Shown here: in pieces, positions 1-64,000 of the stretch
Position numbering within the stretch: the first letter of the stretch is position 1
Layout: each line of letters opens with the position of its first letter
Assembly: GCF_002929845.1 (NCBI RefSeq)
Contig: NZ_PJJS01000050.1
Coordinates: forward strand, 112,139 to 176,138
Length of the DNA stretch: 64,000 nucleotides
Direction of reading: 5' to 3'
Source: Cryobacterium sp. M96
Lineage (GTDB): Bacteria > Actinomycetota > Actinomycetes > Actinomycetales > Microbacteriaceae
Notes under the pieces: model-generated
What the model saw: only the letters and a program-made list of their open reading frames with translations
What the model was told of the DNA's origin: nothing
Database searches by the model: none
Program-made: the position numbers and the translations under genes

Positions 1-560
1 AAACCGTCGACGTTGCCGTGCTGACCGGCCCGGACGGCCTGACCGTGGCCGTCGACGAACGGATGCCCGTTCCCGGCCGACTCGCGCCCGTCACCGGCCA
101 CGCCGATACCTTCGCCTGTGAACTGGGCGGCCGCCTTGAGGTGCTGCAGCTCGTGTCCGACGGCCCGCGCCTCTGGCTCGGCCAGAGCGGTTTTGGCACC
201 GAGCTGGTGCACCGCTCCCGGGCCGAGCAGCTCGTCGACCGCCTCACCGGCCTCGACCGGGCCGGGGGAGAGGCCGGGGCGGCCCGGCCGGAGGTGCGCT
301 CGCCGATGCCCGGGACCGTGGTTGCCGTGCACCTCGCCACGGGCGACCTGATCGTCGCCGGCCAGCGCATCCTCACCGTGGAGGCCATGAAAATGGAGCA
401 CCATCTGCTGGCCGAAACGGATGGCCGGCTCACCATCGGCGTGCGCCCGGGTGACCTCGTGCGCCTCGACCAGATCGTCGCCACAGTCGCCGCCACCGCC
501 GTGACCACCGGGACGGAAGCCACACCACCAGCCACGCCAGTCAAGGGAGACCCAACGTGA
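1..560 (+). CDS. accA1: Biotin-carrying subunit of an acyl-CoA carboxylase, C-terminal part (probably 3-methylcrotonyl-CoA carboxylase alpha)
   Basis: Only the last ~185 codons are in the window; the frame is already open at base 3. The biotinyl domain is clear: the pocket motif SPMPGTV and then VEAMKMEHH, in which the lysine of AMKM is the biotinylated residue. In this family the chain also carries an N-terminal ATP-grasp biotin carboxylase, which lies outside the window. The next genes (acyl-CoA dehydrogenase, MaoC, CitE) reproduce the order of the mycobacterial accD1-accA1-fadE19-Rv2499c-citE leucine/branched-acyl degradation cluster. 3-Methylcrotonyl-CoA is therefore the likely substrate, but this is inferred from context; propionyl/acetyl-CoA carboxylase cannot be excluded from the biotinyl domain. 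The stop overlaps the next start (GTGA). Confidence 0.85.
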   Translation, partial: TVDVAVLTGPDGLTVAVDERMPVPGRLAPVTGHADTFACELGGRLEVLQLVSDGPRLWLGQSGFGTELVHRSRAEQLVDRLTGLDRAGGEAGAARPEVRSPMPGTVVAVHLATGDLIVAGQRILTVEAMKMEHHLLAETDGRLTIGVRPGDLVRLDQIVATVAATAVTTGTEATPPATPVKGDPT

Positions 561-1723
561 AACAGGAACTGACCGAGCAGCAGCAGCAGCTCAGCGACAC
601 CGTGCGCGACTTCGCCGACATGGTCGTAGCGCCGGCCGCCTACGAGTACGACACCAAGCGCAGCCTGCCCTATGACATCATCGCCCAGATGGGGGAGTTG
701 GGCCTGTTCGGCCTGCCATTCCCGAAGGAGTACGGCGGCCAGGGCCAGGACTACTTCGCGCTCTGCCTCGCGGTCGAGCAGCTTGCCCGGGTCGACCAGT
801 CCATCGCCGTCACCCTCGAGGCCGGCGTGGGGCTCGGCATCATGCCCGTCTACCGGCGCGGAACCGAGGCGCAGAAGCAGGAGTGGGTGCCGCTGCTGAC
901 CAGCGGGCGTGCGCTCGCCGCGTTCGGGTTGACCGAGGCGGATGCCGGCTCCGACGCCGCCGGCACGAAGACCACGGCCGAGCTTTCCGGCAGTGAATGG
1001 GTGATCAACGGCACGAAGCAGTTCATCACCAACTCCGGTTCCGAGATCACCCGGCTGGTCACCGTGACAGCTGTCACCGGCGAGTCCGAGCGCCCCGACG
1101 GCTCGGTGAAGAAGGAGCTCACGGCCATCCTCGTGCCCACCCCGACCCCGGGGTTCACGGCGCTGCCGGCTTATGACAAGGTGGGCTGGCACACCTCCGA
1201 CACGCATCCGCTGCTCTTCGAGAACGTGCGCGTGCCCGAGGCCAACCTGCTCGGCGAACGCGGCCGCGGCTTCGCCAACTTCGTGCAGACCCTCGACGAG
1301 GGGCGCATCGCCTTCGCCGCGCTGTGCACGGGTGCGGCGCAGGGCTGCCTCGAGGAGTCCATCCGTTACGCCAACACCCGCAATGTGTTCGGCCGGTCGA
1401 TCGGCTCCAACCAGCACATCGCGTTCAAGATCGCACGGATGCAGGCTCGCGTGTACACGGCCCGCCTCGCCTACTACGACGCGGCCATGAAAATGGTGCA
1501 TGGACACCCCTTCAAAATGGAGGCCTCGATTGCCAAAATGGTGGGAAGCGAAGCCGCCATGGACAACGCCCGCGACGCGACCCAGATCTTTGGCGGCTAC
1601 GGGTTCCTGAACGAGAACCCGGTGGCGAGGCACTACCGCGACTCGAAGGTGCTCGAGCTCGGTGAAGGCACTACCGAGGTTCAGCTGATGGTCATCTCGC
1701 GGGCGCTTGGGTTCACCGGTTAG
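557..1723 (+). CDS. Acyl-CoA dehydrogenase (FadE19-like, branched short-chain acyl-CoA)
   Basis: A 388-residue FAD-dependent acyl-CoA dehydrogenase of normal family length. Both family signatures are visible: AFGLTEADAGSDAAG (flavin/substrate region) and QIFGGYGFLNENPVARHYRD near the C-terminus, followed by LELGEGTTEVQ, where the glutamate of EGT sits at the position of the usual catalytic base. It introduces the alpha-beta double bond into an acyl-CoA and passes electrons to ETF. The GTG start overlaps the stop of the carboxylase gene by 4 nt, so the two are translationally coupled. Position between a biotin carboxylase subunit and MaoC/CitE genes suggests isovaleryl-CoA or a related branched substrate (inference). 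Confidence 0.9.
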   Translation: MKQELTEQQQQLSDTVRDFADMVVAPAAYEYDTKRSLPYDIIAQMGELGLFGLPFPKEYGGQGQDYFALCLAVEQLARVDQSIAVTLEAGVGLGIMPVYRRGTEAQKQEWVPLLTSGRALAAFGLTEADAGSDAAGTKTTAELSGSEWVINGTKQFITNSGSEITRLVTVTAVTGESERPDGSVKKELTAILVPTPTPGFTALPAYDKVGWHTSDTHPLLFENVRVPEANLLGERGRGFANFVQTLDEGRIAFAALCTGAAQGCLEESIRYANTRNVFGRSIGSNQHIAFKIARMQARVYTARLAYYDAAMKMVHGHPFKMEASIAKMVGSEAAMDNARDATQIFGGYGFLNENPVARHYRDSKVLELGEGTTEVQLMVISRALGFTG

Positions 1724-1734
1724 GCGGGAGGAAA

Positions 1735-2220
1735 ATGAGCGACGAACGACGCACGATCGAGCAGCGCGGGCTGTATTACGAGGAATTCGACCTCGAGGCC
1801 CGCTACCGGCACAGCCCCGGTCGCACGGTGACCGAGGCCGACAACGTGCTCTTCAGCACGCTGACCATGAACTCGCAGGCACTGCACCTCGACGCGGCGT
1901 GGGCGGCCACCCAGCCGTTCGGGCAGCGCCTGGTCAACTCGATGTTCACGTTGGCGACGCTGGTGGGCAGTTCGGTCGCGCAGCTGACGCAGGGCACGAT
2001 CGTGGCGAACCTCGGCTTCGGGGAGGTGACGTTCCCGCATCCGCTCTTCCACGGCGACACCCTCTACTCCGACACGATCGTCACCGCCCGCCGGCTGTCG
2101 GCGTCCCGGCCGGGCCAGGGGCTGGTCACGCTTCGGCACACCGGTCGTAACCAGGAGGGCGACGTGGTGGCCACGGCCGAGCGCACGGTGCTGGTCTGGT
2201 GCCGGGCGGCCGTTCAATGA
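1735..2220 (+). CDS. MaoC-family hotdog protein (Rv2499c-like acyl-CoA hydratase)
   Basis: A 161-residue single hotdog-fold protein. The N-terminus (GLYYEEFDLEARYRHSPGRT) and the following TEADNVLFS segment match the MaoC-like dehydratase pattern, in which Asp/His residues hydrate 2-enoyl-CoA. A purine-rich ribosome site (GGAGGA, 1727-1732) precedes the ATG. It lies 11 nt after the dehydrogenase gene and its stop overlaps the citE start (ATGA), so it belongs to the same operon. A hydratase acting on the product of the upstream dehydrogenase/carboxylase is the simplest role; the exact substrate cannot be read from the sequence. Confidence 0.85.
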   Translation: MSDERRTIEQRGLYYEEFDLEARYRHSPGRTVTEADNVLFSTLTMNSQALHLDAAWAATQPFGQRLVNSMFTLATLVGSSVAQLTQGTIVANLGFGEVTFPHPLFHGDTLYSDTIVTARRLSASRPGQGLVTLRHTGRNQEGDVVATAERTVLVWCRAAVQ

Positions 2221-3080
2221 GCTTCGACCTTGGACCCGCGCTGCTGTTCTGCCCGGCCGACCGCCCCGACCGGTATCGCAAGGCGGCGGAGCGGGCGGAT
2301 GCCGTGATCCTCGACCTGGAGGATGCGCTCCTGCCCGGCAACCGGGCACGCGCTCGCGGCCTGCTGGTCAGCCATCCGCTCGACCCCGAACGCACTGTCG
2401 TGCGCGTCAACCCGGCCGACACGCCCGACTTCCAGCTTGACCTCGCCGCCCTCGACGACACCCTGTACCGCTACGTGATGCTGCCGAAGACCGTGAGCGC
2501 CGCCCACCTCGCCGCTCTCGCCCGGTTCGAGGTGATCGCACTCTGCGAGACCGCCGCGGGGGTGCTCGCCGCCCCCTCGATTGCGGCCGAGCCCAATGTG
2601 GTGGCGCTGATGTGGGGTGCCGACGACCTGGTGGCCTCGCTCGGCGGCAGCTCGAGCCGGTTCCCCGACGGCAGCTACCGCGCCATCGCCCGCCATGCTC
2701 GGTCCGCTGTGCTCCTGGCGGCCGGGGCCAACGACAAGGCGGCCGTGGACGGCGTGTTCCTGGCCATCCCCGACCTCGAGGGTCTGCAGGCCGAGGTGGT
2801 GGATGCGGTCGCGAGCGGATTTCGCGCCACCGCCTGCATCCACCCCAGCCAGGTGCCCGTCATCCGGGCCGCCTACCGGCCCACGCCTGCCGAGGTCACG
2901 GCGGCGTGGCAAATCCTGGAGGCGGCCGCGGGAGAGGGGGGCGTGTTCGCCTACCAGGGGCGCATGATCGACGCACCCCTGCTGCGCCACGCCGAGGCGG
3001 TGCTGCGGCGGGCGGCGACCGTCCCGCCGGAACCGGGATTTCCGACGGGATCGGCTCCGGCCGACTCGGTGGACCACTAG
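2217..3080 (+). CDS. citE: CitE-like acyl-CoA lyase (HpcH/HpaI family)
   Basis: A 287-residue TIM-barrel lyase/thioesterase of the CitE family. Visible landmarks are FCPADRPDRYRKA, AVILDLEDALLP (metal/phosphate region), VRVNPADT, ALCETAAGVL (metal-binding Glu) and CIHPSQV near the C-terminus. There is no citrate lyase alpha/gamma operon nearby, so this is the stand-alone type; mycobacterial Rv2498c of this family cleaves branched 3-hydroxyacyl-CoAs such as HMG-CoA, which fits the leucine-degradation context (inference). The ATG at 2217 overlaps the MaoC stop by 4 nt and is preferred to a GTG six codons upstream that would lie deep in the previous gene. Confidence 0.88.
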   Translation: MSFDLGPALLFCPADRPDRYRKAAERADAVILDLEDALLPGNRARARGLLVSHPLDPERTVVRVNPADTPDFQLDLAALDDTLYRYVMLPKTVSAAHLAALARFEVIALCETAAGVLAAPSIAAEPNVVALMWGADDLVASLGGSSSRFPDGSYRAIARHARSAVLLAAGANDKAAVDGVFLAIPDLEGLQAEVVDAVASGFRATACIHPSQVPVIRAAYRPTPAEVTAAWQILEAAAGEGGVFAYQGRMIDAPLLRHAEAVLRRAATVPPEPGFPTGSAPADSVDH

Positions 3081-3352
3081 CTGCCTCTGTTCGGCGTCGA
3101 ATTCGTTCACGGCGCAGCGCGGGGCGACCGCTGATTGCCCGAACCGCGTAAGCCCTGCGGCATATCCGTGGCGCCTTGTGGCTTAGTCAGGAGATACGTC
3201 TGGCCACGCCGGGCATCCACGCCGGTTCCGCACTGGTCCGGGGCGGCAGGTTCACGAGGGCGACGGATGTCCTGAGTTGACCACACGCGCGGGCTTGGCC
3301 GGGGCCCATCCACCCCGGGGGAGCCAGGGGCGTCAACCGGCTCGGTGGGCTC
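3081..3352. other. Intergenic region between convergent citE and gpx
   Basis: 272 bp with no credible gene on either strand. The only recognisable item is a 14-nt solitary half-arm of the 89-bp palindromic element (3095-3108). No strong T-tailed terminator hairpin was found. Confidence 0.6.
3095..3108. repeat. Solitary half-arm of the 89-bp palindromic element
   Basis: CGTCGAATTCGTTC is identical over 14 nt to the right arm of the element copy at 8118-8206. It lies 15 bp after the citE stop codon. It may be a remnant of a decayed copy. Confidence 0.5.
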
Positions 3353-3856
3353 TTAGGCGGCGTTGGCCGCGAGGGTCTTCTCGATCGCCTGCACGATCTC
3401 GTCGGACTCCGGCTCGACCGTCGACGCGAAGCGGTTGACGATCTCACCCTCGGGACTCACCAAGAACTTCTCGAAGTTCCACTTGATCAGACCGGGCAGC
3501 AGGCCCGACTTGAACTTGGTCAGCTGAGCGTAGAGCGGGTGCTGGTGCCTGCCGCGCACGTCGACCTTCACGCTCAGCGGGAAGGTGACGCCGTAGTTCT
3601 TCTGGCAGAACAACTCGATGTCCGCCTCGGCCCCTGGCTCCTGTCCCATGAACTGGTTGCAGGGAAGGCCGAGCACGACGAGTCCCTCGTGCTGGTACTT
3701 CTGGTAGAGCGCTTCGAGACCGGCGTACTGCGGAGTGAACCCACATTTCGAGGCGACGTTCACGACCAGGACGGCCTTGCCGCCGAACTGGCCGAAGGTC
3801 GTTTCCGTGCCGTCGATGAGGGTGAGTGGGGTCGAATACAGCTCTGAGGCAGACAT
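3353..3856 (-). CDS. Cysteine-type glutathione/thioredoxin peroxidase
   Basis: A 167-residue GPx-family protein. The peroxidatic cysteine (in place of selenocysteine) is in NVASKCGFTPQYAGLE, the catalytic Gln region is LGLPCNQFMGQEPG, and the Trp/Asn pair is in IKWNFEKFLV. A further cysteine in LFCQKNYGVTFP is in the position of the resolving Cys of thioredoxin-dependent enzymes, so thioredoxin is a more likely reductant than glutathione in an actinobacterium. It detoxifies H2O2 and organic hydroperoxides in the cytoplasm. It is a single gene, convergent with the citE operon and divergent from the RNase J region. Confidence 0.9.
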   Translation of the reverse strand: MSASELYSTPLTLIDGTETTFGQFGGKAVLVVNVASKCGFTPQYAGLEALYQKYQHEGLVVLGLPCNQFMGQEPGAEADIELFCQKNYGVTFPLSVKVDVRGRHQHPLYAQLTKFKSGLLPGLIKWNFEKFLVSPEGEIVNRFASTVEPESDEIVQAIEKTLAANAA

Positions 3857-4188
3857 GCGGCTGACGCTACCGGTGCTGCCTTCGAGAAGGCTGGGCAGGG
3901 GAGCGGTGAAGGGGCTGACCCGGCTGCGATAGAATGAGGCGTCATGAGCATCATCCGTGCCCTCTCGACTGCCGTGTCGATGACTTCACGGACCTGACGC
4001 CACCGCCTTCGGACTCAGCCTCGACTCCGACCCGATCGGACATTAGCGTCCGCCCCGGGCGCGGCCGCCCGAATCCAGACTTTGCACGATCTGTTCACCA
4101 GAACATCCGTTCACCAGGACCCGACCACGGTCCACTACGCGAGACACGCCCGCGACGCGCGCGTTTTCACACTGAGAAATGAGTTTTT
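3857..4188. other. Leader region between gpx and the first RNase J gene
   Basis: 332 bp. It carries a TAGAAT -10 candidate (3930-3935) eight bases before a 17-codon ORF, an imperfect direct repeat GTTCACCAG (near 4094 and 4110), and a T7 run just before the RNase J reading frame. An 82-codon open frame (3934-4182) has no protein-like character and is not annotated. Confidence 0.5.
3944..3997 (+). CDS. Possible leaderless upstream ORF, 17 aa
   Basis: ATG at 3944 opens 17 codons (MSIIRALSTAVSMTSRT, then TGA). It is preceded by GAGG and by TAGAAT ending 8 nt upstream, the same spacing seen before other predicted leaderless genes in this window. It lies about 190 nt before the RNase J start. No homolog is recognised; it could be a regulatory leader peptide or chance. 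Confidence 0.25.
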   Translation: MSIIRALSTAVSMTSRT

Positions 4189-5877
4189 TTGACCAAGCAC
4201 CCGCTCGACCTGTCCACGCCGCCGCAGCTGCCCAGGCGCGGCCTCCGCGTCACCCCGCTCGGCGGTCTCGGCGAGATCGGCCGCAACATGACGGTCTTCG
4301 AACACAAGGGCAAGCTCCTGATCGTGGACTGCGGCGTTCTCTTCCCCGAAGAGACCCAGCCCGGCATCAACGTGATCCTGCCCGACTTCTCGTCGCTGCG
4401 CGACCGCCTCCAGGACATCGAGGCCATCGTGCTCACCCACGGCCACGAAGACCACATCGGCGGCGTGCCGTACCTGCTGCGCGAGCGCAAGGACATCCCC
4501 GTCATCGGATCACAGCTGACCCTGGCCTTCGTCACAGCGAAGCTCGAAGAGCACCGCATCACGCCGCGCCTGATCGAGGTCAAGGAGGGTCAGCGCCGCA
4601 AGGCCGGCCCGTTCGACCTCGAGTTCCTCGCCGTGAACCACTCGATCCCCGACGGACTCGCCGTCGCGATCCGCACTGAGGCCGGCCTCGTGCTCGTCAC
4701 CGGCGACTTCAAGATGGACCAGTTCCCCCTCGACAACCGCCTTACCGACCTCCCCGGCTTCGCCCGGCTCGGAGAAGAGGGCGTCGACCTGTTTCTGACC
4801 GACTCGACCAACGCCGAGGTTCCCGGGTTCACGGTGACCGAGGAAGACATCCGCCCGGCCATCGACGCCGTCTTCCGCACCGCTCCTCGCCGGATCATCG
4901 TCTCCAGCTTCGCCAGTCACGTGCACCGCATCCAGCAGGTCATCGACGCCGCCGCCCGCCACAACCGCAAGGTGGCCTTCGTCGGCCGCTCGATGGTGCG
5001 CAACATGGGCATCGCCGAGAAACTGGGCTTCCTGCAGGTGCCCAAGGGCCTCCTGGTTGACGTCAAGGCCTTCGACCGGATGAAGGACGACAAGGTCGTC
5101 CTGATCTGCACCGGTTCGCAGGGTGAGCCCATGGCCGCGCTGGCCCGCATGGCCAACCGCGAGCACACCATCAAGATCGGCGAGGGCGACACCGTTCTGC
5201 TGGCCAGTTCGCTGATCCCCGGAAACGAGAACTCGATTTACCGGGTCATCAACGGCCTCACCCGCTGGGGTGCCAACGTCGTGCACAAGGGCAATGCCAA
5301 GGTGCACGTCTCCGGCCATGCGTCGGCCGGCGAACTCGTCTATGTCTACAACATCGTCAAACCCAAGAACGTCATCCCGTACCACGGCGAATGGCGCCAC
5401 CTCAAGTCCAATGCCGATCTGGCCATCCGCACGGGCGTCCCCGAGGACCAGGTCCTCGTCGTGGAAGACGGCGTGGTCGTCGACCTCGTCGACGGTGTCG
5501 CGAAAGTCACCGGCCGCGTGGCTGCCGAGCTCGTCTTCGTGCACGGTATGACGGTCGGCGGCGGCGGCTCCGAGGAGGCTCTCGCCGACCGCGTGCAGCT
5601 CTCCAACGACGGCGCGGTCACGATCCTCGGCATCCTCGACACCCGAACCGGGCTTCTCACCGAGCCGGTCGAGTTCATAGCCCGCGGCTTCGTGCAGGAC
5701 AACGAGTGGATCCAGGGCGCGACCAAGTCCATCGATGACGCCCTGCGCGCCGCGAACAAGGTCAAGATCGTCAACGGCGCAGAGCTCGAAGACATCTTCA
5801 CGCAGAGTCTGACCCGCTGGATGCAGCGCAAGTACCGCCGCATCCCGGTCATCACCTCGGTCGTCGTCGACGCCTGA
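4189..5877 (+). CDS. rnj: Ribonuclease J, paralog 1
   Basis: A 562-residue metallo-beta-lactamase/beta-CASP ribonuclease. The metal site HGHEDHIGG, the later NHSIPD histidine and VTGDFKMD aspartate, and the C-terminal PYHGEWRHL histidine are all present, so it should be active in 5' exonuclease/endonuclease RNA decay and maturation. It differs from the second copy (19743-21419) at small positions (VTGDF versus HTGDF; PYHGEW versus PVHGEY). The open frame begins with TTG at 4189, with only weak ribosome-site sequence. An ATG at 4179 is one nucleotide out of frame through a T7 run, so the true start or a frameshift needs attention. It is not adjacent to dapA, unlike paralog 2. Confidence 0.9.
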   Translation: MTKHPLDLSTPPQLPRRGLRVTPLGGLGEIGRNMTVFEHKGKLLIVDCGVLFPEETQPGINVILPDFSSLRDRLQDIEAIVLTHGHEDHIGGVPYLLRERKDIPVIGSQLTLAFVTAKLEEHRITPRLIEVKEGQRRKAGPFDLEFLAVNHSIPDGLAVAIRTEAGLVLVTGDFKMDQFPLDNRLTDLPGFARLGEEGVDLFLTDSTNAEVPGFTVTEEDIRPAIDAVFRTAPRRIIVSSFASHVHRIQQVIDAAARHNRKVAFVGRSMVRNMGIAEKLGFLQVPKGLLVDVKAFDRMKDDKVVLICTGSQGEPMAALARMANREHTIKIGEGDTVLLASSLIPGNENSIYRVINGLTRWGANVVHKGNAKVHVSGHASAGELVYVYNIVKPKNVIPYHGEWRHLKSNADLAIRTGVPEDQVLVVEDGVVVDLVDGVAKVTGRVAAELVFVHGMTVGGGGSEEALADRVQLSNDGAVTILGILDTRTGLLTEPVEFIARGFVQDNEWIQGATKSIDDALRAANKVKIVNGAELEDIFTQSLTRWMQRKYRRIPVITSVVVDA

Positions 5878-5955
5878 TTGTAGCCGCCGGGCCGCCGGGC
5901 CGTTCGGCCCGGTGGCCCTCCCGCTTCCTTCGCAACCAGAAACGACTCGGCGCTC

Positions 5956-8055
5956 ATGACCCCTGAAATGTCCGGTAGGAAAAACGCCCGTCGGTCCCGA
6001 CGGCGTTCGCGTGTGCTGATCGCGCTCAGTGTCATCGTGGCCCTGCTGGCGACGACGGCGATCGTGGCCGTGGTCAATCTGCCCGACGACCTGTCAATCG
6101 GCCGGTTGTCGCAGAAGAGCAACATCTACGCCACCGCGAGTGACGGTTCGCCCTATCTGCTCGCCTCCTTCTATGACCAGAACCGGGTCGAAGTGAGTTC
6201 GGATGCGATCAGCCAGTACGTGAAGGATGCGGCGACCTCCGGCGAGGACCCGGGATTCTACGAGCACGGCGGCGTGAACATCTGGGGCAGCCTCACCGGC
6301 GCCGTCACCACGCTGTTCACCGGCGACGTCCGCGGCGGATCCTCGATCACCCAGCAGTACGTGAAAAATGTGCTCGTGCAGCAGTGCGAGGCCCTTTCCG
6401 ACGACGCCGAGCGCATGATTTGCTACGACGCGGCCACGGAGACCAGCCCGTGGCGCAAACTCAAGGAAATGAGCCTCGCCGTCGGTCTGGAGAAGAAGTC
6501 CTCCAAGGACGACATCCTGCGGCAGTATCTGAACATCACCGGCTTCGGTGGATCCGTCTACGGCATCGAGGCGGCCGCCAACTACTATTTCAACACGACC
6601 GCGGCCGCGCTGACGCTGCCGCAGGCCGCGAGCCTCGTCGCGATCGTGAACAACCCGGTCAAGTTCCAGCTCGACGAACCCGACAGCACGACCAACGGCG
6701 CCGCCAACGGGTACGCGGCCAACAAAGAACGCCGTGACTACATCCTCGACGAGATGCAGGAGAACGAGAAGATCAGCACGGCGGACCACGACGCCGCGAT
6801 CAGCGCTCCGATCGAACCGACCATCACCGAACCGAGCACGGGGTGCCGCACCGCGGGCGGAAGCGCCTACTTCTGCGACCTGGTGCTCCAGACCCTCCGG
6901 AACGATCCGGCCTTCGGGGCGGATGCCGATGCCCGCCTGGCCAACTTCCGGCTCGGCGGCTACAACGTGTACACGACCCTCGACCCCGTCCTGCAGAGCG
7001 CGGCAGAGAGCACCATGGCCGAGAACGTGCCCAAGACCTTCGAGGACTGGGATGTCGGCGGCGTGATCACGAGCGTGGGCGTCGGTACAGGGCGGGTGCT
7101 GGCCATGACCCAGAACAAGGACTATAGCCAGGACCCGGCCGACACCGGAGCGAACTTCACCGGCATCAACTACAACACCGATCTCGACCAGGGCGGCTCC
7201 AACGGATTCCAGACCGGGTCGACCTACAAGGTTTTCACCCTCGCCGAATGGCTCACTCAGGGTAATTCGCTCGCCGACTCGGTCAGCGCCTGGGAACGCG
7301 ACGAGTGGGGAACCTTCGAGGACAGTTGCAACGGTCCCCAGGACTACGGCGAGAGCTTTGCGCCCGGCAACGACTCCTCCTCGGATGACGATTCCTCCTA
7401 TTCCGCCCTGGAATCGACCATCGACTCGATCAATACCGGCTTCATCGGAATGGCCAAGGAACTCGACCTTTGCGGCATCCGCAAGACGGCCGAAGCCTTC
7501 GGCGTGCACCGCGCCGATGGTGGCGCGCTGGAACAGGGCGCGTCCGCGGTGCTGGGCACCAACGAGATCGCGCCGCTGACGATGGCCGCCGCCTACGCGG
7601 GGATCGCCAACAATGGCGTCACCTGCACGCCGATCGTGATCGACCGGATCACCGGCCCCGACGGAGCCGAACTTCCCGCCCCGCAGTCGAATTGCACGCA
7701 GTCCGTCACCCCCGAGGTTGCCGCGGCCATGAGCTACGCGATGGAGCGCGTGATGACCAGAGGCTCGGGTAGCCCGTCGTACTACGACACCGACCCGCAG
7801 GTGCCGATGATCGGCAAGACCGGCACCACCGATGAGAACAGGGACACCTGGATGGCCGGTGCGAGCACGAAGGTCGCCACCATCGTGGGCGTCATGAACG
7901 TGTCCGGGGTCGGCGAAGACCAGCGGGAGACATATTTCGAGAGCGGGCAGGCGGCCACGGCCCGGCACCGGATGTGGCCCGAGATGATGGGCGTCGCCAA
8001 CGAAAAGTACGGCGGAGACGAGTTCACGGAGCCGCCGCGCGACCTGACCCGCTGA
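5956..8055 (+). CDS. Bifunctional class A penicillin-binding protein (glycosyltransferase/transpeptidase)
   Basis: A 699-residue peptidoglycan synthase. A basic N-terminus is followed by one membrane anchor (about residues 19-41). The GT51 domain begins with EDPGFYEHGG (Glu97) and contains GGSSITQQYVKN. The penicillin-binding domain has the three active-site motifs GSTYK, SIN and GKTGTTDE. It polymerises lipid II and cross-links the stem peptides outside the membrane. It is slightly short for the class because it lacks an obvious C-terminal PASTA or Pro-rich tail. The start at 5956 has a poor ribosome site; ATG 5968 is an alternative. The palindromic element copy 1 follows 63 bp after its stop. 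Confidence 0.92.
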   Translation: MTPEMSGRKNARRSRRRSRVLIALSVIVALLATTAIVAVVNLPDDLSIGRLSQKSNIYATASDGSPYLLASFYDQNRVEVSSDAISQYVKDAATSGEDPGFYEHGGVNIWGSLTGAVTTLFTGDVRGGSSITQQYVKNVLVQQCEALSDDAERMICYDAATETSPWRKLKEMSLAVGLEKKSSKDDILRQYLNITGFGGSVYGIEAAANYYFNTTAAALTLPQAASLVAIVNNPVKFQLDEPDSTTNGAANGYAANKERRDYILDEMQENEKISTADHDAAISAPIEPTITEPSTGCRTAGGSAYFCDLVLQTLRNDPAFGADADARLANFRLGGYNVYTTLDPVLQSAAESTMAENVPKTFEDWDVGGVITSVGVGTGRVLAMTQNKDYSQDPADTGANFTGINYNTDLDQGGSNGFQTGSTYKVFTLAEWLTQGNSLADSVSAWERDEWGTFEDSCNGPQDYGESFAPGNDSSSDDDSSYSALESTIDSINTGFIGMAKELDLCGIRKTAEAFGVHRADGGALEQGASAVLGTNEIAPLTMAAAYAGIANNGVTCTPIVIDRITGPDGAELPAPQSNCTQSVTPEVAAAMSYAMERVMTRGSGSPSYYDTDPQVPMIGKTGTTDENRDTWMAGASTKVATIVGVMNVSGVGEDQRETYFESGQAATARHRMWPEMMGVANEKYGGDEFTEPPRDLTR

Positions 8056-8117
8056 CCCCATGCCCGACGGCATCCGCCTGACCGCTGCCCTCGTGCTGGC
8101 CGCTGCCCTCGCGGCGT

Positions 8118-8206
8118 CAAACCAATTCGACGGAGATTCTGGCCTAAATCCGGTTTTCCGGCCGGTTTGGGCCGGTTTTCGGCAGAATCTCCGTCGAATT
8201 CGTTCG
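8118..8206. repeat. 89-bp palindromic element, copy 1
   Basis: The arms share an 18-nt perfect inverted repeat, AATTCGACGGAGATTCTG at 8124-8141 and its complement at 8183-8200. The arms extend outward as CAAACC (left) and CGTTCG (right), where one position differs. A T/G-rich centre with repeated CCGGTTTT lies between them. The same structure with the same length and arm spacing, reversed, occurs at 43685-43773. It sits between the PBP gene and convergent prfC and could fold as a terminator-like stem. I see no target-site duplication. Confidence 0.8.
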
Positions 8207-8238
8207 GGCTGCTGGCCTGCGAATCAGGACCGACTCGC

Positions 8239-9858
8239 CTAGTACGCGGCGGGAACCTCGTTGCTGCCCGTGGCGAGGTCTTCCAGCATCAGCTCGGGGT
8301 GGTCGCGCACGGTGTTGCGCAGCCGCCACGGAGTGCTGAACAGGGCGAGCAGCGTGCCGTCGGAGCGCATCAGCACCTCGACCTGGCGGTCGTGGCCGAG
8401 GATCTCGGCGCTCGCGCGGTCGGTGCGCCGGGCCAGCTGGTAGGGCAGAGCCTCGGTGCGAATGGCGGCGCCGAAGTCGTGGGTCATCCGTTCCTCCACA
8501 ACCTCGAACTGCATCGGCCCGACCGCGCCGAGCACCGGCGCCTGGTCGCCGCGCAGCTCCGACCGCAGCACCTGAATGACACCCTCGTGGTCAAGCTGGT
8601 CTATGCCGCGACGGAACTGCTTGTGCTTGCTGGAGTCCGCCGACCGCACCACCCGGAAGTGCTCGGGCGCGAACATCGGCAGCGGCGGGTATTCCACCGG
8701 TTCGATCTCGAAGATCGAGTCGCCCACCCGTAGGGCGGAGGCATTGACCAGGCCGACGATGTCGCCGGGCCAGGCCTCGTCGGCCACCTCCCGCTCGCGC
8801 CCGAACAGGTGCTGCGCGTACTTGGTGGCGAACGGCCGCCCGCTGGCCGCGTGGGTCACGATCATCCCGCGCCGGAACTGACCCGAACAGACCCGCACGA
8901 ACGCGACGTGGTCGCGGTGCGAGGCGTTCATCCCGGACTGCACCTTGAACACGAAACCGGAGAAGGCGCTGTCCACGGGGCGGTGGCCACCGGATGCGTC
9001 CTCCCGGGCTTCCGCGGCCGGCGCGAAGTCCACGAGGGTGTCCAGAATGTGCTGCACGCCGAAGTTGAGCACGGCCGCGGCGAACAGCACCGGGGTGGTC
9101 TCGTTCGCGAGGAAGCGGGCCTCATCGTGGTCCTGGCTCTCCTCGGCGAGCAGCTCGGACTCCTCGGTGGCGGTGACCCAGGCTGCGCCCTCCTCGGCGG
9201 CCGCGACGGCCACACTCAAGCGCTCGGGTTCGGCGGCTTTCGTTCCGCCGGCGGTGCGGTGAAAGCGGATGAATTCGTGCGAGGACCGGTCGATCACGCC
9301 GCGGAAGTCACCGGCGATCCCGACGGGCCAGGTCAGGGGAGTGGGTAGGAGTCCCGTGCGCTCCCGGATCTCGTCCATCAGGTCCAGCGCCTCGGCACCG
9401 GGACGGTCCCACTTGTTGATGACCGTGATCACCGGTAGGCCGCGCTGCTTGCACACCTCGAAGAGCTTCATGGTCTGCACCTCGAGACCCTTGCTGGCGT
9501 CGACGAGCATGACTGCGGCGTCGACGGCGGAGAGCACGCGGAAGGTGTCCTCGGAGAAGTCGGCGTGCCCGGGGGTGTCCACCAGATTGATCACGGTGTC
9601 GCGGTACTCGAACTGGATCGCCGCGCTGGTCACGGAGATGCCGCGGGCCTGCTCCATCGCCATCCAGTCGGAGACGGTGCCGCGTCGGCCGGCCTTGCCG
9701 TGTGTGGCGCCGGCCGTGGTGATGGCCCGCGCGTGCAGCAGCAGGGCCTCGGTGAGCGTCGACTTCCCCGCGTCGGGGTGCGAAATCACGGCGAACGTGC
9801 GTCGCCTGCGCGCTTCTTTCATTACCTCGGGCGTGGACACGCCGGCGAGCTGCGTCAT
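8239..9858 (-). CDS. prfC: Peptide chain release factor 3
   Basis: A 539-residue translational GTPase of the RF3 family, of usual length. GTPase motifs are SHPDAGKSTLTEAL (P-loop, near residue 27), VDTPGHADFSEDT (G3) and NKWDRPG (G4). The NKWDRPG motif and the overall length separate it from EF-G and from the tetracycline-resistance TetM group. It recycles RF1/RF2 from the ribosome after peptide release and is involved in post-peptidyl-transfer quality control. The ATG at 9858 is preceded by AAGGAT. It is convergent with the PBP gene; palindromic element copy 1 lies between them. Confidence 0.93.
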   Translation of the reverse strand: MTQLAGVSTPEVMKEARRRRTFAVISHPDAGKSTLTEALLLHARAITTAGATHGKAGRRGTVSDWMAMEQARGISVTSAAIQFEYRDTVINLVDTPGHADFSEDTFRVLSAVDAAVMLVDASKGLEVQTMKLFEVCKQRGLPVITVINKWDRPGAEALDLMDEIRERTGLLPTPLTWPVGIAGDFRGVIDRSSHEFIRFHRTAGGTKAAEPERLSVAVAAAEEGAAWVTATEESELLAEESQDHDEARFLANETTPVLFAAAVLNFGVQHILDTLVDFAPAAEAREDASGGHRPVDSAFSGFVFKVQSGMNASHRDHVAFVRVCSGQFRRGMIVTHAASGRPFATKYAQHLFGREREVADEAWPGDIVGLVNASALRVGDSIFEIEPVEYPPLPMFAPEHFRVVRSADSSKHKQFRRGIDQLDHEGVIQVLRSELRGDQAPVLGAVGPMQFEVVEERMTHDFGAAIRTEALPYQLARRTDRASAEILGHDRQVEVLMRSDGTLLALFSTPWRLRNTVRDHPELMLEDLATGSNEVPAAY

Positions 9859-10085
9859 GGATCCTTCTTTCGCGGATGATTCGGGCAGGCGGGGGGCGTT
9901 GCCTGGGCGGCCGCTACTCAGGAATCGGTTCCCCCAATTCTAACTTCACACTCTGGGAACTGGTTCTCCGCTTCCGGCGGCGGGGTTCAGGCCCAATGCG
10001 CGCACGGTTTGGTAACGGTCCAGGCGTGTCCTTCGCAACGTTCGGCCCCGGGGATAACCTCGGCTCAACCGAAGGGAGACGACGG
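9859..10085. promoter_or_regulatory. Divergent promoter region prfC / aldo-keto reductase
   Basis: 227 bp between divergent starts. An open frame runs through it in phase with the reductase, but its translation is not protein-like and a good ribosome site lies only at 10071-10079. No confident -35/-10 pair is assigned. Confidence 0.4.
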
Positions 10086-11198
10086 ATGCCGCGTCCGGGC
10101 ATGCATGGTTCCCGCCGTACGACCACCAGCCTGCCCGCTCATCCGACCGGACAGGGCCCGGCTCCGATCTCGACGTCCATCCCGACCGCCCCGCAGGCGG
10201 TTTTTCTGCCCCCGCCCCCGCTCGCGATCCCGGATCTGTACGTCCCGCAGGCCGCCCCCGCGACCGGGGCGTCACCCCTGGCGCTCCGCCGCACGATTGC
10301 CGACACCGACCTCACCGTGCACCCGCTGGCACTCGGCACGAGCGTGTTCGGGTGGACGGCAGACGGCGCCACGAGCCACCGCATCCTCGACCGCCACCGC
10401 GACCTGGCCGGCAACTTCCTCGACACGGCCGACAGCTACACCTCCGGCCGCAGCGAGGTGATCATCGGGTCCTGGCTGCGCTCGCGCCGAACGCGCGACA
10501 GCACCGTCATCGCCACCAAGATCGGCAAGAACCTCGACAACCCCGGGCTCTCCTCCCGCAGCATCATCGGCGCCGTGCACGCCTCCCTCGACCGGCTGGG
10601 GACGGATTACATCGACCTGCTGCACTTCCACTTCGACGACCCGACAGTGCCGCTGGAAGAGAGCCTCGGCGCCGTCGATGTGCTCATGCGCCGCGGCCAG
10701 GTGCGCTACCTCGCCGCCTCCAACTTCTCCGCCGAACGCCTGATGGAGGCCCGGGTTCTCGCGGCGAACGGCCTGCCCCGCTTCGTTGCCCTGCAAACGC
10801 AGTACAGCCTCCTGCACCGCACCGCATTCGAATCCTCTCTCGCCCTCGTCACCCGCGCCCAGGGAATGGCGGTGCTCCCCTATTTCGCGCTCGCCCACGG
10901 ATTTCTGGCCGGCCGGTACCGGTCGAAGGCCGATCTGGAGAAGACCACTCGCAGCTCCCGCGGCGCCCAATACCGCAACCGCAGCGGATTCCGCGTGCTC
11001 GCGGTGCTGGACCGCATCGCCGAGGAGCACGAGGCGCCGCCAGCGGCGATCGCGATCGCGTGGCTGCTCGCACGGGGGCCGGTCGTGGCGCCGGTGGCCA
11101 GTGCCAGCCAGCCCGAACAGGTCGACGCCCTCGTGACGGCGGCCGGCATCCGTCTGACCCGCAGCGACATGGTGGACCTCGACCGGATCTCGGCCTGA
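10086..11198 (+). CDS. Aldo/keto reductase with proline-rich N-terminal extension
   Basis: A 370-residue AKR TIM-barrel oxidoreductase. The catalytic tetrad can be followed: Asp and Tyr in NFLDTADSYTSGRSE, Lys in IATKIGKN and His in DLLHFHFDD. It should reduce carbonyls with NADPH; the physiological substrate is unknown. The ATG at 10086 is chosen because GAAGGGAGAC stands just upstream; an upstream open frame back to 9876 lacks a ribosome site. About 80 residues rich in Pro/Ala/Thr precede the conserved LTVHPLALGTSVFGW segment, which is unusual for the family; a later start cannot be excluded. Confidence 0.85.
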   Translation: MPRPGMHGSRRTTTSLPAHPTGQGPAPISTSIPTAPQAVFLPPPPLAIPDLYVPQAAPATGASPLALRRTIADTDLTVHPLALGTSVFGWTADGATSHRILDRHRDLAGNFLDTADSYTSGRSEVIIGSWLRSRRTRDSTVIATKIGKNLDNPGLSSRSIIGAVHASLDRLGTDYIDLLHFHFDDPTVPLEESLGAVDVLMRRGQVRYLAASNFSAERLMEARVLAANGLPRFVALQTQYSLLHRTAFESSLALVTRAQGMAVLPYFALAHGFLAGRYRSKADLEKTTRSSRGAQYRNRSGFRVLAVLDRIAEEHEAPPAAIAIAWLLARGPVVAPVASASQPEQVDALVTAAGIRLTRSDMVDLDRISA

Positions 11199-11200
11199 CG

Positions 11201-11233
11201 CACCGGTGCCGGCCGAACACCGGTGCCGGCACC
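11201..11233. repeat. 13-bp direct repeat and hairpin between the reductase and M16 peptidase genes
   Basis: CACCGGTGCCGGC occurs at 11201-11213 and again at 11218-11230. GGTGCCGGC (11205-11213) can also pair with GCCGGCACC (11225-11233). No T-tract follows, so factor-independent termination is doubtful. Confidence 0.5.
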
Positions 11234-11256
11234 CGGGCCGCGTCGGCGCCGTGACG

Positions 11257-11262
11257 TAAGGT
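11257..11262 (+). promoter_or_regulatory. -10 candidate for the M16 peptidase gene
   Basis: TAAGGT ends 9 nt before the ATG at 11272, close to the spacing expected for a leaderless or very short-leader transcript. Confidence 0.4.
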
Positions 11263-11271
11263 GGTCTAGTC

Positions 11272-12627
11272 ATGAACGGTGCCGTCGAATTCTCTCTGGA
11301 TCTGCCCGAACTCTCGTTCCGCGCGGCAGGTGATTCCCTGGTGCGCCGCAGCGTGCTGCCGAGCGGTGTGCGCATCGTGTCGGAACACGTTCCCGGCAGC
11401 CGCAGCCTGACCATCGGCTACTGGGTCGCGGTCGGCTCCCGCGACGAGGAGCCCGGCCACTTCGGGTCTACCCACTTTCTGGAACACCTTCTGTTCAAGG
11501 GCACCGCCAAGCGCACCGCCCTCGACATCGCGATCGCCTTCGACTCGGTCGGCGGTGAGCACAACGCGATGACGGCCAAGGAATACACCTGCTACTACGC
11601 CAAGGTGCAAGACCAAGACTTGCCGATGGCGGTCGAGGTGCTCACCGACATGCTCACGTCGTCGCTGCTCGACCCGGTTGAGTTTGAGAACGAGCGGGGC
11701 GTCATCCTCGAAGAGCTGGCCATGGCCGACGACGACCCGGCCGACGTCGCCAATGAGCGCTTTTTCGAGGCGGTCATGGGAGATCACGCGCTCGGGCGCC
11801 CGATCGGCGGCAGTCCCGACACGATCCGTGCGGCCACCCATGCCGCCGTTCTAGAGCATTACCGGGCGAACTACCGCCCACAAGACTTGGTCGTCACCGT
11901 GGCCGGCGCGGTCGACCACGACGTGCTGGTCGCAGCAGTCACCCGGTCCCTCGCCCTCGCCGGCTGGGACCTCAGTGTTTTCGCGCCCCCGGTCGGCCGC
12001 CGGTCCGGAGCCCCCGCCGCCCTCAGTCAGGGTGATCCGGTCACCATCGTGCGCCGCCCGCTCGAACAGGCGAACATCCTGATGGGCTTCCCCGGCCTCC
12101 TGGCCACCGACGAGCGGCGCGTCACCATGAGCGTGCTCACCTCGATCTTCGGCGGGGGCATGTCCTCGCGCCTGTTCCAGGAGATCCGCGAGAAGCGCGG
12201 TCTGGCCTACTCGGTCTACTCCTTCGCGCCCGGCTACTCGGATGCGGGACTGTTCGGCATGTACGCGGGCTGCACCCCGGCGAAGTCCGGCCAGGTGGCC
12301 GAGCTGATGCTGGGCGAGCTGCACCGACTCGCCGACAACGGCGTCACGGCCGACGAGATGAAGCGGGCCGCGGGTCAGTTGTCCGGCGCATCCGCTCTCG
12401 CCCTTGAAGACTCCGATACCCGGATGTCCCGGCTGGGCCGCGCCGAAATCACCCTCGGCGAGTTCATCGACCTCGACGAGGCCCTCCGCCGGCTCGCGCG
12501 CGTCACGGCCGACGACGTTCAGAACCTCGCCGCCGAACTGGCCGCCGGCTCGCTCTCCATCTCCGCGGTCGGCGCGCTCGACGACGACGTCTTCGCCGCG
12601 ATCCTGCCGACCTTTGTGCCCTCCTGA
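11272..12627 (+). CDS. M16-family zinc metallopeptidase (processing-peptidase type)
   Basis: A 451-residue pitrilysin-family protein. The inverted zinc motif HXXEH is present as STHFLEHLLFKGT, with the downstream glutamate region NERGVILEELAM. The second, inactive half carries the conserved IREKRGLAYSVYSF substrate-positioning Arg/Tyr. In actinobacteria this gene usually sits between pnp and dapB; here dapB follows after an inserted phosphatase/GNAT pair. The precise substrate is not known. A 15-bp tandem repeat tract begins just after its stop. Confidence 0.9.
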   Translation: MNGAVEFSLDLPELSFRAAGDSLVRRSVLPSGVRIVSEHVPGSRSLTIGYWVAVGSRDEEPGHFGSTHFLEHLLFKGTAKRTALDIAIAFDSVGGEHNAMTAKEYTCYYAKVQDQDLPMAVEVLTDMLTSSLLDPVEFENERGVILEELAMADDDPADVANERFFEAVMGDHALGRPIGGSPDTIRAATHAAVLEHYRANYRPQDLVVTVAGAVDHDVLVAAVTRSLALAGWDLSVFAPPVGRRSGAPAALSQGDPVTIVRRPLEQANILMGFPGLLATDERRVTMSVLTSIFGGGMSSRLFQEIREKRGLAYSVYSFAPGYSDAGLFGMYAGCTPAKSGQVAELMLGELHRLADNGVTADEMKRAAGQLSGASALALEDSDTRMSRLGRAEITLGEFIDLDEALRRLARVTADDVQNLAAELAAGSLSISAVGALDDDVFAAILPTFVPS

Positions 12628-12641
12628 GCAGAACTGTCGAG

Positions 12642-12717
12642 CCCAGAAACTCGGTACCCAAAAACTCGGAGCCCAAAAACTCAGTGCCCAGATACTGAAT
12701 GCCCAGAACCACCGAGA
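12642..12717. repeat. 15-bp tandem repeat tract, about five units
   Basis: Units begin with CCCA at 12642, 12657, 12672, 12687 and 12702. The first three are near-identical (CCCARAAACTCGGTA-like); the later ones are degenerate. Read in one frame it gives pentapeptides AQKLG/TQKLG/AQKLS, but no gene is evident there. It fills most of the gap between the M16 peptidase stop and the phosphatase start. Confidence 0.85.
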
Positions 12718-12770
12718 CCCAAAGCCGGGGCCACACGCTGATGTGCGGCTCCTGACTGAGAGAGATCCCC

Positions 12771-13373
12771 TTGCACCATTACATTTACCTCGTTCGTCAC
12801 GGTGAACAGCAGGATGCCGAGCACGGCATGCCCGACGGGCCTCTGTCCGCGCGCGGCACCCGGCAGGCTCAGCTGATCGCCGAGCGTCTCGGCGGCGTGC
12901 CGTTCACGGACGCCTGGCACTCCCCGCTGCAGCGCGCCGCCGACACGGCGAAAATCATCGCGCAGCGACTGCCGGCCCTGACCTCGGTGCCCAGCCCGCT
13001 GCTCTTCGACTGCATCCCCTCCGGCAGGGCGCCGGAGACGCCGTCGGCCTATGCGCCGTTCTTCGGTAGGGTCACTGAGGCCGACATCGAGGCCGGCAGC
13101 GCGCAGATGGGCGACGCCGTGGCCGAGTTCCTCCAGCCGCGCCGCGGCGAACGCCACGACCTGCTGATCACCCACAACTTCGTCATCGCTTGGTTCGTGC
13201 GGGAGGTACTGGGCGCCCCGGACTGGCGGTGGATCAGCATCAACCAGGCGAACTGCGGCCTCACCGTGCTGCACCAAAAACCGGGCCGCCCCTGGACGCT
13301 GCTGACCCACAACGACACCGGGCACCTCCCCGTGGAGCTGCGCACCGGTCTGCCGGACCCGCTCCTGTTCTAG
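12771..13373 (+). CDS. Histidine phosphatase family protein (phosphoglycerate mutase-like)
   Basis: A 200-residue branch-1 histidine phosphatase. The phospho-acceptor motif is LVRHGEQ near residue 9, the ADTAKIIAQRL helix follows, and the second catalytic histidine is in LLITHNFVIAWFVRE. It probably hydrolyses a small phosphorylated metabolite or phosphoprotein; the sequence does not decide which. The frame starts with TTG at 12771 behind a GAGAGA purine stretch; no better ATG/GTG exists before the RHG motif. The stop shares a CTAG with the convergent GNAT gene. Confidence 0.85.
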   Translation: MHHYIYLVRHGEQQDAEHGMPDGPLSARGTRQAQLIAERLGGVPFTDAWHSPLQRAADTAKIIAQRLPALTSVPSPLLFDCIPSGRAPETPSAYAPFFGRVTEADIEAGSAQMGDAVAEFLQPRRGERHDLLITHNFVIAWFVREVLGAPDWRWISINQANCGLTVLHQKPGRPWTLLTHNDTGHLPVELRTGLPDPLLF

Positions 13374-13936
13374 GTGGATAGGCGGGTTCCGGGCGGCCGG
13401 CTCTCGGCTGGCCCGGCTCCGTCCGTCTTCCGGGTGAGGCTCTTGCGATACCAGGTCGTGGCATTCGGGTTGTCGTTATACGGCGCGCAGGACTCGTAGC
13501 CCGACCGCGCGTAGAGTGCTCCGGCCGCGGTCAGGCTCGCGTTGGTGTCGAGCACGACGTCGTCGGCGCCGAACTCCCGGGCGCGTCGTTCGAGCTCGGT
13601 CAGCAGCGACTGCCCCCATCCGCGCCCGCGCACCTGCGGCTGCAGCCAGAGATGCTTGATCTCGAACCGCACATTTCCGGTCGGGGAGTCCTCGAGACGA
13701 CGGATGCCGCCACACCCCACAAACGCTCGTTCGGCCGGTCCCATTTGCTCGCAGACCAACAGGAACACCCCGGACGGCGGCAGGAACTGGACCGGATCGG
13801 GGAACGTGGTGCGGTACCGGCCCTGCGCGGCCGGGAAGCCCGACTCCCGATCGCTGAAGTACTGGGTGAGCAGCACGATGGAGCCGGCATCCGTCACCGA
13901 CACAGCGGTGAAGGCAAGGGCGGGGGAGTCAGGCAT
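13370..13936 (-). CDS. GNAT-family N-acetyltransferase
   Basis: A 188-residue acetyltransferase. The acetyl-CoA pyrophosphate loop is visible as QVRGRGWGQSLL (Q/RxxGxG/A), preceded by the strand IKHLWLQP and followed by the typical AAGALYARSGYESC end segment. Substrate unknown. It is transcribed convergently with the phosphatase gene and the two stop codons share the palindrome CTAG at 13370-13373. Its start lies 44 bp from dapB on the opposite strand. Confidence 0.85.
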   Translation of the reverse strand: MPDSPALAFTAVSVTDAGSIVLLTQYFSDRESGFPAAQGRYRTTFPDPVQFLPPSGVFLLVCEQMGPAERAFVGCGGIRRLEDSPTGNVRFEIKHLWLQPQVRGRGWGQSLLTELERRAREFGADDVVLDTNASLTAAGALYARSGYESCAPYNDNPNATTWYRKSLTRKTDGAGPAESRPPGTRLST

Positions 13937-13968
13937 GGCCCAAGGCTAACTCGATGCCCCGCGATTGA

Positions 13969-13974
13969 TAGATT
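13969..13974 (+). promoter_or_regulatory. -10 box of a predicted leaderless dapB transcript
   Basis: TAGATT ends 6 nt before the dapB ATG (13981), and no ribosome site is present. Confidence 0.55.
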
Positions 13975-13980
13975 GGACCC

Positions 13981-14763
13981 ATGAAAACACGGGTGGCCAT
14001 CGTCGGCGTATCGGGAACGATGGGCCGCTTGGTCTCGGGTCTCGTCGAGCAGTCCGAGGAGTACGTCCTCGTCGCCGGCCTGAACTCGAAGAGCGACCTG
14101 TCCGAGATGATCGGCGCGGAGATCGTGATCGACCTGACCCTGCCCGGGGTCAGTCAAAGCGTGGTCGACTTCGCGGTGGACCACGGCCTGCGCGTGCTCG
14201 TGGGCACCTCGGGCTGGTCGCAGTACCGCATCGATGCCCTCTCCGCCCGCCTCGCAGGGCAGAATGAGATCGGCGTCGTCATCATCCCCAACTTCTCGAT
14301 GGCGTCGGTCATCGCGACCGGCCTGTCGGTGCTCGTCGCCCGTTTCTTCGACTCGATCGAGATCGTCGAGGCCCACCGGGCCGGCAAGGTGGACTCTCCA
14401 TCGGGCACGGCCGTGCGCACCGCCGAACTGATCGGGCGGGCCAGGGCCGAAATCGGGCCGGTGTCGGCGCCGCACACCGACCAGCGCGCTCGTGGCCAGC
14501 AGGTGTCGAGCATTCCCGTGCACAGCCTGCGCCTCGACGGCATGCTCGCCCGCCAGGACGTGTTCTTCGGCGGTGCGGGGGAGACCCTCACGATCAGCCA
14601 CAACACCCTGTCGGCCGCATCCTACGAACGTGGCATCCTGCTGGCCCTGGCGGCCACCCGCACGGCCGTCGGCGTCACCGTCGGGCTCGACCAGATCATC
14701 GATCTCGGACTGGGTGCGCCGACGACGGCCACAACTGCCCACCCGGGTGAGGCCGCCGTATGA
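13981..14763 (+). CDS. dapB: 4-hydroxy-tetrahydrodipicolinate reductase
   Basis: A 260-residue NAD(P)H-dependent reductase of the lysine/diaminopimelate pathway. The nucleotide loop is VGVSGTMGRL. The catalytic region reads VEAHRAGKVDSPSGTA, so His132 and Lys136 are conserved, but the second histidine of the usual HH pair is Arg133 (codon 14377-14379). This may be a lineage variant of the substrate site. dapA (18737) and dapF (31332) are also in the window but unlinked. The stop overlaps the next start (ATGA). Confidence 0.93.
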   Translation: MKTRVAIVGVSGTMGRLVSGLVEQSEEYVLVAGLNSKSDLSEMIGAEIVIDLTLPGVSQSVVDFAVDHGLRVLVGTSGWSQYRIDALSARLAGQNEIGVVIIPNFSMASVIATGLSVLVARFFDSIEIVEAHRAGKVDSPSGTAVRTAELIGRARAEIGPVSAPHTDQRARGQQVSSIPVHSLRLDGMLARQDVFFGGAGETLTISHNTLSAASYERGILLALAATRTAVGVTVGLDQIIDLGLGAPTTATTAHPGEAAV

Positions 14764-15197
14764 AGGGCCGCCTTGCCGCCGGCCTGATGGCCCTGCTGCT
14801 GGTCTTCTACCTGGTTCTCGTCGGCTGGCGAGCGGTGTTATTCCTGCAGAGCGGCGAAATCATCGGCATCGTGATCGGGGTGGCGCTTCTCGTGCTCCCG
14901 TTGGTCGGAGTCTGGGCGCTGGTCGCCGAACTCCGGTTCGGGCGCAACTCCGAGCGGCTCGTGCGCCGGCTGGAGGCCGAGGGCGGGCTCCCCGTCGAAG
15001 AACTGCCGATCCGGCCGAGCGGACGCCCCATGCGGGACGAGGCCGACGCCGAATTCCCGATCTACCGGGCGGCCGTCGATGCCGCCCCCGACGACTGGCG
15101 CGCCTGGTTCAGGCTCGGCCTGGCCTACAACTCATCGGGGGACCGCCGTCGCGCCCGCGGCGCCATCCGTACCGCGATCTCCCTCGAGCGCGCCTAG
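14760..15197 (+). CDS. Small membrane protein with a C-terminal TPR-like motif
   Basis: 145 residues. Two hydrophobic membrane helices (about residues 5-25 and 33-55) precede a basic/acidic linker. The C-terminal part (PIYRAAVDAAPDDWRAWFRL, then GDRRRARGAIRTAISLE) has tetratricopeptide character. It overlaps dapB by 4 nt and is co-transcribed with it, an arrangement seen in related actinobacteria, but its function is unknown. Confidence 0.75.
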   Translation: MKGRLAAGLMALLLVFYLVLVGWRAVLFLQSGEIIGIVIGVALLVLPLVGVWALVAELRFGRNSERLVRRLEAEGGLPVEELPIRPSGRPMRDEADAEFPIYRAAVDAAPDDWRAWFRLGLAYNSSGDRRRARGAIRTAISLERA

Positions 15198-15294
15198 CCT
15201 CCACCGGTGCGTGAGCCCGCCGAAATCCGGTGACCCGGCCCTCGAACCAGCTCACCGGCATCCATCACCGCGCGCTAAATGCAAAGTTTTTCGC

Positions 15295-15331
15295 GACACG
15301 CCGCCGGAGCAGCCGAAAAATGCGGCGTGTC
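15295..15331. terminator. Hairpin between convergent TPR and epimerase genes
   Basis: GACACGCCGC (15295-15304) is perfectly complementary to GCGGCGTGTC (15322-15331) around a 17-nt loop. On the plus strand CCGATTTTC follows, a short T-run. The surrounding 262-bp gap (15198-15459) has no gene. Confidence 0.5.
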
Positions 15332-15459
15332 CCGATTTTCTCCGAGTTTACGTCGCGACGGATGCCCTCGGCCCGCTGCGACCGCGCCCGCATCCCCGAC
15401 CGCGCCCGAACCCCGGGCAGGGTGGCGCCTTGGCCGTCCGAGGCCACGAACCGTCAGAA

Positions 15460-16350
15460 CTACGGGCGGCTGAGCATCCAGGCCACGGCCTCGGCCGCGG
15501 TTTTGTGGGTGAAGACGAAACCGTCTGTGTGCAGCCTCTCCGGCACGATCTGCTGGTCGGCGAGCAGCAGTGCGCGAGCGGCATCCTGCAGTACGAGCGT
15601 CAGCACGAATTCCGGCACCGGCACCAGGAACGGGCGGTGCAGCCCGGCTGAAACGGCCCGGATGACGTCGTTCGCGGTGGCCGGTGTCGGGCCGACCAGG
15701 TTGACCGGACCCGACAGCGTCGAGGTGAGCAGGTGCACGACGGCCGCGGCCTCGTCGTGCAGGCTGATCCACGGCCAGTGCTGGGTGCCGCGGCCGAGCG
15801 GGCCGCCCAGGCCAAGCTTGACGATCGGCAGAAGCGGCTTCAGGGCGCCGCCGCGGGCGATGACCAGCCCGGTGCGGAGGGTGACGACACGGGTCGACTC
15901 CGGCGCACGTGCGGCCTCGGCCTCCCAGTCTCTGGTGACTTTCGCCAGAAAATCATTTCCGGCCGGGGAGTTCTCGGTGAGCACCTCGCTCGGACGGTCG
16001 CCGTAGATGCCCACGGCCGACGCATTGAGCAGCACGGCTGGCGGTGTCGCCTGCCGGCCCATGGCATCCGTCAGCGTGCGTGTGGCCTGCACCCTCGAGT
16101 CACGGATCTCCCGGCGATAGGCCTTCGTCCACGGCAGACGGGCGATGGATGCCCCCGACAGGTTGATCACGGCGTCGGCGCCGTCGAGGGCGCCCTGGTC
16201 CATGCTCAGCGCGGCCGGGTCCCAGCGGAATTCATCGGCCCCGCGCGGATCGCGGCGCACCAGGCGGGCCACGGTGTGGCCGGCCGCGCGCAGCTGTGCG
16301 CTCAGCTCGGTGCCGATCAGTCCGGACGCACCGGAGACGAGAACTCGCAT
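15460..16350 (-). CDS. TIGR01777-family epimerase-like SDR protein (YfcH-like)
   Basis: A 296-residue short-chain dehydrogenase/reductase fold. It starts with the nucleotide-binding strand MRVLVSGASGLIGTEL, has VINLSGASIARLPW and ASAVGIYGDRPSE typical of the TIGR01777 group, and ends with a DUF1731-like helix (LQDAARALLLADQQ). The reaction of this group is not established. It lies 16 bp downstream of osmC on the same strand, so a two-gene transcript is plausible. Confidence 0.88.
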   Translation of the reverse strand: MRVLVSGASGLIGTELSAQLRAAGHTVARLVRRDPRGADEFRWDPAALSMDQGALDGADAVINLSGASIARLPWTKAYRREIRDSRVQATRTLTDAMGRQATPPAVLLNASAVGIYGDRPSEVLTENSPAGNDFLAKVTRDWEAEAARAPESTRVVTLRTGLVIARGGALKPLLPIVKLGLGGPLGRGTQHWPWISLHDEAAAVVHLLTSTLSGPVNLVGPTPATANDVIRAVSAGLHRPFLVPVPEFVLTLVLQDAARALLLADQQIVPERLHTDGFVFTHKTAAEAVAWMLSRP

Positions 16351-16366
16351 TGTGTGCGGGCCGCGC

Positions 16367-16792
16367 CTACGCCAGCTCGGCTTCGATGGTGATCGGGATG
16401 CCCGCGAGCGCCTTCGAAACCGGGCAGTTGGCCTTGGCGTCCTCGGCGTAGACCGCGAACTCCTCTTCGGTCAGGCCGGGGATCTTGGCGCTGACCAGGA
16501 GGTGGCTGCCCACCACGCCGACGCCGGCTTCGAAGGTCACGGCCGCGGTGGTCTGGATGCTGTCGGGAGTGTGTCCGCCGGCGCTGAGGCCGTTGGCCAG
16601 CGCCATCGAGAAGCAGGCCGCGTGGGCGGCTCCGAGGAGCTCTTCCGGGTTGGTGGTGTTCGGGGTGCCGACGGACCGGGCCTGCCAGGTGACCGGGAAC
16701 TCGGCGGTCTTGGAGGAGTCGAGGGTGACGGTACCGCTGCCGGACTTCAGATCGCCGGTCCAGACAGTTGTTGCTTCGCTGGTGAGTGCCAT
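16367..16792 (-). CDS. osmC: OsmC/Ohr-family peroxiredoxin
   Basis: A 141-residue OsmC-type thiol peroxidase. The two active cysteines are in HAACFSMAL and KANCPVSKAL, at the usual positions, with NPEELLGAAHAAC preceding the first. The enzyme reduces organic hydroperoxides using dihydrolipoyl-type thiols. AGGAGG stands 8 nt before the ATG (complement). It precedes the epimerase gene on the same strand. Confidence 0.9.
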   Translation of the reverse strand: MALTSEATTVWTGDLKSGSGTVTLDSSKTAEFPVTWQARSVGTPNTTNPEELLGAAHAACFSMALANGLSAGGHTPDSIQTTAAVTFEAGVGVVGSHLLVSAKIPGLTEEEFAVYAEDAKANCPVSKALAGIPITIEAELA

Positions 16793-16890
16793 GATGTTGC
16801 CTCCTGAGGTGAAGCTTCAGCCTAACTGTCGCCTCGGCCCACATAGGGTTCACTCTCAGCCAATGATCAGGGATGGAGCTGCGGCGGCCG

Positions 16891-17415
16891 TCAGCTCCCG
16901 GCCAGCGGCGTCGGCCCGCGTCCGAGGATGCCGGCACGCACCAGGAGCAGGTACAACTGGCAGCCGAGGCAGTAATCGAACACGGCGTTCAGGAACGCCG
17001 CGACGAACGCGACGCCGGCAGCGACGCCCACAGCGGGCGTCAGCCCGGCCAGACCGAGCACCACGCCGGTCACGGTGACCAGCAGCCCTACCCCCTGCGC
17101 AAACGTCGGCGGGGCCGCTTTCTCCAGTGCGGTGGGCGGGCCGAGCCGCGGCCGCACGACGGTCTTGAACAGCACGCCGTAAGGGTGCCGCCCGGCGCCG
17201 GCGAACGCACCCCAGGCAAAGAGGGCCGCCAGGATCGTGAGGAGGACGAAGGCGGCAACGGATGCCCCGGTCAGCGACAGGAACACCACCACCAGGAGCA
17301 GAACGGCCGTGATCGCGGCGCCGAAGCGTGGTCCGCGCGGGTCGAGGTCCGGGCGATCCGGGCGGGCCCGGCGCGCGGAGGGCTGCGGCCGGGGCTCAGC
17401 GGGCGAACTGGGCAT
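16891..17415 (-). CDS. DUF4395 membrane protein with CxxC
   Basis: 174 residues with a Pro/Arg-rich N-terminus and about four hydrophobic helices. A CxxC pair is in FDYCLGCQLYLL near the C-terminus. DUF4395 proteins are commonly encoded beside thioredoxin-like or rhodanese genes, as here: the start overlaps the upstream thioredoxin-like gene by 20 nt. A role in membrane thiol redox transfer is inferred from this pairing and the CxxC; it has not been shown for the family. Confidence 0.8.
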   Translation of the reverse strand: MPSSPAEPRPQPSARRARPDRPDLDPRGPRFGAAITAVLLLVVVFLSLTGASVAAFVLLTILAALFAWGAFAGAGRHPYGVLFKTVVRPRLGPPTALEKAAPPTFAQGVGLLVTVTGVVLGLAGLTPAVGVAAGVAFVAAFLNAVFDYCLGCQLYLLLVRAGILGRGPTPLAGS

Positions 17416-17869
17416 GGCTGCTCCCGGTGAGGTCGTCGAGTTGCCGGAGGACGCCGGCCCGGTTCGGAACGCCGCCGATCCGGGCGCGCACCTGACCGGT
17501 TCCGTCGAGGATGAGTGTGGTCGGGGTCTGCAGGATCCCGAACCGGTTCGCGAGGTCGCGGCGGTGGGTCAGGTCGACGTCCAGGTGCGCGACGCCGGGA
17601 CGGGACCGGGCCAGGCCGGCGAGGAGCACCTGGGTGCCGGGGCAGCGGGCGCAGTGACTAGTGGAAAACTGCACGAGCGTGGCGTTCGCGCCGAACGGAA
17701 CCCGGCTGCTGACATCCGCCGGCGTGAGCGCGTCCGGCACGCCGAGCGCCTCCGGAGCCGCCGGGTTGACCACGATGGGGCGCCCCTGGCGGGACCGCCA
17801 GAAGAGGCCCAGCACGGTGGTGCCCGAGACAAGAACCAGCACGAGAATCAGGGCGGAGGTCGAACTCAT
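17396..17869 (-). CDS. Membrane-anchored thioredoxin-like protein
   Basis: 157 residues. An N-terminal hydrophobic anchor (about residues 5-23) is followed by a thioredoxin fold with active site TSHCARCPGT (CxxC) and cis-proline loop LQTPTTLIL. The signal-anchor suggests the domain faces outward. The 3' end overlaps the DUF4395 gene by 20 nt, so the two make a coupled redox pair. Alternative: a ResA/TlpA-like disulfide reductase. Confidence 0.85.
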   Translation of the reverse strand: MSSTSALILVLVLVSGTTVLGLFWRSRQGRPIVVNPAAPEALGVPDALTPADVSSRVPFGANATLVQFSTSHCARCPGTQVLLAGLARSRPGVAHLDVDLTHRRDLANRFGILQTPTTLILDGTGQVRARIGGVPNRAGVLRQLDDLTGSSHAQFAR

Positions 17870-17935
17870 GCTGCGACGTTACAAGGATCTCGGGCCGGGC
17901 GGGTCCGTGTGACGACAGGTTACGCGTGCAGCAGG

Positions 17936-17941
17936 TATCGT
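17936..17941 (+). promoter_or_regulatory. -10 box of a predicted leaderless thyX transcript
   Basis: TATCGT ends 6 nt before the GTG start at 17948. There is no ribosome site. It supports this start against a much longer open frame. Confidence 0.55.
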
Positions 17942-17947
17942 TTAGCC

Positions 17948-18685
17948 GTGTCTGAAATTGAGTTCCGCTCCGATGTAACCGTCGAACTGGTGCGCGCAAG
18001 CGCCCACGACTCCGATGTGCTGTTCGCCGCACGGGTGTCGACTCAGGGGGAGCAGACCCTGACCAAGGCCCTGCTCGAGGAATCGGACGGCGACGCCCCG
18101 AGCACGGGTGACGCCGGGCTGATCAACTACCTCATGCGCGACCGCCACGGCTCGCCGTTCGAGCACAACTCGATGACCTTTTACGTGCAGGCGCCGATCT
18201 TCGTATTCCGCGAGTTCATGCGGCACCGCATCGCCTCCTATAACGAGGAATCGGGCCGCTATCGCGAGCTGAATCCGGTCTTCTACGTTCCGGCCCCGAC
18301 CCGCAACCTCGTGCAGGTCGGCAAGCCCGGCGCCTACGACTTCCTGCCCGGCACGGCCGAGCAGGCCGCGCTGGTCGACCAGCTGACCCGCGAGGCCTCC
18401 GCGCACGCCTACGCGTCGTATCAACGGATGCTCGAAGCCGGCGTGGCCCGCGAGGTTGCCCGCATCGTGTTGCCGCTCAACATCTTCTCCTCGATGTACG
18501 TGACCATGAACGCCCGGTCGCTGATGAACTTTCTCAGTCTGCGTACCAAGCGCGAGGGAACCCACTTCCCGTCGTTCCCGCAGCGCGAGATCGAGATGTG
18601 CGCCGAGAAGATGGAAGACCAGTTCGCGACCTTGATGCCGCTCACCTACGCCGCCTTCAACAAGAACGGTCGCGTCGCCCCGTAA
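17948..18685 (+). CDS. thyX: Flavin-dependent thymidylate synthase
   Basis: A 245-residue ThyX, normal for the family. The defining motif RHRx7S region is FMRHRIASYNEESGRY. ThyX makes dTMP from dUMP using FAD/NADPH and methylene-THF. The GTG at 17948 is chosen: the frame is open 700 bp further upstream, but that stretch runs antisense through the thioredoxin genes, while MSEIEFRSDVTVEL matches a natural N-terminus. dapA follows 51 bp downstream with its own predicted promoter, then the second RNase J; a thyX-dapA-rnj order is common in actinobacteria. Confidence 0.93.
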   Translation: MSEIEFRSDVTVELVRASAHDSDVLFAARVSTQGEQTLTKALLEESDGDAPSTGDAGLINYLMRDRHGSPFEHNSMTFYVQAPIFVFREFMRHRIASYNEESGRYRELNPVFYVPAPTRNLVQVGKPGAYDFLPGTAEQAALVDQLTREASAHAYASYQRMLEAGVAREVARIVLPLNIFSSMYVTMNARSLMNFLSLRTKREGTHFPSFPQREIEMCAEKMEDQFATLMPLTYAAFNKNGRVAP

Positions 18686-18723
18686 CGTGACGCCGCGGCG
18701 GTGCGCGGCCGCACACTGACCGG

Positions 18724-18729
18724 TAGCCT
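18724..18729 (+). promoter_or_regulatory. -10 box of a predicted leaderless dapA transcript
   Basis: TAGCCT ends 7 nt before GTG at 18737. An ATG lies two codons further in. Confidence 0.5.
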
Positions 18730-18736
18730 GTCCCTC

Positions 18737-19714
18737 GTGTCTATGTCTCAGAATCCCTTCGGCCAGGTCCTCGTTGCCCTGGTGACTCCCTTCACCGCCG
18801 ACGGCGAAGTCGACTGGGCGGGCGTTGCCCAGCACATCGACGACGTCATCAACGCCGGAGCGGACGGCATCGTCGTCACCGGCACCACCGGTGAGACGTC
18901 TACCCTCACCGACGCGGAGAAGATTCGCCTGGTCGAGGTCGGCAAGGATATCTCGGGCGGACGCGCGAAGATCATCACCGGCGGCGGGTCCAACGAGACC
19001 GCCCACGCCATGCAGCTTGCCAAGCAGAGCGAGAAGGCGGGCGCCGACGGCAACATGATCGTCACCCCGTACTACAACAAGCCCACCCAGGCCGGCGTTC
19101 TCACCCACTTCCGCATGATCGCGGATGCCACGGATCTGCCCGTGATCCTCTACGACATCCCCGGACGCACCGGTATCCCGATCGAATACAAGACGATCCT
19201 GCGGGCCGCGAAGCACCCGAACATCCTCGCCGTCAAAGACGCCAAGGGTGACCTGGCCCAGGTCAGCCGCGTGCTCAACCAGACCGACCTGATGTACTTC
19301 TCCGGCGACGACCCCAACGTTCTGCCGCACCTCTCGATCGGGGCGACCGGCCTGATCGGGGTCACGGCGAACATCGCCGCCACCCCGTATCGCCAGATGG
19401 TCGACGCCGTGAATGCGGGCGACCTGAAGGCGGCCACCGCCGCGCATCAGCAGCTCGAACCGCTGGTGCGGGCCTGCATGACGCACGTTCCGGGTACGGT
19501 CGCGGTCAAGTACATCCTGCACGGCCTCGGCCGAATCAACAGCCCGCGCGTGCGCCTGCCCCTCGTCGGCCCGGAGGAGTGGGAAGCCGCCCAGATCGAA
19601 GACGAAATAGACCTGGTCAAGAACATCCCCGGGGTCAACTTCTCCAACTTCCGCCCGGACCGCAATGCCGCGGCCGGCGGCGCCCTGCCGAAGGTCGCCG
19701 GAACGACACGCTGA
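18737..19714 (+). CDS. dapA: 4-hydroxy-tetrahydrodipicolinate synthase
   Basis: A 325-residue class I aldolase (323 if the ATG at 18743 is used). The pyruvate-binding loop is TGTTGETSTL, the catalytic tyrosine is in MIVTPYYNKPTQAG, and the Schiff-base lysine is in ILAVKDAKGD. It condenses pyruvate with aspartate semialdehyde, the entry to lysine and diaminopimelate. It is followed 28 bp later by RNase J paralog 2, the usual actinobacterial dapA-rnj pairing. Confidence 0.94.
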   Translation: MSMSQNPFGQVLVALVTPFTADGEVDWAGVAQHIDDVINAGADGIVVTGTTGETSTLTDAEKIRLVEVGKDISGGRAKIITGGGSNETAHAMQLAKQSEKAGADGNMIVTPYYNKPTQAGVLTHFRMIADATDLPVILYDIPGRTGIPIEYKTILRAAKHPNILAVKDAKGDLAQVSRVLNQTDLMYFSGDDPNVLPHLSIGATGLIGVTANIAATPYRQMVDAVNAGDLKAATAAHQQLEPLVRACMTHVPGTVAVKYILHGLGRINSPRVRLPLVGPEEWEAAQIEDEIDLVKNIPGVNFSNFRPDRNAAAGGALPKVAGTTR

Positions 19715-19742
19715 CCGCTCCACCGAACCCCGAGGAGGGCCT

Positions 19743-21419
19743 GTGCCCATCGATGTGTACGACCCGGCCCCGCTCACAGCGGGAACCCTCCGCATCACGC
19801 CGATCGGTGGCCTCGGCGAAATCGGCCGCAACATGACCACGTTCGAGATCGACGGCAAGCTGCTGATCGTCGACTGCGGGGTGCTGTTCCCCGAGGAGCA
19901 CCAGCCGGGCGTGGACCTGATCCTCCCCGACTTCAGCCCCATCCGGGACCGCCTCGACGACATCCTCGCGGTCGTGCTCACGCACGGCCACGAGGACCAC
20001 ATCGGCGCCGTCCCCTACCTTCTGAAGCTGCGTGCAGACATCCCGCTGATCGGTTCGGGCCTGACCCTCGCCTTTATCGAGGCAAAGCTCAAGGAACACA
20101 AGATCACGCCGTACACGCTGCAGGTCAAGGAGGGCCAGACGGAACGGCTCGGCCCGTTCAACCTCGAGTTCGTCGCCGTCAACCATTCCATCCCCGACGC
20201 CCTGGCTGTGGCCATCAAGACCGCCGGCGGCACCGTGCTGCACACCGGCGACTTCAAGATGGACCAGCTGCCGCTCGACAACCGCCTCACCGACCTGCGC
20301 GAATTCGCGCGCCTCGGCACCGAGGGCGTCGACCTGTTCCTGGTCGATTCCACCAACGCGGATGTCCCGGGCTTCACACCCACGGAACGCTCCATCGGCC
20401 CCGTCCTCGACGACGTCATCGCCCGGGCTCCCCGACGGGTGATCGTGGCCAGCTTCTCCAGCCACGTGCACCGGGTGCAGCAGGTGCTCGACGCCGCCCA
20501 CGCGAACGGTCGCCGCGTCGCGCTCCTGGGCCGCTCGATGGTGCGCAACATGACCATCGCCGCCGACCTCGGCCACCTGCGGGTGCCGGAGGGTGTGCTG
20601 GTGGACTTCAGGAAGGCCGGCAACATCCAGGGCGACAAGATCGTCTACATGTCCACGGGCTCGCAGGGGGAGCCGATGGCCGTGCTCAGCCGGATGGTCA
20701 ACCAGGACCACCAGATCGAAGTCGGCCACGGCGACACCGTCATCCTGGCGTCCAGCCTGATTCCCGGCAACGAGAACGCGGTCTACCGGATCATCGACGG
20801 CCTGACCAAGCTGGGCGCCACAGTGGTGCACAAGGGTAATGCGAAGGTGCACGTCTCCGGGCACGCCGCCGCCGGGGAACTGACCTACTGTTACAACATC
20901 CTGAAGCCGAAGAATGTGCTGCCCGTGCACGGCGAATACCGGCACCTGGTCGCCAATGCCAAGCTCGCGGTGCAGACCGGCGTGCCGGAGGCGAACGTGC
21001 TCCTTGCCGAGGACGGCACGGTCATCGACCTGCGGGACGGTGTGGCCACCAAGGTCGGCCAGCTGGACCTCGGCTACGTCTACGTCGACGGCTCCACCGT
21101 CGGCGAGATCACCGAGGCCGACCTCAAGGACCGCCGAACCCTCGCCGAGGAGGGATTCATCTCGATTATCATCGTGGTCGACGCCGCCACCGGCAAGGTG
21201 ATCGTCGGGCCCGAGATCCACGCGAAGGGCTTCGCCGAAGACGCCTCGGTGTTCGACGCCGTGCGCCCGAAAATCGAGGCGGCCCTGGCGGAAGCCGCCG
21301 AGCACGGGGTGCGCGACCCGTTCGCGCTGCAGCAGATCGTGCGCCGCACGGTCGGCCGCTGGGTGAATACCGCCTTCCGTCGCCGCCCGATGATCGTCCC
21401 TCTGGTGATCGAGGCCTGA
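19743..21419 (+). CDS. rnj: Ribonuclease J, paralog 2 (dapA-linked)
   Basis: A 558-residue beta-CASP RNase. Motifs HGHEDHIGA, NHSIPDA, HTGDFKMD and the C-terminal PVHGEYRHL are all canonical. The GTG start at 19743 has AGGAGG just upstream (19731-19736). It is clearly paralogous to the gene at 4189 over the whole length, so this genome has two complete RNase J enzymes, both with intact metal ligands. This copy holds the conserved position after dapA and is the likely ancestral one; the pair may act as a heteromer as in Bacillus J1/J2 (inference). Confidence 0.93.
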   Translation: MPIDVYDPAPLTAGTLRITPIGGLGEIGRNMTTFEIDGKLLIVDCGVLFPEEHQPGVDLILPDFSPIRDRLDDILAVVLTHGHEDHIGAVPYLLKLRADIPLIGSGLTLAFIEAKLKEHKITPYTLQVKEGQTERLGPFNLEFVAVNHSIPDALAVAIKTAGGTVLHTGDFKMDQLPLDNRLTDLREFARLGTEGVDLFLVDSTNADVPGFTPTERSIGPVLDDVIARAPRRVIVASFSSHVHRVQQVLDAAHANGRRVALLGRSMVRNMTIAADLGHLRVPEGVLVDFRKAGNIQGDKIVYMSTGSQGEPMAVLSRMVNQDHQIEVGHGDTVILASSLIPGNENAVYRIIDGLTKLGATVVHKGNAKVHVSGHAAAGELTYCYNILKPKNVLPVHGEYRHLVANAKLAVQTGVPEANVLLAEDGTVIDLRDGVATKVGQLDLGYVYVDGSTVGEITEADLKDRRTLAEEGFISIIIVVDAATGKVIVGPEIHAKGFAEDASVFDAVRPKIEAALAEAAEHGVRDPFALQQIVRRTVGRWVNTAFRRRPMIVPLVIEA

Positions 21420-21531
21420 TCCCGCCGAGGGCGACGGATGCCGCGCGTCCGCCCAGCCCTGACGTCGCGGTCGCTGATCGCCGCCCGCAGGCGTTTTGGC
21501 GTGCCTAAGCCCCAATGTCGGGGGATCGAAG

Positions 21532-21537
21532 TACCGT
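21532..21537 (+). promoter_or_regulatory. -10 box of a predicted leaderless ftsK transcript
   Basis: TACCGT ends 6 nt before ATG 21544. It supports this start over an upstream in-frame ATG at 21496. Confidence 0.45.
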
Positions 21538-21543
21538 GGTTGC

Positions 21544-24489
21544 ATGGCTACGAGCACTAAGTCGAACGGTCGCGCCCGCAGCACGCCTGCGCGCGGCACC
21601 CCGGCGCGCAAGCCCGCAGCCCGCACCGCCGCTCAGAAGACGGTCAAGTTCACCGCGGTCGAGGTCAAGCCGAGCCTGTTCGTGCGGTCGTGGACGGCCC
21701 TGGCCCACGTGACCGGCGGGGCTGCCCGCGCGCTCGGCCCGGAGAAGCTCTCCAAAGAAGAGCGCCGCGACGGCCTGCCCTTCTTCCTCGTGCTGCTCTC
21801 AGTCTCCGGCGCCGTGATCGAGTGGTTCCTGATCAACAACGCGGTCGCCCAGACCCTCGACGCCTGGACCTTCGGCGGATTGTTCGGCCGCGTCGCGTTC
21901 GCCCTGCCCGTGATCATGCTGCTCTTCTCCGTCTGGCTGTTCCGCAAACCCAGTTCGGTGCACGACAACGGCCGCATCGGCATCGGACTATCCGTGCTAC
22001 TCGTTTCGGTGTCGGGTCTCTGCCACATCTTCGGTGGCCAGCCTGCCCCCAGCGACGGCATGGAGACCCTCGCACTGGCCGGCGGTGTCATCGGCTGGAT
22101 GATCGCTGCCCCCCTGATCTACCTGACCACGGCGATCGGTGCCACCATCGTCGTCATCCTGCTTCTTGCCCTGAGCCTCTTCATCATCACCAAGACCCCG
22201 CCCAACCGCATTGGTGAACGCAGCCGGGAGCTCTATGCCTGGCTGTTCGGGGCCCAGCTCCCCGATCCCGAGGAGCGCGCCGCCGCCCGGGAAGCGAAGC
22301 ATGAGAAGGCCGTTCAGGTCGAACTGGACGGGGTCGACGATGACGACGGAGATGCCGGAGCGCTGCCCTGGTGGCGGCGCAACACGAGCAAGCGCGAGGA
22401 GGACCCTGACTTCGGCGGGCCGCTCGGCCCGAACGGCGCCGGTACCCCCGCCGACGATCCGAACGCCGCAGGCCCGCACGGCGCCGACCCGCTGCGCACC
22501 CTGCTCGGCGGCGACAAACGAGGCAGCTTCGACACCGCGCTGGAGACGACGCCGACGACCCCCGGTCCCAACCAGGACCATTACGGCACCGAGGTGCTCG
22601 AAGACCTGCTCCGAGCCGAAGACGTCCTCAAACGTTTCACGGGCGCGATCGACCTGCCGCAGGGCTCGTCGACCGGGCTCCAGGCCGACGACCAGACGGG
22701 CCTGACCGAGGTTCTTCCCGGTTTGACCGGAGCAGGATTCGACGCACTCGACCCGGCCGCGGCCGGTGGGGCCGCCGGTTCCGCCGACACGCGCCTGTCC
22801 CTGGTGCCGGCCCCGGTTCCGCCGGCATCAGACCAGCCCGCCGCACCCTACCTGCTGCCCTCGGACACGACCCTCACCAAGGGCCCGCCGGCCAAGGCCC
22901 GGTCGGCGGCCAACGACGAGATCGTCAAGTCCATCACCGAGGTGCTCCGCCAGTTCCAGGTCGACGCGAAGGTGACCGGTTTCTCCCGCGGCCCCACCGT
23001 CACCCAGTACGAGATCCAGCTCGGCCCCGGAGTCAAGGTGGAGCGCGTCACCGCGCTGAGCAAAAACCTCTCCTACGCCGTCGCCTCAAACGAGGTGCGC
23101 ATCCTGTCGCCGATCCCGGGCAAGAGCGCGATCGGCATCGAGATCCCCAACACCGACCGCGAAATCGTCACCCTCGGTGACGTGCTCCGCTCCCCGGCGG
23201 CCTCGAACAGCACCCACCCGATGACCATCGGCGTCGGGAAAGACGTCGGCGGCGGCTTCGTGCTCGCCAACCTCGCCAAGATGCCTCACCTCCTGGTCGC
23301 CGGTTCCACCGGTTCCGGCAAGTCCAGCTTCGTCAACTCCATGATCACGAGCCTGCTCATGCGGGCCAAGCCGAGCGACGTGCGCATGGTGCTGATCGAC
23401 CCGAAGCGGGTCGAGCTGGCTGCCTACGCGGGGGTTCCACACCTGATCACGCCCATCATCACCAGTCCGAAAAAGGCCGCCGAGGCGCTGCAGTGGGTGG
23501 TGAAGGAGATGGACATGCGTTACGACGACCTGGCCAGCTTCGGATTCCGCCACATCGACGACTTCAACAAGGCCGTCGTCAACAACGAGATCGTGCTGCC
23601 CGCCGGCAGCCTGCGCAGCCTCAAGCCGTATCCCTACCTCCTGGTCGTCGTCGACGAGCTCGCCGACCTGATGATGGTCGCACCGCGCGACGTCGAAGAC
23701 TCGATCGTGCGCATCACCCAGCTGGCCCGCGCGTCGGGCATCCATCTCGTGCTCGCCACCCAGCGCCCCAGCGTCGACGTCGTCACGGGCCTGATCAAGG
23801 CCAACGTGCCCTCCCGCCTCGCCTTCGCCGTGACCAGCGTCACCGATTCCCGGGTCATCCTCGACCAGCCGGGCGCCGACAAGCTGATCGGGCAGGGCGA
23901 CGCCCTGTTCCTGCCGATGGGAGCCTCCAAGGCGATCCGCGTGCAGGGGGCCTGGGTGAACGAGGCCGAGATCGAACGCGTCGTCAAGCACGTCACTCTG
24001 CAGGCCCGCCCCGACTATCGGCCGGATGTCTCCATGGTCGCCCCCCGCAAAGAAATCGACTCCGACATCGGAGATGACCTCGAGGTGCTCCTCGCAGCGG
24101 CGGAACTGGTCGTGTCGACCCAGTTCGGGTCCACGTCGATGCTGCAGCGCAAGCTCCGGGTCGGCTTCGCCAAGGCGGGCCGCCTGATGGACCTGCTCGA
24201 GTCCCGCGAAATCGTCGGTCCCTCCGAGGGATCGAAAGCGCGCGACGTGCTCGTCTCCGTGGAGCAGCTGCCCGGCGTGCTGGCCCTGCTGCGCGGCTCC
24301 GACGCCGAACACCACGCTGCCACGGCCACCGCTCAGGCCGCCGCAGCTCACCAGTCCGCGGCCCAGCACACGCCCGGCCCGCCCGATCCGCGCTACGCCG
24401 ACGACCCGGTCGCCAAAATGTCGGAGGGGTACCTTGAAGAAGACGCATCTCCCGATGAAGACGCCTGGCAACTGACCGACAGGGACTGA
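21544..24489 (+). CDS. ftsK: DNA translocase FtsK/SpoIIIE
   Basis: 981 residues. A basic N-tail is followed by about four membrane helices (roughly residues 75-230), then a long acidic/Pro/Ala linker (to about 455). The alpha-beta motor has Walker [15 protein letters not shown] and Walker [16 protein letters not shown], and the C-terminal gamma winged helix is [20 protein letters not shown]. It pumps chromosomes through the septum and activates dimer resolution. Codons 11-30 form four 15-bp repeats ([20 protein letters not shown]). The stop is 3 bp before pgsA. Confidence 0.95.
21574..21633 (+). repeat. 15-bp in-frame repeat in the ftsK 5' end, four units
   Basis: Four 15-bp units at 21574, 21589, 21604 and 21619 encode [20 protein letters not shown]. 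They are imperfect at the DNA level. Arg/Ala/Pro-rich tails of this kind may contact DNA or membrane; no function is shown. Confidence 0.65.
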
Positions 24490-24492
24490 CCC

Positions 24493-25092
24493 ATGGCCAC
24501 ACCATCCACGCCGGTCGTCCGGCCCAGCAACTGGAATCTCCCGAATCTGATCACGATCGTGCGCATCCTGCTCGCGCCTGTGTTCATCTATATGCTCCTC
24601 GCCGACGCCGGTCAGGACGGCGCGCTGCGCTGGTGGGCGGCCGCCCTGTTCATCGTGGCCATCGCCACCGACGGGATCGACGGGGCCATCGCCCGTCGGC
24701 ACAACCTGGTCACCGACCTCGGCAAGATCCTCGATCCGATCGCCGACAAGGTGCTCACCGGCGGAGCCCTGGTCTGCCTTTCCATCCTCGGCGAACTGTG
24801 GTGGTGGGTGACCATCGTCATCCTCGTGCGTGAAGTCGGCATCACGGTGTTCCGGTTCGTCATGCTGAAGGACCGGGTCATCCCGGCGTCACGGGGTGGC
24901 AAGCTCAAGACCGTGTTGCAGTCCGTGGCGATCTCCCTCGCCCTCGTGCCCCTCTGGCTGCTGCTGGGCGACTGGATTTACTGGGTCAACTGGACGGCCA
25001 TGGCCATCGCCCTCATCGTTACCGTCGTCACCGGGTTCGACTACCTCGTGGCCGCGCGGCGCGAGAACCGGCTCCAGCACGACCGTGGCTGA
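24493..25092 (+). CDS. pgsA: CDP-diacylglycerol--glycerol-3-phosphate 3-phosphatidyltransferase
   Basis: A 199-residue integral membrane CDP-alcohol phosphotransferase. The complete family signature D-x2-DG-x2-AR-x8-G-x3-D-x3-D is present (from DGIDGAIARR to GKILDPIAD), so all metal-binding aspartates are intact. Several hydrophobic helices surround it. It makes phosphatidylglycerol phosphate. The ATG is 3 bp after ftsK, and the 3' end overlaps cinA by 8 nt, so ftsK-pgsA-cinA is one operon. Other CDP-alcohol transferases (e.g. phosphatidylinositol-phosphate synthase) are possible but this position is typical of pgsA. Confidence 0.88.
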   Translation: MATPSTPVVRPSNWNLPNLITIVRILLAPVFIYMLLADAGQDGALRWWAAALFIVAIATDGIDGAIARRHNLVTDLGKILDPIADKVLTGGALVCLSILGELWWWVTIVILVREVGITVFRFVMLKDRVIPASRGGKLKTVLQSVAISLALVPLWLLLGDWIYWVNWTAMAIALIVTVVTGFDYLVAARRENRLQHDRG

Positions 25093-25642
25093 TCCGATTC
25101 CTCCGGCATTCGACGAGGCCCTGTCACCTGCTGACATACCCGGGGCGACGGATGCCACCGCGCGCCTCGTCGCCGAGCTCACCCGCCGCGGCCTCACTAT
25201 CGCCGTGGCCGAGTCCCTTACCGGCGGGGCGCTGACAGCCGAACTCATCCGCATCCCCGGCGCATCCGTCGTCGTCAACGGGGGAGTGGTGGCGTACCAG
25301 AGTGCGCTCAAGCACACCCTCCTCGGCGTCGACGCGGCTCTGCTCGAGGAGCACGGCCCGGTGCACCCGCAGGTTGCCCTGCAGATGGCAGAGGGCGTGC
25401 GTACGCGCCTCGCCGTCGACGGCCGGCCCGCCGACATCGGCATCGCCACGACGGGTGTGGCAGGGCCCGACGGCCAGGGTGGCCACGAGCCCGGAACGGT
25501 GTTCCTCGGGCTGGCTCGTGGAGGAGAAGTATCGGTCATCCCGCTCCGGCTGCACGGAGACCGTGCCCTCATTCGAGCGGCCTCCGTGGCCGCGGCCGTC
25601 GAAGCTGTGTGGCAGCTGTTAGCCCGTGACGCGGTGGAATAG
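25085..25642 (+). CDS. cinA: CinA C-terminal domain protein (nicotinamide-nucleotide amidase, PncC-like)
   Basis: 185 residues consisting only of the CinA C-terminal amidase domain. Conserved segments are IAVAESLTGGALTAEL, NGGVVAYQSALK, ATTGVAGPDGQGG and GTVFLGLA. The enzyme deamidates nicotinamide mononucleotide. GTG at 25085 overlaps the pgsA stop by 8 nt and is preferred to upstream frames inside pgsA. The pgsA-cinA-clgR-recA order is conserved in actinobacteria. Confidence 0.9.
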   Translation: MADPIPPAFDEALSPADIPGATDATARLVAELTRRGLTIAVAESLTGGALTAELIRIPGASVVVNGGVVAYQSALKHTLLGVDAALLEEHGPVHPQVALQMAEGVRTRLAVDGRPADIGIATTGVAGPDGQGGHEPGTVFLGLARGGEVSVIPLRLHGDRALIRAASVAAAVEAVWQLLARDAVE

Positions 25643-25831
25643 TTCCCCGAATTCCGTGGTTACAACGAGCATATTCACAAGAAAAGCCCAGTCGATATCG
25701 GTAGTGTCAGGGTGTTCAAGGTTGTAGTACTCTTGCGATCCAACACACGCAACCACCCGGTTGAGTGGGCGCCAGAAGTATAAAACGGTACTCGATAAGC
25801 AACACATAATCAGTACGAGAAGGAGGTTCCG
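25643..25831 (+). promoter_or_regulatory. clgR promoter region
   Basis: 189 bp. TATAAA at 25779-25784 is a good -10 candidate. An inverted repeat TTGCG-N10-CGCAA (25733-25752) lies upstream and could be an operator. AGGAGG at 25821-25826 is the ribosome site. A minus-strand open frame across the region is not credible. Confidence 0.45.
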
Positions 25832-26137
25832 ATGATTCTTGTTCGACAGGAAATCGGCGATGTGCTCAGGGACTTCCGCCTGCAGAAAGGGCGCACACTC
25901 CGTCAGGTAGCCAGCAGGGCCAGTGTGGCCCTCGGGTATCTGAGCGAGGTGGAGCGTGGCCAGAAAGAAGCGTCTTCCGAGATTCTGGCTTCCGTTGCAG
26001 AAGCGTTGGAGACCCCGATCTCGGTCATCATGCGGGAAGTCGGCGACCGACTGGCCATCATCGAGGGAATCGACAGGTTCCCCGACACTGTGCCCGACGA
26101 GCTCGTGGCCAACTACGACGACATGATGGTGCGCTAG
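25832..26137 (+). CDS. clgR: ClgR-type XRE transcriptional regulator
   Basis: A 101-residue HTH_3 protein. The helix-turn-helix runs from VLRDFRLQKGRTLRQVASRA to LGYLSEVERGQKEASSEIL. In corynebacteria, mycobacteria and Streptomyces the homolog at this locus (between pgsA/cinA and recA) activates clp protease and other proteostasis/DNA-repair genes and is itself a Clp substrate. The C-terminus ends NYDDMMVR rather than in the Ala-Ala degron of some homologs. Strong ribosome site 6 nt before the ATG. Confidence 0.88.
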   Translation: MILVRQEIGDVLRDFRLQKGRTLRQVASRASVALGYLSEVERGQKEASSEILASVAEALETPISVIMREVGDRLAIIEGIDRFPDTVPDELVANYDDMMVR

Positions 26138-26146
26138 TTCCATCCC

Positions 26147-26368
26147 ATGCGGCTCAGTGAGTTCCGTCAGGCTCTGAGCGACGAGTTCGGCGAAGGCTAC
26201 GGTCGCGTCCTCACTCGAGATCTCATCCTGACCCCGTTTGGATGCACCGCCGACCAGGCTCTGGCCGGCGGTGCTTCGGCGCGCGACGTCTGGCTTGCCC
26301 TCTGCGCCGAGACGGATGTCCCGAAGGCCCGTTGGTACGGCGCGGGACTCCCCGCCGCCCGCAGCTAG
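26147..26368 (+). CDS. DUF3046 protein
   Basis: 73 residues, MRLSEFRQALSDEFGEGYGR followed by a short conserved C-terminus (DVWLALCAETDVPKARWYG). This actinobacteria-specific small protein is regularly found between clgR and recA. No enzymatic motif is visible and the function is unknown. It begins 9 bp after clgR and is probably co-transcribed. Confidence 0.85.
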   Translation: MRLSEFRQALSDEFGEGYGRVLTRDLILTPFGCTADQALAGGASARDVWLALCAETDVPKARWYGAGLPAARS

Positions 26369-26403
26369 TTTTCGCTCGACACGCCCTGGATTCCGTGGAA
26401 TTC

Positions 26404-26419
26404 TCGAATGCGTGTTCGC
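26404..26419 (+). promoter_or_regulatory. LexA (SOS) box of recA
   Basis: TCGAATGCGTGTTCGC matches the actinobacterial box TCGAAC-N4-GTTCGA at 10 of 12 fixed positions. It lies 8 bp before a TATACT -10 (26427-26432), so it would cover the -35 region. Confidence 0.8.
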
Positions 26420-26426
26420 ATTTTGA

Positions 26427-26432
26427 TATACT
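26427..26432 (+). promoter_or_regulatory. -10 element of the SOS-regulated recA promoter
   Basis: TATACT just after the LexA box. The transcript would have a leader of about 190 nt before the recA ATG. Confidence 0.6.
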
Positions 26433-26627
26433 CCTCCACAGCAGGAGTCGAAGACGGCTTATCCACTGCCGCTCCCCGTTCCCGGCTCTGTCGGACGTGC
26501 CGCGTACAGTCGGTTTGTGTCAGCGACAGAGAGCACATGCCTTGTTGAAAGCGGGTGTCGGGGTCGTCCCGGTAGCCAAACGCGACAGCCTATAGGCGCC
26601 GGAATGCACGACCGAAGGAGATCACTC

Positions 26628-27761
26628 ATGGCATCATCAGCAGATCGCGAAAAAGCCCTCGACACCGCTCTTGCAGCAATCGACCGCCAGTTCGGCAAGG
26701 GTTCGATCATGCGTTTGGGCAGCGACGAGCGCGCCCCCGTCGAGACGATCTCCACGGGGTCGATCGCGCTGGACGTGGCCCTCGGCATAGGTGGCCTGCC
26801 CCGAGGTCGCATCGTGGAGATCTACGGTCCGGAATCGTCGGGAAAGACCACGCTCACCCTGCACGCCATCGCGAACGCGCAGAAGAACGGCGGCATCGCC
26901 GCCTTCATCGACGCCGAGCACGCTCTGGACCCTGAGTACGCCCGCAAGCTCGGAGTCGACATCGACGCGCTCCTCGTCTCCCAGCCCGATACGGGTGAGC
27001 AGGCGCTGGAAATTGCCGACATGCTCGTGCGAAGCGGGTCCATTGACCTGATCGTGATCGACTCCGTCGCCGCGCTGGTTCCCCGCGCCGAGATCGAGGG
27101 TGAGATGGGTGACTCGCACGTGGGCCTGCAGGCCCGTCTGATGTCCCAGGCCCTGCGCAAGCTCACCGGTGGCCTCAGTCAGACCAACACCACCATGATC
27201 TTCATCAACCAGTTGCGCGAGAAGATCGGGGTCTTCTTCGGCAGCCCCGAGACCACCGCCGGTGGCAAGGCGCTCAAGTTCTACGCGTCGGTGCGCCTCG
27301 ACATCCGCCGTATCGAGACCCTGAAAGACGGCACCGAGGCCGTCGGTAACCGCACGCGGGTCAAGGTCGTCAAGAACAAGATGGCACCGCCCTTCAAGCA
27401 GGCGGAATTCGACATTATCTACGGCATCGGCATCTCCCGGGAAGGCAGCCTGATCGACTTCGGTGTCGAGCACGGCATCGTCAAGAAGTCCGGAGCCTGG
27501 TACACCTACGACGGCGACCAGCTGGGCCAGGGCAAGGAGAACTCGCGCAACTTCCTGCTGCGTGAAGCGGATATGGCCAACGAGATCGAGAACAAGATCC
27601 TCTTCAAGCTCGGGATCAGCCCCGAGGGTGCGGCCGCCAAGAAGGCGCAGGCCGCAATCGACGCCGCAGCCGCCCTGGTCGCCGCAGCCGCAGCCAAGGA
27701 GGCCGCAGCCGCCAAGGCGGAGTCCCTCCAGGCCAAGCTCGCCGCCCGCAAGGGGGCGTAG
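26628..27761 (+). CDS. recA: Recombinase RecA
   Basis: 377 residues, no intein. It has the N-terminal polymerisation helix ([18 protein letters not shown]), Walker [10 protein letters not shown], Walker [11 protein letters not shown], and DNA-binding loop L2 around [19 protein letters not shown]. The C-terminal tail is Ala/Lys-rich and longer than in E. coli. It forms the nucleoprotein filament for strand exchange and LexA cleavage. ATG 26628 follows GAAGGAG; an upstream in-frame start at 26517 is rejected. recX follows after 3 bp. Confidence 0.97.
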
Positions 27762-27764
27762 CGC

Positions 27765-28562
27765 ATGGTCCACTTCGAGCCGGCCGACGAGGTCGCGTCG
27801 CTGAGTGCGGCACGTCGCAAGAGCGCGGCCCGCGGCACCGCCGCGACCCGGCCGGCCGAGCTCGAGGCGGCGCCGATCGCCGACGAACAACTGGCGCCGG
27901 TCACGTATCTCGGCGACGGTGGTCCGGCGGCGTCGAGCGGCCCCGCAGTCGACAGCGTTGCCGGTGTCGGTGCTGGTGTCGGTGTCGGTGCTGGTGCCGG
28001 TGTCGGTGCCGGTGCTGGTGTCGGTGCCGACGACGGGGACGACACCCCCGAGGGTGTGGCGTCCCGGGCCGCCGCCGATCGCGAGCACGCCGAGGGGGTG
28101 CTGCGCCAGCGGCTGCGCGGCCGGTCCCTGTCGGTGGCCGAGGCCCGCGCAGTTCTTGGCGGTACGGAGGTCGCTGAGCACGAGATCGAAGAGATCATCG
28201 AGCGCTTCATCGAGTTGTCCTACATCGACGAGGGCCGCCTCGCCGATCAGATCGTGCACAGCCACCACGAGCGCAAAGGCCTGGGGCGCTCCGGTGTGCA
28301 GGCGGAGATGCGCCGCCGTGGGCTCGATCAGGACCTCATCCTGGAAAAGCTCGACGAAATGCCCGACGACGAGACGGAACGGGCCATCGAAATAGCCGTC
28401 AAGCGGGTGGGGCAGCTCGGGCGGCTCGACGACCAGACCATCGACCGTCGACTCAACGCGTTCCTGATGCGCAAGGGCTATTCCTCGTCCATCGTGCGCG
28501 TGGCGGTGAAGGCCGCCCTTGCCTCCCGCGGTGGTTCGCCATCGCGGGTGCGGTTCCAGTAG
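27765..28562 (+). CDS. recX: Regulatory protein RecX
   Basis: 265 residues. The C-terminal ~150 form the three-helix repeats of RecX ([59 protein letters not shown]). The N-terminal ~110 residues are low-complexity, with a Val-Gly/Ala-Gly tract at residues 67-88 made of 6-bp repeats. It caps and inhibits RecA filaments. It is coupled to recA by a 3-bp gap. Confidence 0.92.
27963..28027 (+). repeat. 6-bp repeat tract in recX (Val-Gly/Ala-Gly)
   Basis: About ten consecutive hexamers of the form GTCGGT, GCTGGT or GCCGGT. They encode an alternating V/A-G stretch. Length changes of one unit would remain in frame. Confidence 0.85.
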
Positions 28563-28607
28563 GGAGCGGGTCGGGGCAACCCGGCCCGGTTTCGGAGGTG
28601 CCACGCG

Positions 28608-28613
28608 TAAGCT
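28608..28613 (+). promoter_or_regulatory. -10 candidate for miaB
   Basis: TAAGCT ends 10 nt before the ATG at 28624; the leader would be only a few bases. Confidence 0.35.
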
Positions 28614-28623
28614 GGTACCCACT

Positions 28624-30327
28624 ATGACCAGCAGCACCGCTACGCCCCCATTCTCCAGCGCCGAGACGCTGGACCCGCAGCAGTCGGCCCTGCGTACCGC
28701 GGCCCTGCGCACCTCGGCCCTGAGCGCGCCGACTCTGATTGCTCCAAGCCAGGCGGCGCACGATGCTGAGGGCCGGGCCCGCACCTACGAGGTGCGCACC
28801 TTCGGCTGTCAGATGAACGTGCATGACTCCGAACGGCTCAGCGGGTCGCTCGAAGCGGCCGGCTACGTGACGGCCGGCGGGGAGGAAGCCGACATCGTCG
28901 TGCTCAACACCTGTGCCGTCCGCGAGAACGCCGACAACAAGCTCTACGGCAACCTGGGGCAGCTGGCCTCGGTCAAGCGCCGCCACGACGGCATGCAGAT
29001 CGCCGTCGGCGGCTGCCTGGCCCAGAAAGACAAGGACGTCATCCTCAAGAAGGCACCCTGGGTCGACGTCGTCTTCGGGACGCACAACATGGGGTCGCTG
29101 CCGAGCATGCTCGAGCGTGCACGGCACAACGGCGAGGCCCAGCTCGAAATCCTCGACTCCCTCGAGACCTTCCCCTCGACCCTGCCCACGAAGCGCGATT
29201 CGAGCTACAGCGGCTGGGTCTCCATCTCCGTCGGCTGCAACAACACCTGCACGTTCTGCATCGTGCCCGCGCTGCGCGGTAAGGAGAAGGACCGCCGTCC
29301 CGGCGAGATCCTCGCCGAAATCCAGGCCCTCGTCGACGACGGGGCGATCGAGGTCACCCTGCTCGGCCAAAACGTCAACTCCTACGGGGTTGAGTTCGGC
29401 GACCGTCTCGCCTTCAGCAAGCTGCTGCGCGCGGCCGGCAAGATCGAGGGGCTGGAACGCATCCGTTTCACCAGCCCGCACCCGGCTGCCTTTACCGACG
29501 ACGTGATCGACGCCATGGCCGAGACGCCGTCGGTCATGCCGCAGTTGCACATGCCGTTGCAGTCCGGCTCGGACCGTATCCTCAAGGCCATGCGCCGCTC
29601 CTACCGGTCGGCGCGGTTCCTCGGCATCCTCGACCGCGTGCGCGCGCAGATGCCGCACGCGGCCATCAGCACGGACGTCATCGTCGGCTTCCCCGGCGAG
29701 ACCGAGGAGGACTTCCAGGAGACCCTGCGGGTCGTGGAGCTGGCCCGGTTCGCCACCGCCTTCACCTTCCAGTACTCCATCCGGCCCGGGACCCCCGCCG
29801 CGACGCTGCCCGACCAGGTCCCCAAGGAGATCGTGCAGGATCGTTACGAGCGCCTCGCCGCCCTGCAGGAGCGGATTTCCTGGGAGGAGAACCAGGCTGT
29901 GGTCGGTCGCGAGGTCGAACTGCTCGTCGCCAACGGCGAGGGCCGCAAGGACGCCGACACCCGTCGACTCAGCGGTCGCGCCATTGACAGCCGGCTCGTG
30001 CACTTCGACGTGCCGGAAGGCTCGGAACTGCCCCGTCCGGGCGACCTCGTGACCGTCACGGTCACCCAGGCGGCCCCCTTCCACCTGATCGCCGACTCCG
30101 TCGACGGGGCTCCGCTGCGCATCCGGCGCACCATCGCCGGCGACGCCTGGGACCGCCTCGAAGCCGAGTCCTGCGGCGTGCCCAGTCACGGCGGAGCAGC
30201 AGGCGGGTCTGGCTCGGTCTCCCTCGGCCTGCCGACCCTGCGCCTACCCGACCGGGCCGTGGGCTCGCCCGCGGTGGCCAGTTCCAGCACCACGCCGATC
30301 TACGACGTCACCGACGGGGAGCGCTAG
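28624..30327 (+). CDS. miaB: tRNA-2-methylthio-N6-dimethylallyladenosine synthase
   Basis: 567 residues, longer than typical MiaB (~470-500) at both ends. The UPF0004 domain has cysteines in [21 protein letters not shown] and VGGCLAQKD. The radical-SAM cluster motif CxxxCxxC is in [22 protein letters not shown] domain follows ([13 protein letters not shown] onward). It methylthiolates A37 of tRNAs already carrying the MiaA modification; miaA is the next gene. The first ~50 residues are low complexity with a 15-bp repeat; a ~60-residue Gly/Ser/Pro tail follows TRAM. Confidence 0.95.
28684..28743 (+). repeat. 15-bp in-frame repeat in the miaB 5' end
   Basis: Units at 28684, 28699, 28714 and 28729 encode [20 protein letters not shown]. 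The first two differ at only two of 15 bases; the last is degenerate. Confidence 0.7.
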
Positions 30328-30331
30328 GCAG

Positions 30332-31321
30332 GTGCCCGGCCCGAACCCGGTGACCGGCGCCCACCCGACGCTGATCGTTGTCGTCGGACCCACCGGCACC
30401 GGCAAGTCCGACCTCTCGCTCGACCTCGCCGAACGCCTGGCCGAGGCCGGTCGGGGGGCGGAGATCGTCAACGCCGACGCCATGCAGCTGTACCGCGGCA
30501 TGGACATCGGCACCGCCAAGCTCACCGTGCTGGAGCGCCGCGGCGTCCCGCACCACCTGCTCGACGTGCTGTCGGTCACCGACGAGGCCACCGTCGCCCG
30601 CTACCAGACGGAGGCCCGCGCCGCGATCACCGACATCGTGGCGCGCGGCAGCGTGCCCATCCTGGTCGGCGGCTCCGGGCTCTACGTGTCCGCCGTGGTC
30701 TACGACTTCCAGTTCCCCGGCACGGATGCCGTGCTGCGCGCCCGACTCGAAGCCGACCTGATCGAGCAGGGGCCTGGTGCCCTGTACACCCGGTTGAAGG
30801 CCGTGGACCCGGTCGCCGCCGCCCGCATCGGCGCCGGCAACGGTCGGCGCCTCGTGCGCGCCCTCGAGGTCGTGGAGCTGACCGGGGGGCCGCACACCGC
30901 CGCCCTGCCCGACGAGCCGGTCTACTGGATGCCCGCGGTCACAGTGGGCCTCCGCGCCCAGCGCGCGGAGCTCACCCCCCGCCTCGACGCCCGGGTGGAG
31001 GGTATGTGGGCCCGCGGGCTCGTCGAGGAGGTGCGCGGGCTGATCCCGAGCGGACTCGAAACCGGTGTCACGGCCAGCCGGGCCATCGGCTACGCCCAGG
31101 CCCTTGGGCAGCTGACGGGCAGCCTCAGCCGGGCGGAGGCTATCCAGGTGACGCAGCAGTTCACCCGCCGGTACGCGAGACGGCAGGTGAGCTGGTTCAA
31201 GCGTTCCCCGCACACCCATTGGATCGACTTCGACGCGCCGGATCGGGTTGACCGGGCGCTGACCCGCCTGGCCGACCCGGAACAGCCGGCCGAGCACTGG
31301 GCGGCCGACCCGGCCTCCTAA
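30332..31321 (+). CDS. miaA: tRNA dimethylallyltransferase
   Basis: A 329-residue IPP transferase. The P-loop is [14 protein letters not shown], the catalytic/substrate region [17 protein letters not shown], and [12 protein letters not shown] is the conserved C-terminal helix. It attaches dimethylallyl to N6 of A37. GTG at 30332, 4 bp after miaB. Its stop codon TAA forms the start of the dapF -10 hexamer. Confidence 0.95.
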
Positions 31322-31324
31322 ACT
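31319..31324 (+). promoter_or_regulatory. -10 box of a predicted leaderless dapF transcript
   Basis: TAAACT, whose TAA is the miaA stop codon, ends 7 nt before the dapF ATG (31332). Confidence 0.5.
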
Positions 31325-31331
31325 GGACGGC

Positions 31332-32213
31332 ATGGGTATTGATCTGAACTTCACCAAGGGCCACGGCACCGGGAACGACTTCGTGCTTTTCTCTGATCCC
31401 GACGGGCAGATCGACCTTACCCCGAGCCAGATCCGGGCCATCTGCGACCGCCGATTCGGCATCGGTGCCGACGGCATCATCCGCGCGGTGCGCTCCACGA
31501 GCCTGGCCGCCGGTGCGATCGCCCTCGCCGAGGACGACGCGGCCGAATGGTTCATGGACTACTGGAACGCCGACGGCACGGTGTCCGAGATGTGCGGCAA
31601 CGGCATCCGCGTCTACACCCGCTTCCTGGTAGAGCAGGGCCTGACCTCGCTCGACCGCGGCGACACGCTCTGCATCGGCACCCGCGGGGGAGTGCGCGAC
31701 GTGCAGCGCGGCGCAACCGGCTACCAGGTCGACCTCGGCCGGTGGCGCCTCGACGGTATCGAACCGCTCGTTCGGGCGAAGGACCTGCCCGTGGCCCGCC
31801 CCGGTCTCGGCATCAACGTGGGCAACCCGCACGTGGTCGTGGCACTGGCCGACGACGACGAGCTCGCAGGCGTCGACCTCACCTTCGTGCCGCAGCTCGA
31901 CCCTGACCCGGCGGCCGGGGCGAACATCGAGTTCGTGCTTCCGGGCGATCCGCTCGTCGTGAACGGTGTCGGCCGCATCCGGATGCGCGTGCACGAGCGC
32001 GGCAGCGGCGAAACACTCTCCTGCGGTACGGGGGCGGCCGCGGCGGCCCTCGCCACCCGGCACTGGGCAGGCGCGGGTGCCCCGAACCAGTGGCAGGTCG
32101 AGGTCACCGGCGGCACGCTCGGCGTGCGCATGTTTCCGACCGAGGACGGCGAGCACGTCTCACTGTCGGGTCCGGCGGAACTCGTGTTCGACGGGGTCTT
32201 CCGCCTCGGCTGA
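31332..32213 (+). CDS. dapF: Diaminopimelate epimerase
   Basis: A 293-residue cofactor-free epimerase. The two catalytic cysteines are in [12 protein letters not shown] and [12 protein letters not shown]. The [12 protein letters not shown]-terminal motif is intact. It converts LL- to meso-diaminopimelate for lysine and peptidoglycan. It follows miaA by 10 bp; both read-through and its own leaderless promoter are possible. Confidence 0.95.
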
Positions 32214-32246
32214 GAACTAGCTCGGGGCGATGGGCCGCGACGCGGT

Positions 32247-32858
32247 CTAGTCCTGGCGTTTCACCCGCAGGACCCGGAAGCCCTTGCTGATGGAGTGCCG
32301 TGAGGTGCTGAATTCGGCGGGCAGGTCGCCGTCGAGCCAGCGCTGCAGGGAGTCGGAGCCGAGGTTGCGCTGCACGACGAGCCAGGCATCCGAACCCGGC
32401 TCCAGGCGCGGCAGCCAGGTACGCAGCATGGTGTGCAGTTCGGTTTTGCCGACCCGGATCGGGGGATTCGACCAGATGGTGCGGAACGCCACGTGGGCGG
32501 GCATCTGATCGGGCCGCACCGCGGTGATGTTGGTGAGGCCGAGCTCCTCCGCGTTCAGCCGCACCAGGTCGAGCGCCCGCTCGTTGACGTCGACGGCCCA
32601 GATCGTGGCGCGGGGTGAGGCGAGGGCCAAGTGCAGGCTGATCGGACCCCAGCCGCAGCCCAGGTCGAGGAAATCGCCGCCGGGCGGCGGGGTCGGCGCG
32701 CTGTTCAAGAGCACCTGGGTGCCGGTGTCGATGTGCTCCGGGCTGAAGACCGAATTGGCTGTGGTCAGCTCGCGCTCTTGGCCTCCCAATCGAACGGTCA
32801 CCTGGCGGAGTTTCAGGGTGCTGTCGGGTGCCGGGGTGAAGTAGTGGTCGGAAGGCAT
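32247..32858 (-). CDS. RsmC/RlmG-type rRNA (guanine-N2) methyltransferase
   Basis: A 203-residue class I SAM methyltransferase. Motif I is FLDLGCGWGPISLHLA, motif IV is IWSNPPIRVGK, the NPP[F/I] signature of base-amino methyltransferases. It is a single-domain form, lacking the N-terminal pseudo-domain of E. coli RsmC. The target, 16S or 23S rRNA guanine, is inferred from the family. It is convergent with dapF and divergent from hflX. Confidence 0.85.
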   Translation of the reverse strand: MPSDHYFTPAPDSTLKLRQVTVRLGGQERELTTANSVFSPEHIDTGTQVLLNSAPTPPPGGDFLDLGCGWGPISLHLALASPRATIWAVDVNERALDLVRLNAEELGLTNITAVRPDQMPAHVAFRTIWSNPPIRVGKTELHTMLRTWLPRLEPGSDAWLVVQRNLGSDSLQRWLDGDLPAEFSTSRHSISKGFRVLRVKRQD

Positions 32859-32886
32859 AGAGGGAACTTACCGTGCATCGAGGAAG

Positions 32887-32892
32887 TATTGT
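32887..32892 (+). promoter_or_regulatory. -10 candidate for hflX
   Basis: TATTGT ends 7 nt before the ATG at 32900. AAAGGA lies between, so the region could serve a leaderless or short-leader mRNA. Confidence 0.4.
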
Positions 32893-32899
32893 TAAAGGA

Positions 32900-34438
32900 A
32901 TGACTGAGTCACATCTGCCCGACGACACCGACGACGTGGTCGCCCGCGTTCTCGCCAGCGCTGATAGCAAGGCTGCCGGCTATTCGCTGTTCCGCAGCGG
33001 CTCCGCGCAGGCTCTGCAGGCCGAATCCGGCCCGTCGCACGACGACGAGGGTCACGACGGCGTGCAGCAGGACCGCGAGGACCGCAACGCGCTGCGCCGC
33101 GTGCCCAGCCTCTCCACCGAACTCGAGGACGTCACCGAGGTCGAGTACCGCCAGCTCCGGCTGGAGAACGTCGTTCTGATCGGCCTGTACACGCACGGGA
33201 CCGTCGCGGACGCCGAGAACTCCATGCGCGAACTCGCCGCGCTGGCCGAGACCGCCGGCGCCACCGTTCTCGACGGCCTCATGCAGCGCCGAGCGAAGCC
33301 CGACGCCAGCACCTACCTCGGCAAGGGCAAGGCCGAAGAGGTGGCCGGCATCGTCAAGGCGATGGGCGCCGACACCGTCATCGCCGACACCGAGCTGGCG
33401 CCCAGCCAGCGGCGCGCCCTCGAGGACGTCGTCAAGGTGAAGGTCATCGACCGCACCGCCGTGATCCTCGACATCTTCAGTCAGCACGCCAAGAGCCGCG
33501 AGGGAAAGGCCCAGGTCGAACTCGCCCAGCTCGAATACCTGCTTCCCCGCCTGCGCGGCTGGGGCGACTCGATGTCCCGCCAGGCCGGAGGCCAGGTGGG
33601 CGGCGCCGGTGCAGGCATGGGTTCGCGCGGCCCCGGCGAGACCAAGATCGAGCTGGACCGCCGGCGCATCCACACCCGGATGTCCCGCCTCCGCAAGCAG
33701 ATCCTCGAGATGAAACCCGCTCGCGAGGCCAAGCGGGCCAACCGCAAGCGCAACGCTGTGCCATCCGTCGCCATCGTCGGTTACACCAACGCCGGCAAGT
33801 CGAGCCTGCTCAACCGCATCACCCGGGCCGGCGTGCTCGTCGAGAACTCCCTGTTCGCCACCCTGGACGCCACGGTGCGCAAGTCGACGACGGCCGACGG
33901 GCTGCTCTACACGCTGACGGACACCGTCGGGTTCGTGCGGAACCTGCCCCATCAGCTGGTGGAGGCGTTCCGGTCCACCCTCGAGGAGGTCGCCGACGCC
34001 AACGTCATCGTGCACGTCGTCGACGGCTCGCATCCTGACCCGGCGAGCCAGCTTGCCACAGTGCGCGAGGTCATCGCCGAGGTCGGCGCCCGGGAGATCC
34101 CGGAGGTCGTCGTCTTCAACAAGAGCGACCTGATCAGCGATGATGACGGGCTCGTGCTGCGCGGACTCTGGCCGAAGGGCATTTTCGTCTCGGCCCGCAC
34201 CGGCGAGGGCATCGAGGAACTGCTCGCGACCATCTCGGACCTGCTGCCGCGGCCGTCGATCAGGCTCGAGTTGCTCATCCCCTACGAGCGGGGCGACCTG
34301 ATCGCGGTGCTGCACGATCAGGGCACGGTGCTGTCCACCGAGTACGCCGAGACCGGCACCCGGGTTACGGCTCTGGTGACTGATGAGATTCGGGCGCTGT
34401 TCGAGCCGTTCGCCGTGCCGCCGGCCGTCACCGGCTGA
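32900..34438 (+). CDS. hflX: GTPase HflX
   Basis: 512 residues. The N-terminal HflX domain contains PDASTYLGKGKAEEV and the glycine-rich linker GGAGAGMGSRGPGETKIE. The GTPase domain has GYTNAGKSSLLNRI, DTVGFVRNLPHQL and NKSDL. It splits stalled or hibernating 70S ribosomes and acts under stress. The ATG at 32900 is preferred over GTG 32873 because of the AAAGGA ribosome site; both start in the short divergent gap to the methyltransferase gene. Confidence 0.94.
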   Translation: MTESHLPDDTDDVVARVLASADSKAAGYSLFRSGSAQALQAESGPSHDDEGHDGVQQDREDRNALRRVPSLSTELEDVTEVEYRQLRLENVVLIGLYTHGTVADAENSMRELAALAETAGATVLDGLMQRRAKPDASTYLGKGKAEEVAGIVKAMGADTVIADTELAPSQRRALEDVVKVKVIDRTAVILDIFSQHAKSREGKAQVELAQLEYLLPRLRGWGDSMSRQAGGQVGGAGAGMGSRGPGETKIELDRRRIHTRMSRLRKQILEMKPAREAKRANRKRNAVPSVAIVGYTNAGKSSLLNRITRAGVLVENSLFATLDATVRKSTTADGLLYTLTDTVGFVRNLPHQLVEAFRSTLEEVADANVIVHVVDGSHPDPASQLATVREVIAEVGAREIPEVVVFNKSDLISDDDGLVLRGLWPKGIFVSARTGEGIEELLATISDLLPRPSIRLELLIPYERGDLIAVLHDQGTVLSTEYAETGTRVTALVTDEIRALFEPFAVPPAVTG

Positions 34439-34731
34439 CCCGCCGGCTTCGCTCCGCGTACCTCGGTAGGCCTTCGCCTGCCGATGTCCGCACTCCTCCG
34501 GCCTGTCTGAGCCGCTCCGGCGCCAGCTGATGACATATTCGGTCACAGACCTGCCGGGCACCGGGCGTGCTTGTTAGAGTCTTCTCAATCGTTGCCGCCG
34601 GTCTCCTGACCGGCGGCATGGAGCGACAGCCGAGCCCGGCACCCGCCCGCGAACGCTCGCCTGGCTTGCCGGGCGGTCCGCGGTCGCCCGGCCCCCGGTG
34701 ACTGACACTGGCAACTGTCGAATGAGGAGCA
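34439..34731 (+). promoter_or_regulatory. Structured leader region of metF-metE
   Basis: 293 bp. TAGAGT at 34575-34580 is a -10 candidate. A perfect 10-bp hairpin (34594-34603 with 34608-34617, loop TCCT) and a 7-bp hairpin (34658-34675) follow in the presumed leader. GAGGAG (34724-34729) is the metF ribosome site. No known riboswitch consensus is recognisable on the plus strand. Confidence 0.45.
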
Positions 34732-35727
34732 ATGCCCCACACCTCGGATCCTGCATGCCGGAAAATCCCGTTCTCATTCGAGTTGTATCCGCCCACATCG
34801 GATGCTGCCACCTCCGTGCTGCACGCCACTATCGAGCGGCTGGCCGCGGCCGGCCCGGAATTCATCTCGGTCACCTACGGTGCGAACGGCTCCTCCCGGC
34901 GCTCCTCCCTGGACGTGCTCACCCACATCCTGCGCACCACCACCGTGGACCCGCTGGCCCACCTCACCTGCGTGGGCTCGTCCAACGCGGAATCGAGCCA
35001 GCTGATCCGGGAGTTTCTGGACGCCGGGGTGCGGAGCTTCCTGGCCCTGCGTGGCGACCCGCCGGAAGGCATTCGGGAGGGTGAGGCCTTCCTCGGCGAC
35101 CTGGGCAGCGCCGCGGAACTGGTGCAGCTGATCCACCGGGTGCAGGCCGAGCGGGTGCCGTACCGCGAGGCCGTGATCCCGGGACTCCCTGCCGCCCGCA
35201 CGATCAAGCGGGAACGGGAGAAGGTACGCATCGCCGTGGCCGCCTTCCCGAACGGCCACCCGCGCTCCCGGTCGGCCACCCAGGACATCGACGCGCTCCT
35301 GGCCAAGCAGGCCGCCGGCGCCAACCTGGCGATCACGCAACTCTTCTTTCACGCCGACCACTACCTCAGCTTCATCCTGCGAGCCCGTGCCGCCGGGGTC
35401 GAATTCCCGATCCTGCCCGGGATCATGCCGGTCACGAGCCCGGCCCGCCTGCGCCGCATCCTCGAGTTGTCCGGCGAGGAACTGCCGTCCGAGCTGGCGA
35501 TCGCGCTCGAGGTGGAGCCGACGAAGGAAGGCCAGCGTGAGATCGGCATCCGCCAGGCCACCGAACTGGCCCGGCAACTCATCGCCGGCGGTGCCCCCGG
35601 GCTGCACCTCTACGCCTTCAACCAGCACGAGACCGTGCTCGCCGTGCTCGACGGCTGCGGTCTGCTCACCCCCACCCTGCCTGCTTCCGCACTGCCTGCC
35701 CCTCACCCCGTCAAGGAGAACTCATGA
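34732..35727 (+). CDS. metF: Methylenetetrahydrofolate reductase
   Basis: 331 residues, FAD-dependent MTHFR barrel. Typical segments are PFSFELYPP (catalytic Glu), ISVTYGANGSSR, FLALRGDPPEG and ITQLFFHADHYLSF. It produces 5-methyl-THF for methionine synthase. The stop overlaps the metE ATG (ATGA), so the two are coupled and the methyl donor and its user are made together. Confidence 0.95.
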   Translation: MPHTSDPACRKIPFSFELYPPTSDAATSVLHATIERLAAAGPEFISVTYGANGSSRRSSLDVLTHILRTTTVDPLAHLTCVGSSNAESSQLIREFLDAGVRSFLALRGDPPEGIREGEAFLGDLGSAAELVQLIHRVQAERVPYREAVIPGLPAARTIKREREKVRIAVAAFPNGHPRSRSATQDIDALLAKQAAGANLAITQLFFHADHYLSFILRARAAGVEFPILPGIMPVTSPARLRRILELSGEELPSELAIALEVEPTKEGQREIGIRQATELARQLIAGGAPGLHLYAFNQHETVLAVLDGCGLLTPTLPASALPAPHPVKENS

Positions 35728-38066
35728 CCCACACTTCCGCCTTTCCCGCCTTTCCCGCCGGCACCATCCTGGGCTACCCGCGCATCGGGCCGCGCCGCCA
35801 ACTGAAGAAGGCCGTCGAAGCGTTCTGGGCCGGATCGGTCAGCGCCGACGAGCTCGAAGCGACCGCGGCCGCCCTGCGCCAGAGCACCAGGAAGCGCCTC
35901 GTGCAGCTGGGACTCGGCAGGGACGACTCGTCCATCCCGGAATCCTTCTCCTACTACGACCAGATGTTGGATGCCCTGAGCACGGTGGGCGCCGTCCCCG
36001 CCCGGTTCGCGCATCTGCGGGGCGCGGACGGCCACCTCGACCTGGCCGGCTACTTCACCCTCGCCCGCGGCGAAGGGGAGAATCCGCCGCTGGAGATGAC
36101 CAAATGGTTCGACACCAACTACCACTACCTGGTGCCGGAGATCGGCCCCGAGACCGAGTTCACCCTCGCCGGCACCCGCCTGGTGCGCGAGTTCGAGGAG
36201 GCGAAGGCGGCCGGATTCCTGACCCGGCCCGTCATCGTCGGCCCGGTCACCTTCCTGCTGCTGAGCAAGCCCAGCGACGAGGCCCCGGCCGGATTCAGTC
36301 CGCTTGACCGCCTCGACGACCTTGTGCCGGTCTACGCCGCCCTCCTGCAGCGGCTGCGCGCCGCTGGAGCCGAATGGGTGCAGCTCGACGAGCCTGCCCT
36401 GGTCAGCGAGAGCATCGACATCCCGAGAACGGATGCCCTCGCCGGCCTCCGCTTCGCCTACAACACCCTCGGCGCCGTCGCCGAGCGTCCCGCCCTGTTT
36501 GTCGCCGCGCCGTACGGCAGCCTCGACGACGCCCTACCCGTTCTTGCCATCACCCCGGTGGAAGCCATCGGGCTTGACCTCGTGCGGGGAAGCGCGCCGG
36601 CGGAGACCCCCGGACTCGACACGACCACTCTCGTGGCCGGCGTCATTGACGGCCACAATATCTGGCGCGGCGACCTGGCCGCCGCCTTCGACACGGCGGC
36701 CGGCCTGGTCCGCCTCTCGCCGCGGATCTCGGTTTCCACCTCTACCTCGCTGCTGCACGTTCCCCACGACGTCGACGACGAATCGGCGCTGGACGACGAC
36801 CTGAAGACCTGGCTGGCCTTTGCGGATCAGAAGGTCGCGCAGGTTGCCACACTCGCCCGCGGCCTCAGTCTGGGTCGCCGTGCCATCGAGATCGACCTCT
36901 CTGCGGCCTCCGCGGCCCTCGACGCGCGGGGGGTGGCTCCCGGAGTCCACGATGGCGCCGTTCGGGTGCGCGCCGACGCGCTCGCTCCGGGCGACTTCAC
37001 CCGGGGCGCCTACGCAGCCCGAGTGGCAGCCCAGGAGATGGCCCTCGGGCTGCCGTTCCTGCCGACGACCACGATCGGATCCTTCCCGCAGACCGGGGAC
37101 ATCCGTCGGGCCAGGGCGCAGCTGGTACGGGGGGTGCTGAGCACCGCGGACTACCGGGACCTGATGCGTGCCGAAATCCGTCGGGTCGTCTCGCTGCAGG
37201 AAGACATCGGCCTCGACGTGATCGTGCACGGGGAGCCGGAACGCAACGACATGGTGCAGTACTTCGCCGAGAACCTGGACGGCTTCGCGGTCACCGAGAA
37301 CGGCTGGGTGCAGTCCTATGGCAGCCGGTGCGTGCGCCCGTCGATCCTCTGGGGTGACGTGTCCCGGCCGCGGCCCATCACGGTCGAGTGGTCGGCGTTC
37401 ACGCAGGGGCTGACGCCCAGGCCCGTCAAGGGGATGCTCACCGGTCCGGTCACGATCCTCGCGTGGTCGTTCGTGCGCGACGACCAGCCGCTGGGCGAGA
37501 CGGCCAGGCAGGTGGCCCTGGCCCTCCGGGACGAGATCGCCGACCTGGAGTCGGCCGGCATTCAGATCGTCCAGGTCGACGAGCCCGCGCTGCGGGAGCT
37601 GCTGCCGTTGAAGCAGAAGGACCAGGCGGAATACCTCGACTGGTCGGTGGGGTCCTTCCGCCTGGCGACGGCCGGTGCGGCCGCGGCCACCCAGATCCAC
37701 ACCCACCTCTGCTACTCGGAGTTCGGGGTGGTCATCGACGCGATCCGCAACCTGGACGCCGATGTGACCAGCATCGAGGCGGCACGCTCTCGCATGGAGG
37801 TGGTGGGCGATATCCGGTCCCAGGGCTTCGACCACGGTATCGGCCCGGGAGTGTGGGACATCCACTCGCCGCGTGTGCCGAGCGTGTCCGAACTCACCGA
37901 CCTGCTCGAGCGCGCCGCGGCGGCCATCCCGGCCACCCGGCTCTGGGTGAACCCCGACTGCGGCCTCAAAACCCGCGGCTACACCGAAACCGTCCAGTCC
38001 CTACACAACATGCTCGCCGCCACCCGCATCCTCCGCGCCCGCCTGACCTCCTCCGTCTCCGCCTGA
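35724..38066 (+). CDS. metE: Cobalamin-independent methionine synthase
   Basis: 780 residues, the usual two-barrel MetE. The N-terminal GYPRIGPRRQLKKAVE segment and the C-terminal catalytic barrel are complete. Zinc ligands are His and Cys in IHTHLCYSEF and Cys in WVNPDCGLKTRGY; the Glu ligand region is DVIVHGEPERNDMV. It transfers the methyl group of 5-methyl-THF-polyglutamate to homocysteine. A strong hairpin lies 23 bp after the stop. Confidence 0.96.
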   Translation: MTHTSAFPAFPAGTILGYPRIGPRRQLKKAVEAFWAGSVSADELEATAAALRQSTRKRLVQLGLGRDDSSIPESFSYYDQMLDALSTVGAVPARFAHLRGADGHLDLAGYFTLARGEGENPPLEMTKWFDTNYHYLVPEIGPETEFTLAGTRLVREFEEAKAAGFLTRPVIVGPVTFLLLSKPSDEAPAGFSPLDRLDDLVPVYAALLQRLRAAGAEWVQLDEPALVSESIDIPRTDALAGLRFAYNTLGAVAERPALFVAAPYGSLDDALPVLAITPVEAIGLDLVRGSAPAETPGLDTTTLVAGVIDGHNIWRGDLAAAFDTAAGLVRLSPRISVSTSTSLLHVPHDVDDESALDDDLKTWLAFADQKVAQVATLARGLSLGRRAIEIDLSAASAALDARGVAPGVHDGAVRVRADALAPGDFTRGAYAARVAAQEMALGLPFLPTTTIGSFPQTGDIRRARAQLVRGVLSTADYRDLMRAEIRRVVSLQEDIGLDVIVHGEPERNDMVQYFAENLDGFAVTENGWVQSYGSRCVRPSILWGDVSRPRPITVEWSAFTQGLTPRPVKGMLTGPVTILAWSFVRDDQPLGETARQVALALRDEIADLESAGIQIVQVDEPALRELLPLKQKDQAEYLDWSVGSFRLATAGAAAATQIHTHLCYSEFGVVIDAIRNLDADVTSIEAARSRMEVVGDIRSQGFDHGIGPGVWDIHSPRVPSVSELTDLLERAAAAIPATRLWVNPDCGLKTRGYTETVQSLHNMLAATRILRARLTSSVSA

Positions 38067-38088
38067 CCCCGCCTCCACCCACACAAAA

Positions 38089-38125
38089 GCCGGGCACGAC
38101 ACCAAGAACAGTGTTCGTGCCCGGC
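38089..38125 (-). terminator. Hairpin between convergent metE and lexA
   Basis: GCCGGGCACGA (from 38089) pairs with TCGTGCCCGGC (to 38125), extended by CAC/GTG with one bulge. On the minus strand the stem is followed by TTTTGTG, so it is best read as the lexA terminator; it may also stop metE transcription. Confidence 0.75.
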
Positions 38126-38259
38126 CCACAAGACCCGGCTCACAAGACCCGACCGAAATAACCATGGTGACTCAACACGCGCGCGTCTCCACGACGCTGG
38201 TCGAAACCGTCGAGACCAAGAGTCCGCCTGAAATGCTGATGTGCTTGAGTGCTGATGCC

Positions 38260-38964
38260 CTAAACCGACCGCAGCACTGCCACAACCTTCCCCAGAATCT
38301 CGGCGTGATCGCCGACGATGGGTTCGAAGTTGGTGTTGCGGGGCAGTAGCCAGGTGTGCCCGTCGCGCTGGCGGAAGACCTTGACGGTTGCCTCGTTGTC
38401 GAGCATGGCTGCAACGATTTCACCGTTTTCGGCGGTCTTCTGCTGCCGCACGACGACCCAGTCGCCGTCCATTATGGCGGCGTCGATCATCGATTCGCCC
38501 GACACCTTGAGCATGAACAGATCGCCCTTGCCCACCAGCTGGCGGGGTAGCGGGAAAATCTCGTCGATCTGCTGTTCGGCGGTGATCGGGATGCCGGCGG
38601 CGATGCGACCGACGAGCGGAACCATGGCGGCGTCGCCGACCTGCACTCCGGTGTGGAAACTTTCCGAGGCTCCGGCCGTCGTGTCTTCGGGCGACTGCGG
38701 AATCTCGATGAGCACCTCCAGTGCTCGGGGACGGTTCGGGTCTCGGCGGAGGTAACCGCTCAGTTCCAGCTGGTTGAGCTGGTGGGTGACGCTCGACAGT
38801 GACGACAGGCCGACGGCGTCGCCGATCTCGCGCATGCTCGGCGGATAGCCGCGTTGGCTGACCGAGCGCTGGATGACGTCGAGGATGGCGAGCTGCTTCT
38901 CGCTGAGGCTCTTGCGCCGTCTGGTGCCGCCCTTGTCGCGCGGACCGCTGGTGTTCTGTGCCAC
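38260..38964 (-). CDS. lexA: LexA repressor
   Basis: 234 residues. The winged-helix DNA-binding domain starts [16 protein letters not shown] with recognition region [14 protein letters not shown]. The autocleavage Ala-Gly bond is in GRIAAGIPI, the catalytic serine in [15 protein letters not shown] and the lysine in EATVKVFRQ. The GTG at 38964 is chosen: GAGGAG lies 9 nt upstream, whereas the open frame to 39003 adds no conserved sequence. It is transcribed divergently from the LysM gene over shared LexA boxes. Confidence 0.95.
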
Positions 38965-39043
38965 GTTCGTCGCTCCTCGTTTTGATTGATGCGCTGGCAG
39001 CAAGCAGCGAATGCCGCCGATTCACGCGAATGTCGGGGGTGCC

Positions 39044-39060
39044 TGATTGAGTGTCAATCA
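39044..39060. repeat. Inverted repeat in the lexA leader
   Basis: TGATTGA-GTG-TCAATCA is a perfect 7-bp inverted repeat, downstream of the predicted lexA promoter, inside its 5' leader. It could be an operator; the 3-nt loop makes an RNA hairpin less likely. Confidence 0.5.
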
Positions 39061-39069
39061 ACAATCGAA

Positions 39070-39098
39070 ACTGTATCCGCGTTGAGCTCATTAAACAA
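39070..39098 (-). promoter_or_regulatory. lexA promoter
   Basis: On the minus strand, TTGTTT (39098-39093) and TACAGT (39075-39070) are separated by 17 bp. The -35 overlaps the LexA box at 39095-39110. Confidence 0.6.
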
Positions 39099-39110
39099 AC
39101 ATGTATTCGA
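39095..39110 (-). promoter_or_regulatory. LexA box at the lexA promoter
   Basis: ACAAACATGTATTCGA matches TCGAAC-N4-GTTCGA at 9 of 12 fixed positions and covers the -35 of lexA, suited to autorepression. Confidence 0.5.
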
Positions 39111-39150
39111 GTGGGTCGGAATAAATATTTCAGAAACTACCGAATAAAGC

Positions 39151-39179
39151 TTGATTGTTCGAATAATCGAATATACATT
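39151..39179 (+). promoter_or_regulatory. Promoter of the LysM gene
   Basis: TTGATT (39151-39156), 17 bp, TACATT (39174-39179). The -10 lies inside a LexA box. Confidence 0.6.
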
Positions 39180-39182
39180 CGG
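39167..39182 (+). promoter_or_regulatory. LexA box over the LysM-gene -10
   Basis: TCGAATATACATTCGG is a symmetric variant of the consensus (9 of 12 fixed positions). Confidence 0.65.
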
Positions 39183-39195
39183 AACATAAGTTCGC
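39180..39195 (+). promoter_or_regulatory. Second LexA box, adjoining the first
   Basis: CGGAACATAAGTTCGC contains the core GAAC-N4-GTTCG (9 of 12 fixed positions), placed at the expected transcription start of the LysM gene. Confidence 0.65.
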
Positions 39196-39247
39196 ATCCG
39201 GCTCTCCCGGCCGAGAGTCGGATGCGTCTTCTCACAGGAGGTATCAC

Positions 39248-39604
39248 ATGAGCACTGCACTTGAACGAGGCGCCCCCATCGCGACCGGACGCACCCGGCT
39301 CCGACTCACCCGGCGCGGTCGCGTCGTTTTCACGTCCCTGGCTGCCTTTCCGCTCGTGGCCGTGGCCCTGGCCGTCGCCCTCAACGGAGGCATCGCCGCC
39401 GCCGAGAACTCGACCGTCGCTCACGTGGCCTCGGCCTTCGACTACGTCACCATCAAGTCGGGGCAGTCGCTCTGGCAACTTGCCGAGACAATCGCGCCCA
39501 CGTCAGATCCGCGCGAGGTGATCGCCGAGATTGTGAGCCTCAATCAGTTGCCGTCCGACAGCGTGCAGCCCGGTCAGCGGCTGGCGCTTCCGAACGACCT
39601 GTGA
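39248..39604 (+). CDS. SOS-type LysM membrane protein (ChiZ/DivS-position homolog)
   Basis: 118 residues: basic N-terminus, one membrane segment (about residues 27-51) and a single C-terminal LysM domain (YVTIKSGQSLWQLAETIA, LNQLPSDSVQPGQRLALP). In mycobacteria and corynebacteria the gene divergent from lexA (Rv2719c/ChiZ; DivS) is SOS-induced and halts division. The same arrangement, LysM domain and two LexA boxes over this promoter argue for the same role. AGGAGG precedes the ATG. A cell-division role is inferred, not shown by a catalytic motif. Confidence 0.85.
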   Translation: MSTALERGAPIATGRTRLRLTRRGRVVFTSLAAFPLVAVALAVALNGGIAAAENSTVAHVASAFDYVTIKSGQSLWQLAETIAPTSDPREVIAEIVSLNQLPSDSVQPGQRLALPNDL

Positions 39605-39640
39605 ACTACCCGCGGCGAGCCCCCGCCGGTCTCATCCCGG

Positions 39641-39646
39641 TAATAT
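39641..39646 (+). promoter_or_regulatory. -10 box of a predicted leaderless hisC transcript
   Basis: TAATAT, close to consensus, ends 7 nt before GTG 39654. Confidence 0.6.
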
Positions 39647-39653
39647 TGGGGGA

Positions 39654-40733
39654 GTGACCAGTCTCAACGATCTGCCCCTTCGCGATAATCTGCGCGGACT
39701 CACTCCCTATGGGGCTCCGCAGTTGCACGTGCCGGTGGCTCTCAACGTGAACGAGAACACCCACGGCATCCCGGCTGAGGTGGCGCAGGACATCGTGGCG
39801 GCGTTGGCCGTGGCGGTCACGACCGTGAACCGATACCCCGATCGGGAGTTCACCGAGCTGCGGGATTCCCTCGCCCGTTATCTCGGTCACGGCCTCACCC
39901 GAAAGAACATCTGGGCCGCCAACGGTTCCAACGAGGTTCTTCAGCAGGTGCTGCAGGCCTTCGGCGGCCCGGGTCGGTCCGTGCTCGGCTTCGCGCCGAC
40001 CTACTCCATGTACCCTCTGCTGGCCTCCGGCACCGGCACCCGCTGGATCGCGGGCGGTCGTGACGCAAAGTTCGAACTCTCCCCGGCCACGGCGCTCGAG
40101 TGGGTCGACCGGGTTGCCCCTGACCTCGTCTTCCTCTGCTCGCCGAACAACCCCACCGGCACGCCCCTGTCCCTGGAAACGATCGCGGCCGTCTACGATG
40201 CGAGCGACGGCATCGTTGTCGTCGACGAGGCGTACGCCGAGTTCGGGACGGATGACGCGCCAACCGCCCTGAGCCTGCTTCCCGGCCGGGAGCGCCTGCT
40301 GGTGTCCCGCACCATGAGCAAGGCGTTCGCCTTCGCCGGTGTGCGCGTCGGCTATCTGGCCGCCGATCCCGCCGTGACGGATGCCCTCCGCCTGGTTCGT
40401 CTGCCCTACCACCTGTCCGCGCTCACCCAGGCTGCCGCGGTCGCCGCGCTCGTCCACACGCCCGCGATGCTTGCCATGGTCGACGACATCCGCGGGCAAC
40501 GGGACCGCATCGTGAGCGAACTGGCCCGGCTTGGCTACACTCCGCTGCGCAGTGCGAGCAACTTCGTGCTGTTCGGCGGCGTTGAGGACCCTCGGGCCAC
40601 CTTCGAGGCGCTGCTGGCGGAAGGCATCCTTGTGCGCGACGTCGGCATCCCGGGCCACCTGCGGGTCAGCGCCGGCACCGAGGCCGAGACCACGGCGTTC
40701 CTCGACGCCCTCGAGGCACTTGGGCGGCCGTGA
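39654..40733 (+). CDS. hisC: Histidinol-phosphate aminotransferase
   Basis: A 359-residue class I/II PLP aminotransferase. The PLP lysine is in VSRTMSKAFAFAGVRVGY, the cofactor Asp/Tyr region in VVVDEAYAEFG, and SPNNPTGT is the substrate/PLP loop. NVNENTHG at the N-terminus is typical of HisC. It converts imidazole-acetol phosphate to histidinol phosphate. hisB follows 26 bp later with its own -10. GTG 39654 follows the -10 by 7 nt. Confidence 0.93.
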   Translation: MTSLNDLPLRDNLRGLTPYGAPQLHVPVALNVNENTHGIPAEVAQDIVAALAVAVTTVNRYPDREFTELRDSLARYLGHGLTRKNIWAANGSNEVLQQVLQAFGGPGRSVLGFAPTYSMYPLLASGTGTRWIAGGRDAKFELSPATALEWVDRVAPDLVFLCSPNNPTGTPLSLETIAAVYDASDGIVVVDEAYAEFGTDDAPTALSLLPGRERLLVSRTMSKAFAFAGVRVGYLAADPAVTDALRLVRLPYHLSALTQAAAVAALVHTPAMLAMVDDIRGQRDRIVSELARLGYTPLRSASNFVLFGGVEDPRATFEALLAEGILVRDVGIPGHLRVSAGTEAETTAFLDALEALGRP

Positions 40734-40747
40734 ACGGCGCGGGCCAA

Positions 40748-40753
40748 TAAACT
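40748..40753 (+). promoter_or_regulatory. -10 box of a predicted leaderless hisB transcript
   Basis: TAAACT ends 6 nt before ATG 40760, with no ribosome site in the gap. Confidence 0.55.
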
Positions 40754-40759
40754 AGTCGT

Positions 40760-41383
40760 ATGAGCTTCTCTTTCGCGACCACCTCGCCCCGTTTCGCCCA
40801 CCTGCAGCGCGAGACCAGCGAGTCGAGCATCGACCTGTCGCTCAATCTCGACGGCACCGGTGAGTCGGACATCCAGACGTCGGTCCCGTTCTTCGATCAC
40901 CTGCTCACGGCCTTCGCGAAACACTCGTTGACCGACCTCACCGTGCGCGCCCGCGGCGATATCGAGATCGATGTGCACCACACGGTCGAGGACGTCGGCA
41001 TCTTGCTCGGCCAGGCGATCAAGCAGGCTCTCGGGGACAAATCCGGCATCTCCCGCTACGGTGACGCCGTCGTGCCGCTCGACGAGGCCCTCGTACAGGC
41101 CGTCGTCGACATTTCCGGGCGCCCCTACCTCGTGCACCAGGGCGAGCCGGCTGGTTTCGAGTTCCACCTGATCGGCGGCCACTTCACCGGCTCCATGGTG
41201 CGCCACGTGTTTGAGGCTATCGCCTTCAACGGCGGCCTCACGGTGCACGTCACCGTGCAGGGCGGCCGCGACCCGCACCACATCGCCGAAGCCGAATTCA
41301 AGGCGTTCGCCCGCGCGTTCCGCCAGGCGAAGGCGCTCGACCCGCTGGTGTCCGGCGTCCCCTCGACCAAGGGTGCGCTGTGA
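40760..41383 (+). CDS. hisB: Imidazoleglycerol-phosphate dehydratase
   Basis: A 207-residue monofunctional HisB (no phosphatase domain). The duplicated metal-binding motifs are [10 protein letters not shown] and [18 protein letters not shown], plus [12 protein letters not shown]. It dehydrates IGP to imidazole-acetol phosphate, the substrate of HisC. Its TGA overlaps the hisH GTG start (GTGA). Confidence 0.95.
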
Positions 41384-42012
41384 CCAGCGTCGTTGTCTTC
41401 GACTACGGCACCGGAAACGTGCACTCCGCCGTCAAGGCACTCGAACTCGCCGGGGCCGAGGTGACGCTGACCGGCGACCGCCGTCAGGCGCTTGAGGCCG
41501 ACGGGCTCGTCGTGCCCGGCGTGGGCGCGTTCAGCGCCGTCATGCAGGCTCTGAAGGCGGTGCACGGCGACGAGATCATCGACCGCCGGATCGCGGGCGG
41601 ACGCCCGGTGCTGGGCATCTGCGTGGGCATGCAGATCATGTTCGAGCACGGCGTCGAACGCGGCGTGGACACGGAGGGGCTGGGCGAATGGCCCGGCACC
41701 GTGACGCAGCTGACGGCGCCGGTGCTGCCGCACATGGGCTGGGACACGGTCACGCCGGGGGAGGGCTCGACGCTGTTCCATGGCCTCGAGCAGGAGCGCT
41801 TCTACTTCGTGCACTCCTACGCCGCCCAGGAATGGTCCCTCGACGTCATGCCGCCGTTCCCGAAACCGATTCTCACCTGGTCCGAGCACGGACAACCTTT
41901 CCTGGCCGCCATCGAGAACGGACCGCTTACCGCCACCCAGTTCCACCCGGAGAAATCCGGTGAGGCAGGCATCCGTCTGCTCCATAACTGGCTCGGCACA
42001 GTCAAGAACTGA
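41380..42012 (+). CDS. hisH: Imidazole glycerol phosphate synthase glutamine amidotransferase subunit
   Basis: A 210-residue class I glutaminase. The nucleophile Cys81 is in [12 protein letters not shown]; the His-Glu pair is in [11 protein letters not shown]. It supplies ammonia to HisF, whose gene is not in the window. GTG 41380 overlaps hisB by 4 nt. Confidence 0.95.
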
Positions 42013-42069
42013 CCTTGACTTTTCCCTGACTGACCCGGTCGCCGCGACCATTCCCAACCGAGGACACCC

Positions 42070-42816
42070 ATGACTGTGCATACCCCTTCCCTCCGTCTCG
42101 TTCTGCTGCCCGCCGTGGATGTGGCCGACGGCAAGGCCGTTCGCTTGACCCAGGGCGAAGCCGGCACCGAGACCAACTACGGCGACCCCGTCGACGCGGC
42201 ACTTGACTGGGCCCGCCAGGGCGCCGAGTGGATCCACCTCGTCGACCTCGACGCGGCCTTCGGTCGCGGCAACAACACGGATCTCATCCGCACTGTGATC
42301 CGCGAGGTCACGGGCGTGAAGATCGAGCTCTCCGGCGGGATCCGCGACGACGCGTCGCTGGACGCGGCCCTGAACGCGGGCGTCAGCCGGATCAACCTGG
42401 GCACCGCGGCACTGGAGAACCCGGAGTGGGCGGCGCAGGTCATCGCCCGGCACGGGGACGCCGTCGCCGTCGGGCTCGACGTGCGCGGAACCACCCTCGC
42501 CGCCCGCGGCTGGACCAGGGAGGGAGGGGACCTCTGGGAGGTGCTCGCCCGTCTCGAGGAGGCTGGCTGCTCGCGCTACGTCGTCACCGATGTGACCAAG
42601 GACGGCACGCTGCAAGGCCCCAACATCGACCTGCTCCGCCAGATGATGGAGCGCACTGACCGACCGGTCGTCGCCTCCGGCGGCATCTCCAGCCTCGACG
42701 ACCTCCGCGCATTGCGCGAACTTGTACCGCTCGGACTCGAGGGCGCGATCGTCGGAAAAGCCCTCTACGCGGGGGCGTTCACCCTGAGCGAGGCACTGGA
42801 TGTCGCGGGCGCGTAA
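42070..42816 (+). CDS. priA: HisA-type isomerase, probably bifunctional PriA (HisA/TrpF)
   Basis: A 248-residue TIM barrel. Catalytic aspartates lie in [15 protein letters not shown] and [14 protein letters not shown]; the phosphate loops are LSGGIRDD and VASGGISS. In actinobacteria lacking trpF, this protein also isomerises phosphoribosylanthranilate. Whether trpF exists elsewhere in this genome is not visible, so the dual role is inferred. It overlaps the SseB gene by 17 nt. Confidence 0.9.
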
Positions 42817-43600
42817 CCTCGGCTCCACCGGCCTTCCCGGCGGACCCGGAGGGGGCGACTCCGCCGGGCAACCGTGGGAGGGACGACAGTTTGAGCCCAA
42901 CATGCACAGCGACGACGACGGGCTCGCGCCCGAGCCGCTGCTGGCGGCCGTGCGCCGCTTCCAGGCTCGGGAGGCCGGCGAAGAGACGGTGGTCGACGCC
43001 ATCCGTGGCTCACGGCTGCTCGTTCCCCTGGTGACCGAACTCGGCCAATCGGGCACCACCGAGGCCGGCCTCCGCGTCGACAAGACCCAGGAACTGTCGA
43101 TCATCACCGTGGCCGGGCCCGACGGCCGCACGGTGCTTCCCGTGTTCTCCTCGGTCGCGGCGATGACGGCGTGGAACACGCAGGCCCGGCCGGTCCCGGC
43201 CGACGGCGTGCGCGTCGCGCTGGCCGCGGCTCAGGAGAACACCGATCTGGTCGTGCTCGATCCGACCGCGCCCACCGAGTTCGTGGTGCGGCGCCCGGCC
43301 CTGTGGGCCATCGCCCAGTCCCTGCCCTGGACCCCCAGCTATGCCAGTCGCGACGTCGCGGATGCCTTTGCCGACTCCGTGTCCACCGAACTGAGTGTGC
43401 TCGGGGTTGAGCTGGCCCCCGGCGACCCGGCCGCCCGCCTCGCCGGACCGGAACTAATTGTGCGTCTCGAGCTCGTGGACGGCCTGACCCGCATCGAGCT
43501 CGACGCGACCCTCGCCCGGCTCGCGGCTCGCTGGTCATCGAGCGACGTCATCGCCACCCAGGTGGACTCCCTCACCGTGCAGCTGCTGCCCTCCGCCTAG
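42800..43600 (+). CDS. SseB-family protein
   Basis: 266 residues. A Gly-rich N-terminus is followed by the SseB domain ([40 protein letters not shown]). The C-terminal half has a second alpha/beta region. It is a conserved partner of priA in this family; the function is unknown. The start overlaps priA by 17 nt. The palindromic element copy 2 begins 85 bp after the stop. Confidence 0.82.
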
Positions 43601-43684
43601 GCGGCCTCTTCCATCGTCGGCGGTTCCGGGCTCCAGGTTCCGGGCCCCGCGCTCCGCGTTCCGCCCGCGCCCCCGCCTCCGCCA

Positions 43685-43773
43685 CGAACGAATTCGACGG
43701 AGATTGTGGCAAAATCGGTCCTGGATGTCCGGGAAAGCCCGTTTTAGCTCAGAATCTCCGTCGAATTGGTTCG
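43685..43773. repeat. 89-bp palindromic element, copy 2
   Basis: The left arm reads CGAACGAATTCGACGGAGAT and the right arm is its near-complement ending in TTGGTTCG. It has the same total length and arm spacing as copy 1 but is inverted relative to it: the GAATTC-type arm is now on the left and the CCAATT-type arm on the right. When copy 2 is reversed, well over half of the 40-odd interior bases also match copy 1. It lies between sseB and lhr. Confidence 0.8.
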
Positions 43774-43810
43774 AGTGGCCCGGCTCAGGCGGATCGGCGA
43801 GGATAGTCGT

Positions 43811-46800
43811 ATGAACGAGGTTCTGCACCGATTCACCCCGGCCACCCGCGCCTGGTTCGCGCAGGCCTTCGCCGCACCCACCGAGGCCCAGCTCGGGGCG
43901 TGGGACGCCATCTCTCGGGGCTCGCACGCGCTGGTGGTGGCCCCCACCGGGTCAGGTAAGACTCTCGCCGCGTTCCTCTGGGCCATCGACCGCCTGGCCG
44001 CGGATACTGCGGAGGCCGCAGATGTCTCGGAAGCCTCGGCGCGTCCTGACCGGGTCACCGCGCCGGGAACCCGCGTGCTCTACATCTCGCCGCTCAAGGC
44101 GCTCGGCGTCGACGTGGAACGCAATCTGCGGGCCCCGCTGGTGGGCATCGTCCAGGCTGCCGAGCGTCTCGGGTTCGCCCCGCCCCGGGTGACCGTCGGC
44201 GTGCGGTCGGGGGACACTCCGGCCACGGAACGCCGAAGCTTGGTCAAAACGCCGCCGGACATCCTGATCACCACGCCAGAATCGCTGTTCCTCATGCTCA
44301 CCTCGGCGGCGCGGGAATCGTTGCGCGCCGTGGACACGGTCATCATCGACGAGGTGCACGCGGTCGCGGCGAGCAAGCGCGGCGCGCACCTGGCCGTCTC
44401 ACTGGAACGGCTCGACGACCTGCTCACCCGCCCGGCCCAGCGCATCGGACTGTCGGCTACCGTGCGACCGGCCGCCGAGGTCGCCCGGTTCCTCGGAGGG
44501 TCCGCACCGGTGGAGATCGTCGCACCGGTGTCGACCAAACGATTCGACCTCAGCGTGGTCGTTCCCGTCGACGACATGAGCCAGGTCGGCCCGGCACCGG
44601 TGCGGGAGGGTTCGACGGCCGCCGCCGCCCCACAGACCGGGTCCATCTGGCCGCATGTGGAAGAGGCAATCGTCGACGAGGTGCTGGCGCACACCTCCTC
44701 GATCGTGTTCGCCAACTCCCGCCGTCTGGCCGAACGGCTGACCGCGCGCTTCAACGAGATCTATGCCCAACGCCTCGAGGACGAGCTCGTGCCCGCCGCG
44801 ATGCCGGCCGTGATGACCGAGCGGATGCCTGCCCTTGCGCCCGTCGGCACTGCGGCACCCGGCCCGCCGGCCGCGCTCATGGGCGCCAGCGGCCAGAGCG
44901 CCGGGGCCGAGCCGCTGCTTGCCCGCGCCCACCACGGGTCCGTCAGCAAGGAGCAGCGCGCACTGATCGAAGACGACCTGAAAGCCGGGCGGCTGCGCTG
45001 CGTGGTGGCGACGTCCAGCCTCGAACTCGGCATCGACATGGGCGCCGTCGACCTGGTCGTGCAGGTGGAGTCGCCGCCGTCCGTGGCCAGCGGGCTGCAG
45101 CGAATCGGCCGGGCCGGGCACCAGGTGGGCGAGGTCTCCCGGGGCGTGATCTTCCCCAAGCACCGGGCCGATCTCATCCACGCGGCCGTCGCCGCCGAGC
45201 GCATGGCCGCCGGCCTGATCGAATCCCTGCAGGTGCCGTCCAACCCACTCGACATCCTCGCCCAGCAGACCGTGGCGGCAACCGCCCTCGAACCCATCCA
45301 CGCGGAGGAGTGGTTCGACACCGTGCGCCGCAGCGCCCCCTTCCACGCCCTCCCGCGGTCGGCCTACGAGGCCACCCTCGACCTGCTTGCCGGTCGGTAT
45401 CCCTCCGACCAGTTCGCCGAGCTGCGCCCCCGCATCGTCTGGGACCGGGAGACGGGCATCCTCACCGGGCGCCCGGGCGCGCAACGGCTCGCGGTGACCA
45501 GCGGCGGCACGATCCCCGACCGCGGCCTATTCGGCGTCTTCATGGTCGGCGGCGACCAGGCCACCGGCCGCCGGGTGGGGGAGCTCGACGAGGAGATGGT
45601 CTACGAGTCCCGGGTCGGCGACGTTTTCGCCCTCGGCACGACGAGCTGGCGTATCCAGGAGATCACCCACGACCGGGTGCTCGTGCTGCCCGCCTTCGGT
45701 GAACCGGGGCGGCTGCCGTTCTGGAAGGGCGACGGCCTCGGCCGGCCGGCCGAGCTCGGTGAGGCGATCGGCGCGTTCCTGCGCGAGGTCTCGGCGCTCC
45801 CCGACGCGGAGGCCCGGGTACGCTGCCGGGCCGGCGGCCTCGACGAGCGGGCCGTTGACAACCTCCTGACCTTCCTCGCTGAGCAGCGCGCCGCGACCGG
45901 TCAGGTCCCGACCGACCGCACCCTCCTCGTCGAGCGGTTCCGAGACGAGCTCGGCGACTGGCGGGTGGTGCTGCACTCCCCGTTCGGCCTGCAGGTGCAC
46001 GCGCCCTGGGCCCTCGCCGTGGGCGCCCGGGTGCGGGAGCGCTACGGTCTCGACGGGGCCTGCGTGGCCAGTGACGACGGCATCGTCGTGCGCATCCCCG
46101 ACACCGAGTCCGACCCACCCGGAAGCTCCCTCTTCGTCTTCGACCCGACCGAGCTCGAACAGATGGTCACCGACGAAGTCGGCGGGTCGGCCCTGTTCGC
46201 CGCCCGGTTCCGCGAGTGCGCCGCGCGGGCACTGCTGCTCCCGCGCTACAACCCGGGCCGGCGGTCACCGCTCTGGCAGCAGCGCCAGAAGGCCGCGCAG
46301 CTGCTCGACGTGGCCCGCACCTTCCCGACCTTCCCGATCATCCTCGAAACCGTGCGCGAGTGCCTGCAGGACGTCTACGACCTGCCCGCCCTCTTGGCCC
46401 TCACCCGCCGCATCGACAGTCGCGCCCTGCGCCTGGTCGAGACCCAGACGGATGCCGCGAGCCCGTTCGCGAGCACCCTCCTCTTCGGCTACGTGGCCGC
46501 GTTCATGTACGAGGGAGATTCCCCGCTCGCCGAGCGGCGCGCCACCGCCCTCTCGCTCGATTCCAGCCTGCTGGCCGAGTTGCTCGGTCGGGTGGAGCTG
46601 CGCGAGCTGCTCGACCCGGCCGTGATCGAGCAGACCGACCTGGAACTGCAGCGGCTGCCGGCCGACCGGAAGGCGCGCGGAGTCGAGGGCATCGCCGACC
46701 TGCTCCGCGGCCTCGGACCGCTCACCACGGCGGAGGTGGCCGCCCGCCTCGACCCCGCCGTGTCACCGGGCGCCGCCGAGGGCCTGCAGGTGCTTTTCGA

Positions 46801-48544
46801 CGCCCGGCGCATCATCCCGGTCGGTTTCGCCGGGCAGCAGTGGTGGGCGGCCATCGAAGACGCCGCCCGGCTTCGCGACGCCCTCGGCGTCCCCCTGCCG
46901 CAGGGGGTCCCGGCCGTGTTCACCGAGCCGGTGCCGGACCCGCTCGGCGACCTGGTCAGCCGGTACGCCCGCACCCACGGCCCGTTCACTCTCACCGACG
47001 TGGCCGCGCGCTTCGGGCTCGGTCCGGCCGTGGCGCTCGTCGCCCTCCGGCGGCTGGCCGGGGCCCGCCGCCTCCTTGAGGGCGAGTTCCGGCCGCACGG
47101 CACCGGCAGCGAGTGGTGCGACGCCGAGGTGCTGAGGCGCCTCCGCCGCCGCTCCCTGGCCGCGCTCCGGCACGAGGTCGAGCCGGTCGACCAGGTCACA
47201 ATGGGCCGGTTCCTGCCGGCCTGGCAGCATGTGGGCGGGCGCCTGCGCGGGATCGACGGGGTCGCATCCGTGATCGAACAGTTGGAGGGGGCGCGCATCC
47301 CGGCATCCGCCTGGGAGACGCTTGTGCTGCCCTCCCGCGTCGCAGACTACCGGCCGGGCATGCTCGACGAGCTCACCAACACGGGCGAGGTGCTCTGGGC
47401 CGGCGCCGGCACGCTGGCCGGCAACGACGGCTGGATCAGCATGCACCTGCGCGACACGGCGCCGCTCACCCTGCCGCTGCCCACCCCGCTGGAGACCACT
47501 GCGCTCCAGCAGGAGATTCTGACCACCCTGGCCGGCGGCGGGGCCTTCTTCTTCCGTCAACTCGCGGATGCCGTCGGCAGCCAGGACGACGCCGGCCTCG
47601 CCGCCGCCCTCTGGGACCTGGTCTGGGCGGGACTGGTGGGCAACGACACCTTCGCCCCCGTACGCGCCCTGCTCTCCGGCGGGCGCGCGGCGCACAGCAC
47701 CCGCCGGGCCGCCCCGCGAGCCCGGCTGCACGGCGGCCGCATCCCCGCGCGTGGCACCCTCCCGTCCCGCACCGGGCCACCGACCGTATCCGGGCGCTGG
47801 TCGATCGTTCCGGTCGCCGATGACTCGCCCACCCGTCGGGCGCACGCCCTTGGCGAGACCCTGCTCGAACGCTACGGCATCGTCACCCGGGGCGCGGTGA
47901 TGGGGGAGGGCGTGACGGGCGGCTTCGCCCTCGTCTACCGCACCCTCAGCGGCTTCGAGGAGATGGGGCGGTGCCGGCGCGGCTACTTCATCGAGGGTCT
48001 CGGGGCCGCCCAGTTCGCCACGGTCGGCACGATCGACCGGCTGCGCTCCTACGTCGCCGAGGCACAGCATCCGGAACCGGTGGCGATCACCCTCGCCGCC
48101 ACCGACCCGGCGAACCCCTACGGCTCGGTGCTGCCCTGGCCTCCGCTGCCCGAGGGCACCGGGCACCGCCCCGGACGGAAGGCCGGCGCGCTGGTCGTGC
48201 TCGTCGACGGGGCCCTGGTGCTCTACGTCGAACGCGGCGGCAAGACCGTGCTCGCGTTCGACGGAGCGGCCGGGAACAAAGCGGCCGGGAACGGTGCCGA
48301 CGGGAACGGTGCCGACGGGAACCGTGCCGACGGGAACCGTGAACCCGCCGTCGAAAATGGCGGACCGACTGCGGTCCTGACCCTCGCCGCGGCGACCCTT
48401 GCCGGCACGGTCACCGCTGGGCGGGTTCCGAAGCTCGGCGTGGAGACCGTCAACGGCGTGTTCGTGATCGGAACAGCGGTGGGCACCGCCCTGCTCGCGG
48501 CCGGATTCGGCGTAACCCCGCGGGGAGTGAAGCTGCATGCCTGA
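43811..48544 (+). CDS. lhr: Large Lhr-family ATP-dependent helicase
   Basis: 1577 residues, full-length Lhr. Helicase motifs are VVAPTGSGKTLAAF (I), VIIDEVHAVA (II, DEVH), GLSATVRPAAEV (III), IVFANSRRLAERL (IV) and LQRIGRAGHQVG (VI). The Lhr winged-helix/core domain and the long C-terminal domain follow. Lhr is a 3'-5' DNA-RNA helicase in repair. The ATG 43811 is preferred to GTG 43766, which lies inside the palindromic element. Residues 1486-1510 are a 15-bp-repeat tract (AAGNK to ADGNR). nei overlaps by 8 nt, as in mycobacteria. Confidence 0.95.
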   Translation: MNEVLHRFTPATRAWFAQAFAAPTEAQLGAWDAISRGSHALVVAPTGSGKTLAAFLWAIDRLAADTAEAADVSEASARPDRVTAPGTRVLYISPLKALGVDVERNLRAPLVGIVQAAERLGFAPPRVTVGVRSGDTPATERRSLVKTPPDILITTPESLFLMLTSAARESLRAVDTVIIDEVHAVAASKRGAHLAVSLERLDDLLTRPAQRIGLSATVRPAAEVARFLGGSAPVEIVAPVSTKRFDLSVVVPVDDMSQVGPAPVREGSTAAAAPQTGSIWPHVEEAIVDEVLAHTSSIVFANSRRLAERLTARFNEIYAQRLEDELVPAAMPAVMTERMPALAPVGTAAPGPPAALMGASGQSAGAEPLLARAHHGSVSKEQRALIEDDLKAGRLRCVVATSSLELGIDMGAVDLVVQVESPPSVASGLQRIGRAGHQVGEVSRGVIFPKHRADLIHAAVAAERMAAGLIESLQVPSNPLDILAQQTVAATALEPIHAEEWFDTVRRSAPFHALPRSAYEATLDLLAGRYPSDQFAELRPRIVWDRETGILTGRPGAQRLAVTSGGTIPDRGLFGVFMVGGDQATGRRVGELDEEMVYESRVGDVFALGTTSWRIQEITHDRVLVLPAFGEPGRLPFWKGDGLGRPAELGEAIGAFLREVSALPDAEARVRCRAGGLDERAVDNLLTFLAEQRAATGQVPTDRTLLVERFRDELGDWRVVLHSPFGLQVHAPWALAVGARVRERYGLDGACVASDDGIVVRIPDTESDPPGSSLFVFDPTELEQMVTDEVGGSALFAARFRECAARALLLPRYNPGRRSPLWQQRQKAAQLLDVARTFPTFPIILETVRECLQDVYDLPALLALTRRIDSRALRLVETQTDAASPFASTLLFGYVAAFMYEGDSPLAERRATALSLDSSLLAELLGRVELRELLDPAVIEQTDLELQRLPADRKARGVEGIADLLRGLGPLTTAEVAARLDPAVSPGAAEGLQVLFDARRIIPVGFAGQQWWAAIEDAARLRDALGVPLPQGVPAVFTEPVPDPLGDLVSRYARTHGPFTLTDVAARFGLGPAVALVALRRLAGARRLLEGEFRPHGTGSEWCDAEVLRRLRRRSLAALRHEVEPVDQVTMGRFLPAWQHVGGRLRGIDGVASVIEQLEGARIPASAWETLVLPSRVADYRPGMLDELTNTGEVLWAGAGTLAGNDGWISMHLRDTAPLTLPLPTPLETTALQQEILTTLAGGGAFFFRQLADAVGSQDDAGLAAALWDLVWAGLVGNDTFAPVRALLSGGRAAHSTRRAAPRARLHGGRIPARGTLPSRTGPPTVSGRWSIVPVADDSPTRRAHALGETLLERYGIVTRGAVMGEGVTGGFALVYRTLSGFEEMGRCRRGYFIEGLGAAQFATVGTIDRLRSYVAEAQHPEPVAITLAATDPANPYGSVLPWPPLPEGTGHRPGRKAGALVVLVDGALVLYVERGGKTVLAFDGAAGNKAAGNGADGNGADGNRADGNREPAVENGGPTAVLTLAAATLAGTVTAGRVPKLGVETVNGVFVIGTAVGTALLAAGFGVTPRGVKLHA
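48266..48340 (+). repeat. 15-bp in-frame repeat in lhr, five units
   Basis: Units at 48266, 48281, 48296, 48311 and 48326 encode AAGNK, AAGNG, ADGNG, ADGNR and ADGNR. Adjacent units are identical or differ at 1-3 bases, indicating recent expansion. It lies in a loop-like segment of the C-terminal domain. Confidence 0.9.
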
Positions 48545-49316
48545 GGGTGACACCGTCTACCGCACCGCGTGGAACCTCGACCAGGCCCTGCACGGAGCCC
48601 GGCTCACCCGCTGCGACGTGCGGGTGCCGGCGTTCGCCACCGTCGACCTGACCGGGCAGACCGTGCACGAGGTTCTCAGTCGCGGGAAGCACCTGCTGAT
48701 GCGCGTAGGGGAGGCCAGCATCCACTCTCACCTGAAAATGGAGGGGTCGTGGCACCTCTACCGTCATGGGAGCGCCTGGCGCCGCCCCGCGTTCCAGGCG
48801 CGCATCGTTCTCGAGACGGTGGAGTGGGTGGCTGTGGGCTTCGAACTCGGGCTGCTCGAGGTGGTGCCGCTCAATCAGGAGGCCGCGCTCCTCGACTACC
48901 TCGGACCTGACCTCCTCGGCCCCGACTGGGATGCGGCCGAAGCCGTGCGTCGCCTCGAATCACGTCCCGCGCAACCCATCGCGGTGGCGCTCGCCGACCA
49001 GGGCAACCTCGCCGGGCTCGGCAACGTTTACGTGAACGAGCTGGGTTTTCTTCGCGGCCTGCTGCCGTCCCGGCCGGTGGCCGAGGTGACGGATGTCCTG
49101 GGCCTCGTCGCCCTCGCCCGCCGCCTGATCCTGGCGAACCGTGACCGCACGGAGCGGATCACGACCGGCAATGCCCGGCGCGGCATGCAGAGCTGGGTCT
49201 ACGGCCGCGCCGGCCAGCCCTGCAGGCGCTGCGGTACCGCGGTCGAGCAGGGCCGGCTCGGCCGCACCGAGCTCGAATTGCGGGTCACCTACTGGTGCCC
49301 GCGCTGCCAGACCTGA
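48537..49316 (+). CDS. nei: Endonuclease VIII-type DNA glycosylase (Nei/Fpg family)
   Basis: 259 residues beginning MPEGDTVYR, giving Pro1/Glu2 catalytic residues after Met removal. The H2TH region contains QGNLAGLGNVYVNEL, and the C-terminal zinc finger is CRRCG ... YWCPRCQT. It excises oxidised pyrimidines and nicks the strand. The start overlaps lhr by 8 nt; the lhr-nei pair is also seen in mycobacteria (Rv3296-Rv3297), which suggests a joint repair role. Confidence 0.92.
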   Translation: MPEGDTVYRTAWNLDQALHGARLTRCDVRVPAFATVDLTGQTVHEVLSRGKHLLMRVGEASIHSHLKMEGSWHLYRHGSAWRRPAFQARIVLETVEWVAVGFELGLLEVVPLNQEAALLDYLGPDLLGPDWDAAEAVRRLESRPAQPIAVALADQGNLAGLGNVYVNELGFLRGLLPSRPVAEVTDVLGLVALARRLILANRDRTERITTGNARRGMQSWVYGRAGQPCRRCGTAVEQGRLGRTELELRVTYWCPRCQT

Positions 49317-49343
49317 GGTCGTGGCCCCGTAGCGGCTCTGGCC

Positions 49344-49357
49344 CGAACCAATTCGAC
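49344..49357. repeat. Solitary half-arm of the 89-bp palindromic element
   Basis: CGAACCAATTCGAC is identical to 14 nt of the CCAATT-type arm (complement of the right arm of copy 2). It lies 28 bp after the nei stop and directly before a terminator hairpin. Confidence 0.55.
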
Positions 49358-49362
49358 CACAG

Positions 49363-49390
49363 AAACCCCCGCCGGAGTCGACGGGGTTTT
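49363..49390. terminator. Bidirectional terminator between nei and the DUF1844 gene
   Basis: AAACCCCCGCCG, a 4-nt loop, then CGACGGGGTTTT. The stem has one bulge and one mismatch, and T-runs follow on both strands. Confidence 0.75.
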
Positions 49391-49451
49391 CCACGGTGCT
49401 AGGTCACTTCAGGGAGCCGCACCGCGACCCATCCGAGCCGGCTGTTCGTCC

Positions 49452-49799
49452 CTAGTTGACCGGCCCGGTGAACTTTTCGCCCGGACCCTGGCCGATCGCG
49501 TCGGGGATGGCCGAGGCCTCCCGGAAGGCCAGCTGCAGCGATCGCAGACCGTCGCGCAGGCTGCGCGCGTGCATGTCGGCGATGTCGGGGGCCGCGGCGG
49601 TGATCAGGCCGGCGAGGGCCGTGATCAGCTTGCGCGCCTCGTCGAGGTCGGTCTGGTTCTCCGGGTCGTCGGCCAGGCCCACCTTGACCGCGGCGGCGCT
49701 CATCAGGTGAACGGATGCCGTCGTGATGATCTCCACGGCCGGCACGTCGGCGATATCGCGTGTTGCCTGGGCTGCATCCTGCTCGTTGCTGTTGGTCAC
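49452..49799 (-). CDS. DUF1844 protein
   Basis: 115 residues, mostly helical. The conserved core (VEIITTASVHLMSAAAVKVG and DLDEARKLITALAGL) identifies DUF1844, a small actinobacterial/bacterial family of unknown function regularly encoded beside infC. GTG start (complement 49799-49797) with AGAGGA upstream. It is divergent from infC. Confidence 0.85.
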   Translation of the reverse strand: MTNSNEQDAAQATRDIADVPAVEIITTASVHLMSAAAVKVGLADDPENQTDLDEARKLITALAGLITAAAPDIADMHARSLRDGLRSLQLAFREASAIPDAIGQGPGEKFTGPVN

Positions 49800-50085
49800 T
49801 GCATTCCTCTGTTAGACTCGACCGGGCTCCGAGATGCAAGTCTCGGTACGAAAGTGGATAATCTCCCACCCGCGCATACCGCTTCATCTAGGTTACCGGG
49901 TAGTTGCACTCCGCCTTCGCGGCGCTGGACTCCAACAGGAATCCGCTCCACGTGGGTAGACAGGGTGTCGTCTGTGGTATTCGGGCAGTTTTCTCCGACA
50001 ATCCAGACGCGTTTTTCCTCTCTTCGTCTCCGGGCGACATCCGTCTCCTGGCTGTAGCCACGATGCATGAGAAGAGGAGAGACGC
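49800..50085 (+). promoter_or_regulatory. infC leader region
   Basis: 286 bp between divergent DUF1844 and infC. It contains a 6-bp hairpin (49829-49846), a TAGGTT -10 candidate (49889-49894) and an attenuator-like stem with a T5 tail (49969-50016). GAAGAGGAG ends 7 nt before the AUC start. Confidence 0.45.
49969..50016 (+). terminator. Possible attenuator in the infC leader
   Basis: CGTCTG (49969-49974) pairs with CAGACG (50004-50009), enclosing TCGG/CCGA (49981-49984 with 49995-49998), followed by TTTTT at 50012-50016. The outer loop is large, so the call is tentative. Confidence 0.4.
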
Positions 50086-50704
<619 letters not shown>

Positions 50705-50712
<8 letters not shown>

Positions 50713-50899
50713 GATGAAGACCCACTCCGGGACGAAGAAACGCTTCAAGGTCACCGGTTCCGGCAAGATCATGAAGCAGCAGGCCGGCCTGCGCCACAAC
50801 CTCGAGGTCAAGAGCACCCAGCGCAAGTCCCGCCTGAACCACGACCAGGTGCTGGCCAAGGCCGACACCAAGGTCATCAAGAAGCTTCTCGGTCGCTAG
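50705..50899 (+). CDS. rpmI: Large ribosomal subunit protein bL35
   Basis: 64 residues, [20 protein letters not shown] at the N-terminus and a basic C-terminus. The ATG overlaps infC by 8 nt and rplT follows 27 bp later, the universal infC-rpmI-rplT order. Confidence 0.97.
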
Positions 50900-50926
50900 A
50901 CCCGTACCCCGTAAGGAACTAAGAAA

Positions 50927-51313
50927 ATGGCAAGAGTCAAGAGGGCCGTAAACGCCCATAAGAGCCGTCGCGTTATTCTCGAGCGCGCCAAGGGTTACCG
51001 CGGTCAGCGCTCGCGTCTGGTCACCAAGGCCAAGGAGCAGCTCACTCACTCCTTTACCTATAGCTACCGTGACCGTCGTGCACGCAAGGGTGACTTCCGT
51101 CGCCTGTGGATCCAGCGGATCAACGCTGCGTCCCGCGCGAACGGCCTGACCTACAACCGTCTGATCCAGGGTCTCGCCCTGGCCGGCATTCAGGTCGACC
51201 GTCGCATCCTGGCCGAGCTGGCCGTCAACGAGCCCGCCACGTTCGCGGCCATCGTCGAGAGCGCCAAGGCAGCACTGCCCGCCGACACGTCGGCACCCCG
51301 GGTCGCCGCGTAG
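50927..51313 (+). CDS. rplT: Large ribosomal subunit protein bL20
   Basis: 128 residues: [20 protein letters not shown], then the globular part with [20 protein letters not shown]. It binds 23S rRNA early in assembly and in some bacteria represses the operon. The ~10-residue C-terminal Pro/Ala tail is slightly longer than in E. coli. A strong terminator follows. Confidence 0.97.
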
Positions 51314-51348
51314 CTGTCAGCCGGCACCAGCACTATCACGCACTCTCC

Positions 51349-51380
51349 ACGGGAGCGGGCCCCGCGCCCGCTCCCGTTTT
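51349..51380 (+). terminator. Intrinsic terminator of infC-rpmI-rplT
   Basis: ACGGGAGCGGGC (51349-51360) pairs perfectly with GCCCGCTCCCGT (51366-51377) over a 5-nt loop, followed by TTT. Confidence 0.9.
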
Positions 51381-51453
51381 GCGTGCCCGGGGCCGGTTCG
51401 CCGGGTCGCCGCGTGTGCCCCGAGCGGGAACACAGCCGCCCCGCCCCGGCAAG

Positions 51454-51459
51454 TAAGCT
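51454..51459 (+). promoter_or_regulatory. -10 box of the SpoU methyltransferase gene
   Basis: TAAGCT ends 6 nt before ATG 51466; GGAGG lies in between, so leaderless or very short-leader initiation is predicted. Confidence 0.5.
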
Positions 51460-51465
51460 GGAGGC

Positions 51466-52266
51466 ATGTTAGATAATCCCCGTTCTCCGCGCGTGCGGGC
51501 TGTCGCGAAACTGGCGAATCGAGCCGCTCGCTCCGAGGCGGGGCTGTTCCTCCTGGAAGGCCCCCAGTCGGTCTCCGAGGCCCTCAACTTCCGGCCCGAC
51601 CTTGTTGTGGAGCTCTTCGTGACCCCCACCGCCCTCGAGCGGCACCCCGAGATCGCCCAGGTCGCCCAAGAGGTGGGCGCCGAGCTCGAATTCGTCACCG
51701 AGCAGGTGCTCGAAACGATGGCCGACACGGTCACGCCGCAGGGTTTCATCGCGGTGTGCCGTCAGTTTCCCACCTCGGTCAAGGACATCTTCGCCAACGA
51801 GCCCAAGCTCATCGCCATCCTCGAAGAGGTGCGCGACCCCGGAAACGCCGGCACCATCATCCGTGCCGCGGATGCCGCCGGCGCCGACGCCGTGATCCTC
51901 ACCGGCCGCAGCGTGGACCTGTACAACCCGAAGGTCGTGCGCTCCTCGACCGGCTCGATCTTCCACCTCCCCGTCGCCGTCAGCGCGACGCTCTCCGACG
52001 TGCGCGAACGGGCCCGGTCCGCCGGCCTGCAGATCTTCGCCGCCGACGTCAAGGGCACCGATTTGCTCGCTGCCCGCACCGAGGGGCTTCTGGTCGCTCC
52101 GACGGCGTGGCTGTTCGGCAACGAAGCCCGCGGACTGACCGACGAAGATCTCGCCGTGGTCGACCGGTCCATTTCTGTTCCCATCTACGGTCACGCCGAA
52201 TCGATGAACTTGGCGACGGCCGCCAGTGTTTGCCTGTATGAAAGCGCATTTGCTCAGCGCAGCTGA
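51466..52266 (+). CDS. TrmH/SpoU-family RNA 2'-O-methyltransferase
   Basis: 266 residues. The N-terminal substrate-binding domain (FLLEGPQSVSEAL) precedes the knotted SPOUT domain with motif 1 DPGNAGTIIRAADAAG, motif 2 LFGNEARGL and motif 3 IPIYGHAESMNLATAASV-like (here VPIYGHAESMNLATAAS). The target is likely a 23S rRNA ribose, as for homologs beside rplT, but could be tRNA. A 7-bp hairpin (52282-52300) follows the stop without a T-run. Confidence 0.9.
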   Translation: MLDNPRSPRVRAVAKLANRAARSEAGLFLLEGPQSVSEALNFRPDLVVELFVTPTALERHPEIAQVAQEVGAELEFVTEQVLETMADTVTPQGFIAVCRQFPTSVKDIFANEPKLIAILEEVRDPGNAGTIIRAADAAGADAVILTGRSVDLYNPKVVRSSTGSIFHLPVAVSATLSDVRERARSAGLQIFAADVKGTDLLAARTEGLLVAPTAWLFGNEARGLTDEDLAVVDRSISVPIYGHAESMNLATAASVCLYESAFAQRS

Positions 52267-52333
52267 TTATCACAGCTCGGTAACCACCGGCTTGGTGGTT
52301 CTGAGAAACCCTGTTCTAGCCTAGGTTTGGGAC

Positions 52334-53122
52334 ATGGAGCCTACAGAATCTGCGCCGGCGACGTCCAACATCACGGTGTTGCGCGGTGAGCCTCTCGTCG
52401 TGATCAGTGACGTGGACAAGCACTACGGTGACCTTCACGTGCTGAAGAAGATCAACGCCGTGGTCAACCGCGGCGAGGTCGTGGTGGTGATCGGGCCGAG
52501 TGGCTCCGGCAAGTCCACCCTCTGCCGGGCCATCAACCGGCTCGAGACCATCGACGCGGGCGTCATCACGATCGACGGCGTCAAGCTGCCGGCCGAGGGC
52601 AAGGCGCTGGCCAAGCTGCGCGCGGACGTCGGAATGGTGTTCCAGGCGTTCAACCTCTTTGCCCACAAGACCGTCCTCGAGAACGTCACCCTCGGGCCGA
52701 TCAAGGTGCGCGGCCTGTCGAAGGCCGAGGCCGAGAAAAAGGCCATGGTCCTCCTCGAGCGCGTCGGCGTGGCCAACCAGGCCAAGAAGATGCCTGCCCA
52801 GCTCTCCGGTGGACAGCAGCAGAGGGTCGCGATCGCACGGGCTCTCGCCATGGACCCGAAGGTCATCCTGCTCGACGAGCCCACCAGTGCGCTCGACCCC
52901 GAGATGATCAACGAGGTGCTCGAGGTCATGATCAACCTGGCTAACGACGGCATGACCATGATCGTCGTCACGCATGAGATGGGCTTCGCCCGCCGCGCCG
53001 CCGACCGGGTCATCTTCATGGCCGAGGGCGAGATCGTCGAGGAGACCACGCCCGAGCAGTTCTTCACCAACCCACAGAGCTCGAGAGCGAAGGACTTCCT
53101 CTCCAAAATACTTGCCCACTAA
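52334..53122 (+). CDS. gluA: Glutamate ABC transporter ATP-binding protein
   Basis: 262 residues, a polar amino-acid importer ATPase. Walker A is [14 protein letters not shown], signature [15 protein letters not shown], Walker [13 protein letters not shown], then [14 protein letters not shown] typical of the GlnQ group. It is the first gene of gluABCD, the order of the corynebacterial glutamate system. A ~17-residue N-terminal extension precedes the domain; TAGCCT (52316-52321) is a possible -10. Confidence 0.93.
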
Positions 53123-53159
53123 CCGGTGTGCAGGACGACACAGCAATCAGGAGATACCC

Positions 53160-54029
53160 ATGAGACTCACTAAAGGTCTAATGATTTCGGCCATTGCCCT
53201 CGCGAGCGTTCTCACGTTGAGCGGATGTACCGATTCCGCCCAGACGCCCGAGGCCGCACCGGTCGAGGAAACGGTTGAGTTCGAAGCCGGCACCTCCATG
53301 GCCGCGTTGAACGAGGCCGGGGCGATCACCATCGGCACCAAGTTCGACCAGCCGCTGTTCGGCCTCAAGGGCCCGGACAACAACCCGGTCGGCTTCGACG
53401 TCGAGATCGGCAAGCTCATCGCCGCGAAACTCGGCATCTCCGCCGACAAGATCAAGTGGACCGAGACCGTCTCGGCCAACCGCGAGCCCTTCCTCCAGAA
53501 CGGCCAGGTTGACCTTGTCGTCGCGACCTACACGATCAACGACACCCGCAAGGAGGTCGTCGACTTCGCCGGACCGTACTACCAGGCCGGCCAGGACCTG
53601 CTTGTGCTCGCCGGCAACCCCGACAAGATCACCGGCCCGGAGGACCTCGCCGGCAAGCCCGTCTGCACCGTGAGCGGCTCGACGTCGGAGAAGAACATCG
53701 CCGCGTACTCCGACAACGTGATCGCGACCGACACCTACTCCAACTGCTTGGGCCCGCTCCGCAGCGGCGAGGTTGTCGCCGTGACCACGGACAACGTTAT
53801 CCTGGCCGGCCTCGCCGACCAGAACGCCGGTGAGTTCGAGGTTGTCGACAACCCCTTCACCAAGGAGCCCTACGGCATCGGCCTGAAGAAGGACGACACC
53901 GAGTTCCGCACCTTCATCAACGATGTGCTCGATGAGGCGTACGAGGATGGCACGTGGGCCGAAGCCTGGGAAGCGACCGCCGGTACCGTGCTCGAGACCC
54001 CGACCCCGCCGGCAGTCGACCGGTACTAG
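53160..54029 (+). CDS. gluB: Glutamate-binding lipoprotein of the ABC transporter
   Basis: 289 residues. The signal peptide ends in the lipobox LSGC, so Cys23 is lipidated and the protein is tethered to the outer face of the membrane. The SBP_bac_3 fold is visible (FDVEIGKLIAAKLGI, QNGQVDLVVATYTINDTRK). ATG 53160 follows CAGGAG. A terminator-like hairpin separates it from gluC, which would favour excess binding protein. Glutamate specificity is inferred from operon order. Confidence 0.92.
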   Translation: MRLTKGLMISAIALASVLTLSGCTDSAQTPEAAPVEETVEFEAGTSMAALNEAGAITIGTKFDQPLFGLKGPDNNPVGFDVEIGKLIAAKLGISADKIKWTETVSANREPFLQNGQVDLVVATYTINDTRKEVVDFAGPYYQAGQDLLVLAGNPDKITGPEDLAGKPVCTVSGSTSEKNIAAYSDNVIATDTYSNCLGPLRSGEVVAVTTDNVILAGLADQNAGEFEVVDNPFTKEPYGIGLKKDDTEFRTFINDVLDEAYEDGTWAEAWEATAGTVLETPTPPAVDRY

Positions 54030-54047
54030 TCGCCGAAAGCAGCACCT

Positions 54048-54100
54048 GCTGATCGGGGCGGCCGCGCCGCACAGGCGGCCGCCTCGACCAGCACCTTTTT
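54048..54100 (+). terminator. Intercistronic terminator/attenuator between gluB and gluC
   Basis: An 18-bp stem (54048-54065 with 54075-54092, two non-Watson-Crick positions) with a 9-nt loop, then a T5 tract (54096-54100). It probably reduces transcription into the permease genes, or stabilises the gluB 3' end. Confidence 0.85.
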
Positions 54101-54164
54101 CCTGGTACCCGCACGACCCACCCGCACGACATCCAGATAGTCACTACAGAAGAGGAGGTGAGTT

Positions 54165-54812
54165 GTGGAAGCAGTCATCGAAAACCTGCCCCTGTTTCTG
54201 GAGGGCTTCAGAAATACATTGGGCCTTCTGCTTCTGGCCGGCACGGGAGCGCTCGTGTTCGGCATCATCATCGCTGCCATGCGCATCTCGCCCGTCGCAT
54301 CCCTGCGCGGATTCGCCACCGTCTACACCGAGATCGTGCGCAACACCCCGCTCACGCTGGTGCTGTTCTTCTGCGCCTACATCCTGCCCTACCTCCAGTT
54401 CAGCCCAGGCTACTTCGTGCTCGCCACGATCGGACTCACCGTCTACACCTCGCCGTTCGTCGCCGAAGCCCTGCGCTCGGGCGTCAACGGTGTGCACGTG
54501 GGTCAGGCCGAGGCCGCCCGCAGCGTGGGTCTGACCTTCACGCAGACCCTCTCGTTCGTCGTCATGCCCCAGGCGGTGCGCATGGTCATCCCGCCGCTCA
54601 TCAATGTGTTCATCGCCCTGACGAAGAACACCTCGGTCGCCGGTGCCTTCTTCGTCTTCGAACTCTTCGGCGCCGCCCGTAAGATCACCAACGATCGCGG
54701 CGATGAGGTGCTCGCGATCTTGCTCGCCGTCGCAGTCTTCTACCTCCTGGTCACCATCTCGCTCGGCCTGATCGCCGGTCGGGTCGAGAAGAAGGTGGCG
54801 GTTCTCCGATGA
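54165..54812 (+). CDS. gluC: Glutamate ABC transporter permease GluC
   Basis: 215 residues, HisMQ-type permease with about five membrane helices. The coupling EAA loop is AEAARSVGLTFTQTLSFVVM. GTG 54165 follows AGGAGG (54153-54158). It overlaps gluD by 4 nt and forms the heterodimeric channel with it. Confidence 0.93.
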   Translation: MEAVIENLPLFLEGFRNTLGLLLLAGTGALVFGIIIAAMRISPVASLRGFATVYTEIVRNTPLTLVLFFCAYILPYLQFSPGYFVLATIGLTVYTSPFVAEALRSGVNGVHVGQAEAARSVGLTFTQTLSFVVMPQAVRMVIPPLINVFIALTKNTSVAGAFFVFELFGAARKITNDRGDEVLAILLAVAVFYLLVTISLGLIAGRVEKKVAVLR

Positions 54813-55732
54813 CTTCCGTGCTTTACGACGCTCCGGGCCCCAAGGCCATCTTCCGTTCCCGGCTGTTCTCCGTGGTGGCCGGCCTTGTCATCGCCGCCGG
54901 CCTGGTCTGGCTGATCCTGGCGCTGGGTGCGCCCAAGACCAGCGCCAACGGCGCCGTTCAGCCGGGCCTCTGGGACGTCTCCCGGTGGGACGTCTTCGCC
55001 GACCGCGAGGTCTGGCGCACGCTCGGCCGCGGAGCGCTGAACACCCTCCGAATGGCCGGCGTCGCCGCCGCGTTCGCCCTGGTGCTCGGTGTGCTGTTCT
55101 CCTTCGGGCGCGTCTCCGACACTAAATGGATTCGGATCCCGACCACGGTCGTGCTCGAATTCGTGCGCGGCATGCCCGTACTGCTGATGATGCTTTTCAT
55201 CCTCCTCGTCTTCTCCACCGGCTCCTTCTGGGCCGGTGTCGCCGCCCTCTCCGTCTATAACGGCGCGATCATCGGCGAGGCGCTGCGGGCCGGCATCAAA
55301 AGCCTGCCTCGCGGCCAGCGCGAGGCTGGGCTGGCCATCGGGCTCACGCCCGTGGCAACCCGGTTCCGGATCGAGTTCCCGCAGGCGTTCCGGCAGATGC
55401 TGCCGATCATCATCGCGCAGCTCGTCGTGCTCCTCAAGGACACGTCCCTGGCGTTCGTGGTCGGCTACGAGGAGCTCCTCCGCAGCGGGCTGTACAACCT
55501 GACGAACTTTTTCGGCAGCCGGTACTCCTTCTCCTTCTTCCTCGTCGTGCTCGCGATCTACCTGACGATGAACCTACTGCTCTCCTGGCTGGCCCGCGTC
55601 ATCGCCCGCCGCACCGGTTCCAAGTCCGGCGGCGTCACCACGGACACGAAGGCGCCGCCTGAGAAGCCCCTCGATCCCGAGGTGGTCTACCCCGCTGCGC
55701 TCGGCAACCAGATGGGCGCCCGGGGGCTTTAG
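54809..55732 (+). CDS. gluD: Glutamate ABC transporter permease GluD
   Basis: 307 residues, second HisMQ permease. After an extended first helix and external loop, the segment RTLGRGALNTLRMAG starts the core; the EAA loop is REAGLAIGLTPVATRFRIEF. The C-terminal ~40 residues are a polar tail. The ATG overlaps the gluC stop (ATGA). Confidence 0.93.
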   Translation: MTSVLYDAPGPKAIFRSRLFSVVAGLVIAAGLVWLILALGAPKTSANGAVQPGLWDVSRWDVFADREVWRTLGRGALNTLRMAGVAAAFALVLGVLFSFGRVSDTKWIRIPTTVVLEFVRGMPVLLMMLFILLVFSTGSFWAGVAALSVYNGAIIGEALRAGIKSLPRGQREAGLAIGLTPVATRFRIEFPQAFRQMLPIIIAQLVVLLKDTSLAFVVGYEELLRSGLYNLTNFFGSRYSFSFFLVVLAIYLTMNLLLSWLARVIARRTGSKSGGVTTDTKAPPEKPLDPEVVYPAALGNQMGARGL

Positions 55733-55738
55733 CGGCAC

Positions 55739-55744
55739 TAAACT
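55739..55744 (+). promoter_or_regulatory. -10 box of a predicted leaderless pheS transcript
   Basis: TAAACT ends 8 nt before GTG 55753. Confidence 0.5.
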
Positions 55745-55752
55745 TATGCCTT

Positions 55753-56793
55753 GTGTCTGACCCCACTGAGATCTCTGAACCAGTCGTGAGCGCGGCCGTC
55801 GACGCCGCACTCGCCGCCATTGACGCCGCGAACGACTCCGCGGCCCTGAAAACCGTGCGCACCGAGCACACCGGCGAGGCCTCCCCGCTGGCCCGACTCA
55901 ACGCGCTGATGCGCAGCGTGCCGGGCAACCAGAAGGCCGCCGCCGGCAAGCTCCTCGGCCAGGCCCGAGGTGCCGTCGCCCAGGCGTTCGCCGCCCGCGA
56001 GGCCGCGATCACCGAGGCTGAGGCAACCGCTCAGCTCGCGGCCGAAACAATCGACGTGACGGCGGCGGCCTCCACCTGGAAGCCCGGCGCGCGGCATCCG
56101 CTCACCCTGTTGCAGGAGCGCGTCGCGGATGTCTTCGTCGGCATGGGCTGGGAGGTCGCCGAGGGCCCCGAGCTCGAGAGCGAGTGGTTCAACTTCGACG
56201 CCCTCAATTTCGACGAGGACCACCCGGCCCGTGCCATGCAGGACACGTTCTTCATCGACCCACCCGAGGCACACCTGGTACTGCGCACCCACACCTCGCC
56301 GGTACAGCTGCGTGCCCTGTTGTCGCGCGAACTTCCCGTTTATGTCGTCGCGCCCGGCCGGGTGTTCCGCACCGACGAACTTGACGCCACGCACACGCCC
56401 GTGTTCCACCAGATCGAGGGCATCGCCGTCGACAAGGGCCTGACCATGGCGCACCTGCGCGGCACTCTCGACCATTTCGTGCAGGCCATGTTCGGCCCCG
56501 AGGCGAAGGTGCGCCTGCGCCCCAACTACTTCCCGTTCACCGAGCCGAGCGCCGAACTCGACCTGTGGCACCCGACCTTCAAGGACGGCGCCCGCTGGAT
56601 CGAGTGGGGCGGCTGCGGCATGGTCAACGCCAATGTGTTGCGTTCCGCCGGGATCGACCCGGAGGTCTACTCCGGATTCGCGTTCGGCGTCGGCGTCGAA
56701 CGGGCATTGATGTTCCGAAATGATGTGAAGGATATGCACGACATGGTCGAAGGCGACGTCCGGTTCAGCCAGCAGTACGGGATGACCGTCTGA
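55753..56793 (+). CDS. pheS: Phenylalanine--tRNA ligase alpha subunit
   Basis: 346 residues. An N-terminal coiled-coil arm (to about residue 85) precedes the class II catalytic core: motif 2 FRTDELDATHTPVFHQIEG and motif 3 FAFGVGVERALM. The GTG start fits the -10 spacing. The stop overlaps the pheT start (TGATG). Confidence 0.96.
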   Translation: MSDPTEISEPVVSAAVDAALAAIDAANDSAALKTVRTEHTGEASPLARLNALMRSVPGNQKAAAGKLLGQARGAVAQAFAAREAAITEAEATAQLAAETIDVTAAASTWKPGARHPLTLLQERVADVFVGMGWEVAEGPELESEWFNFDALNFDEDHPARAMQDTFFIDPPEAHLVLRTHTSPVQLRALLSRELPVYVVAPGRVFRTDELDATHTPVFHQIEGIAVDKGLTMAHLRGTLDHFVQAMFGPEAKVRLRPNYFPFTEPSAELDLWHPTFKDGARWIEWGGCGMVNANVLRSAGIDPEVYSGFAFGVGVERALMFRNDVKDMHDMVEGDVRFSQQYGMTV

Positions 56794-59327
56794 TGCGCGT
56801 ACCACTGAGCTGGCTGGCTGAGTTCGTCGACCTGGCCCCGGGCATCACGCCCGAGGACGTGCACGCCGCCCTGGTGAGCGTGGGCCTCGAAGAGGAGGAG
56901 ATCCACCGCTTCGAGCTGACCGGGCCGATCGTGGTCGGCCAGGTGCTCGAGTTCGTCGGCGAGGAGCAGACCAACGGCAAGACCATCAACTGGTGCCAGG
57001 TGCGCGTCGCCGCTGACGGCGAGCTCGCGGCCGACGGCGGCCCGGCCGTGCACGGCATTGTCTGCGGCGCCCACAACTTCGTCGTCGGCGACAAGGTTGT
57101 CGTGACCCTGCCCGGCGCCGTGCTGCCCGGTCCGTTCCCGATCGCGCCCCGCAAGACCTACGGCCACGTGTCCGACGGCATGATCGCCTCGGCCCGCGAA
57201 CTCGGCCTCGGCGACGAGCACGACGGCATCCTGGTGCTCGGCAGCCTCGGCCTCGACCCCGAGATCGGCACGGATGCGATCAGCCTGCTGGGCCTGGACG
57301 ACACCGCCGTCGAGATCAACGTCACGCCCGACCGGGGCTACGCCTTCTCGATCCGTGGCGTCGCCCGCGAGTACGCGCACGCCACCGGGGCTGCCTTCCG
57401 CGACCCGGCGCTCTCCGTCACCGCGGACGCGTCCACGGTCGCCTTCCCGGTCACCATCGCCGATCAGGCCCCGATCCGCGGTCGCGTCGGCGCGAGCGTG
57501 TTCGTCACCCGCGCGGTGCGCGGCGTGGACCCCACCCGGCCGTCTCCGGCCTGGTTGATCGCCCGCCTGAAGCTGGCCGGCATCCGTTCGATCTCGCTGA
57601 TCGTCGACGTCACCAACTACGTGATGATCGAGCTCGGCCAGCCGATCCACGGCTACGACCTTGACAAGCTGGCCGGCGGTATCACCGTGCGTCGCGCAGA
57701 ACCGGGCGAGAAGCTCGTCACCCTCGACGACGTCACCCGCATTCTCAACGCCGAAGACTTGCTGATCACCGACGAGTCCGGACCGATCGGTCTGGCCGGC
57801 GTAATGGGCGGTCAGAGCACCGAGATCGGTTCCGCGACCACGAATGTGCTGATCGAGGCCGCGAACTTCGACCCGGTATCGATCGCGCGCACGGCCCGTC
57901 GGCACAAGCTTCCCAGCGAGGCATCCCGCAGGTTCGAGCGCGGGGTGGACCCGGCCGTGGCCGCGGTCGCCGCCGCCCGCGTCGTTCAGTTGCTGGTCGA
58001 GCTCTCCGGGGGAGAAGCCGACGGCCTCGGCTCCCTGCACGACGCCACGCCCGACGCCGAGCCGATCTTCCTGCCGACCGGCTTCATCTCCGGCCTGATC
58101 GGACTCGACTACACCCGCGAGGAGGTGCGCACCTCGCTGGCCGAGATCGGCGCCTCGATCGAGGAGACTGAGATCGGGCTGAACGTCACCGCCCCGAGCT
58201 GGCGCCCCGACCTGACGGACAAGTGGACCCTGGCCGAGGAAGTCGCCCGCATCGTCGGTTACGACCGCATCCCCTCGGTGCTGCCCGTCGCCCCGCCCGG
58301 GCGCAGCCTCACCCACGCGCAGACCCTGCGCCGCCAGGTGGCGCAGACCCTGGCGGCCACCGGCCACACCGAGGTGCTCGCGTACCCGTTCGTGGCGGAG
58401 AAGTCGAACAACCTGTTCGGGCTGCCCATCGGCCCTGCTGTTCCGCAGATCCGGGTTGCCAACCCGCTCGACGGAGAGGCGCCGTTCCTGCGCACGTCGA
58501 TCCTGCCCGGGCTGCTGCAGATCGCACACCGCAACCGCTCGCGCGGCCTCACCGACCTGGCCGTCTTCGAACTGGGCTTGGTGTTCCGGCCGGTGGCGGG
58601 CATCCGTTACGGCGGCTCCGTCGTGCCGCCCGGCGCGGTGCGCCCGAGCGCGCAGCTGGAGGCCGAGCTCAACGCGGGCATCCCGCCGCAGCCTCTGTCG
58701 GTGGCGGTCGTGCTGACCGGCTCCGTCGTGCGGCACCAGCCGGGGCAGCCCGCCGTGGCCGCAAGCTGGCAGCACGCCCTCGCCGCGGTGCAGCAGGTCG
58801 CGCTGGCCGCCGGCGTTCCGATCACGGTTCGCCAGGGTTCGCACCAGGCCATGCATCCCGGCCGCACCGCCGAGCTGTTCGTGACGACGGATGCCGGCAC
58901 GACCTCGGTCGGCTACGCCGGCGAACTGCTGCCCAGCATCGCCCGCGACGCGGACCTGCCCGCGGTCGTCGCGGTTGCCGAGATCGACCTGACCGCCGTG
59001 TTCGCGGAGGCCGGCGCCGAGCTGCGCGCCACACCGATCGCCACGATGCCGGCCGCCACACAGGACCTGTCCCTCGTGGTCGACGCCGGCGTGCCGGCCG
59101 GCGACGTGCTCCGCACGCTGCTCGAGGGCTGCGGGCCGCTGCTCGACCACGCCGAACTCGTCGACGATTACCGCGGCACGGGCGTGCCGTCCGGACGCAA
59201 GTCACTGACGTTCGCGCTGCGGTTCCGGGCGCCGGAGCGCACCCTCACCGCCGCGGAGGCCAGCGACGCCAAACTCGCCGGCGTCGCGGTGGCCGCCGCC
59301 CGCTTCGGGGCCACTCTCCGCGAGTAG
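56793..59327 (+). CDS. pheT: Phenylalanine--tRNA ligase beta subunit
   Basis: 844 residues. Order: N-terminal MRVPLSWLAEFVDL, a tRNA-binding EMAP-like domain (WCQVRVAADGELAADG, HGIVCGAHNF), B3/B4 editing domain, B5, and a C-terminal anticodon-binding FDX-ACB domain (SGRKSLTFALRFRAPERTLT). It forms the alpha2-beta2 enzyme with PheS. The arginine operon follows on the same strand. Confidence 0.96.
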   Translation: MRVPLSWLAEFVDLAPGITPEDVHAALVSVGLEEEEIHRFELTGPIVVGQVLEFVGEEQTNGKTINWCQVRVAADGELAADGGPAVHGIVCGAHNFVVGDKVVVTLPGAVLPGPFPIAPRKTYGHVSDGMIASARELGLGDEHDGILVLGSLGLDPEIGTDAISLLGLDDTAVEINVTPDRGYAFSIRGVAREYAHATGAAFRDPALSVTADASTVAFPVTIADQAPIRGRVGASVFVTRAVRGVDPTRPSPAWLIARLKLAGIRSISLIVDVTNYVMIELGQPIHGYDLDKLAGGITVRRAEPGEKLVTLDDVTRILNAEDLLITDESGPIGLAGVMGGQSTEIGSATTNVLIEAANFDPVSIARTARRHKLPSEASRRFERGVDPAVAAVAAARVVQLLVELSGGEADGLGSLHDATPDAEPIFLPTGFISGLIGLDYTREEVRTSLAEIGASIEETEIGLNVTAPSWRPDLTDKWTLAEEVARIVGYDRIPSVLPVAPPGRSLTHAQTLRRQVAQTLAATGHTEVLAYPFVAEKSNNLFGLPIGPAVPQIRVANPLDGEAPFLRTSILPGLLQIAHRNRSRGLTDLAVFELGLVFRPVAGIRYGGSVVPPGAVRPSAQLEAELNAGIPPQPLSVAVVLTGSVVRHQPGQPAVAASWQHALAAVQQVALAAGVPITVRQGSHQAMHPGRTAELFVTTDAGTTSVGYAGELLPSIARDADLPAVVAVAEIDLTAVFAEAGAELRATPIATMPAATQDLSLVVDAGVPAGDVLRTLLEGCGPLLDHAELVDDYRGTGVPSGRKSLTFALRFRAPERTLTAAEASDAKLAGVAVAAARFGATLRE

Positions 59328-59365
59328 CGCGAGTAGCGCGAGTGGCGCGGGCTGGCGCCCGCTCC

Positions 59366-59428
59366 GCGCGCCGAGAGTCACCGCCCGGGCGGCGATTATC
59401 GGCGCGAACGGCGATTCTCGGCGCGCGG
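59366..59428. repeat. Inverted and tandem repeats upstream of argC
   Basis: GCGCGCCGAGA (59366-59376) is the perfect complement of TCTCGGCGCGC (59416-59426). Between and overlapping them are two 19-bp tandem units (59391-59409 and 59410-59428) of the type GGCGATTMTCGGCGCG. It may terminate pheT transcription or serve as an operator for arginine genes. Confidence 0.65.
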
Positions 59429-59438
59429 GGCGGCGCGC

Positions 59439-59444
59439 TAGGTT
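59439..59444 (+). promoter_or_regulatory. -10 box of a predicted leaderless argC transcript
   Basis: TAGGTT ends 6 nt before ATG 59451. It lies just after the repeat structure. Confidence 0.55.
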
Positions 59445-59450
59445 GGGAAC

Positions 59451-60494
59451 ATGTCTTTTTCGGTGGCGGTGGCAGGTGCGAGTGGCTACGCGGGCGGTGA
59501 ATTGTTGCGTCTGTTGGCCGGGCACCCCGACTTCGAGGTGCGCACGGTCACGGCGCACAGCACTGCCGGGCAGCGTCTGATCGACGCGCAGCCGCACCTG
59601 CGCTCGCTCGCGCACCTCACCCTGGTCGACACGACGCCCGAAACCCTCGCCGGGCACGATGTGGTGTTCCTCGCCCTGCCCCACGGGGCATCCGGTGCCC
59701 TCACCGCGCACCTTTCCGCCGACACGCTCGTCGTGGACTGCGGTGCCGACCATCGGCTCGAAAGTGAGAGCGACTGGGCGGCGTTCTACGGGGGCGACTA
59801 CTTCGGCGCCTGGACCTACGGCGTGCCCGAGCTCCCGGTGGTCGGCGGCACGCAGCGCTCCCGGTTGGCCGGCTCCCGCCGCGTCGCCGCCCCCGGCTGC
59901 AACGCGAGCACGGTGGCGTTGGCGCTGGCGCCGGGCATCCGTGCCGGGGTGATCGAGCCCGAAGACTTGGCCGCGGTGCTCGCGGTCGGACCCTCCGGCG
60001 CCGGCAAGAGTCTGACGCTGCCGAACCTCGCAAGCGAGATCCTCGGCTCCGCGAACCCCTACGCGGTCGGCGGCGTGCACCGCCACATCCCCGAAATCCA
60101 GCAGAGCCTGCGCTGGGCAGGGGCCTCGAACCCGACCATCTCATTCACCCCGGTGATCGTGCCGATGTCGCGGGGAATCCTCTGCACCGCGACGGCCCGT
60201 CTCGTGCCCGGTACATCCGGCGCCGAGGTGCGCGCCGCCTGGGAGGCGACCTACGCCGACGAACCGTTCGTGCATGTGCTGCCGGAGGGCCGATTCCCGC
60301 GCACGGGCGATGTGCTCGGCGCCAACACCGCGCTGATCGGCCTCGCCGTCGACGAGGCCGTGGGCCGCGTCGTGACGATCACCGCCGTCGACAATCTCAC
60401 CAAGGGCACCGCCGGTGCCGCCATCCAGTCCGCCAACCTGGCGTTGGGACTGCCCGAGACCACGGGCCTGAGCACGAATGGAGTTGCCCCATGA
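59451..60494 (+). CDS. argC: N-acetyl-gamma-glutamyl-phosphate reductase
   Basis: 347 residues. The NADPH loop is [16 protein letters not shown]; the active-site cysteine is in [13 protein letters not shown]; the dimer/substrate part includes [12 protein letters not shown]. First gene of argCJBDF, the typical actinobacterial order. The stop overlaps argJ (ATGA). Confidence 0.95.
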
Positions 60495-61659
60495 GTGTCA
60501 CCGCCCCCGCCGGGTTCGCCGCCGCCGGAGTTACCGCCGGCCTGAAACAGTCCGGCGGGCTCGACCTCGCCGTCGTGCAGAACCTCGGCCCGCTCACCAG
60601 CGCGGCCAGCGTTTTCACCAGTAACCGGTGCAAGGCGAACCCGGTGCTTTGGAGCGAGCAGGTCATGAAGGGCGGCCGAGTCAAGGCCATCGTGCTCAAC
60701 TCGGGCGGCGCGAACTGCTACACCGGCAGCATCGGCTTCCAGACCACGCACGCCACCGCCGAGGCCATCGCCGACCGCTTGGAGATCTCCGCCGGCGAGG
60801 TGCTGGTCTGTTCCACCGGCCTGATCGGCGAACAGCTCGACCTCGGCAAGATCACCGCCGGCGTGTGGGACGCGACCCTCGCGCTGCAGGGTGAGAAGGC
60901 CACCTCCGACGCCGCCGGCCTGGCCGTGGCGCAGGCGATCATGACCACCGACACCACACCCAAGCAGACCATGCTCGTTTCCGACACCGGCTGGACCATC
61001 GGCGGCATGGCCAAGGGCGCCGGAATGCTCGCGCCTGGCCTTGCCACCATGCTCGTGGTGCTGACCACCGACGCCGTGCTCGACTCCGAGCAGCTGGACG
61101 TGGCCCTCCGCCAGGCCACCCGGGTCACGTTCGACCGCCTCGACTCCGACGGCTGCATGTCCACCAACGACACTGTCACCCTCCTCGGCTCCGGGGCGAG
61201 CGGGGTCACCGCCGACCTGGCCGAATTCTCGGATGCCCTGATCGCCATCTGCCAGGACCTCACCCTGCAGCTGCAGGCCGACGCCGAGGGGTCCGCCCAC
61301 GACGTCGCCATTACGGTGCGGCACGCCGGCACCGAGGCCGACGCCGTCACGGTCGCCCGCGCGGTCTCCCGCAGCAACCTGTTCAAGACCGCGATCTTCG
61401 GCAACGACCCGAATTGGGGCCGCGTGCTCGCGGCGGTCGGTACGACGGATGCCGCCTTCGACCCCTACGGCATCGACGTCGCCATCAATGGCGTGCAGGT
61501 CTGCACCGCGGGGGAACCCGACCAGCCGCGTGAGCTCGTCGACCTCACCCCCCGCTCGGTCTCCGTGCTGATCGACCTGCACGAGGGCGACGAGACGGCC
61601 ACCATCTGGACCAACGACCTCACCCACGCCTACGTCGAAGAGAACAGCGCGTACTCGAG

Positions 61660-61663
<4 letters not shown>
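60491..61663 (+). CDS. argJ: Glutamate N-acetyltransferase / amino-acid acetyltransferase
   Basis: 390 residues, self-cleaving Ntn-type enzyme. The autoproteolysis site is in [20 protein letters not shown], where the threonine of ATML becomes the nucleophile of the beta chain. It recycles the acetyl group from N-acetylornithine to glutamate; being bifunctional cannot be decided from sequence. It overlaps argC and argB by 4 nt each. Confidence 0.95.

Positions 61664-64000
<2,337 letters not shown>

Follow-up and report, generated by a model that had tools for sequence, protein, structure and literature searches.

What is a short palindrome that occurs twice in one stretch of Cryobacterium DNA: the trace of a mobile element, a signal at the 3' ends of mRNAs, or a site that acts as double-stranded DNA? 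The window (the whole stretch analysed, 64,000 nt from the 3.3 Mb draft genome of a glacier Cryobacterium) contains copy 1 at 8118..8206 on the + strand, between the convergent genes for a penicillin-binding protein and release factor RF3, and copy 2 at 43685..43773 on the - strand, between the tandem genes for an SseB-domain protein and an Lhr-type helicase; the length of 89 bp, the coordinates and the opposite orientation are all as originally predicted. In copy 1, the left arm core AATTCGACGGAGATT, of the CC type (8124..8138, + strand), and the right arm core, of the CG type (8186..8200, - strand), enclose an interior with phased A/T patches (8139..8185). In copy 2, a CG-type core (43691..43705, + strand) is followed by an interior that also has phased A/T patches (43706..43752) and by a CC-type core (43753..43767, - strand).

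When copy 2 is reversed, 69 of the 89 positions equal those of copy 1, and the interiors, which had been predicted to align with well over half of the bases equal, match at 25 of 43 positions, compared with ~11 after shuffling of the interior (25 was not reached in any of 10,000 shuffles). The pair ranks first among the inverted repeats of the window (90 nt, 78%), where there are 4 matches to the arm at up to 3 mismatches, against 0.27 expected. Each copy is flanked by two genes, none of which encodes a transposase, and the predicted lack of one holds for these four.

Two other sites in the window bear on the history of the element. At 3093..3108, GGCGTCGAATTCGTTC is an apparent core-deleted remnant, the corresponding gap of C. 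sinapicolor (L098) containing two full copies; a similar signature occurs at L233. The site at 32220..32253 (- strand) is free of the element, and C. sinapicolor (L074) has a copy there, with a difference of ~115 bp; the element either never inserted at this site of the window or has since been deleted. A second palindrome family is present at 3176-3286 (- strand, ~111 bp, ends GTGTGGCCAACTCAGGACATCCG) and also at L098, L149, L167, L175, L210, L215 and L235, with 16 copies among the loci collected.

Size and distribution of the family

The window's genome contains 250 exact matches to the 15-nt arm AATTCGACGGAGATT and 104 copies in which two arms have exact 12-nt cores; the original prediction, which had described a two-copy element and proposed a search of the genome for more, understated the case. 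Exact-core copies are present in 19 of 57 genomes of the genus and absent from the other 38, with numbers per genome from 0 to 104 (the richest have 104, 99, 96 and 48), and at least one 13-nt arm core is found in 27 of the 57, five of which have just one. Of 398 genomes drawn evenly from the taxonomic family, 4 have arm-pair copies, all of them Cryobacterium. Named hosts among the at least 97 stretches matched are C. shii, C. algoricola, C. sinapicolor, C. breve, C. cheniae, C. cryoconiti and C. fucosi, and the matches listed further include Cryobacterium strain HLT2-28, a MAG and Glaciibacter superstes. Viral contigs yielded no exact match, and no earlier description of the element in Cryobacterium was found in the open-licence literature, a Cryobacterium genome paper and a REP survey included. 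In one single-contig genome (G065, 83% complete), GACGGAGTTT replaces GACGGAGATT in many arms, in some copies on one side only, which is perhaps a diverging recognition variant.

Near-invariant arms at a fixed distance

We collected 266 distinct copies, 100 of them from stretches of the window's genome, with no more than 3 mismatches in either arm and 4 in both together; most of the stretches had entered the set via an exact arm or an exact arm pair. The inverted arms are ~22 nt long, and the distance between their starts is 62 bp in 233 of the 266 copies and 61-64 bp in 260 (63 in 20 copies, 61 in 5 and 64 in 2). Among the few others, two copies have a spacing of 72, and 57, 69, 70 and 71 occur once each. 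The three copies at 69, 70 and 71 are all from the window's genome, where they persist, and look like insertion-sequence scars. Lengthening by whole helical turns was considered as a general rule and rejected because three of the five copies at 69-72 are scar-like, leaving only the two at 72.

Both 15-nt arms are exact in 191 of the 266 copies, a set chosen in part by exact cores. Among contexts from the window's genome taken by one exact 15-nt arm (187 distinct, plus one at an edge), the opposite arm was exact in 158 and differed by one letter in 16 and by two in 2; in the remaining 11, it was not recognised. The interiors of the copies from these stretches have a mean identity of 0.46, that is, more than half of the positions differ. 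The outermost letter of the arm alternates between C and G. The asymmetry that had been predicted to be inherited, with CCAATTCG on one side and CGAATTCG on the other, is common and follows no rule: in 116 copies, there is one arm of each type in 71, both are CG in 27, both are CC in 13, and 5 show other combinations.

The interior keeps helical phase, not letters

Between copies, the letters of the interior are near chance (mean identity 0.43, versus 0.41 for column-shuffled interiors). The A/T content of the interior, however, oscillates with a best period of 10.0 bp and in a register that is fixed to the arms: all 232 of the 232 spacing-62 copies are in phase (coherence R = 0.967), and R is 0.965 in a set of 25 copies in which every pairwise interior identity is below 0.5. 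Read from the left arm, the copies with other spacings are in phase in 5 of 5 cases at 61, 20 of 20 at 63, 1 of 1 at 57 and 2 of 2 at 72, the last two being longer by one turn; the spacing-64 copies (both of these and one from the held-out genomes described below) are out of phase in this reading. At period 10, single copies have a mean power of 1.46, versus 0.24 for shuffled interiors and 0.22 in 231 flank stretches.

The held-out test comprised 75 listed copies (of 83 counted) from six further genomes. All 65 copies of standard length were in phase, including the 38 that were new to the reference set (38 of 38, versus ~0 for shuffled interiors), and of the 10 copies of other length, 9 were in phase when read from the left arm and all 10 when read from the right.

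At GC positions of the interior, C/G swaps number 1164 and transitions 499: composition is kept, not letters. Within the A/T patches, AA/TT makes up 81% of the A/T steps, versus 54% in the flanks, and TpA 8% versus 14%, which amounts to a pattern of phased A-tracts. The second palindrome family offers an internal control: in 9 copies of the same length, the letters of the interior are conserved and the 10-bp power is 0.29, versus 1.46 for the 89-bp element. This is near background, and the phase is therefore not general to such repeats in these genomes. With hundreds of natural copies, comparisons at shared sites and this control family, the constraint on helical phase, as opposed to letters, is unusually clear.

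Location behind genes and the RNA explanation

A location at the 3' ends of genes had been raised as a possibility, with orientations and distances to stop codons to be counted, and the copies do sit there. Among the 100 copies of the window's genome, with genes called by a simple script of our own, 51 lie in convergent, 38 in tandem and 3 in divergent gaps, with 3 more that overlap a gene and 5 at the edge of a stretch; in these stretches, gaps of 100 bp or more that lack the element are convergent in 9 cases, tandem in 29 and divergent in 22 (convergent versus divergent, copies versus gaps, Fisher p = 2e-10). Neighbouring stop codons are a median of 90 nt away from the copy. In an initial sample, which covered 132 copies from many species, 47 positions were convergent, 53 tandem, 9 divergent, 11 overlapping and 12 at an edge, compared with 62, 148 and 75 for all convergent, tandem and divergent gaps. 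Orientation relative to tandem transcription is unbiased (14 same, 16 opposite), and the genes beside eight copies in divergent gaps showed nothing suggestive by eye.

The short distance to stop codons and the placement between convergent genes would suit an RNA element, namely, a bidirectional terminator or 3'-end stabiliser with a 22-bp mRNA stem made from either strand, and each of the two window copies is indeed predicted to form a strong stem on either strand (z -7.2 to -8.2). Nevertheless, we consider this explanation improbable. The arms hold one sequence instead of pairing: in the 266 copies, the arms of which were partly selected by the search, 98 changes affect one arm (5 of these at arm positions 4-10, TCGACGG), and both arms change identically in 10 cases and differently in 5. 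The interior shows no covariation. At symmetric interior positions in 116 copies, pairing was no better than in column-shuffled interiors, bar a few scattered values, and among 861 pairs of interior positions in 232 copies, the 12 above z = 3 (~1 expected) formed no helix, high values of this kind being possible through the relatedness of copies; an interior hairpin and local stems around the A/T patches were rejected on these grounds. The stem of the two window copies is followed by TTCGTTCG or TTGGTTCG, without the T run that follows the G+C-rich hairpin of an intrinsic terminator, and a search of Rfam at copy 1 returned no family at or above the cut-off. Furthermore, no RNA explanation is known to us for an A/T rhythm of 10 bp within a loop that stays unpaired.

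A longer unit and the case for mobility

In the window's genome, a subfamily of copies occurs at unlinked loci, with interiors up to 91% identical and with flanks in common too. The longest of these copies span ~330-420 bp and have 19-nt terminal inverted repeats near GATGAGTGAGTCCTGATCG, located ~130 bp to the left and ~110 bp to the right of the core. Terminal inverted repeats without coding capacity (the latter judged from the size of the unit), as in MITEs, are thus present in one subfamily and in the window's genome only. Among 187 core hits (both strands, some stretches repeated), 11 extend to both ends and 87 have almost no extension; in many copies, the core is intact and the outer part of the long unit is unrecognisable. 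In relatives, the long form was hardly seen in a search of DNA of the genus (best 12 candidates per genome).

A dispersed subfamily within a unit that has inverted ends makes it credible that the element spread as a miniature transposon or another non-autonomous element, and this part of the original prediction stands. The RAYT that had been named as a possible source, next to a Tyr-transposase, is not supported, and neither is a target-site duplication. The RAYT or Y1 transposase domain (Pfam PF01797) was detected in 0 of the 57 genomes of the genus by a search that did detect it in 5 of 14 genomes used as controls, and RAYT-driven mobility was rejected on this ground. In 90 copies aligned on the core, no offset or length of a target-site duplication exceeded a few copies in excess. 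An autonomous partner with the same ends was found neither among the 13 end matches in the window's genome nor among the best 12 candidates per genome in the genus.

Two other candidates were examined. Integron attC sites, which also combine conserved ends with a variable middle, were rejected because the copies are dispersed singly and their ends differ from what we take to be the attC boxes. A dedicated gene between close pairs of copies was likewise rejected: 12 such intervals encode housekeeping-looking proteins (presumably acetyltransferase-like, ornithine-cyclodeaminase-like and prolyl-tRNA-synthetase-like products, among others), none of them transposase-like by reading.

Insertion sequences with ends GGCTCYCCTGCTG, which we take to be ISL3-like from a translated end, adjoin an arm at L001, L005, L008, L011, L052 and L229, and several contigs of the window's genome stop where such an insertion sequence meets an arm. 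At L004, a different insertion sequence adjoins an arm, with an end that presumably encodes an IS481-type integrase, and L024, L149 and L161 contain scar-like remains of insertion sequences.

The dispersed subfamily with its common longer unit and terminal inverted repeats, as well as the patchy copy numbers (0 to 104), could also be taken as signs of a purely mobile, selfish element, either REPIN-like or a miniature transposon, in which a putative transposase pairs the ends 62 bp apart. If this enzyme must join ends at that distance, each copy would be born phased, bendable and of the right length, with no benefit to the host. We regard such a purely selfish origin as unlikely: a transposase, an autonomous partner and a target duplication were not found in the searches made (PF01797; best 12 candidates per genome), and the fate of copies at shared sites, described next, argues against it as well.

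Persistence of copies at shared sites

The comparison with relatives, in which empty sites had been suggested as a check, revealed differences in presence and absence between species. In 28 unselected same-site comparisons (those in which the second stretch had not been brought in through that site; a small and partly redundant set), the copy was intact in 13 and absent in 15 (9 distinct absent sites), and no site was half-decayed. In the 13 shared copies, the arms are 99.0% and the interiors 66% identical. Thus, sites are either intact or gone; turnover is real, yet the surviving copies hold their arms.

A larger set of 72 same-site pairs (13 of 85 having been dropped for length or spacing, and some pairs not being one-to-one) gave identities of 98.4% for the arms, a value that is inflated because most of the loci were selected via exact arms, 62% for the interiors and 43% for the near flanks, ungapped; the 28 unselected comparisons and the 187 contexts with one exact arm are the fairer tests. 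When one interior of each pair was inverted, the match was 35% instead of 62%, and inversion of the interior by a recombinase was rejected for this reason. The same-site partner of window copy 1 is in the MAG LF-bin-465 (L067) and that of copy 2 in C. sinapicolor (L082).

We compared the phase of real partners with a neutral simulation in which one partner was mutated with the spectrum of the flanks down to the observed identity. The simulated and real values were 1.4 and 7.4 below 50% identity, and 3.3 and 7.8 at 50-65%, and of 142 directed comparisons (71 pairs), 140 gave a stronger phase for the real partner than for the simulated one. The share of A/T-to-G/C among the changes is not reduced in same-site pairs, at 0.71 in the interiors and 0.62 in the flanks, which differ in base composition. 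In some same-site pairs, the interiors are unrelated (identity 0.26-0.42), and such near-chance interiors may result from replacement or conversion.

The original prediction did not note that the arms, the 62-bp distance and the 10-bp A/T rhythm outlast the drift of the interior at shared sites. This retention of arms, distance and rhythm while the letters drift is unlike a merely decaying miniature transposon. For the selfish explanation, the copies missing in 15 of the 28 unselected comparisons are in its favor, but selection at birth leaves arms of 99% identity beside interiors of 66% in shared copies unexplained, as it does the lack of a half-decayed site among the 28 and a phase beyond that of the neutral simulation. 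Past mobility, as indicated by the dispersed relatives and the long unit, could nonetheless account for part of the constraint, through transposition.

Glaciibacter and Cryobacterium share copy sites, namely, L129/L036, where the copy is inside what we take to be an xylB-like (xylulokinase-like) gene, and L068/L120, where it is behind a presumably glyA-like gene. These common sites point to a great age of the element. Copies less than ~1 kb apart (L098, L212, L055/L093 and L052/L089) often have all or half of the interior in common, which suggests that they were duplicated locally or underwent gene conversion.

A candidate site for DNA bending or wrapping

The reading we prefer, at a probability of roughly 0.48, is that a putative protein bends or wraps double-stranded DNA at the 89-bp core, which would be kept as its site in a REPIN-like population of elements. 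The core would act as a double-stranded DNA site and not mainly as an RNA hairpin. With 62 bp, or six helical turns, between their starts, its ~22-nt inverted recognition sequences would lie on one face of the helix, and A-tracts every 10 bp would bend the intervening DNA. A putative protein, probably a dimer or a wrapping complex, would hold both arms and thereby produce a tight loop or wrap. We infer from the sequences both this binding and the resulting fold, as well as a structural or topological role, which might consist in chromosome organisation or in absorbing supercoils behind genes.

The element leads a REPIN-like life without a RAYT, having spread non-autonomously and being kept in some species and decaying in others. 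In the three richest genomes, 79-88% of the exact arms lie within exact-core copies, compared with 31-45% in five poorer genomes and 53-73% in other copy-poor ones. The low share in poor genomes suggests that some lineages have lost a trans-acting factor; in terms of the bend or wrap site, lineages with few and broken copies would have lost the putative binding protein.

A bolder version, which we consider doubtful, is that an architectural protein specific to the Cryobacterium and Glaciibacter lineage wraps the cores in the manner of a sequence-addressed bacterial nucleosome. There would be two invariant docking arms six turns apart, with the interior selected only for rotational phase; about a hundred wraps behind genes would serve as topological punctuation, and loss of the protein would lead to decay of the sites. 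If the bend or wrap reading is true, there should be a findable protein, present with intact cores and missing where the cores decay, in culturable cold-adapted bacteria. More generally, the family provides a handle on the open question of whether REP, BIME and REPIN elements persist for transposition, for RNA ends or for DNA architecture.

Another kind of wrapping site would be a strong site for DNA gyrase, comparable to the Mu site or to BIME-2 of E. coli, with the phased A/T DNA wrapping the enzyme. According to the available text of PMC6379681, G/C content is phased in the gyrase motif of E. coli, which has a 36-bp centre and 47-bp periodic flanks, and gyrase favors BIME-2 and regions 3' of transcribed genes, a location similar to that of the Cryobacterium copies behind genes. 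The layout, however, is reversed: an aperiodic ~36-bp centre with periodic ~47-bp flanks was not found, the Cryobacterium element having a periodic centre and flat flanks (231 flank stretches), and its near-invariant arms have no counterpart in the motif as described in that text. Moreover, gyrase is stated to be essential in nearly all bacteria (available text of PMC12324340), yet 38 of the 57 genomes of the genus are without an exact-core copy. A gyrase site is therefore highly improbable in our estimate, and the bend or wrap site for a putative protein remains the reading we prefer.

Relation to known interspersed elements

The family is an interspersed palindrome that is REPIN-like in behaviour and not a member of the REPIN/RAYT group. 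The GI REPIN of P. fluorescens SBW25, as described in the available part of PMC3116915, has inverted invariant 16-nt ends, with 71 bp between their first residues, and a variable interior, and is extragenic (101 copies aligned); singlets are remnants, which arise also by insertion or end-to-end deletion, and insertion sequences target REPs. The Cryobacterium element shares with it an invariant inverted pair of ~16-mers at a fixed distance (62 in 233 of 266 copies), a variable interior, about a hundred extragenic copies and singlet remnants. It differs in that its interior is phased in A/T and shows none of the compensatory changes that are common in REPIN interiors (same source), and in that PF01797 was not detected in the 57 genomes of the genus, whereas REPINs have a RAYT.

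BIME-2 and REP elements, in the available parts of PMC6379681 and PMC3733652, are likewise palindromic and intergenic, located at 3' ends with enrichment in convergent and tandem gaps, and in some cases intragenic. The arms of the Cryobacterium element, in contrast, are not GTAG/CGTC hairpins, its geometry is fixed at 62 bp, and its periodic part is central. On reading the arm, we found no GTAG/CGTC REP hairpin (8-9 bp stem, 4-5 nt loop for CGTC, unpaired end tag): its only self-complementary stretch is CGAATTCG, without a REP-like loop, and CGTC is internal to the arm, not an end tag. Correia elements (CREE) of Neisseria are also small and have inverted repeats; according to the available text of PMC2649163, their core is conserved and can bind the DNA-bending protein IHF, whereas the interior of the Cryobacterium element conserves phase and length only.

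Some copies are inside reading frames and in frame, at L033, L038 and L054, in a gene that we take to be methyltransferase-like, and at L036 and L129, in the presumably xylulokinase-like gene. Rickettsial RPE and intragenic REPs, in the available text of PMC3733652, similarly lie inside reading frames, to which they add ~20-30 codons. The wholly intragenic Cryobacterium copies (two sites, five loci) are of the form with a spacing of 63 instead of 62, so that the frame is kept.
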